Part shown: piece by piece, positions 1 to 64,000 of the stretch
How the letters are laid out: each line of letters begins with the position of its first letter
Numbering within the stretch: position 1 is the stretch's first letter
NCBI RefSeq assembly: GCF_026151205.1
Contig: NC_087072.1
Location: forward strand, 13,368,169-13,432,168
DNA length: 64,000 bases
Source: Bolinopsis microptera
Lineage: Eukaryota; Ctenophora; Tentaculata; Lobata; Bolinopsidae
Reading direction: 5' to 3'
Program-made: the position numbers and the translations under genes
Notes under the pieces: generated by a model
Told to the model about the DNA's origin: nothing
What the model saw: only the letters and a program-made list of their open reading frames with translations
Databases searched by the model: none

Positions 1-830
1 CAAATTTGGCTAGATTGGGAAATTTTAAAGATTGGAAAGGCCGACCTGATATAGCAATTATGCCATTTTCAACATCGCAAGGGTGTACTCAGCTGTGATA
101 GCTATCATGGCTGCTGGAAATTTTCCTTAAAACAGCTCATGCACTTACCGTGGCGCCTTTTGGAGAATTTCCAGACCTATGACTGACTTCATGTACAAAT
201 ACCAATACCATTATCAAATTCCGAGCTGATTTCTTTGAAATAAAAGACATTCATGATCATGACGAATTGTTGGGAAACAACTTTTAAACATCAGTGAAAT
301 CTTACGTAAATAAAAATCTGCAGATTGCGAAAATTTTCTGACGTCAGTATAATGTATTATATTGTTGTAAATATTTTTAGAACCAAACGGAATCAAACTT
401 AAAACACAATTCAACCAAGTTTCGCAATCGAACCAAATTTCACGTTCGTGTTTTAGCGACAGTGAATTATTATCAATCTTGTTATGTTTGGTAATGTTAA
501 CCCACAATTTTTGCCATGCCACATTTAATTTTCTCTCAAGTACCTTTTTAATTTTAAAATAAAAGGACCCTTGATTGATTTACAAAAATGAAATTACTTT
601 TAGCATTTAGCCAATAATCAAAATGATGATCGCCAGGTGACGCAGTGTAAAGCCATCTCAAAACCCTCAAGTGTATCCTCCTGCAAAAGAGACTCGATAA
701 ATCCTGCACTCTCAGAGAATCTAGCAGGTACAAGTTGCAATCTTTTAAAACTGTTAGTGTTACGACTACATAGGCCAGCTTGCTGGTCTATGACTCGTTT
801 CTCTCAGTCTCACGTATAGTGAGAAGAAGT
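1..830. other. No confident gene; possible exon remnant near 620-760
   Basis: I recognise no gene here. A minus-strand open stretch at 214-522 has no features I can name. A second minus-strand stretch near 620-760 reads through a hydrophobic and acidic segment ending in HCVTW that could be an exon or a transposase remnant. I could not match it to a family, and no consistent splice pair was found. Confidence 0.3.
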
Positions 831-874
831 GGAACGAATGCGTGCGGAGGGAATGGTGCGCCGGTAAATTACGA

Positions 875-930
875 AATACTACTAGTATTACTAGTACTAC
901 TAGTATTACTAGTACTAGTATTACTAGTAC
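875..930. repeat. TACTAG-type microsatellite
   Basis: Imperfect array of the self-complementary words ACTAGT, TATTACTAG and TACTAG. No coding potential. It is followed at about 1150-1216 by a short tandem repeat of a 30-bp unit (GTTAATATTTTAATAGTTTA and neighbours) abutting the foldback element. Confidence 0.7.
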
Positions 931-1216
931 GACCATGTAGATAATATTAATGATAGGTGTTAATACTAGATTACCGTTAATACTAGGTTTTATCGTTATA
1001 TTTCAATAATTTGTGTTTCTGATTTCGTGGAATGAGCTGCTTAACGACAACATCTCAGACAGCGTTTTACCAAACCTTTTAACTATGAACTAAAAAATAG
1101 CAAGCACGCGGCACAAACCAATTTGTCAGTACTGCAGATAGCAGAGATTTATGTAAAACCGGTTAATATTTTAATAGTTTATGTAAAACCGGTTAATATT
1201 TTAATAGTTTATGTTA

Positions 1217-4200
1217 ATAGATGTGGATACTGGCGGGGAGGTGATAATTGTTTGTTTACATTAATAGTGAGCACATGTTAAGCAGGCTGAGGAGGTGATA
1301 ATTGTTTGTTTACATTTTAGGTCGAGCACATGTTAAGCAGGCTGATGAGGTGATACATATTTTGTATTATAGAAGGTTTGTAACACTTGTAACGCCTTCT
1401 TGTTACCCCCCTTTGAGGACCCCGAATTATTTTCTGAACGAAAGCTCAAAAATAACCGAGAAATCGACCTTCTTATTAACTCATTTTGATGACTGTTTCT
1501 GACCTAAAATTGCACGAAAAATCGATTTAGCTAGGTTTCAGAACCTATAAACACTTCCTTATCCCTCAAAATTGATGTTTTATAGTTAATACGACCAACA
1601 AGCAACATATATTTTGATCCTTCGGTTCTACTCATGACCTAAGGAGTTAAGCTGAAACCGAAAGAGCGAGGCAATCCTCACCTTAACTGATCAAACTGGT
1701 ACTAACACAATTTTCAGATAGAAATGTTCTTTGCGATACGTTTATTGCAGCTTTGCAACTTGAGTGAAGACAAGAGTACGAAAACACACAGCAGGTAAGC
1801 AACTCACTTTTGGTGACTGTTCCTCACGAACATTCTGATCCTGCAACATAACTACATAACAACAAGGAGATCGTCTCCTTAACAAATTGAACAGGTAATA
1901 TCACAATTTCCAGAGCAGAGCATGATAACAAAGTCAAAAGAAACATAATGAAGGTAGGTTACGAACACCACAATAATATAACAATCATACTAACAGCTGA
2001 ATTTATTCTGACGACTGGCAGTCCTGATGTGCTCCGTGATCCTAAACGAGCGACCAATTGTAATAGAGGTGTTATGTCACGTGACACCGATCCGTCCAAT
2101 CACAAACAGGAAGAGTAAGCGGATGGATATCGTAGAAATTAGAAATTAGAAATTAGATGTTTCGTATGTTTACTTTCCTTATCTGTATTTGACCCTCTGT
2201 TCAAATTGTTATCTCCACCAAAGCTTGGCTCGGCAAGGTCAGCGTGCAATATCGGCACCGCGGTACACACGCCATGATTACGTAATGAACTAAAAATAGT
2301 GTGATCGTTACAATATATAACCGTGCCCACTGCCCACGACCCCACGTACAATACAAACTGTTGGGGGGGGGGGGGGGGGGGGGGGTTGCTTACGATAGGC
2401 TGTGGTCGCTCCTCCAACTGACTGTGGTTCTTACCGTCCAATCATGAACAGAATATTAACATTGTTTAGTTATAGTGGGTCTATAACTATAGTGGGTCTA
2501 TAACTATAGTATGTCTCGGTTGAACTGTGGACATTAGTATTATTAAGTTTTATGTAATAAGTGGTCGCGATTATGAACTCAGTGGGATTCCAAATGATGA
2601 ACTGTGCCTTACACCAACTGGAGGCAAAGGAATATATTATATCCATGAGTGCTCCCTAGCTTAACTGGGACGGTAAGTGTTTGAAAACAGAAACTAGGAC
2701 ACGAATTCTCTGACAAGAAATGTATGTTACAGTAGCAGGCACTTGCGGTGTACACAAGGACGGACATGTTTTTACCCAGAACTAGTACTACCTACCAGTT
2801 CAACATGATGCAGTATATTTTTACCAGGTTAGACACTTCAAATTTTAAATAAAAATCTTAAATTTAATAGCGTACAACAAAGCTGTAACCCATGAACCGA
2901 AATAAAATGCAGCTGGTGAACGAACTAAAGGGGTCCACTGAACCATTTCAACAGCGCACTTATTACATAAAACTTAATAATACTAATGTCCACAGTTCAA
3001 CCGAGACATACTATAGTTATAGACCCACTATAGTTATAGACCCACTATAGTTATAGACCCACTATAACTAAACAATGTTAATATTCTGTTCATGATTGGA
3101 CGGTAAGAACCACAGTCAGTTGGAGGAGCGACCACAGCCTATCGTAAGCAACCCCCCCCCAACAGTTTGTATTGTACGTGGGGTCGTGGGCAGTGGGCAC
3201 GGTTATATATTGTAACGATCACACTATTTTTAGTTCATTACGTAATCATGGCGTGTGTACCGCGGTGCCGATATTGCACGCTGACCTTGCCGAGCCAAGC
3301 TTTGGTGGAGATAACAATTTGAACAGAGGGTCAAATACAGATAAGGAAAGTAAACATACGATATCCATCCGCTTACTCTTCCTGTTTGTGATTGGACGGA
3401 TCGGTGTCACGTGACATAACACCTCTATTACAATTGGTCGCTCGTTTAGGATCACGGAGCACATCAGGACTGCCAGTCGTCAGAATAAATTCAGCTGTTA
3501 GTATGATTGTTATATTATTGTGGTGTTCGTAACCTACCTTCATTATGTTTCTTTTGACTTTGTTATCATGCTCTGCTCTGGAAATTGTGATATTACCTGT
3601 TCAATTTGTTAAGGAGACGATCTCCTTGTTGTTATGTTGCAGGATCAGAATGTTCGTGAGGAACAGTCACCAAAAGTGAGTTGCTTACCTGCTGTGTGTT
3701 TTCGTACTCTTGTCTTCACTCAAGTTGCAAAGCTGCAATAAACGTATCGCAAAGAACATTTCTATCTGAAAATTGTGTTAGTACCAGTTTGATCAGTTAA
3801 GGTGAGGATTACCTCGCTCTTTCGGTTTTAGCTTAACTCCTTAGGTCATGAGTAGAACCGAAGGATCAAAATATATGTTGCTTGTTGCTCGTATTAACTA
3901 TAAAAGATCGATTTTGAGGGATAAGGAAGTGTTTATAGGTTCTGAAACCTAGCTAAATCGATTTTTCGTGCAATTTTAGGTCAGAAACAGTCATCAAAAT
4001 GAGTTAATAAGAAGGTCGATTTCTCGGTTATTTTTGAGCTTTCGTTCAGAAAATAATTCGGGGTCCTCAAAGGGGGGTAACAAGAAGGCGTTACAAGTGT
4101 TACAAACCTTCTATAATACAAAATATGTATCACCTCCTCAGCCTGCTTAACATGTGCTCGACCTAAAATGTAAACAAACAATTATCACCTCCTCAGCCTG

Positions 4201-4266
4201 CTTAACATGTGCTCACTATTAATGTAAACAAACAATTATCACCTCCCCGCCAGTATCCACATCTAT
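1217..4266. mobile_element. Foldback element FB1 with 1.3 kb inverted arms
   Basis: The segments 1217-2563 and 2957-4266 are near-identical reverse complements, starting ATAGATGTGGATACTGGCGG on the left and ending with its complement on the right. They enclose a loop of about 390 bp (2564-2956). The arms share a roughly 55-bp internal tandem duplication at the outer end, a run of AGTGGGTCTATAACTAT repeats at the inner end, and a poly-G tract that is 23 long on the left and 9 on the right. The same 66-codon open frame appears in both arms (1302-1502 plus, 3981-4181 minus), which shows the symmetry but is not evidence of a protein. TA flanks both ends if the element is taken as GATGTGG...CCACATC. 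No transposase is visible, so it is probably non-autonomous. Confidence 0.85.
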
Positions 4267-5794
4267 AGGATGATTAAATATAGTTTTGAGCAATCACCCT
4301 GAAACTTTCAGGATATGTTCTAGGGATTATTTAGAAGAGACCAATCAAGCCGAATTTTGAGATAGGCCTTAGAAAATTTTTTATTCGATTTTGAAAATCT
4401 TGGACCTGGAAAAATTGTCAAAAAATGAGGTGGGGGGGGGGGGGGGGGGGTAGAATTAGAAAAGCATTGTTATTTGATATTTCTACAGAATATTTATTCT
4501 AAACTAAGTGGTTTACGGGGAGGAATAAATATTAATTACGTAATATGTGAACGATCTTTTATTTACATTGCCTAACTTTCATCAATTTCTAACAGGAACA
4601 TGTCGACTTTTGACAGCTTAATCAGAAGTCTATGACTGAACAATGCAATAGTCATTAATTATTCCCCCTCCCATTATGTAAAATTGAATATATGATATTG
4701 GCAATGATCATAGGTTCCTGAAGGCGTAGTTATCGATTAAATATCTTAAAACATTTTCCCTGAACAACACCCATAAGACAATTACACGAGTTTAGCGATC
4801 AATAATAAACAATGCAGTGAACAAAACTACGTGTGGCTACCTCTATTTAGGTGGCAGAATAAATAAAGCACCATTATATACAAATAGGTGGTAACTCATT
4901 AATAAATTTGTATGCTATCCAATCAATCATACTCCTCATGTACAACTGCAAACAATTTCTCCTCTTCACTCCTTAAACCATCTCACACAAGTAAACACTC
5001 TAAATTCCTCCTGCTTACTCCGCAAACGTTTCAGTTCCGAGTACAAGTGAAAAGTCCCTGCTCCTGGATGACAGACCCAAGATCAGACCCACCACCTCCT
5101 CACTTTGCGACAGCGGCTGTCCCAGCGACTCTGAGAGCGACTGGTTAGTTTTGTAATTACATAGAAAGTCTTATTGAATACTTGGTAGTTGTATTTGTAA
5201 AAGTAATGTTTTGTCCCCGCATCTTGATAAGTTGGTAGTTCTGTGATAGATATGGTCAAATTTACAAAACTTATCAAATTAGGCCAATTTATAGAACAAT
5301 TTCACGATTAATCTTGTCCACGAATAAGCTATTAATAATTCCTCGGATGGAGCCTTGAAGTGGCAGTTATCACTTAATAAACAACTTTTATTTGATTACA
5401 CCTCTGCAAAACAGTGCATGTTACATGTCATATAATATATTAAATATATAAGTTCAAGTGTCGACCTTTCTTACTGACAAATCAACTAATAATATACCAG
5501 TGCCACCCACGATGGTGGTACTGGAAGTTAAATGTTGCTAATAACTTAATGCCACTTTCTCGAAGGCTGATCTTCTCGTTCTTGTTTTAATAACACTAAG
5601 AGATCGTTTAGATATTACGTAACCCTGTCATTTTTCTTTGATAATCGTCTGCAGCGTAAAGAAAAAGGATCGCCATTTTTAGACTTCTCCCTAAGTTTTA
5701 CCCGTCACTCCATAATCTCGCCTACGTTATATGAGAACGATCCCAAGGGTTAAATTCCAAGAAATATCATGAAACTGAACTCTATTTCCCACAG
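4267..5794. other. Intergenic or upstream intron of the SH3-like gene
   Basis: Contains a poly-G tract at 4432-4450, a single MITE-like end near 4535-4555 (ATTACGTAATATGTGAACGA), and an open stretch at 4912-5145 (Ser/Thr/Pro-rich) ending at a GT donor. That stretch could be an upstream exon, but its phase does not join the exon at 5795. Otherwise nothing is recognised. Confidence 0.4.
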
Positions 5795-8700
5795 TTTCCC
5801 GCTGACCGGGGAGTTGACGGATAGGGACAGATTGGGGGAGCTTGAGAAACTCCTCTCTCAGCTCTGTACTGAAGGAAACTTCTACGAGGCTGCCAGATCT
5901 CTCGACAAGTAGGATAAATTACATAATTACATAATTACCCTTAGGCCTTATATAAATTATAATTTAGAATAATGCTATTATATGTACACTGCAGTCAAAC
6001 AGGGACAATATGCATACAAATGAAACCACCTTGGAACTTATTTGCCACAAGCATTACTGTGCAGGAATGTGTTGTCCATGATAGTCCCAGGAACCACCCC
6101 AAAGAGTTTTAAAAGTAGATTCACACTTTCAAACCATCATCAGACTGCCATAATATGAGCATTGCAGTTATTTTGAACCTCCTATTTTGTTCGAAGACGC
6201 CTGGATAAAATATGCTTAGCTAGTTCAAGTTGTGCTCTTCAAATTTACCTTTACAAGTCTTTGGGTGATGCATGGGACTATGGTGTATGGACTATGGACA
6301 ACACATTCCTGTACAGAAATGCTTGTGACAAATTAGTTTCCAGAAAATATAATTCCTAACTAGCACCCTTAAACAGATTCCAATTTGCCATATCAGCTTT
6401 AAACCATTTCAAATGCCAGATTTAATACCTGGATTTAAAAGTTTCAGCAAGCAGTTAAACATCAGGAAGTCCTGTGCCAAGTTCATTGCAGAGAGCTCCG
6501 ATGAAGTCAATACGGAGACCGGCCAGCTTCTAGTGGAACTAGGTGAGAATTAACTCATACCTGTCACAGGTTAGTGGAATTCTCTGGAATTACATCATGA
6601 TATTATAAGCTGTTTGAGTTTTGATTCGGCATCCAGAATTCTTCACAGCTTGCATGACGTCCTTACTTTTTTATTTAACAAATCTCAAACTATCAAAGAT
6701 TTTATTAGATTGTAGTTACCGTAAAACCATATCCCCTTGCATGATTTTTGATATAAAGCCAAACGCGTAAGCCTCAATAAGAACTCACACTAGATTTGAT
6801 TGGACTAGATTTAATGAAGGAATGATCACAATCTCGGAGAGTGGCCGCCACAGGACCACACTCCTTACACGGGCATCACGTGGCCCCGTACTGAGCACCT
6901 TTCTGTTTTCTCCAGCTTTCTTGCATCCACAATTAATCCCAGCTCGATATACAGAGAGTTACACAGCTGCTCTCTCTCTCTTTCTCTCCAATTAAATCAC
7001 TAGAGTTACGCAACAGCCATTAGAGTACTCCAGGATCAACTGACTCCACTCTTATTTGGCCATGATTTGCACCTGCACACCATCTATAGTAACCATGGTA
7101 ACCTAGTAACCTAGCAACCGTTTACTGTTGCTATTATGCTGGTAAATGGATTGTAAAAACAGGGTCAACAATTTTAAATTTTCGTAATATTATCGTCAAA
7201 CTGGTGATATGATATAACAAATTATTAGCTTGGTATCATTAAAGTTAATAAGCAGACAAAATCGAAAAATTTCCTGGTTTCACTTGCCATAATTCTTGCC
7301 AGGGTTTTCATTTCCTTGTAGGGAGTTAAAACAAATGCAACGAATCGGTTTCAATAATTGTGACTACAAGCAAAATATGTATTTATTCGCTCGATTAATT
7401 TTCTCAGTTACTCACAGAAGATTCAAATTATACTGCACCAGTTACCTAATATTTGCGATACCAATTAATAAGTAATATAAAGGTTGATAAGTATGACTAA
7501 GGTTTTATATCTTATGTAGTATAAGTAAGTCTATATCTACACTTTTGGACGCACTGACCAGTTAGTGACCAGTTAGTGACCAGTAAGTGACCACATTTGT
7601 AATAATCTTTCGTTGCAGGTCGAGTGGGAAACTGCGCTCTAGTTTGTACTGACAAGGGAGAAAGGGGCTATCTTCCAACAAGTTATTTGTGTGAGTATCT
7701 AGCTATAATACAGACCACCTGATCAATACACAATATCTCATCGTCTCTTTTGTGCCATAATTAATGAAAGACTTTCTTGTCTAGTGATTAGTGATATAGG
7801 CTTGCTAGGATATATAATATTGGCTCAGAGCCAAACTGATATATTCTCAACCTTACCTCATCCAACACCGACCATCTTTAACTTATATTTTAGTCCGATA
7901 ACCTTTAATTGAAAATTCCCCAAAATTTCAGTAACAGATACAAAGAAAATCGCATGTTTCTCAATGGAGAAGACAATATTCCAATCTCAATCTATGGAGA
8001 ACGTACAACACGACCAGAGATTCAAAGGGTAAGCTGGCACCAAACCTTGATGCGTGAGGCTTTATTAACTTCGAGAGCTCGAGATCAGTTGGTCGGGTGT
8101 CATATAACAGTCACCGATTAGTGGAACACGTACATTATACTTGGTGACAACTGTGTCGTCATTTAATTTTAGTGACGCTGATAGTTATCATTCGAGTTGA
8201 TACAAAAATGCATATACATGTTAACTTATAAACTCAGCGTCTGAGACTCTGAGGTCCAGAATTAGAAACGTCAGAACTCAGAGTTTTTAATATTTGATAT
8301 TTTCAGGATACTAGGAGGTCACATAACCACGACAATTTGTCCGTCATCACCGAGACAGCCCTGTGTTTCTGCTTCATCGCTATACGACATCAAACGGAAG
8401 GTAATTAAGTTTTCAAAACTTGTATCTTGCTTTTTCATTATCAGCTCCATTCTGAAGAGGATACGAGAACTATATACTTTAGGGGTCGTTCACATATTGA
8501 TATCACGTAATCAGCTGGGGGGGGGGGGGGGGGGGGGTTCCGAATGATTACGCTAGTGTAATTTTGACACGATAGCTATGTGTGAAACTGATTACAGAGG
8601 GGGGGGGGGGGGGGAAGAGGTAAAATAATTACGTAATATCAATATGTGAACGGCCCCTTACCAGACAGAAGCGATAACCTCTAGGGTTCAGAATTATTTA

Positions 8701-11700
8701 CAAAGTTTAATATCTATGGAATATGTAATGTACGCCTAATAATCTAAGTTAGACACGAAAAATGAAAACTTGCATATCATGTTCTTCTGGTAGTTTTACT
8801 GTCAAAAGACCGACCATTATAATATTTCACAGAACGTATATTGGAATTCTTTGTAATACAATTCTTTGTAATGTAAGGGGTCGTTCACATATTTGATATT
8901 ACGTAATCACTACTTTTTGAACAATTTTGACCTCCCCCCCATACCATGGCCATAGCTATTGTGTCAAAATTATACTAGCGTCATCATTTGGAAACCCCGC
9001 GACCTCTCCCCCCTCGGCTGAATACGTAACATGTGAACGAAACCTAATACGTGTAACCGCTGCAAACTTTTTGTTATTTCCATTTTAGACACAATTTAAA
9101 ATATACATATTTAATGTTTTAAATAAACATTAGAATAGTGATACTAGCACTAGCTAGCTTCAACTTCTTAAGACGGAAGGAACCCATACCAATAGTATTA
9201 GTAGTTAGTACCTACTTAAAATTTTAAGCAGAATTGGAAAATCGGAAGTGCCTGAGAATATCTTCATTTCATTTTGGACTTGCACCCCTTTAAAAAGTTA
9301 ACGTTAGAGATTGGGATTATAAGTGTTGCTACCTCACTTTCTTTCAAATTCAATAGCCAAATTTGAACCAAATTATCTCGAACAAAACACAGTAGGGTAA
9401 AGCACATAATTTTGTCATTTTTTGGCAATTTTCCGACTGCCTGATATAAACCATGGGTTTTAACCTCGTCTGAAATTCTGATTTAGATGAAACCTCCACC
9501 ATGTTATAGTAGACAGTCTAGGCAAGTTCTAACACAAAAATGATCGAAATTGCTGGGGTTGAAGATGTCCAAAAAAATTATTTTGAAAAAATGACAAAAT
9601 TAGGTGACTTTACTTAATTTTGTCACCCCGAACCTAATTTTGTCACTTGAAGATTGTGCAAAAAGTAACCGTTTCTCGGTATTTTAGACTACCTGGATGC
9701 ATCATTCGAGCGCTTTTTTACCAACATTGACCTCAAAAATCCCAAAGATATGATGTTTTCATAGTTTAGTAGCTTGATGAAAAGATGACACTTTTTGGGT
9801 ATATAATCTTAGAAAATAGCCCCAAATGCCCCTGAAACCACTGGCATCTTGAAAAACGATTGGTTCTAGGCCTAGGTTGAAATTTTCATGTCTGTAGATA
9901 GATCACTTGCTTAGTAATTTCATCAAATATTTTTTTAGTCATTTTAGATCGAAAAAATCAGATTATCCACCTAATATTTCTCGGCGAAAATATGCTATTA
10001 TAAGTGTTATGCTATTATAAGTGCCTTATACATATCCTATGGGCAAAAAAACTTCAGAATAGTTGTATAAGGCCATTTTCAACACAATCTGTGATTTACA
10101 AGAAATTTGAGAAAGGTCGATTTTTTTGACAAAATTAGGTACTTTTGGCAAAATCGAACCTAATTTTGTCACCCTCTGTAACTTGAACAATAATTGCGCT
10201 AGAGACTTGAAAATTTGTACGTATACTTCTGCTGTAGAAGATATTTGAAATATGCAATGGCATGAAGCTAGCTCAATTACTTTTGAAATAGCAATAAATC
10301 AAAATTTTTAAAATTCCTTAAGAAAACCTTAAGGATCTTATTTATTTTTCGGGTTAACAGTTTCGCCTTCATTTTTGACACAGATGCAAAAGAGCTAGAA
10401 ACTTAAACTTTGTACGAGCAGTTTCAGCAAAGTCTAAGCTTTCTTTTTATACACAATCCTTTTCTTTCAAGCTGAAATTCCGAGCCGAGGCAGTTTTTCA
10501 GAGCAAAATGACAAAATTAGGTACCCTGACAAAATTATGTGCCTAACCCTATATAGCGCATGAAATAAGCACCGAGCAGATTTCTAATAACTCGTTACCC
10601 AAGATACACCGGAGCTACAAGATTCGGAAACATGATAACATGAGTCAGAGGTTCTCCAAGATACGGAACTTTACAATCGGCACTCCTAGAGATAACAGAG
10701 TCAAAGTAAGTGAATATTAGTGGTCAGCTGCGTTAATTCACTATAATCGTCAATCTCAGGCAACGATTTTACCAATTTTGCTGAAAATTTTAAGTACTTT
10801 TGGTATGGGTTTCTTTTGTCTTGATAAGTTGAGCTTGCTGGCTTTATTTGCAATATAACATGTCCCAAAATGTCTATTCAGCTTGTCTTCTCGTTCTAGT
10901 ATCCATTTTGTTATATATTTGAAATCGAGTCTGAATTCCGAAATGAAAATATAAAAAGGCTGCAGCGGTTACAAGTTTTATAAATAATTATTTTCAAAGA
11001 ATTTCAATAAACTCTGTGAAATATAATAATAATAATACATTATTACATACAATCTTAGAGGTGTCTTTTGACAGTAAGAATACTAGAAAAACGTGAGATA
11101 CAAGTTTACAGTTACACCTTCGTGTTCAACTTAAACTGAGAGTTACATCCAAGAATTTATAAATAATCTCATTACTTTACTCCCGCAGTTATTCAAAAGA
11201 AATCTCACGAATTGCATTGCTCTGATAGTGATAGATAACTATACTGTGGGTAGCGGCTCACGGCAGTTCACCATGATAAAGGTATGTACAGTAGTAGTAG
11301 TCACGTGATGCTCATATAAGGTAATACCTGACGTGCAACCCCACTTGTAGTAACAGTAGTTTCGCAGCCATTTATTCCTTGTTCATTTTACTTGTGTAAT
11401 TTTAATATTATTATTAGGTTGTCTGGTAAGCTGGTAGTACCTCATTCACGGTACACAGGTGCAATTATATATACTCGTAAATCAGGATTTGGCCCCTAAA
11501 GTAAAACTATCCTATTCAGGGGGACACACTGATAACCACCGACTCCAATATCTCCTCCAAGACCTGGATATGGGTACACACGACGGGAGTGGTCAAGTGG
11601 CAGGGCTTCGTACCACGCGTCAACGTGAAGAAGATATCAGCATCAAGTGTCTGACCACGTTATATGGAATTAACGTGATTATTGTCACGTGCACATCATA

Positions 11701-11767
11701 GCAGTAAAGATTACTTCCACAGTTGTTTCAGGGGACAAACAGTCTTAGTCTGAGTCCAAGAAAATAA
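5795..11767 (+). CDS. Multi-exon gene with SH3-like segment, 5' end not found
   Basis: Eight exons join in phase: 5795-5908, 6448-6542, 7619-7690, 7932-8028, 8308-8400, 10580-10705, 11189-11281 and 11732-11767, ending at a TAA. All have AG acceptors and GT donors. The first exon encodes a leucine-rich helical segment (LGELEKLLSQL). Exons 2-3 end in LVCTDKGERGYLPTSYL, which resembles the last strands of an SH3 domain (basic-Gly-Tyr-x-Pro-x-x-Tyr-hydrophobic). The usual Trp-Trp pair is not visible, so the domain would be divergent. The remainder is basic and Ser/Thr-rich, ending SLSLSPRK. The first exon needs two upstream bases, so at least one 5' exon lies before it. By family resemblance it may be a cytoskeletal or Rho-GEF-type adaptor tail, but I cannot name the protein. 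Introns carry the MITEs and the 9.4-10.5 kb element listed separately. Confidence 0.6.
7553..7592. repeat. Short tandem repeat (AGTGACCAGTT)
   Basis: Three to four imperfect copies of an 11-bp unit in an intron of the SH3-like gene. Confidence 0.6.
8482..8657. mobile_element. Harbinger-like MITE, TTA target duplication
   Basis: Begins GGGGTCGTTCACATATTGAT and ends in its near complement ATCAATATGTGAACGGCCCC, with ATCACGTAATC/ATTACGTAAT just inside. It is flanked on both sides by TTA (8479-8481 and 8658-8660), the 3-bp TWA-type duplication of PIF/Harbinger elements. Two long G runs lie inside, and there is no ORF. Confidence 0.85.
8877..9044. mobile_element. Harbinger-like MITE, TAA target duplication
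   Basis: Second member of the GGGGTCGTTCACAT family, opposite ends GGGGTCGTTCACATATTTGA and ACGTAACATGTGAACGAAACC, flanked by TAA on both sides. It lies only about 220 bp from the copy at 8482-8657, in the same intron. Confidence 0.85.
9395..10549. mobile_element. TA-flanked non-autonomous element with ACAAAATTAGGT subterminal motifs
   Basis: Left end GGGTAAAGCACATAATTTTG and right end CAAAATTATGTGCCTAACCC are inverted, and TA borders both sides (9393-9394, 10550-10551), as in Tc1/mariner-type elements. Inside, the motif ACAAAATTAGGT or its complement recurs near 9590, 9635, 10128, 10160 and 10510 in both orientations. No ORF of any size is present. The element sits in the long intron of the SH3-like gene. 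Confidence 0.7.
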
Positions 11768-12596
11768 CTTGAATTCGATCAGGAAACAAAAAATATATTT
11801 CATATTTGAACTGTGAATTATGAAGCAGAATCTTGTTACCTAGCAACGCCTGCAAGGTTGGAGTCTATACGTATAGGACCTACAAGTCTTAGCTTTAATG
11901 GTATGGGTTAGTGTTAGTTTTAGTAATAGATTTAATAGAAGCTTCATGTCAGAATTCGCGTGATATTGTGTCCAGAGGTTTTAAATTGAGGAACACACTT
12001 GATTGTGTTAGAATGTTACATTTGACCTACTATACAGTGCGACCGAAATCGGCATGAATTATGAACTTGAGCTTTTATAATGGCTTGAAATAAATGAACA
12101 GTTTCAATGTTTACCATTGAAATTATGAGATGAAGTGTTTTTAGAGAACCTAAAAACTTTTACTTGTGTTCGGTAAAATATTTGTTTTATCGTTTGCATA
12201 TCTGTAATCTGTATTTACTCTTTTGATAAGAGATTGGAGTTTATCTTCTGAGGTATCCATAAACTGAGCTCTGCTTTACTAACCAATATTTCTCACAAGT
12301 TAGCTACGATAAGCTTTATCAGCTATCAGTTCCTTACGAGTCACAACATGTTCTCATACACATCAATTAGAATGACCACCCATTGGCAGAGCTCAATTAA
12401 AGAATATCATTAATTTTGAAGAAATAAAACACACAATTGACCAGTACGAAAAAAACCTACTATATAAACATACAAATGAAGCACAATTGAAATGTCGGAG
12501 GGGCGTTGTTCTGCAGTTAACTTTGAGTGCTTGTGTGCTAACTGAGTGCTCAATCGTACCAGACGCTTAAAACACGTGTTATAAATGGAGATCATC
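11768..12596. other. Convergent intergenic gap and 3' UTRs
   Basis: Between the TAA of the plus-strand SH3-like gene and the stop of minus-strand USP14. Holds presumed 3' UTRs. No gene or repeat recognised. Confidence 0.5.
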
Positions 12597-15500
12597 TCAT
12601 TCCATCTTCTCCATCTCAGGAACTGCTTCTTCTTTCTTATCTTCTTCTTTCTTATCTTCTTCTTTCTTATCTTCTTCTTTCTTATCTTCTTCTTTCTTCT
12701 CGTCCTCCCATATTTCAAGGCGTTTGGGACCGTACAGTAGTGTGTAAGCTACGTGCCAGTCACCTGAAATGAAGTAATTTGTTAACGAGCTTACAACTAG
12801 TAAATACTAATGAGTAACTAAAACCCGGTTAAACCAGAACGTTTTGAGTACCAAAAGTTCCATTTATTCAACACCGGACCCTTTATAACAACATCTTCTA
12901 CAACAATCCTACTTAACTCCTGTCTATTAGATTTGTTAAAGCTCTTAAACCGATATATAATACACTCCACGTTAACTTGATTTCCATGTTAGAAATAGAG
13001 ACCACGTATTTGCCATATAACGAAATATAGGCCTCACAGGAAGCTCGTTCTGTCTAGTCTGCCCACTACCACCTATATAGGGGACCCACCAGGTAGTCAC
13101 CACCAACATTAAGCGCCATAAATGGAGTCAACATTTGCAGTAAAATTCGTTTCCTCATAGTTATAAATATACGGTGAAAAGTACGTAGGGAGTAGACAGG
13201 AATCAAGTGATTACTGCAAGATTAAGCAGCTAACTTATGTAACAAATTAAAAATTTCTCAAAAATCACCAAATTCGGTCCTGCGTATATTTAATGCAGGA
13301 TCGAATTTGGTGATTTTTGAGTATTTCACCATTTTAGGTCGAAATCAATAGTTTTTCCCACGCAATCATTTTTTCTCCAGGAATAGTTTTGTCAGATTAG
13401 AGTATGGGAACGTCCGGTTATTGAAATTTAGTTGCCTTGATTTTCCTCAACTTCCCCACTTTTACTACTTTTAAAGGCAATGCCAATCTATGCCCATACC
13501 CATTGCCCATTTGACCAAAAGTCGAGGAATAAGTCGCTGCAATGCCTTAGAGAACGAGAAGGTCAAGATTCAAAATTCAATCAGGTAAATATCAATTTTT
13601 GGTAGTAGTCACTCATATTGAAACAAATTGCTGGATTATTTCTTGGCTGGGCTTCAAAAAAGTATCTAATTCGGTGGAAAATTGGGAGAATTTTCAAAAT
13701 CTTAAGTTTAACCATTTCTCAGTAATTTCTATGTAGTTCTTTTTAAATTGGGGATCTTTAAGCAGTAGTTGATGGACATAAATTGTAAAACTTGTTTTAA
13801 ATGTTTCGACCAACTTAGGACGCAGAGCGATCAAGGAACATTTTGAGTTTCTAAAATTTACCTACAGGTCAACTTTAAGGAGGTTACATATAAAATTGTT
13901 GTACCACTTCCATCAAAACAAACCAAGTATAAAAGACCGAGAAATTATGTTGGTCATTAATATATAAGGTAGAATATGAATACCTTTCAACCAGGGGCCC
14001 GCTGAAAATAAACCACGAGAATATTATGTATACATTTTTCATAAAATATTCGCACAACCACATAATTGCTTAATTAATAATAGCATAATAAATAATAGCA
14101 TAATTGCTTACCTCCTCCGCTAAGTTTCAAGATGTCTTCCTCCTTCACAATACTCAGTTTTTCATCGTCACATTTTATCCAGTTATCTGAAATTCACGCT
14201 GGGTAAGATTTCTTGATTATAGAGATATTAGTTTTATTTTACACCATGTAGGAATGATAAATGCAGCCGCCGAGCATAACTAATTTCCCTACTCCATCAC
14301 TTCCCAAACCGTTTATCGGTGTGGCCTAGTTCTGAAGAATGGGGTGGTATCTATAAAAAACAATTTCATCCTTGCAGGATTGGAGACACGTTCTATAATT
14401 GCGTTAAATGGGTTCCATGGTTTAAGTTCGGATTATGCCAGCTTGAGCGGCAAGAATTCATTGCCTTGTGACAACTTGAATACAAAGTTATTTCGCACGG
14501 GAGTTTTTAATGCGGCAGCAGCAATTCGCTCTTCAGCTACAAGTAATCCTGAGCTACTGAAAGAATCACACGAACATTGCACACTCCCTACTATACACTA
14601 CACACACTTCTATACACTACTATACACTACTATACATTTACTACACACTACTATACACTACTATACGCTACTATACATACCTTCCGTGTGTTTAACCCAA
14701 GCAACATAGTGACCAGACGATGAACTTCTACCCTGGTGAGTGAGCACAGCTTGGAGTTCGTAGTATCCGCTGTTACTGGACCCTAGGTCATCTGAGAAGG
14801 AACATGGCTCGTAGTTCACTTCCTTCTCTTCCTTCTTTTTTTCGTTCTTTTTGTTCTTTACATCACCTGACTGTGGTTTGAAGTATAGGGTCAGTAACTT
14901 GTACATGTCACTGTTAGTTGGTGGTTTTTCTCTGTCATATATTGAGGTGGGGGACCTGATTTTTGTCCAATTCATGCCAAATTGGGGATATTAAGGAGTG
15001 GTTGATAGACACAAATTTTTGAAATGTTTGGACCACCTAAGAAGAGTCGATCAAGGTATATTTTGAGTTTCAATAACGCCACCAACGTTTACCTAGAGGT
15101 CAACTTAAAGGAGGTACATACAGGTTACATATCAAAGTGTTGTACCAGTTCCCATCAAAACGTGACTTCTAGTTCTACTCTAAACTAAACGGCTGCTTTT
15201 CAGAATCTACAGCAATTCTCGGAAACCGACCGTTCTGGACGTAATAAACATTTCAGGTCAAGCAGTTAAGTTGTTGAACTGTGATGGTTTTTGAGTTTAA
15301 TCTCTCTGATAGACACTACTGACTACAACCCGGTTGACGCATGTTGATTTTTCGTTCATCATTTTTGCCAAAATGATAAATGAAAGGTTACGAACGGACG
15401 TTTTTTCAGAAAAAGAGGGATTTTGGAGATGGGGGAAGGCGGGTTTCTATTCGCAATTCTTGTTATGGATGTTGGGGATCACGTGACAATATTAAATATG

Positions 15501-18500
15501 TCGCGAAGATGACTAGGGGGGGGGGGGGGGGGGGGGGGGGTCCACGTTAAAAAAAGTTAAAAAAAGTTAAACTAATTAATGTTAAATTTCAAAATTCAGG
15601 CTTAGAAAGTTTAACTTTTTTAACATAAATTCAAATTTGGGTTGACATTGCAATGGAGTGAATATTCTAGACTAGTTTACTTTTAGGTCATGCGTTGGTA
15701 TTTTTGTTCATTAGTCATTACATGTAGGAATATAGGAATGCCCATGACAAGAGTAAAACAGTCATATAACATAGGTACAACCGATAAATAATTGATACAT
15801 TTGATCATTACAATAATAAATTATAATTCATAGAAATATAAACAGCTGATTCATAAATAATTTTAAAAAAACAACAGATTCCATTCACAGTGTCAACACT
15901 GAAAATAGGGCTATGATAATCTATATCATTAAATCTAGTGATACTAATCGTAATGAATTAATAACTGAATAAAATTCTAATGATGTTTCAATGTAAAAGT
16001 TATCGCTCAAACAATTTGTCAATATATTATATTACAAAATTAAAAAACAGTGTCAATGAAGTAAAAATTTTACAGGTGTTACTGTAACAACGTAAATAAA
16101 AGAACTTGAGGTTCTAATTTGAAGTTACTTATATCATTTAACCTGAATATAAAAGTCTATCATTAAAATAATTTTCACTATAGTGCAGCCGAGTCCTTAT
16201 CGTCGTTCATATATTTTAGAACTTCACTTGTAATACGATTAACATCACACGGTTGAGGAATCTTCATTATATCACGACATACATCATTATTCAGTAATGA
16301 AAATAGATGTTCCTCAATAATCTCTTCCTCGGACATTCCTGATGTCCCAAGACTAGGGAGGCTACCTCTTATGGCCAAACAACTGGCTAAAAAAAGCACA
16401 AATCCTTCAGTACTGATCCTGAGATCGCTGAACTGTCACTTGAACGCAAGCAGCTGATGATTGCGAATATGCAGAACAAATTCCCGACCAACAGGAAGCA
16501 TGTCAAGACCAACATCAACCAGCTGAGACGTAAGATTACAAAGAGACTCAGAGATATCAACAACCGCAGTGCTGACACACTCGTCGAAGAGGTAAACAAC
16601 ACAGACGACGCCCGGAGATACTTTGGAGCATCTAAGATACTCGCCAAAGGATATGTTAGACCAGCTCTAACCGTCCACAACCCTGCTGGGAATATCGCAG
16701 GTAATGATGAGGAGAAAGCGAGGATTATTAAGGAGTACTTTGAAGCTGAGTTCAACGACGCTGATGAGCCTACCCTTCCTGCCTTCCTTGACCCCCCATC
16801 TAGCCTTAACAGTCCCATCACCGTTGCAGAGATAGAGAGAGCCATCAGTAAACTCAATTCTGGTAAAGCAGTGGGTATTGATAAAGTTCCTGGCGAGGTC
16901 ATGAAAGCCCTGAACAACCCCCTCCTTCATGAAGAGCTGGCTAATGTGTTCAACGAGTCTTTCGAGAAAAACATTCACATTGAAGCAATAGGAGCAGGCA
17001 TCCTCACACCACTGGCTAAGCCTGGTAAAACTCGTGGCCCAGTTAAGTCGATACGACCATTGCAATTGACCCTGCTGAATGTTTCTAGAAAGATCCTGTC
17101 ACTGATAGTGCTAAACAGAATAGAGAGAGCTGTGGACAACTTCACCGGACCGTTCCAAGCTGCCTACAAAGCTGGCAGGAGCTGTGCCGACCTAGTTTGG
17201 GCACAGAGCATGCTCATATCTGTAGTAATGAAGAAGGAGTTTGAATGGAACAAAGTGAGTATCGACATGTCAGCTGCCTTCAATACCATCCGCAGAGGTA
17301 CAACAATCAGACTACTAGAAGCTGCAGGATGCTCCAGAGACGACCTGAGGCTTGTACAATACCTCATGGCTAACACCACTCTAGTAGTCAGAGTGTGTTC
17401 TACTGACTCAGAGATGTTCTCTTTCAACATAGGAGCCTCCCAAGGAGACAGCACAGCTGGTAAATTGTTTACCCTCAATCTAGCTGGAGCTGTAGTGCAC
17501 ATAAGAGCAGTCCTCCCCTCAAGACCCAACCCTCCGATAGCCGATAACCACATGCCTCTTGAGTCCGGCTATTCAGACGATGTAGAGGAGATAGGTGAAG
17601 ATATGGAGGAGTTACAGGATATCTTTCAGATCTCCAAGAATATTCTCAGTGAATGGAGTCTCTTTGTCAATGACACAAAGACAAAGTTTACCAGAGTGTA
17701 TTTAGAAGAAGTTGGTGCCTGTGACGAGTGGGATAATGAACTAAGAGGAAAAGAGGAGTGGAGAAACGAGACGCTTCTTGGTACTAAGCTTGGATCAGAG
17801 CAGGATGTTACTAATAAAATAAATAAAGCTAACTCTGCCTTCTGGTCATTTGACAAGCTGTGGTGCCAGGGATCAGAGAGGAGTCAGATAACTGAGAAGA
17901 GAAAGATCAAACTCTACGACTCACTAGTAGTATCAGTGCTCCTGTACAACTGCTACTGCTGGGCCGTACCTCAGCATGTTCTAGAGTCTGTAGATGTTCT
18001 TCAGAGGAAGCACCTCAAGCGCATCCTACACACATATTGGCCTAGCTCAATATCTAACAAGGCCCTCTACGCTCGTACCCAGACCAGGCCCCTTTCCGAG
18101 AGAGTGGAAAAGGCACGGTGGACAATGCTAGGTCATGTTCTACGCAGTGACAACGACACACCTGCCTACCAGTCTCTGTTATTTGCTACACTAGGATGTC
18201 AAACACTAAAGGGACGAGTGGGTAGACACAGGACTAATTTGTATGATATTATTGTGAAAAGGACCTATTTAAGAGACAAATTTATTTAAAAAATGAAGAT
18301 GATTTTACCAACTTAGTGAACTTAGCAAGAGATAGAGTAGGATGGAGGAGTTTATTTACTTTGAGACATATTGAACGAATGAGTCTTCGTAAGCGTAAAT
18401 AGGCCAGCACTTTGCTGAGCCTCTTTAGGTGCTCTTTTGTTTATAGATGTTATTATATTATATAACTGGCTAAATGGCTCTTTAGATTATGAGAGCATCT

Positions 18501-21500
18501 ATGTTTTGAAACAGAACTTCGATCTGGTTGTTTCACTTTCACACACCCCAATAGGTTCTTTACCTGCTTTAAGACTTCAGGGACTTCATTTTCAATATCT
18601 TCCGCGCTATCAATTACATTTAGATATTTTTTTGAATCCTGATTATTTTTTATTTCATTCAACGATCTATGCACAAGTTCCTCATCGTCACAACTTTTCA
18701 AATTGCTTGGACCTAGTGATCTAGTTATCTCTAGCATTACCGCAATGTGGGAAATAAAGGCAAAAGAATGCTTCCCTGTCACATTTGAATGGACATAATT
18801 AGTAGACAGCTTTCCTTGTATTTTTGGAATAGATTGAATAGTTTCCGATGACAAGATTGGTTTCACTCTAGCTATTGGGCATGGCTGATGCACAGTATTC
18901 TGCACCACATCATCTGTACTCTTTGTTCCATTCTGACATTCCGGGGTAGGTAAAATACTCATCATCCGTGATCCGACGAGGTCTTTTCTTAGATTTTAGT
19001 CTTAATACCCGCTCCATGGATCGCACAATTGATAACGTAGGACACCTGGATTTTTTTCCTCCGAAAATATTGTATATATTCTGTAGGCAAGCTTCCTCTA
19101 AAGAACACCCAAGTCTGAATAAAACCCGTTGAATTGCTTTGGCCTTGATAATCTGGCCAGGTACCATGTCGTTACACTTCCACAATTCAATTTCAAAATT
19201 CGTCCTGACCGTGCATCTATCTTTAATCGTTTCGGCATCGAGCGCCTTTCTTCCGGATTTCTCCTTAAAAAGTTTGTTTTTCGGCGTGGAAGTGCCATCT
19301 TCTGTGGCGAATCTTGTAGAAAGTTTGTTTAAAACAGTCTCTTTCTTCGCAATCACAGGCTTATCACCTTTTCCATCGTGTACTGGCAGTCTAATTGTAC
19401 TCAGAGAACTTGTTGGAGGAGTATTTCTAGAGTTCAATTTGTCCCGATTTCCCTGCTGATTCTCATTCTTGATTGCAGTTCCACCTTCAATGAGTCGTGT
19501 AGACAACTTGTTAAGTGCTGTTTCCTTCTTTGAATTTAACACTTTCTTGCTGCTGTTTATCTTATCAACATCAATTGGTCGTCCAATTGTGAATTTAGAA
19601 TTGTCTACTGTGGGAGTTCTCGTGGTTAAATTATCAGTGTTAGTCCGCAAATGCTCCTTCTTCTTCAGACCCGTCGATGAAGATTTATCCATAATCGTCA
19701 ATTTGCTTTGCACCGTCAGTTTCTTAATCTTTGGAATCCTAAAAGTAGGGACAGCTCTCCTCTTGAATGAGTTGCTTGTTATTATCGCAGTAGTGATAAC
19801 ATCAGCAGATGATTCGTCTTCAGAATCATATTGAGTTCTAGGTTTTGATGAATCAGCAGCCCTTTTTGAAGTGTTGACAACAACTGATACGTCCTCAGTA
19901 GATGGTTCGGGTACAGGGATTACAGCTGGAGGAAGCTCCGGAGTATCAATACCTGATGATGTGTCCTCAGTAGATGGTTCGGGTACAGGGATTACAGCTA
20001 CAGGAACCCTTCAATCGAATGAGCGACTCTCCTGATGCCTTCGCTAAATTGCAACGTAAACATCTGTCGTATGTGAGACTTTCCATAACCCTTCCGCACT
20101 TACACCGCCAAGCCATATTCTTTTTTCGTATTATATGAATGATTATATTAGTAAATTATACAATTGTGTGTATATATAGATACAAGGTGTTTTTTTTGTA
20201 GAGTTATCAAATCAGTTACAACTACAGAAAACAATTGCAAGAGCGAGGTACTACTAGTACTAAAGGTCAACACTCATAATTGAGTTTAATTTGGGTAATT
20301 ATGTTAAAATTTGAACCGATTAGTCAGCCAAAATCTGATTTTTAATTTATGTTAAAAAAGTTAAAAAAGTTAAAGTAATTAATGTTAAATTCCAAAATCT
20401 CGATCTTAGAATTTAACTTTTTTAACGTGGACCCCCCCCCCTGACTACACGTTTTATGATCGCATCTATAAGTTGTTCAGCTGTATAATGCGAATAAACT
20501 GATATAGTATACAATTTTTCGAATGAGGTAAATCTATATCAAATACTAGGGACCCGCTGTGTAAGTTTTACTCAATAATAGGTTTTGTCAACCTGTCTCT
20601 ATAGTCTATATCAATTTGGCGATTTTTGGGGGAGAAATAGACAAAAACCAAGTTGGCCCCAGCCCTGCCCCCTCTTTGGTCAGAAGTACCTCTTAGTTAT
20701 CAGAATCAGTAATATTTACGAAAACATTTACTCCTAGATTGTGACGTCACTTAAACGACTTGAAGACATGCGGTAAATATCATAACGTATAATAACCATG
20801 GGAACCTGTCAAAAGCAGATACCACGAGAAACTCACCATAAAGCGGTAGTTATAAGGCTAAAGCCTTGTTTCGAAAACTCACGGCCATAGCATATCAATT
20901 ATCCAATTTATTTGGTGACTTACCAATTCTATTTCAATTTTTTTCATTCTCAGTGCCTCAAATCTGTCTCTAGCGGGCGTTATCTTGGTCTGCAACTCCG
21001 GGGTACACAACTCAAAAGCATCGTACTCCATCGGAAACTTTATATCCTGAAAGTAGAAGTCAGCAGCCTGTTTACTATTTGCCGTGCAGCACGTGACTTG
21101 CTTGCTTCCACATGCAATAATTGAGCTGGCAAGATTAAAAGGCATCACAGCGCATATATTATTAAATATGTATTTGAGCCGCATAATGTCATAACTCAAT
21201 TCCGCTTTGATGTTAAGTGGTTATGATCAAAGAAGCCAATTTTCTTTGAAGCTCGCTGTCACGTGGAGATCACACAAAGAGGTAGTACCTTTAACACTTT
21301 AGCGTTTATGTTCTCCTTTTCTTTGTAGAAAAATCGTATGAAATTAATGGTCAAATAGGAGGGTAACCGGTTCACATTCGACTGAAAAATAAAAGCTGTG
21401 TTAAAGATCAGAGTTGATACTACAAGAGATGATGTAATTGCGACATGTCATATATTGGAAAACGACATCATAATTAATATCGAACATTAGGTTGTTTCTT

Positions 21501-24500
21501 AATAATAAATTCAAAACGGCAGTATAACTAACACTGTCCAGGGAGATATCTTTAAACTCAATACCAAAACATACTAAGGGGTCGTTCACATAAATTTACG
21601 TAATCAATATTTTAGCAATTTTAACCCCCCTCCCCCCTTCCGTAATCAACCGTAATCAAGACCCAACCCCCCCCCCCTCCTGACAGCAATATAACGTAAT
21701 CATGGCCTGACCCCCCTCCTTAACCTTTTTTCCTAGAAAACACTTTTCTCTACGTTTCATGCTACCCTGATCATGCTATCATGATGAGCCGAAATCATTG
21801 TTATGATATCCGGCCAAGCACCTTCTAAACTACTTACTATTATAGCCGGATATTCGATCAATTTCTGAATTTTATCACTATCAGAGTGAAATTGAGTGGA
21901 ATTTGAATTAAAATATCAAATTGTTATTATTCTAGAGGGTAAAAAAGAAAATTTTGATTACGTAATCAACGACCGAAACCCCCCCCCCCCCCCCGTAATC
22001 AACCGTAAGCATTTGGAACCCCCCCTCCCCCTCGGCTGATTACGTAATATGTGAACGACCCCTAATACGGCTATTTCAACAGAACAAAATGGCAGCTAAT
22101 ATTCTTAGTTATAGTATTACCAATTAAAATTAAACTCAAGTTACAATTATATCTAGTCTAGACAAAAAACAATACCACTCCCTTGGCATGGTAAGAGGCC
22201 GATAATTAGCCAGATTATATCCTAGTATTTTGGTGGCCGAGACTGCTCAAGTAAAACGTTTAAATTATTTTAAAAATATATATAAAACAAATTAGCATCA
22301 GTAATTAAAGAGCGCGTCACAAACAGTAAATAATTCAGTTAACTCACAGTTTTAACATAAACAGCGTTTCTTTCCAATGTAGCTGAAGTTTTTTCTATGT
22401 TTTCTTTCAAACCCTGAAAAATGGAATATTCATATTGTGAGACCGCAAACGCTAAGTTGCCACCAATCATGTTAATTGCAAGTGTGGATATCTTATTTAG
22501 GTATCCCGAAACACAGGATTTTGGATTAACCAAAACCTGTCCTCAAATTTACTGATAACTTAAGTCTTAACTTCTAATTCACCCAAACTCTACGTCGGAC
22601 TCCCGTTTGACAGGATGCCTTTATAATAATTATTCAACTCTTTTATAGATTAGGTAGTTTTCGATGCTATGCTTTTTATTTGGAAAAAGTTTCAATATAG
22701 TTCTGTAAAGCACCAGCATCATAATGATGACCCAATGCTGGTTTACCATCTTATGTTATATTCACCTAATGCACTATTCAAAATATAACAACCACAGCTT
22801 AATCCGGTGACTAAAACCGGAAATAATCGAGGTGTACTGTCTTGCTATTATCGATTTCATTATTTTTTCATCAACTGCTTCCAACTTTAAAATTCTGAGT
22901 CAATGTCAATTGTCAGGTGAATCACCTGAGGTGATCGATTTCATCATGCTTGCTAGCTACACGTACAAGCAGGCAGATTTTAGGATCTTGGAGAGTTTTA
23001 TCGAGAAAAGCGTAATTCGCGCGCGCGCGTAATTACGCCATTAAATTTAAGTACGTACGTACGTACGTAAATGGCGGTGCCAGCGCGAACAAGTCTAAAG
23101 ATAACTTGTCGCCGCTTCCAAAATGACACAAAGTAGAACCTCTCATTCAGAGGACCAGAGGATTCATTCTTGTCTTTTGTGGCACGGTCCCCATCTTGAT
23201 TTACTTACGATCTAATATTTATGGTTTACCTTCACAGCAACTACTGTAACCATAATATACTAAACACATATACAGGACCACTCTAAAACGGCCAGATATA
23301 ATAGATGAGGCAAGAAATGGGAACGAGCCACAAATGTGCCACAGATCTTGAGAAAACATCCCATCCTCTCATTGGGAGTGGTCTGCACACGTTTCCCCTC
23401 GTATCTTGAAAAACCGACCCTCCCGTAATCTTATGAATTATGTTGGATTGGCGAAAAGTATTTCTTAATAACTCACCATGGTTAAACCGACTTGCATGTA
23501 TCTGACATCAGTGTTGATATGACATCGGAGCTGGGTCCACTTCTCTATTGACTTCGTCTCTGGTTCTGCCTCCGTTTCACTGCACTTCATCGTTGTAACA
23601 TTCTCGCCCCCAAAATATTGTTCTATGTAGGATTTCCGGACAGTTTCAGTGTTAGTGCTCCCTTCACCTGGCAAGTACTCCGACATCATCCTCATTATCT
23701 CCGTCCAGCATTCGTTTGCATCCTGTAAGCGCAGCAGGTCAGCTGTCGTACAATCTTTATTAAGTACAGCATATGTTGTATAGTAGGCCATTGTGAATAC
23801 ATTGTGCTGTAATATTTAAAAGAGCGTATTGATCGCAATAAAATTGAAGATTACATTAACAAGCCAGTAACATGCCAGTAACATGCCAGTAACATGCCAG
23901 TAACATGCCAGTAGCATGCCAGTAACAAGCCAGTAACAAGCCAGTAGCATGCCAGTAACAAGCCAGTAACAAGCCAGTACAAGCCAGTAGCATGCCAGTT
24001 ACAAGCCAGTAGCATGCCAGTAGCATGCCAGTAACAAGCCAGTAACAAGCCAGTAACAAGCCAGTAGCATGTCAGTAGCAAGCCAGTAATAACCTGCTGT
24101 TGGAACACACCCCCTTCCCCTCGTTCAGCAAATCTAGGAAATGTCATGTGCAACACTTTCAACATGACCAGAGGGGTGACAGACTCGGATGTTTTGTCCA
24201 TTTCTGTGTAGAGCTGCTTCATAGCCGCACAGATACCTTCACTACCAACCATGGACTGCCTCGTGAACTGACCTGTTAAGAAAAGGGGTTGTAATAGCTG
24301 TGTTTGTTTGAATCAAACGATAATGTTCTGTTTGTTTGTTTGTTTCAGAAATGGGTATCCAACAGGAACAGCAGAAACGATAATAGTTCCTTTATTTATG
24401 TTACTACACCTTGTCACCAAAAAACAAAATATACCGCAAAATAAATTCTAGTGGTATAGATCAACTTTAACAAAAGTATCTCAATTATTTACCTGAAGAT

Positions 24501-27500
24501 TGTTTGAGTTTTTCTGTAAGTTCAGGGACTGTTTTAAGACACTGTAGAGTAGCTGCCATGTAGCAAGTATTCCCAAGATTGTGTAATCCAGGTGGGTAGT
24601 CTGACTGCAATTATTTATTAATTGATTAATTAATTAATTTTTGTTAATCTGATTACTAAAAAAAACTTTTCTTGATTAGAAAATTTCCAAATACGAGCTA
24701 GAAAGAAGTTTGGAAATACTAAAAGTAGCGATAGAAGAAATAACACAACACTTGATACACTGACAAGTGACACGTGATGCCCATATTAGGTAATAATACA
24801 CTTACAGCCTGATTAACTTGGCTCTCTGACATGTCCTCAATAAACTGGGTCTTCTCTGCTGGTTCTGGAGGCAGTTCACTGGCGCTTCCCATCATCATCA
24901 TGGTTATGTTGTTCTTTAGATTCTTTATCCCAGTCCAGGTGTCGTCCTGCACCAGTTACATGTTATTAAGTGTTGGGGGGGGGGGGGGGGGGGGGGGGGG
25001 GGAGGGGGGCCGGGGAAGGGGGGTTGCTTGCTTGTCCTACTCAACATGTCTCTACGGGACATTATAATATTAAAGATGTGAATTAAGGGTATTCATTCGG
25101 TTACTCTTTTCATATGACTCAATATAGTTTTGTACATATTCAGTTGTTTTGTAACTTGATATCCAGTGAATTGCTTTTGCTTTTGCTACAAACGAGAATA
25201 TGATTCATAAGTTTCATATTGAATAAGGGATTAGTGGTGTAATGGCAGATCGAACTGCCAACCTTACGACTGGCAATCGTAAGGTTGGCAGTTCGAGCCC
25301 CGCCCTATGCCGCTAATCCTGGGGTGAGATAAGGACTCCGTTGGGTCTATGCCAGCCCCCACGGCTCGGTCCACTCAGCCGAATGATCGGGACAACCATG
25401 ATTGAGGGTTAAATGAGGAGCTGCACTCGTGTAGCGAAGTTTTGGGCGATTAAGTCTGGTACACACTACCTTAACCTAGGCTAAGAGTTTTTGGCCGAGG
25501 CAAGGGTGGCATTATATTAGACCAAGGCTGACCACAGTAATTCACCTTACAGGAGAGAAATGTCCCTCGAGATGAACAGTCACTCGATTCAATACGACGG
25601 CAATTTAAAAGTCAAGTAAAGAGCTTGTGGCCTGGGGGCATATGGAAAAGTAAGATAACATCCCTTAAAATTGTCGGCGTGTACCAGTTTCATGTAGCAA
25701 AGTATACCGTGCTTTATATTATAGTGGAATTTCCACTATAATATAGCATCATGGCACTGTGCCATTTATACACTGCATAATATTCATCATAAATGCGTAG
25801 TGTAGTCATTCGATAATTCGATCATAGTCTATTACTCCGCAGTTCGTATACGATGTGTGTACGTCTTTGAACCTTTTGTTGCTCTATGTGCAGTGTTGAT
25901 ATTTTGCTGCTATTGCTATTGCTCATAGACACATTGGCTGTGATAAATCGAACTTAAAACCTGTTAAATTATCTAGCGTCCTACTTTTAAACGAATGAGG
26001 TATTAATTAAACGATCAAATCTCTACTAAAATGACATCTAATTTTGCTGCTACTGCATTCGTCGAGTTATTGCTGAGCGAGCCCACCATCCCATCGTAGT
26101 GAAAACAAATATTTATGGAGGTTTATTGGATTTTCGGTCAAAACAATGTTTAATTAAATTGTTCAGTTCTTTAATATCATCAATCATCATTGATAAATAA
26201 AACCATAACTTCAAATCACGGCTCATTATCAATACAGAAGTAGTGCCATGGCAAAGAATGGAACGCAATACGACAGGTATCTACAGAATGGAAAAGAAAT
26301 ATTTGAATCCTACTGTTCAGCTAAAAATGACAGTCCCATCATGTTACCCAGAGCTCCTGAACAAACCTATTTTGATGTTTACCCAAATGAAGATCAGGCG
26401 GGATGCAGCTTTGAAAAGGACAGAAAACAACAGGTTAACTATGAGGCGGAGGTTAATGGTGTATAGAGCATTAGAGAAACTGTGTGGAGTTTTATAGTTC
26501 TCCATAGTTTTGAGTATTTACATTTTCAATACCATTTGGGAGATTCGTCTCATGATAAACGAAAGTGTGTTCGGTGTAAAAAGGCGGCGGCCGATAGGGA
26601 AGGCGAGTGTGATTTTGTAGTGATAGCACCAAACTCCTTTGTAATAATTGAAGTTAAGAATATGGGTCACATCGGCGAACAATCAGATCCTGGGCTTAAC
26701 AAACAGTCGCGAGCATTGGCAAACACATTCAAGAAATCACTTGAGCAGAGAATAAGATGGTGGCACTTACTAAACGATCCTTCAGATGTTTAACCATTCT
26801 GCAGTTTACTGCCTACCCTAATTAATAAAAAAAATTTAAAAACCAGTTTCAGATGTCGGTGATATTAGTAATTGGTGGCAAGGCAACGTAAGTGATCTAG
26901 TTTTGGATGAACCATTGCGTCCAGAGTTCTGTACCCAGCATGATATTACTAGGAACTTATTATTAGCTATTTGGTGCACAGAGAAGAATGGTTGTGATAA
27001 AGCCAAGTGTAGTCTTGGTAGGTGCATCTCGAAGATTGACGAGCAATTGCGCTCTGGAAGATTCACTTTCAGGGGTAATAACCGTGAAGTTGTTCACACA
27101 CCATCTCTATTCAAGGACTTTTTAGGAGTGGATAACTTGACCAAGCAGTAGTATGATTTGATGAATTCGACTGAGAAGTTTTTATGGATCAACGGACCAG
27201 CTGGAGCGGGCAAAACTGTTGTACTGATGGCTAAGATACTACACCTAGTGTTGTCCAGTGAACTCAACAAAGTTGTCTCAATCTGCGAAACCTATTTAAC
27301 TTTTTAACTACCAAAATATCTCTAGATTACTATCAGACAACACTAGAAAAAGCTGGAATAAAGCACGTGTCAGTAGTTCTAAGTGAGGCCTGTAATCCGT
27401 TCACGATCTATCGTGAGATTACAAGTCATTTCCTTGATAATCAAGTTGTCATAATCAAACGTAGTGGCATTGATTATGATATTAATTTTAATCTCCGTTC

Positions 27501-28577
27501 TACTAAATCGCTGGGGGCCTTACTTGGTTTATTAAATGGAGTTAACTTGTTTTTTGAAGACATGCAAGGAATCATACGTAGTAATCCAGGAGTGATAGAA
27601 AATGACTTTGGATTTATCAAAACAGTGTTTGAGTTTTCAAGATCCCATTATGTTTGGGTGGTATGTTATACGATACAAAGTGGATTTTGCATCGATGCAC
27701 AACCTGTTTCAGAACCCTCCAAAATTTTAGCAAGATTTTTCAACGACGAGCTATCTTCTTCACAGTTAGTGCATTTATCAAAGAACTTGAGAAACACCTA
27801 TGATTTATCAAATACCTTATCAATAATTCGAGATCAAATCATTGAGCAAACTTACCTAGAATCAAATTTAATATACAATGATTTTGTCCCTTTTCAGAAA
27901 CCTGGGCATTAAATACATGGGTAAAAATCTGTCATACATTTATTGACAAATTTTGATAAAGAACTTATAAAGTCAATTCTCAGTAAAGAATTGCATGAAT
28001 TATTTCACGATGATGCAATATGTAAGAATGAGCGCTTCATTGACATGATTCCAACAGCTTGTTCAGAAGAAGGATTTGCTGAAAAAGGGTTGAAAGACTT
28101 GCAGCATCTATACTTAGCAATGTCACGAGCAAGAATAAAATGCATGGTAATAATGTTTCCGATGGATGGTTTCATTGTTGATGATTACTTTCGCATGAAT
28201 GATTTACTGGAAAAGCTCAAAGACTCTACTGAAATAAGGAGATATCCATTAACACCTCCAAGTTATACACCCAGATCGTTTACTGGGATCACTTCATATT
28301 TTGATTATTTTCGTGAAAAGCTTCCACTGCATCTCTCAAATTTCTTAGAGAATATAAGAAAAATTGCGGATATATGGCAACAGCGGAATTCTTGAATAAT
28401 CAATGAAGAAGAAAGAAGGAAATTTACTAACCCCGATAGCTTTGCCTTTGACCATAACCTTCATTCGTTCTGGTACGACTCCGGTTAAAGAGTATAAAGC
28501 TGATTTGAAGATAAGAGGAGCTTCATCCGTGTTGCATTCAATCTCACTGAACTTCTCCTTTCCCCACTTTACGTTTA
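12597..28577 (-). CDS. USP14: Ubiquitin carboxyl-terminal hydrolase 14 (proteasome-associated deubiquitinase)
   Basis: Exons from 5' to 3' on the minus strand: 28432-28577, 24806-24946, 24493-24604, 24094-24272, 23477-23722, 22348-22413, 21289-21381, 20924-21046, 14681-14870, 14112-14186, 12597-12763; phases agree throughout. The first visible exon is the ubiquitin-like domain (VNVKWGKEKF...MKVMVKG). The Cys box is GLHNLGNTCYMAATLQCL, followed by DANECW. The His box is LTHQGRSSSSGHYVAWVK, and GGGDWHVAYTLLYGPKRLEIWE ends the peptidase fold. USP14 trims ubiquitin chains on the 19S proteasome particle. The tail carries about four KKEED repeats not typical of the family. The initiator exon with the first few residues was not found and lies upstream of 28577. 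The gene is inflated to at least 16 kb by insertions in introns. Identity is very secure; some donor choices (for example 23477) are less so. Confidence 0.95.
12612..12695 (-). repeat. 15-bp in-frame minisatellite in the USP14 tail
   Basis: About five copies of the 15-bp unit AAGAAAGAAGAAGAT, encoding KKEED, in the last USP14 exon just before the stop. The charged repeat extends the tail beyond the catalytic domain. Confidence 0.85.
15362..15475. repeat. Copy of the GAAAGGTTACGAA dispersed repeat
   Basis: Shares the words GAAAGGTTACGAA, TTTTTGCAGAAAAA-like, GGATTTTGGAGA and CGCAATTCTTG, in the same order, with the 530-bp insertion at 36148-36677, but is much shorter in the middle. It looks like an internally deleted member of the same family. 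Confidence 0.55.
16391..18402 (+). pseudogene. LINE reverse transcriptase ORF, truncated and frameshifted at the end
   Basis: Open from the insertion junction (first ATG 16457) to 18289. RT blocks in order: SGKAVGIDKVPGEVMKAL; IRPLQLTLLNVSRKILS; FQAAYKAGRSCADL; SIDMSAAFNTI; GASQGDSTAGKLF; and the catalytic box read as GYSDDVEE, the YSDD form of YxDD. The C-terminal half has the LINE-type tail RKHLKRIL...RWTMLGHVLRSDN. A one-base shift near 18287 separates the final DFTNLVNLARDRVGWRSLF segment, which ends at a TAG at 18402. No endonuclease domain is present. The catalytic aspartates are intact, so the copy is young but incomplete. Confidence 0.85.
16392..18463 (+). mobile_element. 5'-truncated LINE (non-LTR retrotransposon) insertion
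   Basis: An 11-bp direct repeat, AACTGGCTAAA, flanks the insertion (16381-16391 and 18464-18474). The left junction falls within the coding part of the RT ORF, so the endonuclease region is missing, as expected for 5'-truncated target-primed insertion. The 3' end is AT-rich with no poly-A. It interrupts a coding exon of the enclosing TIR element. Confidence 0.9.
21578..22062. mobile_element. Harbinger-like MITE, 485 bp, TAA duplication
   Basis: Third and longest member of the GGGGTCGTTCACAT family, ending ATTACGTAATATGTGAACGA then CCCC, with TAA on both sides (21575-21577, 22063-22065). Rich in C runs. Located in a USP14 intron. Confidence 0.85.
22330..23476. other. USP14 intron sequence around 22348-22413 with GC/AC dinucleotide runs
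   Basis: Apart from the exon 22348-22413 there is no gene. At 23010-23070 alternating purine-pyrimidine runs occur (CGCGCGCGCG and four GTAC repeats), of the kind able to form left-handed DNA. Confidence 0.4.
23864..24090. repeat. 11-bp minisatellite (CCAGTAACATG) in a USP14 intron
   Basis: About twenty copies of an 11-bp unit with two variable positions (CCAGTAACATG, CCAGTAGCATG, CCAGTAACAAG). It abuts the exon 24094-24272 with only a few bases between. Both overlapping minus-strand ORFs here (LLACYWHATG repeats) are translations of the array, not genes. Confidence 0.9.
24975..25002. repeat. Uninterrupted 28-bp poly-G tract
   Basis: One of several G or C runs of about 20 bases or more in this window (others near 2363, 15516, 50680). 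It lies in the USP14 intron just upstream of exon 24806-24946. Length is likely polymorphic or assembly-dependent. Confidence 0.9.
25229..25520 (+). repeat. tRNA-derived SINE-like element
   Basis: The head GGATTAG...CTAATCC can form an acceptor stem around 91 bases. It includes a pol III B-box-like AGTTCGAGCCC and an A-box-like GTGGTGTAATGG. The middle is an extended hairpin (GAACTGCCAACCTTACGA and complement), longer than a normal anticodon arm. It is followed by about 200 bp of non-tRNA body (GGGTGAGATAAGGACTCCG onward). This layout fits a tRNA-derived SINE rather than a functional tRNA gene. Confidence 0.55.
26248..28395 (+). pseudogene. Decayed intronless NERD nuclease / SF1 helicase gene
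   Basis: Successive plus-strand open segments make up one protein with frameshifts and stops between them. Order: N-terminus at 26248; a NERD/PD-(D/E)XK-like nuclease core at about 26600-26660 (EGECDFVVIA then FVIIEVKNM); Walker A at about 27187-27220 (INGPAGAGKTVV); a Walker B-like LFFEDMQGI at about 27550-27575, where the usual DE is replaced by ED; and the SF1 motif VI-like LYLAMSRARIKCMVIMF at about 28110-28160. NERD plus UvrD-like helicase is a known bacterial-type combination, also seen in scattered eukaryotes. There are at least three in-frame stops and at least two frameshifts. Lack of introns suggests a retrocopy, a mobile-element gene or horizontal transfer. It is antisense in a USP14 intron. 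Confidence 0.75.
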
Positions 28578-28803
28578 CTGAGATACGAAAAGAGTTTATC
28601 TTATTGGAAATTTTAAGAACTCATTCGTTGTTTGATTGCGGGAAACATTGATCACGAAAAGAGTTTATAAGCTGTTGTATCCACTAATATCCGGGGATTA
28701 GTTTCGATACAAAAACTTATGTTATTGCATCTGTAAATCATAAATTTATTTAACTTAGAGAATCATTATTTTAGATTCTGTTGGCATTAATTTTAACACG
28801 ATA
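28578..28803. other. USP14 upstream intron or 5' flank
   Basis: Between the USP14 ubiquitin-like exon and the large nested element. No gene or repeat recognised; the USP14 initiator exon was not found here. Confidence 0.4.
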
Positions 28804-29622
28804 CGGGTATATGCCTCACAGAATGGCCAAAAAAAGAAAGGTCTCTCATAATCACAAAACACACTTTATTCCAGTTTTTATCTCATAAGAAGCTAAGTTG
28901 ACACTCATATATTTCTTCCCGGGGGTTGATTTAATCTCATAACCATTTTTTCTTTGAGAAAAATTGGCCGGAAAATCTTCCTCCAAAAAAACATGCCTCA
29001 CAGAATGGCCAAATCTGAATTTCTATAATTTTTTGATGGAGATACTTTTTAAATTTCTATCACCACACGTTCTTAGAAAACCTATTAAGGAATGGGGTAA
29101 TAACCTAAAACTCACGAAAAAACTGAGCTGTGAAAAATTATTTCACAAACAAAAAAAATGCCTCACAAAATGGCCAAAAAAAAATGAAACCGAGAAAATT
29201 TTATTTTTCTAAAACCTTTGGCTCTTGTTTCAGGCATGCTGCTGGTATAAATATGCCTTGTTAACACCCCCATATAGGTAAAATTTCTTAGAACTGAATA
29301 AAAAGGGCATAATTTCCTACACCAAAAATGGCCATTTTGTTCATATTCCCTGATTTCATGATTTATAACCTTCATTCGGCTGTAAAAACACTCCATCTGG
29401 GGTGTTATTGTATGATAAATAGCTTGTGAATACTTTAGACCATCAAAACTAACATGTCTACATCAATAAAAGGAGTTTTAAATTTTGGCCATTTTGTGAG
29501 GCATATTTTGGCCATTTTGTGAGGCGTGTAACCATTTTAGCTATTTTTTTCTTCCTATATTGTTCAACAATGTTCGTTTTTTTTGATGAATACTAAATAG
29601 TATTCATCAAAAAAAATTCAAA

Positions 29623-29762
29623 TTTTTGAACTAAGTTTGCATTTTGGTGAGAAATTCTGGCACCAGTATGACAGAAGATGTTTAAAGAATATTCTTTAAA
29701 CATCTTCTGTCATACTGGTGCCAGAATTTCTCACCAAAATGCAAACTTAGTTCAAAAATTTG
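29623..29762. repeat. Near-perfect 140-bp palindrome
   Basis: The sequence around the centre TTTAAAGAATATTCTTTAAA reads the same on both strands for about 70 bases each side (arms contain CAGTATGACAGAAGATG and its complement). A third, single-arm copy follows at about 29870-29950. Confidence 0.85.
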
Positions 29763-31550
29763 AAAACAAATTTTGTGAGGCATATTTTGGCCATTTTGTG
29801 AGGCGTGTAGCCATTTTAGCATTTTTTTCTTCCTATATTGAACAATGTTCGTTTTGTTTGATCAATACTATTCTTTAAGCATCTTCTGTCATACTGGTGC
29901 CAGAAGTTCTCACCAAAATGCAAACTTAGTTCAAAAATTTGAAAACAAATTTTCAGTGCTCAAAATTTCTACATAAACAGTCATATTTATGCCAGAAAAT
30001 GTGATCCTAGTTAATGATTTCACCACAGTACTCTAGTAGCAGAGAGGAGTTGAGTGTGCACTTCAATGTCCACAATTTTTGACCACATAGGGTCTTGCAT
30101 TAGGTCATTCCAAACCAAAATCATCTAGGTAGCAATTTTGTATCGCTAGTCCCAGTCCTATAGGGCGAAATTTCTAAATTGCCCTCAGGCGCCAATTTGG
30201 GATTTTTGTATCTCGGCTTCTAAAAGATTTAGAGACTTGAATATTGGCTTAAAATAACGGCAATACCCTTAGTTATATACAAGTTATGAAGCAATATAAG
30301 GTCTCAAGTGCCTAGTTTTAAAGATATTTACGAAAAACTGTTTTTTGGCTCATCACAGCCGGAATTATCGGATTATTTTTATATCTCGAGCTAGAAAGGT
30401 CGTAGAAACTTCTCCGATATTGAAAAATATTCGCAATGAGCACATTTATATAAGACTTATGAATCATTGTATGCTCTAAAATGCTTATTTGTAGAGATAT
30501 TAGCAAAAATCGGTAATTTTGGCTACACCAATACAAATTTGGTAATTCGTTTTGTCTTTTTTTTGCAAATTTTCACGTTGCAATTTTCAAGATGCGGTTT
30601 GTGGCTATCGATAGGGCTTTATCACCCTACGCGCGTGGGGTGGACTCCTGGGGTGGACTTTTATTCAGCGCGTATTTTGTAGCCTGTTCAACTTGACGTT
30701 TTGATTCGTTACTATCTCAATGTCACAGATACACAGAATGTGAGGTGATCATCTTAAAGAGAAACGTCTCAGCTTTCACCTGGTGTAAAGTTTATCTTTG
30801 TACTCAAAATATAGCTCGCTCAGTGTGCAATAGAAGTTGACAATACAATAACCACGTCTGCGACCGGTCGTCAGGTACCGGAGTGTTGCACAAAATTGGG
30901 TCCCTAAATTAAAATTCTATGACACAGTTACCATGCAGAAATGTCTGGAGTAACATTTGGTGAAAATTTGAAGGGTCTACTGTAAATATTGCAAAAGTTA
31001 TTGAAAACAAACTAGCTTAATCAGAAGTTTTTGGGAAAATTTCAAATTTTGTACGTAGTGGGGTCTACAGGGGTGGACTCTTGCGGCGCGCATCTGACGG
31101 AGTGGCTTTTTCAACAGCCGTCAGTACGGCCAATATCAGAGCACAAATTATTGTGAGTAAGACCTTAATGATCAGCTATGAACCCCTCACTAGAGTAGTA
31201 ACCGTATCTAAAAACAAGGAAATGTTATTCCGTCAAAGCTCAAATTTTTTACTCTTCTCAGTGCAGTTAGTGTTACTATGAATGTACTAGCTAAGTATCG
31301 TTGATCGTAGCTGCATTACACAGTAGAAAGTAACCAAGGAAGACTGCTGATTAACGAAGCAATTTCAACGTGAACAGTTCCAAAATACATAATCATGGCG
31401 ACGATAGTTCAACTTGAACCTTTATAGTTTTTACAGTCTAAAATCACAATAAAATCACGTGAACTGCAAATCACAAAATCAAATCACTCAAATCTGATAG
31501 TCCCGTTACAGTACGCTTTCGTGACAACCTCAACGCTTAAAAAATAAATA

Positions 31551-32622
31551 TTATCCAGTCTTGTGACCACCGATGGCCCTAACTCTCCCTTGTCCGCGAG
31601 GAGCATCGTTGCGACCATGGGGTTTCAGTTCTTTGTTCTTCCCACTCGGCTTCGATAGATCGAATTGGCTGGAAGTCAATCTATCAGAAAGACCTTTGTC
31701 GATCTCAGGGGCGTAGTAAATTGTGGATGTCGGAGTATAAAGCTTCCTGAAAAGATTGAGACATTCACTCGGTCTGTTGTAAATATCAAATAGTCCTTGT
31801 AGGCAGAGATTTAACTTATGTTGGGTTTGATAACTAGAGAAGGCGATTTGATATTCATTGATAGTATAAGCATATAAGCATAAGTGATAAGTTTATATAC
31901 CCTTTTTATGGTACCTCGAGGCTCGATATCTGTATTCAGTAATCATCACTCAAAATCTACTTATTAAATTTATTAACTAAACAAGTTAATGTATTACCGT
32001 CCTAGAGAGGTTTCCTGAGAATTTGAAGTCTCTGTAGGTTGCTGGCATGTCTACTAAGCTCTTCGATTGAGGAGTTTTGGACCCCTCGGCGGTCCAAATG
32101 ATTTATAATGCTGTGGGCATTTTCAACATCTATCGAGGTAAACGCCCTCGCAGCATAACCTGTAGAGAATGAACATGTCATCAATGTGAAGTTCAATGAT
32201 AAAAATCAGAGTGGCCGATTTCAACGGGCAGAATTCTAATATCATGGCCATGGGGAATGGACTATTTTTTGTCGATTTTGCAAACCAAACTGGCAAACGA
32301 TTGTTGATTTTCGTCACTAGTCTAAAATGAATGCAAACGTTCGGCCGAACATTTACATGATTAGAAACTTACCGGTTTCTTTCGTTATTATGTACAGACA
32401 TGGCCGGGCTTGGGTTCCGCATACGATATCTTCTATCAGATTAAAGTTGAACCCACACTTTGTACTGCTCGTGGGAGGAGGAAAGCAAACGGAGACCTTT
32501 TCCATGAGCATCTCGTGTAGTACCATCATCATGTCGATTCTGATATCAGCTGCAAAATTCGTCTATTACTAAATGCTAGCTTTTCGAACTTCGTATCTTG
32601 GAAATAACAACTTCTATGAAAG

Positions 32623-32706
<84 letters not shown>

Positions 32707-34194
32707 GATACACACACCCACAAACACATACAGACATAGACACACACACACAGAGACACAGACATACAGGCATACAGGCATAAACACAGACACAGACGGA
32801 CACACAGACAGACACACAGACAGACACAGTTACACACAGACAAGGACACACAGACACACACCCACAAACACATACAGACATAGACACACAGACACAGGCA
32901 TAAACACAGACACACACAGACACAGACGGACACACAGACAGACACAGTACACACAGACACACACAGACACACACAGACACACACACATAAACACACATAG
33001 TTCACTTCAGTGCACTACATTACAATTACAGACACACGCAGTACAATCAGAGACACACACATGATACAAAGACAGACACAGACACAAACACACAGAGTAC
33101 ACTTCAGTACAATCACAGACGCAGGCACAAAGACATATACAAGAAGAGCAGATTGAAGTACCTTCATTTGCAGATGTTGACGCATTGATCTGCGGGATAT
33201 GTTCTTCAGTCTGTAACTGATCATCTGCTAGAACTGTCTCATCTGGATCAACCGGAGGAGTATCTTCCGGCAGGAGTCTGAGTGGGTCTATCGGGACAGC
33301 CATGGATCGCTCTCCCTACCTTGTTGAATTAAAGACAAAGGTCAACGACGGATGTCGCATGTTAGTCCTGTAACTAAATGTAATCCAAAATAGTGAATAA
33401 ATAATTTTTACATCTGAACGATTGTATGTCTGAATGGTGATTTTTAATCAATGAACAAAAGTTCAGGATTTTACCTTCTGTTAAGCTGTTAGCAATGACT
33501 CTAGCACCCTCTCCCTACAAAACGACCATATCTCGGTCTGAAGCTTTAAACCGTCTTGCCTCAGCAGCCATCTAGCACAGTCGACCTGTCCTGTTAATTG
33601 TGTGATCATCAAGTTACCAAATTTAATCCTTCAATATTCAAATAATTGATTATTAGACAAAACAGAGTTTAGAGCTCGACGTATGCTTCAGGGTTTCACA
33701 CTGTGCTGTAATCAAACGCATGACTAAAACCTCTTGCTACTATTACCAATAAACCCATATTGTTAAGGCGGTCGAATGATTTACCTGAGTTGATCGCGTC
33801 CATGAAAGGGTTAAACTGCGTTCTGTCCAGCTTGTTAATGTCCGTTCCAGCAGCCAGCAGTGCCTCCGCCTCCGTCACTCTCCCTGCTTTGCATGGCCAG
33901 TGAAGCGTAGAGCTCCCCTCTAAGCTCTTTGACGATCCGACGAAGGATCCAGATTCCCTTCTTTTCTTTTGAGATTGCTTCAATTCTTCCTGGAGTATGC
34001 GGATTACCATTTATATACTTCCATACAGGGCGCGTGAACAATCAGCAATGAATTATCAATTAATCAATCTAGTTTTTGAGTAGAAAGTCCACAGATTGTG
34101 ATACATTGGATTTGATATTGGAAAAGACATAGCTTACCAAATACCTTTTCATGGGCTTTTTGGAGGACAGGGATGACTTATTCCTGCGTGCCAT
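31551..34194 (-). pseudogene. Ankyrin-repeat protein gene copy inside element B, apparently broken
   Basis: Exons on the minus strand: 34138-34194 (starts MARRNKSSLSSKKPMKRYL), about 33785-33978, 33475-33590, 33162-33315, 32373-32549, 31998-32159, 31551-31746. Exons 2-3 encode ankyrin-like helices (STLHWPCKAGRVTEAEALL, then FMDAINSGQVDCARWLL). Downstream there is an acidic linker and an uncharacterised part. The last exon is basic, ending RVRAIGGHKTG and a TAA. Phases agree across exons 2 to 6. However, exon 3 has a TAA close to its donor, exon 6 a TAG, and the last exon is out of phase. That suggests a degenerating copy, or errors in my donor choice. I cannot name the protein. Preserved introns imply capture as DNA, not RNA. 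Confidence 0.5.
32621..33115. repeat. CA/GACA microsatellite
   Basis: About 80 bp of pure CA followed by nearly 400 bp of ACACAGACA-type variants, in an intron of the ankyrin-type gene. The long ORFs on both strands here (HTHTHT and CVCVCV) are translations of the repeat. Confidence 0.95.
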
Positions 34195-36147
34195 TACACC
34201 ATAACTATCTGCTGTAACAGCAAAAATTAGAATTATGTCGGACATAATTCTAAAAAATTGGAACATCGTAGTTAATCAGTGTGGTGCTAACAACAGAGAG
34301 CGATTTGAACGGTAGGCAATTTCATAAATTCCATTAACGCGATATAAGGATGATTGGAACAGGCTAAAATCTACTATGTAGCATTGATAACTGGCTATAT
34401 CGCTGCATTAAACGATAAAAGTATTGCTAACTATGGATATTCTAAGTGATCTAGGCAGAGGGGAACCGGCACAGCCAGATTGCGTTGTCTTCAGTGACTA
34501 AGTTTCACGATAGTAAAATTGACCTTATTTATTTTTAAAAAGGATGCACAGTTCAAGCAATAAATCGATCAGCTGCTCATATGATATTTGCATTTAAAGG
34601 AGGGCCCAGTGCAGTGACAAGTAAGTCTGTTAAGGCAACATTTAGTTCTGAGATTAGCTGAGTCTTGACAAAGATAAGTTGAGTTTCGAGAAAGTGCACA
34701 CGGATAAAGTTATCAAGTGAAAATGATAAGACTAAGTTAGGGTCCAGTCAACAGAATGGCAGCTGTAACAGAAACAGTTCATTGGATAGGGGAGTAGGGG
34801 ATTATGACGGAGTGAAGTTTATATAGCAGGGCAAACAAAAAACAACTGACAGCACTGAGCAAGTGAACTGGAAAATTGAGGAAGGGAAATAACTGTGGTT
34901 GTCAGCCCTTTCCGTAGCAATCAGGATTTCCCACGAGATCAATCAGGCAATCAGGATTTCCCACGAGACTGCTCCATCCGATGCGCGCACTTTTGTCACG
35001 TGACGGCCACGTGACGCTCAAATCGTTGTCACGTGGTACAGAAGGGAGTTTCCTAGAGCGTTGATCTCGACAAGAGGGAGTTTCTCACGGTTTATCTTCA
35101 ATAACTATCGCTATTTTTATAGTAGAGAGTTGAAACTTTCACCAAATGTTTCCCTAGACATTTCTGCATGGTAACTGTGTCATAGAATTTTAATTTAGGG
35201 ACCCAATTTTGTGCAACACTCCGGTACCTGACGACCGGTCGCAGACGTGGTTATTGTATTGTCAACTTCTATTGCACACTGAGCGAGCTATATTTTGAGT
35301 ACAAAGATAAACTTTACACCAGGTGAAAGCTGAGACGTTTCTCTTTAAGATGATCACCTCACATTCTGTGTATCTGTGACATTGAGATAGTAACGAATCA
35401 AAACGTCAAGTTGAACAGGCTACAAAATACGCGCTGAATAAAAGTCCACCCCAGGAGTCCACCCCACGCGCGTAGGGTGTTTATATGCTATTGTATGGTT
35501 TTGATACAATCCTTCAGCACCTAGGACATAGGCAATAGGGGTCACAAACCCTGAAATGTCAGGAACTGGGCAATGGCCGAGATAAATATTTGATAATTAC
35601 TTGGACTCTTGACTCACATTCATCTTTTCAACGGTTAGTTAGACATCTTAAACCAGTATTGAACGTTGAGTAAAACTTCTAATCCATTTGTAGCTCAGGT
35701 CATGTGCCCCGAAAAACACGCCTGAGTGACAGTGGGCCTTATCGATCATGAGCCGCAAATCACAAGGGCATTCGTACTCTTGGCTTAAATTGGCTCTTCG
35801 TTAGTATCATCAATTAGGTTTCTAACTTCTATTATATCATCTGCCTGTCCAGTGTCCATCCGTCTCTTAGAGATTCATTATTAATTCAAGTTCAGTCATT
35901 TCGTTTCTGTTCAACTGTAGGCGTAATGAGGGACTTCAGTCCAGCAATAAAGTCAATATCTCTAGATTTAGCAATATTTGGTTTCGCTACTTTTAAGGTA
36001 ATTGTGTTCAGCAAGCAAGGTTGTAAGTTTCCAGCCCTACGCCCCTACTACCCCAAAATATTGCCCCCCCCCCCCTCCCCCCCCCCACCCCGGGGCACTA
36101 GTTATACTGGAGCACTGGTAATGCACATGGTATAATGCTGATTTTTT

Positions 36148-36677
36148 CCTTTTCACCCTTTTGAAAAAAGGCAATAGTGAAAGGTTACGAATGGAGGTTT
36201 TTGCAGAAAAACGTGGATTTTGGAGAACGAGATAGGTGGGTTTAAATATGTCGTGTGTTCGTTCGTTACCATGCAACGAAAAAGTTGGGCGCGCGCGAGG
36301 ATTGCTTGCGGAGATGTGATGTATAGATAGCCTGTGATCTATGAATGCGCGGCGCGACTGTGTATATGATGCATGTAATGTATAATATTACTATTAGGTA
36401 ATACACCCAATTTGTACGTGGCACGCGTAGTGTATTGATGTGTACACGAGTATAGTTTACCTTTGCTGATAATTTCTTGAATTACAGATACAAGTTAAGT
36501 TCTACGGCAATTGAACTGAATTTCAAGTGTTTCCCGTATTTGATGCATAATTGATCAATATTATTATCATGAAGATTGAAGTGAGCTGATTGGAGCTTAT
36601 AGTTATACTTAAATTTATAGTAAATGTGAAATGGAAATCTAGCGTCCGCCAAAACGAAACAACGGGCGCAATTCTTG
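36148..36677. mobile_element. 530-bp insertion D in the left arm of palindrome A
   Basis: Absent from the equivalent point in the right arm (37165-37170), where GCAAAAAATCAGC is continuous. Contains GAAAGGTTACGAA and CGCAATTCTTG words also found at 15362-15475. TTT may be the target duplication. No ORF and no clear terminal repeats. Confidence 0.65.
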
Positions 36678-38556
36678 TTTGCTTAACATAGCTCATTTTT
36701 AAGTTCCTTTTTCAGCAGTGTACCATATCATACTGGCATAAAAACAGATTCACCTCCTTTATCTCTAGATATAATCTTGAACCTGGGCTCTACAGAATTA
36801 GAATTAGAATTAGAATCAAATTTACACAGCAATACAATAATAATAGTAAATAATTTAGCGATAGATACAGGTTATCTAATATCCATCTCAGCGTTTACAA
36901 TTTACATTGAGTCATAAATTAGAATTATGTGGGGCACAAAGTCACTGAGGGACAGGTATCGTTGGGCCCGAAGTTCTGGGACCCAAAGTTGCAGGTGCCA
37001 GAGGTCCTTAGGCTGACAATTGGGGCAAGAGGTTGGTGGATATTCGATAACCTGTAGAGCCCAGGTTCAAGATTATATCTAGAGATAAAGGAGGTGAATC
37101 TGTTTTTATGCCAGTATGATATGGTACACTGCTGAAAAAGGAACTTAAAAATGAGCTATGTTAAGCAAAAAATCAGCATTATACCATGTGCATTACCAGT
37201 GCTCCAGTATAACTAGTGCCCCGGGGTGGGGGGGGAGGGGGGGGGCAATATTATGGGGTAGTAGGGGCGTAGGGCTGGAAACTTACAACCTTGCTTGCTG
37301 AACACAATTACCTTAAAAGTAGCGAAACCAAATATTGCTAAATCTAGAGATATTGACTTTATTGCTGGACTGAAGTCCCTCATTACGCCTACAGTTGAAC
37401 AGAAACGAAATGACTGAACTTGAATTAATAATGAATCTCTAAGAGACGGATGGACACTGGACAGGCAGATGATATAATAGAAGTTAGAAACCTAATTGAT
37501 GATACTAACGAAGAGCCAATTTAAGCCAAGAGTACGAATGCCCTTGTGATTTGCGGCTCATGATCGATAAGGCCCACTGTCACTCAGGCGTGTTTTTCTG
37601 GGGCACATGACCTGAGCTACAAATGGATTAGAAGTTTTACTCAACGTTCAATACTGGTTTAAGATGTCTAACTAACCGTTGAAAAGATGAATGTGAGTCA
37701 AGAGTCCAAGTAATTATCAAATATTTATCTCGGCCACTGCCCAGTTCCTGACATTTCGGGGTTTGTGACCCCTATTGCCTATGTCCTAGGTGCTGAAGGA
37801 TTGTATCAAAACCATACAATAGCATATAAAGCCCTATCGATAGCCACAAACCGCATCTTGAAAATTGCAACGTGAAAATTTGCAAAAAAAAGACAAAACG
37901 AATTACCAAATTTGTATTGGTGTAGCCAAAATTACCGATTTTTGCTAATATCTCTACAAATAAGCATTTTAGAGCATACAATGATTCATAAGTCTTATAT
38001 AAATGTGCTCATTGCGAATATTTTTCAATATCGGAGAAGTTTCTACGACCTTTCTAGCTCGAGATATAAAAATAATCCGATAATTCCGGCTGCGATGAGC
38101 CAAAAAACAGTTTTTCGTAAATATCTTTAAAACCAGGCACTTGAGACCTTATATTGCTTCATAACTTGTATATAAATAAGGGTATTGCCGTTATTTTAAG
38201 CCAATATTCAAGTCTCTAAGTCTTTTAGAAGCCAAGATACAAAAATCCCAAATTGGCGCCTGAGGGCAATTTAGAAATTTCGCCCTGTAGGACTGGGACT
38301 AGCGATACAAAATTGCTACCTAGATGATTTTGGTTTGGAATGACCTAATGAAAGACACTGTGTGGTCAAAAATTGTGGACATTGAAGTGCACACTCAACT
38401 CCTCTCTGCTACTAGAGTACAGGAAGTGTTGCCAGAAGACTTTTGTTTCATATGGTATCCACAAAACCTAACAGTCTTATAAAAAAATTTAGTTACAAAA
38501 ACATTTACAAATTTGGCCATTCTGTGAGGCTAGCCATTCTGTGAGGCATATACCCG

Positions 38557-39428
38557 TAGAATTAAGACGGACAAATTTCCGGTTTAAGATGACGACAAAG
38601 TGTTTTAAAACTCACCTTTATAAACTGGCATGACTTAGTAAACCTATTAAGATTACTTTGGTTAATTATTATTTACTAACAGATGATATTTAGATCAAGG
38701 GATTTAAAAGTTTGTAACTTATTTGGTTATTTGAAGGTAATCTATTCCATCACAGATATAGATACTAGATATATGAACAAAGTTTAATTGTTTCATATTA
38801 AGGCTTTTTGCTAATTTTCATTTTGAAACACAAGTCAAATTATGATTTTGAAAATCACCAGCACGAACTCTTCTTTTCACACAATTTTATTTCTTGTATT
38901 ACAAGTGATTGAGCACGAAATGACAAATTAAACACTTTCTTATAACGTACTAGTAGTTCATAAAATTTTCAAAAAATAAAAAAGATAATTTACAATAATA
39001 ATGATAATAATGTATAATGTAAATGCATAACCATTACATAGAAAATGATGACAAATACAAACTTAAAACATCAATTATAATTCATAAATCAAAAATGAAG
39101 CATGCTACAAAATTTAAGTGAGGGTGGTGCAAATACATATGTTTCGACTCGTGACACTATCATTTGAATTTATATTTGATTGATAGCTGCCACAACTCTT
39201 AACAAATATTTGCCCGAATTCCCGATTAGGTTTCAACTCCAAGTCGTACAAATATGATTAGAAAATCAGTGAATTTGAATTTGAAAATCAAGTAATCAAA
39301 GTGTTTGTTAAAATTATATTCAGTTTAGTGATTCAAATTTACTTTAACAACCCTCATTTAAGTCCATAAACCCAAATTAATATTCTTCCATAATTAATGA
39401 TCCCATAATTTTAAACAGCAACCACAAT
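38557..39428. other. Intergenic, 3' side of the UGT gene
   Basis: AT-rich sequence without recognised genes or repeats. It includes the presumed UGT 3' UTR. Confidence 0.4.
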
Positions 39429-40919
39429 TCAACTCATCAGGGGCAAGCTGCGTATCTTTCGTACCAGATACTTGATAAGATATATGGTAACAACAGGAAT
39501 GAGAATGATGTCCAGATAGAAGTACTCGTAAAAGGGTTGGTGCCCAGGAAGAAGCTTCTTTCCCGAAATAACAATATCTAAATTCCCCAGCAACTGCTCA
39601 TCTGTTGTCCGAGTCAGCAGTAGTTGTCGTTGTAAGGCCTTACTGTTCCCCGTGATAGTTGGTCCGGATATGTTCACCACTTTACCGAACACCTCATCAG
39701 AACTGGAATCCCTCAGACTCACTATTTTATCACCGAGCTGTCGTTTATAAATCTGATCAGCGTTGAGGTATTGGTCGAAAGCGACTCGTGGCATGACCAG
39801 CATGGGTGCTCCAGCACACATGGCTTCAACTTTGCTGGCATACCCGCCGTGAGTGATGAAAGCCCGGAGTTTGGGATGGCGGAGGAGGGTGGTTTGTGGC
39901 AGCCATTTGAAGGTTTTAACATTTGCAGGCAGGTTGGGCACTTCAAACTTCATTTTCCAGACCACCTTGAAAGACATTTTAGCAAACGCACCGATTAGAA
40001 TCTCCTTTTCAATATCCAGCAGCGTATGGATGTGAGACCCAAACGAAATATACACAAACCCTTCACTTGTATCAATGAATTCCCGTAACTCCTCGCCAAG
40101 TTTCTCAGGCTCATATTCAGTGCAAAGAGTACCAGCCAGAGCTACAACTCCTGGTCCAAACGGGACAGGGGAATCAACAAGGGGGTGGTAGTGCATGAGA
40201 ACTAGCCCAACCTCCTTGAAAACAGCGGTGTATCCCGGGTAGTCAGGTACGTGGGGGTAGATATCAGGTCCTATCATAAACCTCTGGATCAGGTCTTCAA
40301 ACACCATGATACCGCAACTTTTCAGGAGGTTTTTAACCCGAAGTAAAGGGGAAGCTTTGACATCTTCGTTATCTTGGTAGGTGACTCCGTCATGATTGAC
40401 GGAGGAGTGGTAGATGGGTAGACCGTAACTAGCTATCTGGGCTGGGAAGGTGGAAGGAGCAGGAAATTGGACGATACGACCTGGTATTTTCAGTTTGTGA
40501 GCTAGAGCAAAGGAGCAAGAATCGTAGAGAGCTCCAAGTGAGATCATAGCATCAAACTTAGCGTTCGTGGTCATCAGATGTTGAACAAAGGGATCCTCAA
40601 AAAATGGGCCGCACAAACCCAACATTATCTTAATGTTAGACAGGGCTTTTCCTAGAGAGAAATCAGGATCATCCACAACGTTGTTGAGAAAATTGTTTCC
40701 AATTCTCTCGTTTTCAGTCAGAGTTACTTTCTTGATTTGTGTTCTAAGATATTTGGGTAGGTTGGTACTGACGTATGTCACTGAGTGTCCATGATCAGCT
40801 AGAACGTTGGCAGTGTAGGCTCCCACAGTTTGGTGGGATCCACCCGCGAAAACATTTACAAAGAGGACGTCCCAAGAGGAGACAGTAAGAGGGAGAATAA
40901 GGAAGAGGACGAACTGCAT
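39429..40919 (-). CDS. UDP-glycosyltransferase, single coding exon
   Basis: Family 1 glycosyltransferase that moves a sugar from a UDP donor to small lipophilic acceptors in the endoplasmic reticulum lumen. I chose the ATG at 40919 because ATTTCAG directly before it looks like a 3' splice site, so a further in-frame ATG at 40937 would be intronic. The product is about 496 residues, normal for animal UGTs. It starts with a signal peptide (MQFVLFLILPLTVSS). The C-terminal donor-binding signature runs FKWLPQTTLLRHPKLRAFIT, then HGG, then EAMCAGAPMLVMP and FDQYLNA. A membrane segment (DIILIPVVTIYLIKYLV) and a short basic tail follow. The catalytic His expected near the N-terminus is plausibly the one in GGSHQTVG. 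The intronless coding region contrasts with its neighbours. Confidence 0.93.
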   Translation of the reverse strand: MQFVLFLILPLTVSSWDVLFVNVFAGGSHQTVGAYTANVLADHGHSVTYVSTNLPKYLRTQIKKVTLTENERIGNNFLNNVVDDPDFSLGKALSNIKIMLGLCGPFFEDPFVQHLMTTNAKFDAMISLGALYDSCSFALAHKLKIPGRIVQFPAPSTFPAQIASYGLPIYHSSVNHDGVTYQDNEDVKASPLLRVKNLLKSCGIMVFEDLIQRFMIGPDIYPHVPDYPGYTAVFKEVGLVLMHYHPLVDSPVPFGPGVVALAGTLCTEYEPEKLGEELREFIDTSEGFVYISFGSHIHTLLDIEKEILIGAFAKMSFKVVWKMKFEVPNLPANVKTFKWLPQTTLLRHPKLRAFITHGGYASKVEAMCAGAPMLVMPRVAFDQYLNADQIYKRQLGDKIVSLRDSSSDEVFGKVVNISGPTITGNSKALQRQLLLTRTTDEQLLGNLDIVISGKKLLPGHQPFYEYFYLDIILIPVVTIYLIKYLVRKIRSLPLMS

Positions 40920-41469
40920 CCCTGAAATATCAGTCAAAACAAATCTCGTTTATTCTTTTTCATCCTAAAATGAAATTTCATCCTAAAAGATTCAAAATTG
41001 AAACGACCTTAATTAAGAATTATAAACAAGATCAAAATAAATACAATATGTACAGTACGTATAGAAAATTAAACAATTCGAGAGAAATTTATTAAATTTT
41101 GTTTGCAATGTCGTAAATCCTTACTGAAAAGAAGCTTAGGTACACTGAAATAGACACAACTCCGAGACTACAAACGAAATAATTGTAAGATAATACCGTC
41201 AAGGCTTAGGTCACGAAATTAATGAGAGAAGTAAATTAGTGCACGAAATATAATGCTCCTCTATAACATATATAATTCCTATTAAATGGGAGAACTCATT
41301 ACAATATAATTGAATTATTGTCTAGCTCTATGATTGTAAGAGGACAATCCAGCGATAAGCTATTAATTAATGTGGTCACGTCATAGTGCGACTTCACAAA
41401 TTGAAAAGCTGAAACATAAAACCAAAAGAGACTCACGATCTCCTGAATAACCAAATCAAAATAAAAAAC

Positions 41470-43097
41470 CTAAAAATCTTCTAAAATAACCTGTCCAAGC
41501 TCGCCCTTATTGAACATAGCTACAAAATGTTCAGCAGCATCGTTAATGATAGGTTTTCCATGAAGCATGAGGTTCCGCCGCCTGGCATAGTAAGCCAGAA
41601 CCTCTATTATATTATTTGAAGGACCAGCGAGACCACACTGGAAGGCGTATTTATACTGACCTTTTCTATTCAACCAAAACAAAATATAATCTGCAGCTTG
41701 TATCTGGCCAACAACTGTAGTGGGGACAGCACCACAAGCAGCTAATTTCATTATAGACTCTGGATTATCAAGTACAGGTAAATTAACACCTGGGGTGTCG
41801 TAGATGTACACTTTAGGAGCGTCCAGAATTTTCAGTCTATTTGATATTTTCTTGGTGACACCTGGGTGTGGAGCTACTTTTAATTTGTTTTTATCGTGGT
41901 ACAAATTCTTTTTAAACGTGTTTATGAAGGAGCTTTTGCCAACATTGGGTATTCCTGATACAAAGAAAGTATAGTGAGGTTTTGCGATTGTCAGCTGGTC
42001 TGCATTAGCCATGGATACTCCATCTTTGATAAGGCCCCGAAACTTCCTTTTCTGTTTTACCTGAATTTTAAAATTCCTGTTATCAGTATTAAAGAGTGTC
42101 ACTGCACATTGCAAACACTGAAGTGTGCTGGTTCATGACGTGCTCCTGATAATTGCTGATCATGATATTATGATATCTTAGAAGCTTTAAAAACTAAACT
42201 ATCATGCACATGGTCAATCACCAGAATGGAAACAGGAATACAATTTAAACATTTAAAATAACATCACATAAATTATCTCACTGTGTTTGAAGTAGCGCAT
42301 ACTGGGATACCTTCTTTAACTGATATCTGCTTGCAGATCATATCTAATTCGTGTGGGCTCACTAGATCTGCCTTGGCTAGAAGTAGGATCCTAGGTCGAC
42401 CTGCATAGCTCTGAAAAATGGGCCGGAAGTTTGTTAACTAATCTCCTCAGACTCCACGAGTTGGTAAACGATAAAAGTAGAAATTAATGCAATGAGTCAA
42501 ACAGCTTGATTTAATCAGTTTTTCATAAAATGTACATTTTAAACAAACTTACACACTTATGAGTCAAAATATTCCAAGTCCAAAACGATCGAAAATAATT
42601 GACTGGTTACTGGTTAGAGATTATGATAGCATTTCAATGGGATTTTTCTTAGGCAGTGTGTTTGGACTGTAGTCGTCAACTGACCTGGTTTGCATAAGTG
42701 TTTCGTGAGGTAAAAGGAATCCTGGCATCATGAACTTCTATGATACAGTCTGTAACTCTTGTCATCTGCAAGAGTCTCACTGCATTAACTAAGTTTTAGT
42801 CTCACTTTTAATGAAGCACGTGAACAGTGTGATTATACAAATTATGAAAATTGCAGCTATGCAACAAGTCATCTACAAGTACAGAGATACAGATAAAAAT
42901 GCTAATTCACTAGATAAATAAGATTGAAAGCCTGCAAGAGTTACCATCTGCATTCGCTTGAGTCCGCTTGGCATATGGCCAGGAAACCAATTAGTAGCCC
43001 GAGGTTTCACGATAGGAGTCTCCCGAGGGACGAACTGTTTAATCAGCTGAGCAGTCATCGGGGAGTCCATCAGACGGAGACATAGCGTTAGTTTCAT
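41470..43097 (-). CDS. MTG1: Mitochondrial ribosome-associated GTPase 1
   Basis: Four exons on the minus strand, all in phase: 42945-43097 (start ATG), 42685-42765, 42282-42410, 41470-42060, about 318 residues. It is a circularly permuted YlqF/MTG1-type GTPase that helps mature the large mitochondrial ribosomal subunit. Motifs in order: WFPGHMPSGLKRMQ, DCIIEVHDARIPFTSRN, the G4 position LLLAKADL, then G1 GIPNVGKSSFIN and G3 DTPGVNLP. G4 reads AKAD instead of the usual NKxD, which could change guanine recognition or be a tolerated variant. The N-terminus is basic and Leu-rich, compatible with a mitochondrial presequence. Length is close to the family's usual size. Confidence 0.93.
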
Positions 43098-43388
43098 ATG
43101 TCTGTTCGTGGGGAGGCGATGAGAGGAGGAAATATTGATATGGTGTAAACCTGACCAAACATTGTCAAGCAAGATACATATTCTGCATAAACCAACTGGC
43201 CAGTAACATATTAGTAACTTAATCGTTATAGCAAATCGGAAATCCGTGTTACAAAAATTGAAATATTGAAATGTGCATGTGATTCCAAAAATTATATTTA
43301 TCGTGAGTAAAAACCTTAAAAATAATCAAGCATTAATTATCACGCTGTCGGAAAATTAAGATAGACGTCATTCATAAGATTCATATAA

Positions 43389-43769
43389 GGGGCCATCTAC
43401 TTAGGACGTCCACCAAAATTGCAGATTTTCGGACCACCTCCCTCTCCCTGTCCGGGTGTGTCCGAATTTTCAAAACCACCCCCTCCCCCGGACGTCCAGA
43501 TTTCCAGCTACTTTTAAGAGTACGAATAAAACTCGGTTCTCGTGAGCTGCTCTGGGAATCGTCTTCTCGTTCAAAATACAGGGATTTTAACTTGTAACAA
43601 AGTAATTAGTGTCAAAGAGTTGAAATAAATGGGACTTTTTCGTTAATTCTTCCAAAATTTCCGGACGTCCGGATTTTCAGAAACCACCCCCCTCCCCTTG
43701 TCCGGATTTATCCGAAATTCCAAAACCACCCTCCTCCCTATTTGCCGGACGTCCTAAGTAGATGGCCCC
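43389..43769. mobile_element. Second Harbinger-like MITE family, TAA duplication
   Basis: Ends GGGGCCATCTACTTAGGACG and its complement, with TAA on each side (43386-43388, 43770-43772). Internal CCGGACGTCC-type words repeat. The GGGG start and the TWA target match the GGGGTCGTTCACAT family at 8.5, 8.9 and 21.6 kb, but the rest differs. It lies between MTG1 and PUDP. Confidence 0.85.
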
Positions 43770-43972
43770 TAATATATTATTCATACAATAGGAAATGTGC
43801 GTACCTACAAATTAAAGGGAAGACAACCCAATGGTGATTGGTGGGGTCAAGTAAATGAATCCTGAAATGAATATGTTTAGACAGCATTCCATAAAAGTCA
43901 ATAAATTACCTCGTGAAAGAAAAAGCTACCCAAGCATGCGCTATATATCTACTTTGTTGCCAATATCATGAC

Positions 43973-44650
43973 TTAGAACGGAGGTAACCCAAAACTTGTA
44001 GGACTAAACTCTTCTAACGACTTCAATACTAAGTGAGCTGGTGGGATAGCTTGCAGTCTAGGATCCGGCACCATCACGCACATCATCTCGGCTGCTAAAG
44101 CTGCTTTAATACCATTCGGGGCATCCTCCAGCACCAAGCAGTTCTTAGAAGAAACAGGCGGTGACTTGAACCTGCTCATGGCAAGAAGAAAGATATCAGG
44201 ATTAGGTTTTCCAAACTTAACCTCGGGATCATCAGAACGTACAGCGAACTCCATCAAGCTGATCAGATCTTTGTGAGAGTGAGTTTTGAGCTGGTAATCA
44301 GCTGATGAGCTTCCAGTTGCTATACACATTGGAATATTATGTTTTTCTAGATGTCGGATTAATTTCTCAGCGCCGGGCATGGTTCCACATTTCATGAATA
44401 GTTCCTTAAGATTGTTCATACTTTCAGTGACCAAGTCATCGGGTGAGATCGGAATGTCAAGTTCTTTTTGAATAAGTTCCATTGCTTTGTGATATTTCAT
44501 TCCCATGACTTTCATTTTCAGATCGTACGTATATGTTTTGTCAAATCTATCTAAGATCTTCTGGATTGCAACGTCGTAGAGAACCTCTGTGTTTAGAATA
44601 AGTCCATCCAAATCAAATATTACGTGTGTTATATTTCCTAGTGTTCCCAT
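43973..44650 (-). CDS. PUDP: Pseudouridine-5'-phosphatase (HAD superfamily)
   Basis: HAD hydrolase that dephosphorylates pseudouridine 5'-monophosphate in the cytosol. Motif I is VIFDLDGLILNTE (nucleophile Asp and acid/base Asp), motif II IATGSSSADYQ, motif III the Lys in FGKPNPDIFL, and motif IV LVLEDAPNGIKAALAA. The cap domain lies between motifs I and II, as in PUDP/HDHD1. The start ATG at 44650 is chosen because GCTTTTAG just upstream looks like an acceptor; an in-frame ATG at 44662 would lie on the intron side. The product is about 225 residues, the usual family length. The coding part is one exon. Confidence 0.9.
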   Translation of the reverse strand: MGTLGNITHVIFDLDGLILNTEVLYDVAIQKILDRFDKTYTYDLKMKVMGMKYHKAMELIQKELDIPISPDDLVTESMNNLKELFMKCGTMPGAEKLIRHLEKHNIPMCIATGSSSADYQLKTHSHKDLISLMEFAVRSDDPEVKFGKPNPDIFLLAMSRFKSPPVSSKNCLVLEDAPNGIKAALAAEMMCVMVPDPRLQAIPPAHLVLKSLEEFSPTSFGLPPF

Positions 44651-44986
44651 AACTAAAAGCAATGGTTAGTATCAGCTGATAAATGTTTTTTTCTACTTTA
44701 CATAATATATGAAGAGAGAATATATATTTAATGACTTTCATACAGTTAGATAAAAACGCACCCAAATTAATGATAAATTGTGGGATCAGAGAAATTTTAA
44801 CTGATTCTGACATAATGACATAATATGATAAAATAAGAAACATCAACAATTATTATAAAGATATCGAACACAAATTCTAAGTTGCAGTAGTTAGCAACAG
44901 TCAGTAAAACCGATTTTACAACAAATTGTTAAATTAAATTGTATTGTAAAATTAAAAATGAGAATAAACAGTACTGTCCATGCGGT

Positions 44987-47326
44987 TCAACTGTAGAAAC
45001 TGTCAATACCACTATCCAGTCTAGAAAATAACGAAGCTCCCCTGGAACTAGCACTATCTGATGGCTGATTTGTATCTTTATAACAATCTAATACACAATC
45101 TGTCTTTGATGATGATATAACATCAGTTTTAACTCTGTTAAAACTTGCAGTTTTACGTTTTTTACTGTTCACGGGGTGATTGGGAGTACTTATTAATTTA
45201 AATCGTCTCTTTTTATTAACTGATTTCTGATTAGTAGACGTTGTGTTATTAAAGATGGCATTGTTTTCTTTCCCACTGTATTGTCTGTAATGTTGGAACA
45301 GAGAAGGAGATCCCATAGGTTGCTTTTCAACAGAAGATCCGGAAACTTCTAATCTGTTGTCGGATCTAAATGGTTCAAACTTCTTGTATTTCTTAATATT
45401 TTGATCCGTTGCTTTTTCTTTAGTGTTCAGGTTGTAGAACGCAGCGGTAGACACACCTGAAGTTAGATTTAGAGTCAATTGTAATCCTATGGTACCTTTC
45501 AAGAACTACAAAATTGTTGATACAAGTAAAGAAAACTGAATATAAGTACAATAATTAATAATTAGCTCTGGCTGGTAAATGGGGAGGGGGGGGGGGGATA
45601 AATGATAGTTAACCTTACCAGCAGGTCTATGAGGAAGTTCTCCAGTGATCCAGCGGATGACAATGTCGTGACCCCAGCTAACCAGCTCGTGGTCAGGGTA
45701 GGGAAAATATTTCTGGTCAAGTGGTGTGGTGACGTCACGTGATGTGGTGACGTCACGTGGTGTGGTGACGTCACGTGGTGTGATGACGTCACGTGGTGTG
45801 GTGACGTCACGTGGGGTGATGACGTCACGTGGTGTGATGACGTCACGTGGTGTGGTGACGTCACGTGGTGTGGTGACTAGTGTCTGTAGTAGTGGGAAGG
45901 ACCGGGCTAGTGAGATACCGTACTCAGACAAGGAAGGATTCTCTGAAGGTTAGATAGTCAGGCAGGAAGTGGTTCATGGTGAATATGTAATATTATAGAT
46001 GCAAGACAGGCTACAGCTTGCTGAATTCTAGAACAACTGCATAATAAATTTAAACGATTCCAAAAATAACTTTAGGAGAACAAATCTACAAAATGGGACT
46101 ACACGAGAAAAAGTAACATATTTATCATGTACAGGACATAATAATAATGCTACACTGAAATTAGCATTTTACCTGACACGTCGAGATATCGGAGTTTGGT
46201 GAGGCCTTTCTTAGAGTATTTGGTGGGGTAGACAAGCTTCTTTACCACGCCGTCATCCAGCTCGCAGCTTGATAAACTTAACCACTCCAACCTGATTAGT
46301 AGTTATCACGTGATTTATATTGTAATAGATCTGGATGGTGACGTCACGTGGTGTGATGACGTCATATTATGGTGTGGTGACGTCACGTGGTGTGATGATT
46401 AGTAGTTATCACGTGATTTATATTGTAATAGATCTGGATGGTTGCGGGAGGCAAATTAGGAAGACAATAAATTAAGACTAGATCCGTTTTATAAAAGCTA
46501 CTAAAAATCAGACAGATAAGAGTCACACTAATGAGTACTATAATGTATAATGTATAATGTATATGTATAATGACGATGAACAATGTGAAGCCTACCTTGT
46601 GAGTTGAACCAATGTTGAAGTGATCCCCGCGTCGTTGCTAGATTTCCTAAAGGAGCATCTGGACAGGTCGAGTATTGTGAGCGAGTTAGCCAGCTCTGAT
46701 AGGCTCTTCAGCCAGGGTACACTCTTGTGGGAGGACAAATCTAACGCTGAAAAATATTAAATTAACAAATTAGGAGTCTTTAAACAACCTGTATAACATT
46801 TTAGGGAGTTGATGTTTGAGGCTTTTAAATAAATGTCTTGTCAAATAGATAAATATTTTAAAACTTTCGAACCTGTAATAAAGTTGGTATGAAGAGGAGA
46901 TTTAATGAGTCGGAGAACAGTGGTATCAGCTATAGTACCAGCTGTATGAGCAGCTCTCAGAATATCAGCTGCAATATGCTGACACACATTATCCCAAGAT
47001 ATAGAGTTCACGTGACGTACAAGCACAAACAAACATATCTCGGACAGGGCCTTGTTCCTACAATCCTGCACACGGTCTGAAAACGAGATAGTGTTTCACT
47101 TTCACTTCACGTCGTGAATGCCTTTTTGGAAAAATTTCGATCGTGAAAGAGGATTGTAATGCTCGTCAAGTTATCAGATGATATGGAACGTACCAGTGTT
47201 AGCAAGTGCAGCTGAAACTCTGATATCAGATCTGGATACCTTGGAGATTACTCTTCTCTTACCAGGACGACTAATACCCCCATCTTCATTCCTGCACCAG
47301 AAATCTGATAACTCATCTGATTGCAT
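44987..47326 (-). CDS. LRRC42-like leucine-rich repeat protein
   Basis: Six exons on the minus strand in phase: 47194-47326 (ATG), 46873-47076, 46596-46746, 46173-46291, 45619-45942, 44987-45456. An N-terminal helical region (LFVLVRHVNSISWDNVCQHI) corresponds to the part before the repeats in LRRC42. It is followed by leucine-rich strands (SLTILDLSRCSF, GLTKLRYLDVS). The segment SWGHDIVIRWITG resembles the LRRC42 motif around W-x-x-x-I-V-x-x-W. The C-terminal exon is basic, Ser-rich and low in complexity, with a likely nuclear signal (NKKRRFK). A minisatellite inserts about eight RDV(T/I)TP repeats between the LRR part and the W motif. Function of the family is little known. The assignment rests on layout and short motifs, so it is moderate. 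Confidence 0.7.
45722..45886. repeat. 18-bp CRE/E-box minisatellite, in frame in the LRRC42-like gene
   Basis: About nine copies of GTGGTGTGGTGACGTCAC-type units. Each unit contains the perfect palindrome TGACGTCA overlapping CACGTG. It lies inside exon 45619-45942 and is translated as repeating RDVTTP or RDVITP on the minus strand. No stop or frame change is introduced because the unit is a multiple of three. Confidence 0.9.
46293..46442. repeat. Intronic copy of the CRE/E-box minisatellite with flanking duplication
   Basis: Three to four units with TGACGTCA and CACGTG at 46336-46397, bracketed by a direct repeat of about 45 bp (starting ATTAGTAGTTATCACGTGAT near 46295 and again near 46399). 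Confidence 0.8.
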
Positions 47327-47918
47327 GTGCGCTATTTCCTTGAATTATACAGGAAAGATAAAATCATCTCGTTTCCTTAGTAGTAATGATGATATTTCAC
47401 TTGTTTATTAAACTGAAGGGTAGTTCGTTACTTCACTCAAGAATATAAAAATTCAGTGGGCTGAACGATGATAGAAACTTCATAATACGGGACTGAGAGA
47501 CTTTGTACGATGCACAATTCACAAGTCAAGAAAACAAGGTATATATCATGTAATTTGTGTATTTGCAACTATAATTCTGATTAATTAGGACTTCCAAAAA
47601 TCAAGAAATCTCAATTTACGAACAATTAGTATAATACAAGAATATAGAACAGCCCATCAAAACATTATATCACTAGGTAACTACATTTCATTAATACTTT
47701 AGATATAGAATAGAGCAGAATATTATACATGATAAGAATATTACGTTTATTGTGTAGCTTTAAAGCGGCTAAACTTAATTATAAAACTAAATTTGATTGT
47801 ACAAAAGCATATCACAAAATATCATTTAATAAATATTCTTTAATCTAAATGTCATATTATTCAACACAAACTGATAAAACTAATCAACTAACATAATAAA
47901 TTACTGGACAAAACTAAA

Positions 47919-50900
47919 CTATTTAAAAACACTATGTGTTTCCTCTGATATGTGTGGCTTAAGTTGTTCTAGAAGTTGAGACCTGGTTAAAGGTGCTCCT
48001 AAACCAGAGTCACGTGGTATGATGACGTCACGTGGTATGGTGACGTCACGTGGTATGGTGACGTCACGTGGTATGGTGACGTCACGTGAGTCATCATCTC
48101 CAACTATGTGATGGGTTATTCCATCTTGATCTTCGTTATCAGTTAATCTAGCCCCATAAAGCCTTGCTATTGATAATATTGGCAATGTTAAATCAGCGGA
48201 AAAAATGTTCATTTCTTTCAATGCAAACCGCCAATAATCACTAAATTGCTTGTACTTTTTCTTCAGATCGAGGTAAGCCTCTTGGTTTACAATGTAATCG
48301 CCCTGAGACGAGACACAAGGTAGTCTGTTGAACAAATCTCTCAGCTCCCCAGGAGTCACTGGAACAGAGAAGCTGTCTCCAAACTCATCAAACGATCCGA
48401 ACACTTCCTCCTTGAGAGGTCCAGGACAGTGGATGACTAGATGGGGAGGACAGGGGTTGACACTTGTGGAGCAGAGTTTGATCCATGAGATGTCAAGAAC
48501 GAGGTGCTGACCTTGTTTTATGACATTTCTAACGGAGATGCTCTGTCTGCCACAAAGCACAGTGCAGCCTGGTATTGGAGTTGAAACTGCTGTCCCGCTG
48601 TGCTCTTTGATGAATCTTTCTGCCTCTTGTTTGATTACTTCGTCCGATCCACTGAGTACACAGAATTCTTTGTCTTTCAGTGTACTACTTCTAATGACGA
48701 TACTCTCTATTAATTTAGAGTTTGAAGGGCCTGCAGCTGTTCCTAAACGAGGTTTTTTCTTTGGGGATACGGAGTTGAGTTCAACCTTGGAAACACCACG
48801 TTTGTTCAAGGTAGCAATCTTTTCCAACTCCGAAAACTTTGTACAATCAGAGGGAGTCTTATCATCACGGACCCTGACAACTCTAGGGAATCTAACCGTT
48901 AAAGGAAGAGCAAAGAAATTAGTGCCCATCAGTTCAGCTCCTCTGACCTCCAGTACCATTGAGTGCTCTGGGTCGATGACTACTGCTGGCTTCTCTCGAC
49001 AAGATGGACTCAGAATAACATTGCTTGGAAGCTTGTGTTTCTCAAAAGGTATCCAATATGGATCAAGCTTGGAAAGTTTCTGGGCTAGGTCTTCTTTGGT
49101 GAGCCCACTGGCGACTTTACAAAACGACGAGTATTGCCCTTTGGAAGTACAGAGACCACAGAGAAAATGACAGATGGTGCCACTGCCACTGTTCTTGCCA
49201 TGATACCCGCCCAGAATAACGACATCAACAGTATCATTCATTAGTTCGAGGTAATCCGTTTTAATCTTATACCAGCCCCCATCTACACGCTGGTCTGGAG
49301 AATAAATAGATTTTGGGATTTTAAGAACTAACCCTTCATCGCCATTCTCAATAGCATTGTTAAGCTCGCTCACAACCTCTGCATGGGTTGAGCATATCGA
49401 TTGTTTTGAAAGATACAAATAGCCTGTTTTCTCCTTAACAATTTGTTCCAAAACCTTCCTTCTGTCAGAAAAAGGTGACATTGTCAAACTTTTGTCATCA
49501 TAATAAACAACATCATATGCAACAAAACAAGGTAAAAATCGTGGGTCATCTCTGTGTTTCAGATTTCTAGCATCCTGTCCCTGTGCTTTTGTAATCAACA
49601 CATTATTCAACAGATCAAACACAATTATCTCACCATCTAGAATACAATTCTTTGCAAGAATATTATTGTGTATGTGTGGCGTTAGAGTTCCACTAGTCTG
49701 ATCCTTTCCATACTTCTCACTGTATTCAAGAGATCCCCTCGAGAAGTACAAGTAGCTATTTTCAGTCTTGTGAATCTAGGGTAGACAAGGTTTTATAGTA
49801 CACTAATTACAGTGAGATTGATGTACAATGACCACACTGCATTATGTGTACATGAATACTTGAGCAGTGTATGAAGTAAACAAATATTTTGGTTCAAGTA
49901 AGGTCAACTTAATGTCATAAAATCTACACATCATATAAATTTACCTGCATTCTTTCACCATCATACTTTGTTTCTACACAAAACGGTTTTCCTTTCATCA
50001 ATTGTTCAACGTTATTTAAGTCTGTGACTCTGTCAGCAAGCATTGGTTTAAAAACTCGTCCTAGCACCACATCTCCACACCTGTAGTAACATATAAAATT
50101 AATTGAGAGTTGTTTCAGTAACTATACTCAATGAAAAGAAACAGCAGTGTAGCTATTCAACAATAACTATAAATCATCTAACCCTTAACTTACAGTGATG
50201 AAAGATTCCCTAGGTTTTCGCAAATCATCTTTAAGTCTGAGCAAACATTGAAGGCTGCTTCAGCATTACTGTCAATGCTCATGAGAATAGCTCTTTCTGA
50301 AAAATTAAGATATAATATTTATGAACTTATGTAGATATTATAATTAACTTATAGTTGAAGATTCTACTACATGACAACATTATAAATAACTAGTGTAACC
50401 CGGCCTTCGGCCGGGATTTCACTGCCGCAGTTAAAAAGGGTAGGAGTAATTACCCGCTGAGTCAAAACCCGCATTAGGTGAGCAATTCTATTCGGAGTTC
50501 CCTCACGTATCCAATAGTATCTGTACCACGACTATTACACCTCATTACTCCCGTCTTAAACCGCTTTAAATCGTTTTAGAAATTAACCCTTATTAACTCC
50601 GCACCACACCTGCCTTATATTTGAAAACATACATTACATTGTCGTATGAAAGTAAACAAACCGACCGCAATGAGTGCCTCCCCCCCCCCCCCCCCCCCCC
50701 TAATAAACTTAAAGTATTATATGCATAAACATTGTCGTATGAAAGTATGAACTCTCTCTACAGTTTAAACAGACCACAATCAGTGCCCAATCTCATTAAA
50801 CTATATGAAAAAAATAAGTATAAAGAATAAGGAAAAGGAACGGGAATGAAGCCAATACCAGAAGTGAAACCCCACCAAAGAATAATTGATCCTTAGGTAG

Positions 50901-52699
50901 ACCTGGTGAAATAAAGTAACTGAACTGTAAGTTTAAGAAAAGACGGAAGGAATAAAGGAGAGAGGAAATAATGTTATGTGAACATCATCAGCAGATGACT
51001 TGGCACACCGGTTTCGGGGTTTAATACCTGTACCGGTTTAATGTGCCAAGACCCCCTAGCAATCACTCGTCAGTGATCACCTGTTCACGTTAAATGTGAT
51101 GTCAAGGATGTCGCTGACATCAAGTATACTGTATTTGTACAGAATACTAGGTCGGTCTTTCAGAAGCTTTCTGAATTTACTCTTCAGGAGTCTGTCATTA
51201 TAACATCTTGAAAGAAGTGTCCTATAAAGGGTGTTGGTAGAACACAGAAAAGAATCAAGGTCAGAGATAATGGAAGAGTAACGAAGGACCTGACCGTAAA
51301 AAACATTATAACCAACAGAAGAGGAAATATTACTGTTAGGAAAGGTGTACATGACCACAGGAAAGTTGAAGTCATCAAGTTTGTTGTAAAGCTTGGTGGC
51401 GACGTGTCCGGAGTTATTCATCGAGATGTTGATGTCGAGATAGTTTACGGACTTATTGTCGTCACCACTCCTCTCCATAAGCAGGTCAGGTGGATAAATG
51501 GACCTGATTAGGTTAGAGAAATGCAAATAGTTCATGGTGTTGAGGTCGTCGACATATCTGCAGTTTCTTGAGAGGAGCTTAGCGAGACCGAACTTCTTTT
51601 CTTTGATTAGGCGTGTCATGTAGTTGAATTCACACTTCCCTAGCGAAAGATCAGCGAACTGGCTACTAGAATTCCCTCCCATGGGAATGCCTTTCGTTTG
51701 TCTTAAAATCTGATCCCCAAAACAAACAAAAGTGTTAAACAGAATAAATGTAATAGCTGTTTTGAGTTTATCAGCAGAAAAACATAAGTACACTCCTAAT
51801 ATCACTTGCGGAGCTAACCTAATTACCAACGCTACAAAGAGAGCGAATAGGAAGAAAAAGTGAGCCATTTTAGTGGCTCACTCCATAATGTTGCATTAAT
51901 AGTACAAAACCATCAATTTAGCCACTTACCACCGGCCGATTTTTATAAAATTTGCTTATTGGCTTCGTCAGAGTTTTGTCGGCACTATACCGAAAAAACC
52001 AGTACCGTAACTATTACCGTTTTTTTTGTATAACCGTTCGGAAATTACACACAGACAGACAGACACACAGACAGACACACAGACACACAGACACACACAC
52101 ATTTTGGTGTTATTAAGTTGATGCCTCTCTGGGCATCTCAAAATATACTGTATATAAAAATATTCTCATTCATTTATGGGATAATTACCTGATAATCCAA
52201 GATGCAACTCCTTCAAAATAATTCTGCAAAGCCACTTCTGATGTAATGGGGACATGTTTTTAGTTAAATTGTTGATGAGATCATTGACTTTCTCATTGTG
52301 CTTAACACATCCCATTTGAATACTATCCAACAATGTATTTATTTCTTTTATGGTGAACTCTTTGTTGCCATGGCAGCGATTGCGAAGGATATGGAAGAGT
52401 GTGTCTGGTAGATCTTTATTACCTTTGACAGATTTGAATTTGAGGAGTCTCTGAGCTTCAATGCTAGTTTTAGCAACACAAAGGCTATCGATGTATTTTC
52501 TGGCAAGAGCATTCTCTTTTAAACCATATGATGATCTCGCTTTGTCAAATTTAGGTAAAATTAACCTTAAAGTCTCATAAACCTCACAATCTGGTAATTG
52601 TGACACTTCATGGTAGTAATCTGATATTCTCAGCAGTTTGTCTTTCTTAGTAGTAGTAGTGACAACACTCTCCAGAGTTTGACATAGCCTCGAGAACAT
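47919..52699 (-). CDS. LIG4: DNA ligase 4
   Basis: ATP-dependent ligase that seals breaks in non-homologous end joining with XRCC4. Exons on the minus strand in phase: 52189-52699, 50194-50296, 49945-50080, 47919-49775. The N-terminal DNA-binding domain starts MFSRLCQTLESV. Motif I is ETKYDGERMQ with the adenylated Lys, motif III ILDGEIIVFD, motif IV EGLVLKIP and motif V GGWYKIKTDYL. BRCT1 follows (FCVLSG...), then the XRCC4-binding linker around GSFDEFGDSFSVPVTPGEL, and the start of BRCT2 (ARLYGARL...HHIVGDDDS). A minisatellite then inserts RDVTIP repeats inside BRCT2, and the usual Trp-containing helix after it is not visible. The start codon is the ATG aligned with the family N-terminus; in-frame codons upstream reach 52741. 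A Penelope-like insertion lies in the first intron. Confidence 0.95.
48006..48092. repeat. CRE/E-box minisatellite, in frame inside LIG4 BRCT2
   Basis: Four copies of an 18-bp unit with TGACGTCA and CACGTG, related to the arrays at 45.7 and 46.3 kb but with TGGTATGG in place of TGGTGTGG. Translated as RDVTIP repeats on the minus strand within the last LIG4 exon. Confidence 0.9.
50392..52110 (-). mobile_element. Penelope-like retroelement copy in a LIG4 intron
   Basis: The minus-strand RT fragment at 51077-51868 is bracketed by two sequences that look like element ends: the ACAGACAGAC-type run at 52050-52105 on the 5' side and a CCCGGCCTTCGGCCGGG hairpin at 50399-50415 on the 3' side. Between the ORF and the hairpin are a C run and a structured segment near 50995-51055 (CTTGGCACACCGGTTTCGGG and a partial complement). 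Boundaries are inferred, not proven by a target duplication. Confidence 0.45.
51077..51868 (-). pseudogene. Reverse transcriptase fragment, Penelope-like or related
   Basis: RT palm blocks QTKGIPMGGNSSSQFADLSL and CRYVDDLNTMN (the YVDD active site) are followed by VNYLDINISMN, TKLYNKLDDFNFPVVMYTFP and GQVLRYSSIIS. This block order is that of a widespread animal RT family usually grouped with Penelope-like elements. The fingers (N-terminal part) are missing, and no GIY-YIG endonuclease is seen. The catalytic aspartates are intact. Family placement is tentative. Confidence 0.65.
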
Positions 52700-53929
52700 A
52701 AAGCTAAGTTGTAAATTTATCAGTAATAGAAGAGAGCACAAGAGTAAACAGTGTCATAGCATAGGAACTTGCACTTAATATTGATTTTGGAGTCTACATG
52801 CCAAATAGTGAACAAAAACACTGCTATTGGATCTTAGTCATTAATAAGATCAACTTATACTGAAAACCAACGTAGGAATAACTATATTTTGAAACTAGTT
52901 ATATGACTAGTACATTTGGAAATTCACAGTTTGGACGCCTACACCAGTGGCATATGAAATCATACCAGTCAAGACTGAATGTCTTGCGGTGTGCGGGGTG
53001 CCAAGTGAGTGCCTTAAAGTACTACATGGGCCGTTATCTGACCACGTATTCAACGTATATGCTGTTAACATATTTTCGGTCAGGTCACAATACACAAAGT
53101 TTCCAATTGAATAAACTTGAAGCAAAAACTGTTGTGTCGACAGATTAGATTCAAGATTGATTTGAAAAAGTCTATACAGCGCTCGATTTTTAACTAGAAT
53201 ATGAACAACGTTTTTAGATGTCCAAGGAGCGTTTTGTATGGCGACTTTCGGCCGGGTGGATATTCATCAATACGCAAATAAACCCCGGACCTCCTTACGT
53301 CGTAATTTTCGCGTATTCAGACTGAAAAATGCATGAAGGTTGACGTTGAAAAAATGATTGTTATATATTTGAATTGTAGGTTTATTGTTTGCATGTTTAT
53401 AAACTATCAAGACGCACGCCAAGTTAGACTCGTCGAGTCATGGAACAAGTATTATATTAAACACTTTCAACCACCATTAATTGAATCAATGGTCAAAAAT
53501 ACGTCTTTTAAGATTTGTCTGGTAATTCTAGTGGAGTGTATCGAGCATAAAATCACCGTAACAGCTTCTAATATTATTCATAAAGTTTTGAATACATAAT
53601 TATATTAACAAAATAAATTGTTGGAAAGTTGCACATACAATTTTGAAACAAAGATTTAAATTAATACAAATTTAAAATAGATATAAGTATTAAATTGACG
53701 ATGTCAATTCATCGCAGCTTGGTGAGGCACAATAGCGCATTTTGCCGATCGCTGTGAGAAGCCTCATTGAATGCGCGGCGCGGCACAGTAAGGCATCACG
53801 CTACAAATATGAGTACAAATAAATTTTAATAATAAACAACATTTTCGATTTGGCTACGGAAATTAAACAAAAATCAAATGGTTATTTAAACAAATTTACT
53901 CATTTAAAATAATCAAATATTTAGTTTGC
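52700..53929. other. Divergent intergenic region upstream of LIG4
   Basis: No gene recognised. Short open frames at 52903-53148 and 53333-53599 show no domain, conserved motif or splice support. LIG4 5' UTR and promoter are presumed to lie here. Confidence 0.4.
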
Positions 53930-54470
53930 TCTATCCAGAGCCCTTGCGCTTGCAGTAGCGCGCGCCCGCCTCACTTGTGAGACAACTGACAAGCGCGCCC
54001 GCAGTGGCGCGAAAGCACATGGTTAGGTGAAACATTTAGTATGTATTTTGTAAAATATAGTGCACACCCGTGCGCCGTTTAATTTTAAATTAGACTGTAA
54101 CCTCACTAACTGAAAAATTAAAATATATGTATAATGACGTCACCATTGCTCTGACCAGCTAAACCTTGCGCTTGTAGTAGCGCGCGCCCGCCCGCCTACC
54201 GGCTTCCCTTTTCTTTCACATAGCCATGTGTATACGCGTACTGCGGCGGTCGCGCGCTACTGCAAGCGAGAGGGCTTTGGTTAGAGGGTTCCTGCTATTA
54301 AATATAATGTACCAATTTAGTATATAATATACCAATTAGCTGTCCAAATGGAAATTATCATTGAGGTTAGCCAATCAAAACACACATACAAATTTGACCA
54401 TTGTTAATGATCTGGCCCGGCGCGCGCTACTACTTTCTTCGAGAAGAAAGCGGCGCGCGCTACTTCGAAG
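53930..54470. repeat. GC-rich inverted repeat with GCGCGCTAC motifs
   Basis: In an AT-rich surround, CTTGCGCTTGCAGTAGCGCG (about 53943) is mirrored by CGCGCTACTGCAAGCGAGAG (about 54252), spanning roughly 340 bp. The word AGTAGCGCGCGC or GCGCGCTAC occurs near 53955, 54175, 54252, 54420 and 54455 in both orientations. This looks like a small non-autonomous element plus extra motif copies. No ORF. Confidence 0.55.
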
Positions 54471-54842
54471 AAATTTAGACGAGTAACATCAGTCAAATAC
54501 AAATCAGTTCAATCTTTACAATACAATGGCTATTGTCTGAACACAAAACATGTTTATTGAGGTACGTCCAGATGTATAGTATAGCACAGTATTATGGTTA
54601 CAGTACACTTCAATATATATGTACTGAATTGGTATTCTAATCCTAAGAACATTCTTGATCTGGGTGTCCAGCGTATCGGGAAGAAACTTACGAGTCATTC
54701 TACTATAATAAATAATTATTGGTATTCTGATGTCACAACCTTTAGACAATTCATTGTCGGCAATAGACCGATTACATATACATATCAATCAATTGTTTTT
54801 GGACTAAGCACCGACAACAAGCTTACCTCCAAGGGTGACGCT

Positions 54843-55190
54843 TAGTTAAAACTCAAACAATGCTGGTTTGCCTGCCACAAGATCACCCAAAACTCCGCCC
54901 GCTACACAGGTCTGAATGCAAGCTCACTCAAAATGCTCTTCAAAACAGTAGTTCTCACAAAAGTTCTATATGCTGCTCCAATATGGCTAGAGGATAACCT
55001 CGATACTTTTATACCAGGCCCAAAGGTCCTCTTGAAGATAAGCGGATTCACTCACCACCCTTCCAAAGATTAGACTCTGTCGCGCTTGGGATACCAAGCA
55101 TGAAGAAACAAGACGTTATGGAATTCATAAACAAGCAGAAAACATCTCCTTGTAAGAAACAAGACGTTATGGGACACTTGGTGAGAGTTT
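54843..55190 (+). pseudogene. LINE C-terminal remnant
   Basis: One frame reads KMLFKTVVLTKVLYAAPIWL, the post-RT motif of many LINE polyproteins, then meets stops. A later piece (ALGIPSMKKQDVMEF) lies in another frame, with an internal duplication of AAGAAACAAGACGTTATGG. Clearly decayed. Confidence 0.6.
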
Positions 55191-55417
55191 TATTTTTCTA
55201 CTAACACTTATTCATTGGGAGTAAGTAAATTTAGTAGTCTTGTGAAGCGATATTAACTATAGAAGAGAAAGGTTTTTGGTCAGAATTGTGCCCTTATTTT
55301 AATTACGGGCCAAATTTTTTTGAACCAATCTTTACTCCTTTTTTCTGGTATTCGACCCCTTAAAATCTAAACCTTTAAAAGGGCGAAATTTTATGTCTGG
55401 ATATTTGTTTAGTTCTG

Positions 55418-55815
55418 TGGCGTAACGACCGCCCCCGCTACCCCTGCTAGCAGGGGGGCGGCACCTTAGGGGGGCAGCATTTTTCTCTGGATTGTAGGTC
55501 TGATTTCACGGAAAAAGCGCCTTATGGGTGTACCTGTCGAATTTAGCTTTCAGTCGACGTGAAACACATATTTGGGGTACCATTTTTCAGTGGCATAACT
55601 TTGCCTGTTGGCGCCCCCCGCTCAGTGACGAAAAGCGCCCCCCTAAAATTTTTTGTGTCCCTAAAAAAAAAAAAAAAGGTTGGGTACTTTTTTTCTCGCC
55701 CCCTACAGCTTTTTGCGCCCCCCTGAAGCAAAAAAGGGTACCCCAAATATTTTTTATAGGATAGGGGTGGCAAATTTCAATCAGCAGGGGGGCGGCACAA
55801 AGTAACGTTACGCCA
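55418..55815. mobile_element. MITE-like element with TGGCGTAACG ends
   Basis: TGGCGTAACG at 55418 and CGTTACGCCA ending at 55815 are inverted, with CTG on each side as a possible 3-bp duplication. The word GCAGGGGGGCGGCAC occurs near both ends in the same orientation. Short opposite-strand ORFs inside are from C/G-rich sequence, not genes. Confidence 0.6.
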
Positions 55816-55868
55816 CTGGTTTAGTTACCATTTTAGCTATCATGAATGGTTAAATCTCATTATCTCAG

Positions 55869-58800
55869 GCAAAAGATAAATATTTGCATGACAAATCAAT
55901 CGAAGAAGTGTCGATAAAGATAGAAGAGGAAAAACTCAGATCAGAAAATTTGAAGTGGAGAAAGAAAATAAGGAAGAGAGGTAGCTAAATCGCGTTATTT
56001 ACTTAACGTTACAGATCCAAAGTGGTATCGAATCATTCAGCTATTGTGTAACTTTTGATCTCAATGACACAAATAGCATTCTCGCTCTAATTGCTGCTAG
56101 TGACTGAAACATATTATATATTCTATAGAGTGTCTATTCTTCTATTATTATATATATATGTGTTTAAATGATATATTATTTTTCCAGATGGTCGGCTGGT
56201 ATGGGGAACAGAAGCAATTAAGCTAGAGAATTACCCAGTAATGGTGACAAAAGTGTTTGAAATGCGTTGTAGACACAACGGGGGATCGAAACCAAATAAA
56301 CCAAATAAACTGGTAATGTTCAATAATTGAGTTTTAACTCAACTCAGGCAAAGTTTTGTACAATTATCCAAATTATTGATATTTTGACCAATATGGTTGA
56401 ATGCGCATTATATACAATTGGAATATTCCCGGACTTGAAGTAGTATTTAATTTGTATTATTATTTTAAGTAGTTATTTAATTATATAATCTTATAAACAC
56501 GCACAATGTATATTTATCAGGTCCCCAAGGCCAAGAGACAAAGACGCAGGTTTAAGCCGCTCCTACTTTGTACAGACTGTCCATGTTTGATAAAGCTTTC
56601 GGAGTACAAATTGTATTATGAATATCAGGTAAAGAGTTGTGGGAGGGAGTGGGGGAGGGGGAGTTGTGGGGTCGGGGGAGAGGGAGTGGGGGAGTTGTGG
56701 GGGAGGTGGAGTTGGGGGAGGGGAAAGGGGAGGGGATTTTTGGAGAGTTGTTGGGAGAGGGGGAGGGGGAGTGGGGAGGGGTACCAGTATCTACATTGGG
56801 TTCGTTTCAGGCTAGCACGCCCAGGCCAAGACATCTTGCGCCTCCACCACTGGTGTCTCTGTTATCATGTCTTGCTCGAAGCCCATCCCAAGATTGAATT
56901 GCCATTAGCCCCTGTATATCCAGGGGTAGGAGGTGTGTTGGGGACGGTATGAAGAAAGCAATCAAGTGCTGCCTTGAATTTTGGCAAGGTTGGGATAGAC
57001 TTGATGTCGTGAGGCACAGCATTATACAAAGCAGAGGCCACTGAAGGGAAAGAATGGAACCTCATGGTGTTGGTGCTTTTGTATCTTGATCCGCCAATAG
57101 GACAGGGGGGCGGGAGGGGGAGGGTGCAGGGGGAGTGGGGAGTGGGGGAGGGGGATTGGGGGGAGTAGGGGGAGGGAGAGTGGGGGAGGGGGAGTAGGGG
57201 GAGTTGTGGAACATGATTTACTTTTTGAAACCCTTGTTTTATTGGTTCCTTACTTAATTTGAATAGTTATTTTCATACTTTTAAATAATTTACGCTAATT
57301 TTTCAGTGCTGCTTACAGGGAAATGAATCTGAGCAAAGGTTTTTAATGGAATCGCTGAAAAATAACATCAAGGCTGCTAAATTCCAATTAGTGACTATCA
57401 TCGAAAGAGTGGAGGAGGCGCATAATCATCCGTTAAATTATAGGGAAGATAGTGTTGTCACTTCCGGTTCGTTAATAACATCTCACTTAAAATCGTGCAT
57501 TTACTGGGAAAGTCGTTTTCAGACTATCATAATAATAATAATGACAAGTTTAAGGCACTGATAATTGGTATAATATCCACGAAACAAAATTTGTTTAATA
57601 TTGTAAAAATATAAATTGGTCAATTCATATTGTTTTGTTTTTAGCAAATTAATTTCAGAAAACCACCAAAACTCTGAGCACACTCGGACGTCTACCTGCA
57701 TCTTTCGTCCTGACCGCCCGTGGGTGACTACTGCAGAGAAAGACATAAAACCGGTCACTAAGGATAAAGCAAGATCTTTAAATGCCGAAAAAATACGAAA
57801 CATCCTGAAAAAAGACGAAGAAGGTTAATTAAAGCTCTTGAATTGATACTAAGGTTTTTAGTGGATTGTTTGGGAATGGAATCTCCTTAAAGTTAGAAGA
57901 TTGTCTGGACTGACTGTCTGGAATGATATTCTCATAATATTGGGTTCTGAACACCGTTCCTGCGGTAGCGGATGGAGCACGAGTCCAATTTTACAATTTG
58001 CTTTACTTTTCTATGGTTTGCTAACGAATAGAATTTTCAGCTGGGTGGGACAGAAATGTGCCAGATATGACAAGATTAATAGAAGAGCTGAGGATTGAAG
58101 ATCCAGGCGGGTACTATATTATTAGGAGCGGAGATGGGGACCATGGAAACTCCATGCTCATTTTACAGACGAGTAAGCAATAATTGAAGCATTTTTGGTA
58201 TAATATCATCCTAAGTTATCCTATCATTATGAATCTAAATTATCTGAAATGTGCCTGTTCAATTCTTTGTAGAAAATATAACTTTGTCAGAGCACTTCAC
58301 ATTATCATGCTCCTCAATAACAGGCTTCATGTGCCAAATGCAGAGGAAATACGTCAAGAACTTGTGTGTTTATTGTGACTCAACGCACAAGGTCGCAGTT
58401 AACGAGAATGTTTCATTGTATGTTTTAGCTCTGAAAACAAATACCGGGTTTCAGGTAACTTAAGTAGCACCCTTATTTAAGTTTATATTAGTTTATAAAA
58501 CATTAGAAATGACATTTTTTAGTGACCTGATATTGCTTGGCGTCATCGGTCGGTAGAATCAGTGAACTAAACAGTAAATATCTGCAGACGATCGCGATTG
58601 CTTTTACGATTAACGAGGAGGTGGAAACTGTTCAAGACTACCTCGAGAAGAACATTCGTATCAACCCAAAGTGGAAACTTCTTTCCAGCTCTACAGATTA
58701 CTGTAATGGTGGGGTAAGAGCTTTCGAGAGGGCTTTTGGGTGCATGCAACACAAAGATCGTGGAGGTAAGAGAATTGATCTCAGTGGACGTCAGTCGTCA

Positions 58801-58874
58801 AATACAAGATTCTTTGCACTCCGCTCCAGAGCGTTTTGCCCAGATTTTTACTTGAATCGCAGTTAAATCAAGAT

Positions 58875-58920
<46 letters not shown>

Positions 58921-59212
58921 AAGACTTTCAACTCAGTTTCTATTTATTATTTCAGAGGTGTTCAGTGGAGTAAAACATCGATCTTGCCTGCTGCGCATTG
59001 CCAGGGTTAGTCCAACTGTTATTATTTATTTTGCATGTTCAAAATGTAAGGGGAAAGATGGATTTCTATAATTTAGCAGTTTATTAGCTATGAGCTATGT
59101 GCAATGTCAATGCTCCAATCAATTAAGTTTAAAACTCTAACCAAACAAATAAACATGATGATGACAGACATATTTTCAGGCTATACAGGAGTGGATTAAA
59201 GAAGAAACGTGA
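55869..59212 (+). CDS. MULE transposase-like gene with ten exons, partial
   Basis: Exons 55869-55980, 56188-56312, 56521-56628, 57307 to about 57449, about 57658-57823, 58041-58172, 58273-58454, 58588-58765, 58956-59005, 59180-59212, ending in TGA. All phases agree except at the uncertain 57449/57658 junction. The N-terminal half has a Cys/His pattern with basic stretch (RCRHNGG...CTDCPCLIKL) like a FAR1/FLYWCH-type zinc-binding domain. The core resembles a MULE transposase: GGYYIIRSG, then CVYCDSTHKV (first catalytic Asp, D-x-T-H), then TIAIAFTINEEVETV, then LSSSTDYCNGG (second Asp). The reading frame stops before the third acidic residue would be expected. The first exon needs upstream sequence. 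Many introns with intact frame suggest a host-retained gene, but a truncated element is possible. Confidence 0.55.
56637..57215. repeat. GGGGAG-rich low-complexity intron blocks
   Basis: Two blocks, 56637-56780 and 57108-57205, of G-rich units (GGGGGAGTGGGGGA and variants) flank a 300-bp unique segment within an intron of the MULE-like gene. The segment's minus strand includes KFKAALDCFLHTVPNTPP-like sequence reminiscent of LINE RT tails. Confidence 0.6.
58872..58924. repeat. GTGAAA hexanucleotide repeat
   Basis: About eight copies of GTGAAA in the intron before exon 58956-59005. Confidence 0.9.
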
Positions 59213-59737
59213 CGACGAGAATGAAGTATAGTACAATGTAGATATTGTATTCTCGGTAGTATATAATTAGTAATTTTTAACAATTGTTTGTTTAATTCTG
59301 ATCTATTCAGAAATTTTGATGTTTATCATAAATTTTACACACAGTGACTTTTTACTCTTTTAAAATATAATGCCTTTTAGTTTTCTATGAGTAGGTATTT
59401 TCAATGTTGGCATATGATGATTGTTGAATGCTTTTTTCTCATGGGAAGCATTTAATTGCATGATATAACACAGATAAATTATTGCCCTACATTATATATA
59501 ATATATATTATATATATTTAAACCTCAATTTTAAACCGGTTCTGAATTCTGATGCCAGAAATGTCTTGTATATTTTAAATATCCTAGAACTGTAAAAAAG
59601 GCCATCTAAATGTTCAACATTTTGCTCACAACCGTGTATTTTTTCGAATAATCAAACTATCCGTCAATGGGAAATGTATCTTCTACATTCTACGTACCTT
59701 TCACTTAAGTTTATTATTATCTTAGCGGATATGAGTA

Positions 59738-61358
59738 ATGACTGAGAGTAACGAAAAAGTAAAGACTATGAAGCAAAACGGGAATTCCAGCAAAGCAGCC
59801 TTACGAAACCTGCCTCACGCAAAACAGGTTAATTAAAGCTGAATTATCAGGATTGAATAATAAAGATTGTTCTGTTTACAGGTTGAAAATCTAAAGACAC
59901 AACTTTCAATTTACTGATAGTAAAGACTGTTAGCTATGAAACAAATATTGAAATTAATTCCATGACAAAATAGTCAATATTAACGTCATCTAACCACAGC
60001 TTGAGCGTCTAGCATCATATTCAACATGTGGGTTTGAAGGCTGTTCATGCCAAGCTTGGAAGTCAGGATCTTCTGCTCCTTCAAAAGATTGTTCATCTTG
60101 CAGCCATGCAATTCAGGTATGGTATAATATAAACGAGTTTAAGTTAGGGCAAATTTATTGATTTCCCTCTGTAAATGACCAATTTTTTTATTTGTTTACT
60201 TAGATTTGTAGTTTATATCTGATAGTTGTTCATCTCTTAGTACCATCTGGACAAGATATTATCGATGGCTACAAGTCAGCGGGAGAAGATGTTAGACATG
60301 ACAGTTGATATTGAGCTACTCTACAGTTTTTATCACAGGTATCAAATCATTTAGCATTACCTAAATTTTTTGAAATTTCAAAAATCATCAAGAAGATACT
60401 AAAAATGTCACATCTCGCTCATATTCCCATATCCCACAATTACAATAGGTTACAGTTTACTAGGTTATCAGATTACAATAGGTTACCAGGTTACAATTTA
60501 CCAGGTTACAATAGGTTTACACCTTTCAGGGAGACTGAACCTGTCCAGAAGAATGTTTACTCTGTTCTAGTGAAACTGTTGAGGCAGTCGTTAAGCCAAG
60601 GGTCAGAACCTAACATAGAAACTCCACTTGGTAATTTTATCATATTTACCTGAAATTATGCATGATAACTGATAAAACATAATATAAGATTAGATTCATT
60701 CGGAAATTTTAAGTTCTACAATCTACATTATTTAATAACAAGGTCTATGTTGATCTGACAACCTAATTAATTGGACTTTGTTAATATCTACCATAAAATT
60801 GTTACTAGAAAAGTTGACTTTATTTTATTCTGTTGCAGGTAAGCCACCATTTGAAAGTACGACCATAGCAAAAGCAATTACAGATTTTATCGCTGCCAAC
60901 GATTCCCACTACTCGGTAAGGCTTTTACAATTTAACTGTTTTCATATAAAATAACTTATATATATATTGTATTTTTAAACCTTAATCGTGATTTATACTT
61001 AATGTTTACCGACATAGCTGCAGTATGATTTATACCATAATATAAACTAGTTAAATCTAATAACTAATTCATTGCACTAAAACTTCTCTCTTGTTATGAT
61101 AAATACTGTACATAAATACCGTACATTATATTATATTATATTAACATACCATATAAGTTATAACTAAAACATATACTAAAATACTAAAATGCTAAAATCT
61201 CAATCTCTCCTTGATCAGACAGAAGAGCAACAAAAGTTGACAGAGTTTGGAAAGTACCTGTTATACTTCACTAACCAGTTCTCACTGCCTACCCCTGCTA
61301 ACTACAGTGACAGGAACCCTGAATCAGACCAAGCTGCTTACAAAACTATTTATCTGAG
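59738..61358 (+). CDS. GCN5/PCAF-type histone acetyltransferase, N-terminal part
   Basis: Six exons in phase: 59738-59827, 60000-60116, 60241-60338, 60530-60630, 60839-60915, 61219-61358; the gene continues beyond the window or past 63.6 kb. Exon 2 encodes LERLASYSTCGFEGCSCQAW then KDCSSCSHAIQ, the Cys-rich start of the PCAF homology domain. The next exons give YHLDKILSMATSQREKM, EPVQKNVYSVLVKLLRQSL, and KPPFESTTIAKAITDFI, matching KAT2A/KAT2B order. The last exon corresponds to the E-R-Q-x-x-x-E-L-A-K-x-F segment (EEQQKLTEFGKYLLYFTNQF). The acetyltransferase and bromodomain are not in the window. The start at 59738 follows an overlapping ATG at 59731 that runs into a stop after four codons, a possible short upstream ORF. 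KAT2 enzymes acetylate histone H3 in SAGA-type complexes. Confidence 0.85.
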
Positions 61359-61748
61359 GTTTAAACTTTAACAACATTACTCTTTCTCTTTCACTTTCAC
61401 TTTCTCACTGCCTACCCCTGCTAACTACAGTGACAGGAACCCTGAATCAGACCAAGCTGCTTACAAAACTATTTATCTGAGGTTTAAACTTTAACAACAT
61501 TACTCTTTCACTTTCTCTTTCTCTTTCTCACTGCCTACCCCTGCTAACTGCAGTGACAGGAACCCTGAATCAGACCAAGCTGCTTACAAAACTATTTATC
61601 TGAGGTTTAAACTTTAACAACATTACTCTTTCACTTTCTCTTTCACTTTCTCTTTCTCACTGCCTACCCCTGCTAACTACAGTGACAGGAACCCTGAATC
61701 AGACCAAGCTGCTTACAAAACTATTTATCTGAGGTTTAAACTTTAACA
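61281..61748 (+). repeat. Fourfold tandem copy of the 3' half of a KAT2 exon with its donor
   Basis: Copies begin at about 61281 (the exon itself), 61404, 61527 and 61656, with spacing 123, 123 and 129 bp, nearly identical. Each includes the last 78 exon bases, the GAG|GTTTAAAC splice donor and a TTTCACTTTCTCTTT pyrimidine spacer of varying length. Only the first is needed for the reading frame. The pyrimidine-rich spacers precede CTCACTGCC without a clear AG acceptor. Confidence 0.9.
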
Positions 61749-61998
61749 ACATATATCACTTTCATATCACTTTTTACATCTCGTATATGTTTGTCTTTTA
61801 TCTCTCTCGCTAATTGATGAGATAAGCCGTTTTTACGACGCACTGGCTACAGCATACAGCTTGTAACTACTGACGAACAGACGAACAGACGAACTCACGG
61901 GCTCAGTGGTACCGACACAGAGCGGTCCTTTTCCTAAAAGCCACAAAAACCTCCCTACTAAAGTAAGTCACTACATTTCGATTTGCAATTTGACTGAA

Positions 61999-63564
61999 AT
62001 GGAGACCCAGACTGAGCTAAGCGGTCGCACATATTGTTTCACCACGGCAACTTGCATGGACCTGATTGGTAAACTAGTAGGATACCAGCTCGATCGGGAG
62101 CTGAAATCTTTCGGAATGGACGACGAAACTCTTTGTAATCTAACCGTCCTTAAAAAGAAGGAACTACTCAAATTGAACCTTCAAGATAATGTGTGTTGCC
62201 AATCACCGAGCGAGACGACTAACAAACTCACTAAACTAACACAACTGTTTTCGAGGTCCGCGAACGATACGATGACAGATCTAAAGAAGAGCTTAGAAGA
62301 CGCCAAGGATCTCGTCTCCTCCCTACAGAAGCTTGATCCCGCCACCCACCCCCCACCCACCCTCCCTGAAACGGCAGTGACGGAAACTTCTCACGTTCAA
62401 GATATAGAGGAGCAGCCCTTCATCGCACTGGATTCCGGTAGCTTTCTCGAGAGGTTTGAGTTTGAAAAGCTTAATTCTGAACTGACTTTTGAGTGCAGCT
62501 TTGCGAATAGGAAAGTAACTTACTTCGGCGATTTACCTTACAAGTACACTGGGGGTTATCACAAGAAGAAGGCCTTGCCAAAGGATTCATATCTCACTGA
62601 AATTCTACTTGCTGTGGCGGATATGTGCAAATCAAATGATATTGATTACTCCGAGTTCAATAGCTTCATGGTGACTAAGTATGATACCCCCGACGATTAC
62701 ATACCCCCTCACTCGGATGATGAACAGTGTATAGCTAGAGATAGTAATATTCTCACAGTTTCTTTCGGGGGAGCTCGAGAAGTTGTTTTCCGTCGCCGCC
62801 CACCTGGCGAATACCGCAAACAGAGCTTAACTGTGAAGCACGGCGAGTGCTACGTCATGTCACGTAAATCTCAGGATAGTTTTGACCATGCCGTCCCCAA
62901 GGTTGATCCTGCTAATTTTGACAGGCCGAGGATTAGTATAACACTTCGAAAATTGACCCCTAACATCCCACAAATCCCCGCCAATGAACCTCAGCGACCC
63001 AAACGGGTGTTAGTATTATCAGACAGTAAAAACTCTTCTTTCGACTGTTCCAAGTTTAAAGCGCCCGTAGTTGCCTTCCGCGAAAATCTCTTCCTGCTGC
63101 GCGATCTTGAGGAACACAAAGAATCTATCAAATCCTCGGACATAGTTCTTATTAGTGCTGGGGTAAACGACATGAGGAAAAATGGTGTGAACGCCCAAAT
63201 TTTGCATGATCATGTCAGAAACTTTGTCGTACAGTATCCGAAAACCCAGTTTCTATTTGATTCCGTTACAAACGTGACCATGAATGCAGACCCGTACAAT
63301 GAACTGAACCCGAACATTAACTTCTTCAATCAGCTTATGTTTAAATGCTCCCTTCGTCATGCCAACATACATCTGTTTGATAACCTATCGTTCGGATGGG
63401 GTCATCTAGCACGTGACGGCCTACACTTTAACTACAGCGGACAGAAAGTCACGTCTGATACCTGGGTCCATGTTGTATTAGTCTGCCTTGGATTTAGACG
63501 TGGCCCTTTACCACTACGTTATGACTTTGTGAAATTGCATGAAGAGTCTCAGTCCTGGAAATGA
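61999..63564 (+). CDS. Intronless AlkB-like dioxygenase plus SGNH-hydrolase-like protein
   Basis: Single open frame of 521 codons from the ATG at 61999; in-frame codons extend upstream to a GTG at 61906. Residues about 1-140 are helical and charged. The middle is a 2-oxoglutarate/Fe(II) oxygenase of AlkB type: YIPPHSDDEQ (H-x-D iron ligands), GGAREVVFRR, then the distal His in SFDHAVPK and the AlkB RPRISITLR (R-x5-R). The C-terminal third has SGNH-type blocks: VLVLSDSKN (block I, Ser), ISAGVNDMRKNG (block III, Asn) and LARDGLHFNYSGQ (block V, D-x-x-H). AlkB proteins repair alkylated bases or demethylate RNA. SGNH domains occur in some retroelement ORF1 proteins, so this may be mobile-element derived. 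It lies in the same orientation within or just after the KAT2 gene. Confidence 0.8.
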   Translation: METQTELSGRTYCFTTATCMDLIGKLVGYQLDRELKSFGMDDETLCNLTVLKKKELLKLNLQDNVCCQSPSETTNKLTKLTQLFSRSANDTMTDLKKSLEDAKDLVSSLQKLDPATHPPPTLPETAVTETSHVQDIEEQPFIALDSGSFLERFEFEKLNSELTFECSFANRKVTYFGDLPYKYTGGYHKKKALPKDSYLTEILLAVADMCKSNDIDYSEFNSFMVTKYDTPDDYIPPHSDDEQCIARDSNILTVSFGGAREVVFRRRPPGEYRKQSLTVKHGECYVMSRKSQDSFDHAVPKVDPANFDRPRISITLRKLTPNIPQIPANEPQRPKRVLVLSDSKNSSFDCSKFKAPVVAFRENLFLLRDLEEHKESIKSSDIVLISAGVNDMRKNGVNAQILHDHVRNFVVQYPKTQFLFDSVTNVTMNADPYNELNPNINFFNQLMFKCSLRHANIHLFDNLSFGWGHLARDGLHFNYSGQKVTSDTWVHVVLVCLGFRRGPLPLRYDFVKLHEESQSWK

Positions 63565-64000
63565 ACGATAAATCCATTTAACAGAATAGTAAAGTTTCAA
63601 TCTAGAGATCAAAGTATAAATCGTATGTGACCAAATATTTAAGTCTTTAGAAATGCACTGAACACAAGAAACAAAATCAATTTCCAACAAAATAATACTT
63701 ACTACAAACTTTATGCTCGGCCTTGTAACTTGATGCAAGAGTAGCGAATTAAATGTCTAATCTTCTTTTTAGAGAGATAACGCCGATGATAAGGCGACTT
63801 ACATTAAAAAGTAATTAAGTACACGTAATTTGCCACACGCGATTCCGGTGCCATGTACTCGGCACTGAAATACATTGTACACACTCTGCACTATGCAGAT
63901 ACACTGACAGACACACTGACTAGTGACTTACAACAACACAAGCAAGCTGTTGCCAAGTGCAACATAAAATGTCTGAATCTCTACGGTTGCTAGGTAACCA
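63565..64000. other. No feature recognised
   Basis: Unique-looking AT-rich sequence. A possible acceptor near 63898 precedes an open stretch (DTLTDTLTSDLQQHKQAVAK), which I could not match to KAT2 or any family. Confidence 0.3.

Follow-up and report, generated by a model that had tools for sequence, protein, structure and literature searches.

Does the intronless open reading frame (ORF) within KAT2 of Bolinopsis microptera that joins an AlkB-like dioxygenase to an SGNH-like domain belong to a mobile element, and if so, what might the dioxygenase do there? The frame occupies 61999–63564 (+) of the window, the 64,000-nucleotide stretch of contig NC_087072.1 that was analysed here.

The ORF and its retrotransposon

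The frame is uninterrupted, with an ATG at 61999, a TGA at 63562–63564 and zero internal stops, and encodes 521 aa comprising an N-terminal region, an AlkB domain and an SGNH domain. The AlkB-type 2OG-Fe(II) dioxygenase domain (residues 181–317; 62539–62949, +) exceeded the curated cut-off of PF13532 (2OG-FeII_Oxy_2; E 2.8e-15) and contains H238-x-D240, H297 and R311-x5-R317. With the single protein as the query, its best relative among solved structures was ALKBH3 (E 2.7e-10). The SGNH-type hydrolase domain (approximately residues 335–483; 63001–63447, +) was recognised from Pfam, alignment, a family profile and motif residues, with Ser343, Asn390 and D473-x-x-H476 all present. The PF13472 (Lipase_GDSL_2) match lay under the Pfam cut-off (E 1.5e-4), the window protein alone reached SGNH proteins of solved structure at E 0.023 only, and no NCBIfam model matched the whole protein at E ≤ 0.01. 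Remote homology was assessed by profile searches against the sequences of solved structures, in which a 13-row profile of related SGNH domains reached a PAF-acetylhydrolase-like structure (1.8e-12) and 4c1b, the ORF1 esterase of ZfL2-1 (2.4e-8); a narrower 5-row profile matched a GDSL protein at 2.8e-4, with 4c1b absent from its matches. The Ser, Gly, Asn and His blocks were invariant in all 13 aligned rows, and the Asp of D-x-x-H was missing from two (L023 and L028). An initial reading made from the sequence alone (hereafter, the sequence-only reading) had proposed the fusion and its intact catalytic signatures, to be abandoned if profile searches failed to support either domain; the fusion and the signatures were confirmed, and both domains are backed by profiles.

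The frame is part of a two-ORF element. Copy-to-copy alignment breaks at or near 61763 (equivalent to position 1932 of L009), which marks a common 5′ boundary, so that 61763–61998 (+) forms the 5′ part of the element ahead of ORF1; an apparent partial duplicate of the element's 5′ end lies at approximately 61753–61762. Downstream, the copy alignment places the beginning of the ORF1–ORF2 spacer at 63565–64000 (+), followed by ORF2, which starts 252 bases beyond the window end (C1:13432420), and the element ends near C1:13436714. ORF2 encodes 1220 aa in all four copies compared, 0.7 kb downstream of ORF1, and that of the window element matched RVT_1 (4.8e-36) and Exo_endo_phos (6.6e-13) in Pfam; its best solved reverse transcriptase (RT) relatives were LINE-1 ORF2p. 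Neither an RNase H domain, which would be foreign to the CR1/L2 group, nor an integrase was detected by Pfam at E ≤ 0.01 in eight ORF2s. Three full-length copies aligned over ~6.78 kb (~6,780 bases) and a truncated fourth over ~6.17 kb (~6,170 bases), all with 99.7–99.9% nucleotide identity; the C13 copy encodes an ORF1 protein identical to that of the window, and a second C1 copy encodes one that differs by three residues. The adjoining RT frame and the multiple copies, both of which the sequence-only reading had suggested looking for, were thus found.

The genome searched comprised 264.65 Mb in 232 contigs, of which C1–C13 account for 258.07 Mb (97.5%). ORF1 gave at least 85 matching stretches (83 of 740 candidates scored), some of them pieces of one copy. 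Further ORF2 copies with 97–99% protein identity began late, at residues 204, 260, 388 and 445, as expected from 5′ truncation, and the element therefore has the dispersed and 5′-truncated copies of a LINE. The last ~100 bases, when folded alone, formed a stem-loop in elements of the window family as well as in those of the 55% sister family, which terminates in AAAC repeats. Target-site duplications were sought in eight copies and none was clear, the shared words being at most 6–8 bases long. We consider it nearly certain that the window ORF is a LINE ORF1 carrying AlkB and SGNH domains.

The insertion site differs in part from that described in the sequence-only reading, which had placed the ORF among intron sequence of KAT2 on the same strand. 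Host KAT2 (PCAF_N) exons do lie upstream, outside the element, on this strand (59994–61368, +): four window ORFs matched PCAF_N positions 17–50, 103–138, 135–167 and 162–211, each just short of the curated cut-off (18.9–23.4 versus 24 bits), and a downstream stretch of this strand, interrupted by one stop, matched positions 189–251. However, the site itself is not a plain intron. A 123-bp tandem array flanks the insertion on its 5′ side with 3.8 units (61279–61752, +) and resumes beyond the element, where it extends over 10.3 units or more (L009 8716–10000, where the fetched sequence stops), giving ~14 repeats or more inside KAT2. Each unit carries the 3′ portion of the KAT2 exon matching PCAF_N up to position 211, and the LINE was inserted within this array of exon-derived units. 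Elsewhere in the window, apparent RT fragments of other retroelements were seen by eye at 16457–18289 (+) and 51077–51868 (−).

Occurrence in other LINEs, in Helitrons and in the literature

A PF13532 search of the genome yielded at least 151 matches (150 of 587 candidates scored), and the surrounding sequence was inspected for a selected subset of those listed. Altogether, AlkB followed by SGNH was found in 16 LINE ORF1s besides that of the window (L013, L027, L028, L023 and L035; L017, L021, L024 and L037; L020, L022, L038, L039, L040 and L042; and L019), and a Helitron family also contained both domains, which answers the suggestion of the sequence-only reading to search for the fusion genome-wide. 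The 16 do not represent 16 independent families, since L039 hardly differs from L040 and the ORF2s of L017 and L021 belong to a single family. No Pfam SGNH row was obtained for L028, L019 and L035 at the limits used; the SGNH call in these three, and in L021 and L040, is based on motifs, alignment and trees. The 11 ORF2s compared fell into four RT lineages in a tree of rows from this genome only.

A second sample started from the RT: 10 loci were picked by open-frame size from 150 listed RT matches (6,513 candidates), and the sequence upstream was inspected. Four loci (L038, L039, L040 and L042) had an AlkB + SGNH ORF1, and two had a damaged AlkB, by eye an RT-like stretch interrupting the AlkB of a LINE ORF1 with the frame still open in L041 and an internal deletion running from AlkB into SGNH in L044. 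At L043, L045, L046 and L047, no ORF1 was recognisable by eye within the upstream stretch inspected.

Within the window lineage, 34 of 38 ORF2 rows (four late starts were left out) were paired with 42 of the 85 ORF1 rows. An ORF1 match holding the AlkB core lay within 3 kb upstream of 20 of the 29 near-full-length ORF2 copies; two had an ORF1 match without the AlkB core and seven had no ORF1 among the matches listed. Three of these seven were inspected, one being truncated in the spacer and two lacking an ORF1-like frame over ~3 kb; C1:20004135, also among the seven, had ORF1 pieces at least 4.7 kb upstream. Five ORF2 rows starting at residue 83 had no AlkB-bearing ORF1 among the matches listed, yet inspection of one revealed an AlkB–SGNH ORF1 there after all (L035).

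The Helitron copies (L018, L025 and L026) carry SGNH and then AlkB, the reverse of the LINE order. The C10 Helitron (L025 + L051) has a single 3,388-aa open frame with the order SGNH, AlkB, DUF6570, Helitron_like_N and PIF1, and the matches to Helitron_like_N (3.1e-22) and PIF1 (3.3e-22) provide the HUH Rep-type and PIF1 helicase parts of a Helitron. Separately, a 986-aa ORF in L034 (1285–4242, −) combines an SGNH domain 47% identical to that of the window with a stretch containing a GFAGSGKT motif; AlkB was not seen in this ORF, and a relative matched within a 1019-aa frame at C8:8269545.

AlkB domains also occur in plant RNA viruses such as Betaflexiviridae, which are selfish RNA replicons; there, the domain sits in the polyprotein of an RNA virus, whereas that of the window sits in a retrotransposon. 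IMG/VR gave zero matches when scanned with ORF1 and with ORF2, and phage records gave four distant AlkB matches (26–29% identity). In its general plan, the window element resembles the esterase-type (type IV) ORF1 CR1/L2 LINEs described in passages of PMC3905857 and PMC4120745, such as ZfL2-1, with two ORFs, an SGNH domain in ORF1 and an ORF2 with APE endonuclease and RT. The sequence-only reading had noted an SGNH-type esterase in ORF1 of some non-LTR elements, of which ZfL2-1 is an example. Unlike ORF1s of the ZfL2-1 type, that of the window has an AlkB dioxygenase ahead of the SGNH domain, and the term AlkB has 0 occurrences in the main texts of PMC3905857 and PMC4120745. PHD fingers are common in CR1/L2-type ORF1s, according to a passage of PMC4120745. 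Mobile elements that are unrelated to one another have SGNH/GDSL domains time and again, as in a platyfish SGNH gene mobilised by a Helitron and in GDSL ORFs of bdelloid LTR elements (portions of PMC4021074 and PMC5408684, respectively); in contrast to the elements described here, these are without AlkB, a term that was counted zero times in those portions.

The sequence-only reading had also regarded a demethylase in a mobile-element protein as new. For LINEs and Helitrons, no AlkB was reported among the titles and abstract starts of the literature matches listed (Repbase and most subscription journals being uncovered), with AlkB passages also checked in PMC11294593, PMC4982230 and PMC10161547. 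For retroelements in general, the domain is not wholly new, because an orchid (Phalaenopsis) Ty3/Gypsy element is described in passages of PMC9289625 as likewise encoding an AlkB-family dioxygenase, one with m6A activity in vitro; this is the only transposon-borne AlkB found among the literature matches listed. The orchid case, as far as those passages go, is an LTR element whose additional ORF encodes an ALKBH5-like m6A eraser (PMC9289625), whereas the AlkBs here are ALKBH2/3-like, joined to SGNH and carried by LINEs and Helitrons. The window element, with an APE endonuclease in ORF2 and no integrase match at E ≤ 0.01, does not fit an integrase-bearing LTR element of the orchid Gypsy type.

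Conservation, descent and exchange of the domains

The Fe and 2OG residues of AlkB were intact in the 17 LINE and three Helitron ORFs analysed. They were constant in an alignment of 14 element and three presumed host AlkB domains, in which the L021 row was incomplete, its residues being complete in the full ORF; the same residues were present in L035, L037, L038, L039, L040 and L042. Across ten element AlkBs the Fe/2OG-binding residues were invariant, although nine of these are only 26–61% identical to that of the window. The otherwise constant Arg of S-x-G-x-x-R was replaced by Cys in L038, L039, L040 and L042. Between the window and L013, pN and pS were 0.233 and 0.858 for AlkB, close to the values for ORF2 (0.257 and 0.849, respectively); exact omega values cannot be given between LINE families because AlkB dS is mostly saturated, including in this pair. 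In unsaturated Helitron pairs, omega was 0.17–0.20 for AlkB (dS 0.15–0.27) and 0.21–0.36 for SGNH. The element AlkBs are under purifying selection.

Against solved structures, a profile of ten element AlkBs matched ALKBH3 (4.6e-27) and ALKBH2 (4.4e-25), followed by ALKBH8 (2.3e-9), neither ALKBH5 nor FTO being named in any of the 35 rows at E ≤ 0.01. In an AlkB tree of sequences from this genome only, 16 LINE and three Helitron AlkBs formed a clade (99/98) relative to L019 and three presumed host AlkB ORFs (L029–L031), whose host origin is inferred from the lack of SGNH in the ORFs inspected and from their position outside the element clade. L019 was not part of the 99/98 clade and had a long branch, to which the usual long-branch warning applies, and the best tree separated all elements from the host with weak support (86/75). 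The Helitron AlkBs nested beside L020, L022 and L038–L042 (87/88); a clade of LINEs (without L019) separate from the Helitrons was not rejected (p-AU 0.12). In the AlkB tree L024 lay close to the window group (80/86), but in the SGNH tree it joined L017, L021 and L037 (96/97), a conflict that weakly suggests domain exchange.

ORF1 exchange was clearer among elements related to L017. At least 47 ORF2 rows were related to L017, of which 27 were used (identity of ≥94% and a start no later than residue 64) together with 30 of 71 ORF1 rows. Twelve of the 27 had a type-A ORF1 (~611 aa, usually 183 bases away), eight had a type-B ORF1 (~646 aa, 300–301 bases away in five) and seven had no ORF1 within 2.5 kb, three of the latter having a type-B ORF1 3–5 kb upstream (C4:5505937, C1:9584997 and C7:15920502). 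By its coordinates, an ORF2 additional to the 27 but within the same limits (C9:8978147) had a type-A ORF1 183 bases upstream. Both ORF1 types (the L017 and L021 families) contain AlkB and SGNH; at full length they are ~59% identical, with dS of 1.5–2 for the N-terminal region and for AlkB and saturated dS for SGNH. Nevertheless, the 20 paired ORF2s were 98–100% identical to that of L017, and the ORF2s of type-A and type-B elements were only dS 0.047 apart. Near-identical ORF2s combined with diverged ORF1s indicate that the ORF1s were swapped recently.

Possible roles of the AlkB domain

ALKBH2 and ALKBH3 remove m1A and m3C, both of which block reverse transcriptases; ALKBH3 prefers single strands, and both LINEs and Helitrons go through single-stranded nucleic acid. 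The window element is an autonomous, recently mobile LINE that would be copied by target-primed reverse transcription, with ORF1p probably packaging the element RNA and its SGNH part perhaps binding or hydrolysing lipids by analogy with ZfL2-1. The AlkB part may be a working ALKBH2/3-like demethylase that would clear Watson–Crick-face methyls (m1A and m3C) off the RNA of the element itself or off its first-strand cDNA; left in place, these methyls would stop its reverse transcriptase. Given that ALKBH3 and ALKBH2 were the best profile matches, that m1A and m3C block RT and that LINE and Helitron intermediates are single-stranded, ALKBH2/3-type removal of methyls from transposition intermediates seems to us about evenly poised between right and wrong, its activity, substrate and benefit all being predicted from sequence; resemblance to ALKBH2/3 leaves the substrate unfixed. 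Moreover, demethylation need not benefit an element, since the m6A eraser ALKBH5 suppresses L1 in mammals (passages of PMC7873242). The intact Fe/2OG residues, the purifying selection and the presence of AlkB in several LINE lineages and in Helitrons favour a working enzyme; the damaged AlkBs of L041 and L044 and the Cys replacement in L038, L039, L040 and L042 speak against it. The wider picture, in which module exchange has distributed a mobile AlkB branch, joined to SGNH, across several LINE lineages and also to Helitrons within this one animal genome, where the enzyme demethylates single-stranded transposition intermediates, is put forward tentatively, as somewhat less probable than not.

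A different role for the same enzyme would be to erase host silencing marks (m6A or m1A on RNA, 6mA on DNA), that is, anti-silencing rather than repair. PHD-type fingers are often chromatin readers, and the weak matches to such fingers in the window ORF2 and in both ORF1 and ORF2 of L020, below Pfam's cut-offs, would fit this role, as would the transposon precedent of the orchid Gypsy AlkB, which removes m6A in vitro (passages of PMC9289625). The grouping of the element AlkB with ALKBH2/3 and not with the m6A erasers ALKBH5 and FTO, however, makes us regard erasure of silencing marks as rather unlikely. Catalysis could also be unimportant, with AlkB acting as a module of ORF1p that binds single-stranded nucleic acid; known RNA-binding domains are absent from esterase-type ORF1ps (a passage of PMC3905857), so AlkB could supply one, but the invariance of the Fe/2OG-binding residues in AlkBs as diverged as these renders a purely binding role improbable. 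Finally, a host gene, or the retrocopy of a host gene, suggested by an intronless ORF inside a host gene and named in the sequence-only reading as a single-copy gene that would overturn it, is contradicted by near-identical two-ORF copies with an adjoining RT ORF at several places, by truncated copies and by the position of the three presumed host AlkB ORFs outside the element clade, and can be dismissed with hardly any doubt.

If methyl removal from transposition intermediates or erasure of silencing marks is correct, these elements would bring along an enzyme of their own for cleaning the template or erasing marks, an apparent eraser that selection has kept in two unrelated element classes, which bears on whether transposition is limited by methylation that blocks RT or imposes silencing. 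Elements with the same ORF2 and different AlkB–SGNH ORF1s constitute natural test material for this methylation question. In addition, a census of host AlkB genes in genomes of this kind could be confused by element AlkBs, with their near-identical copies.
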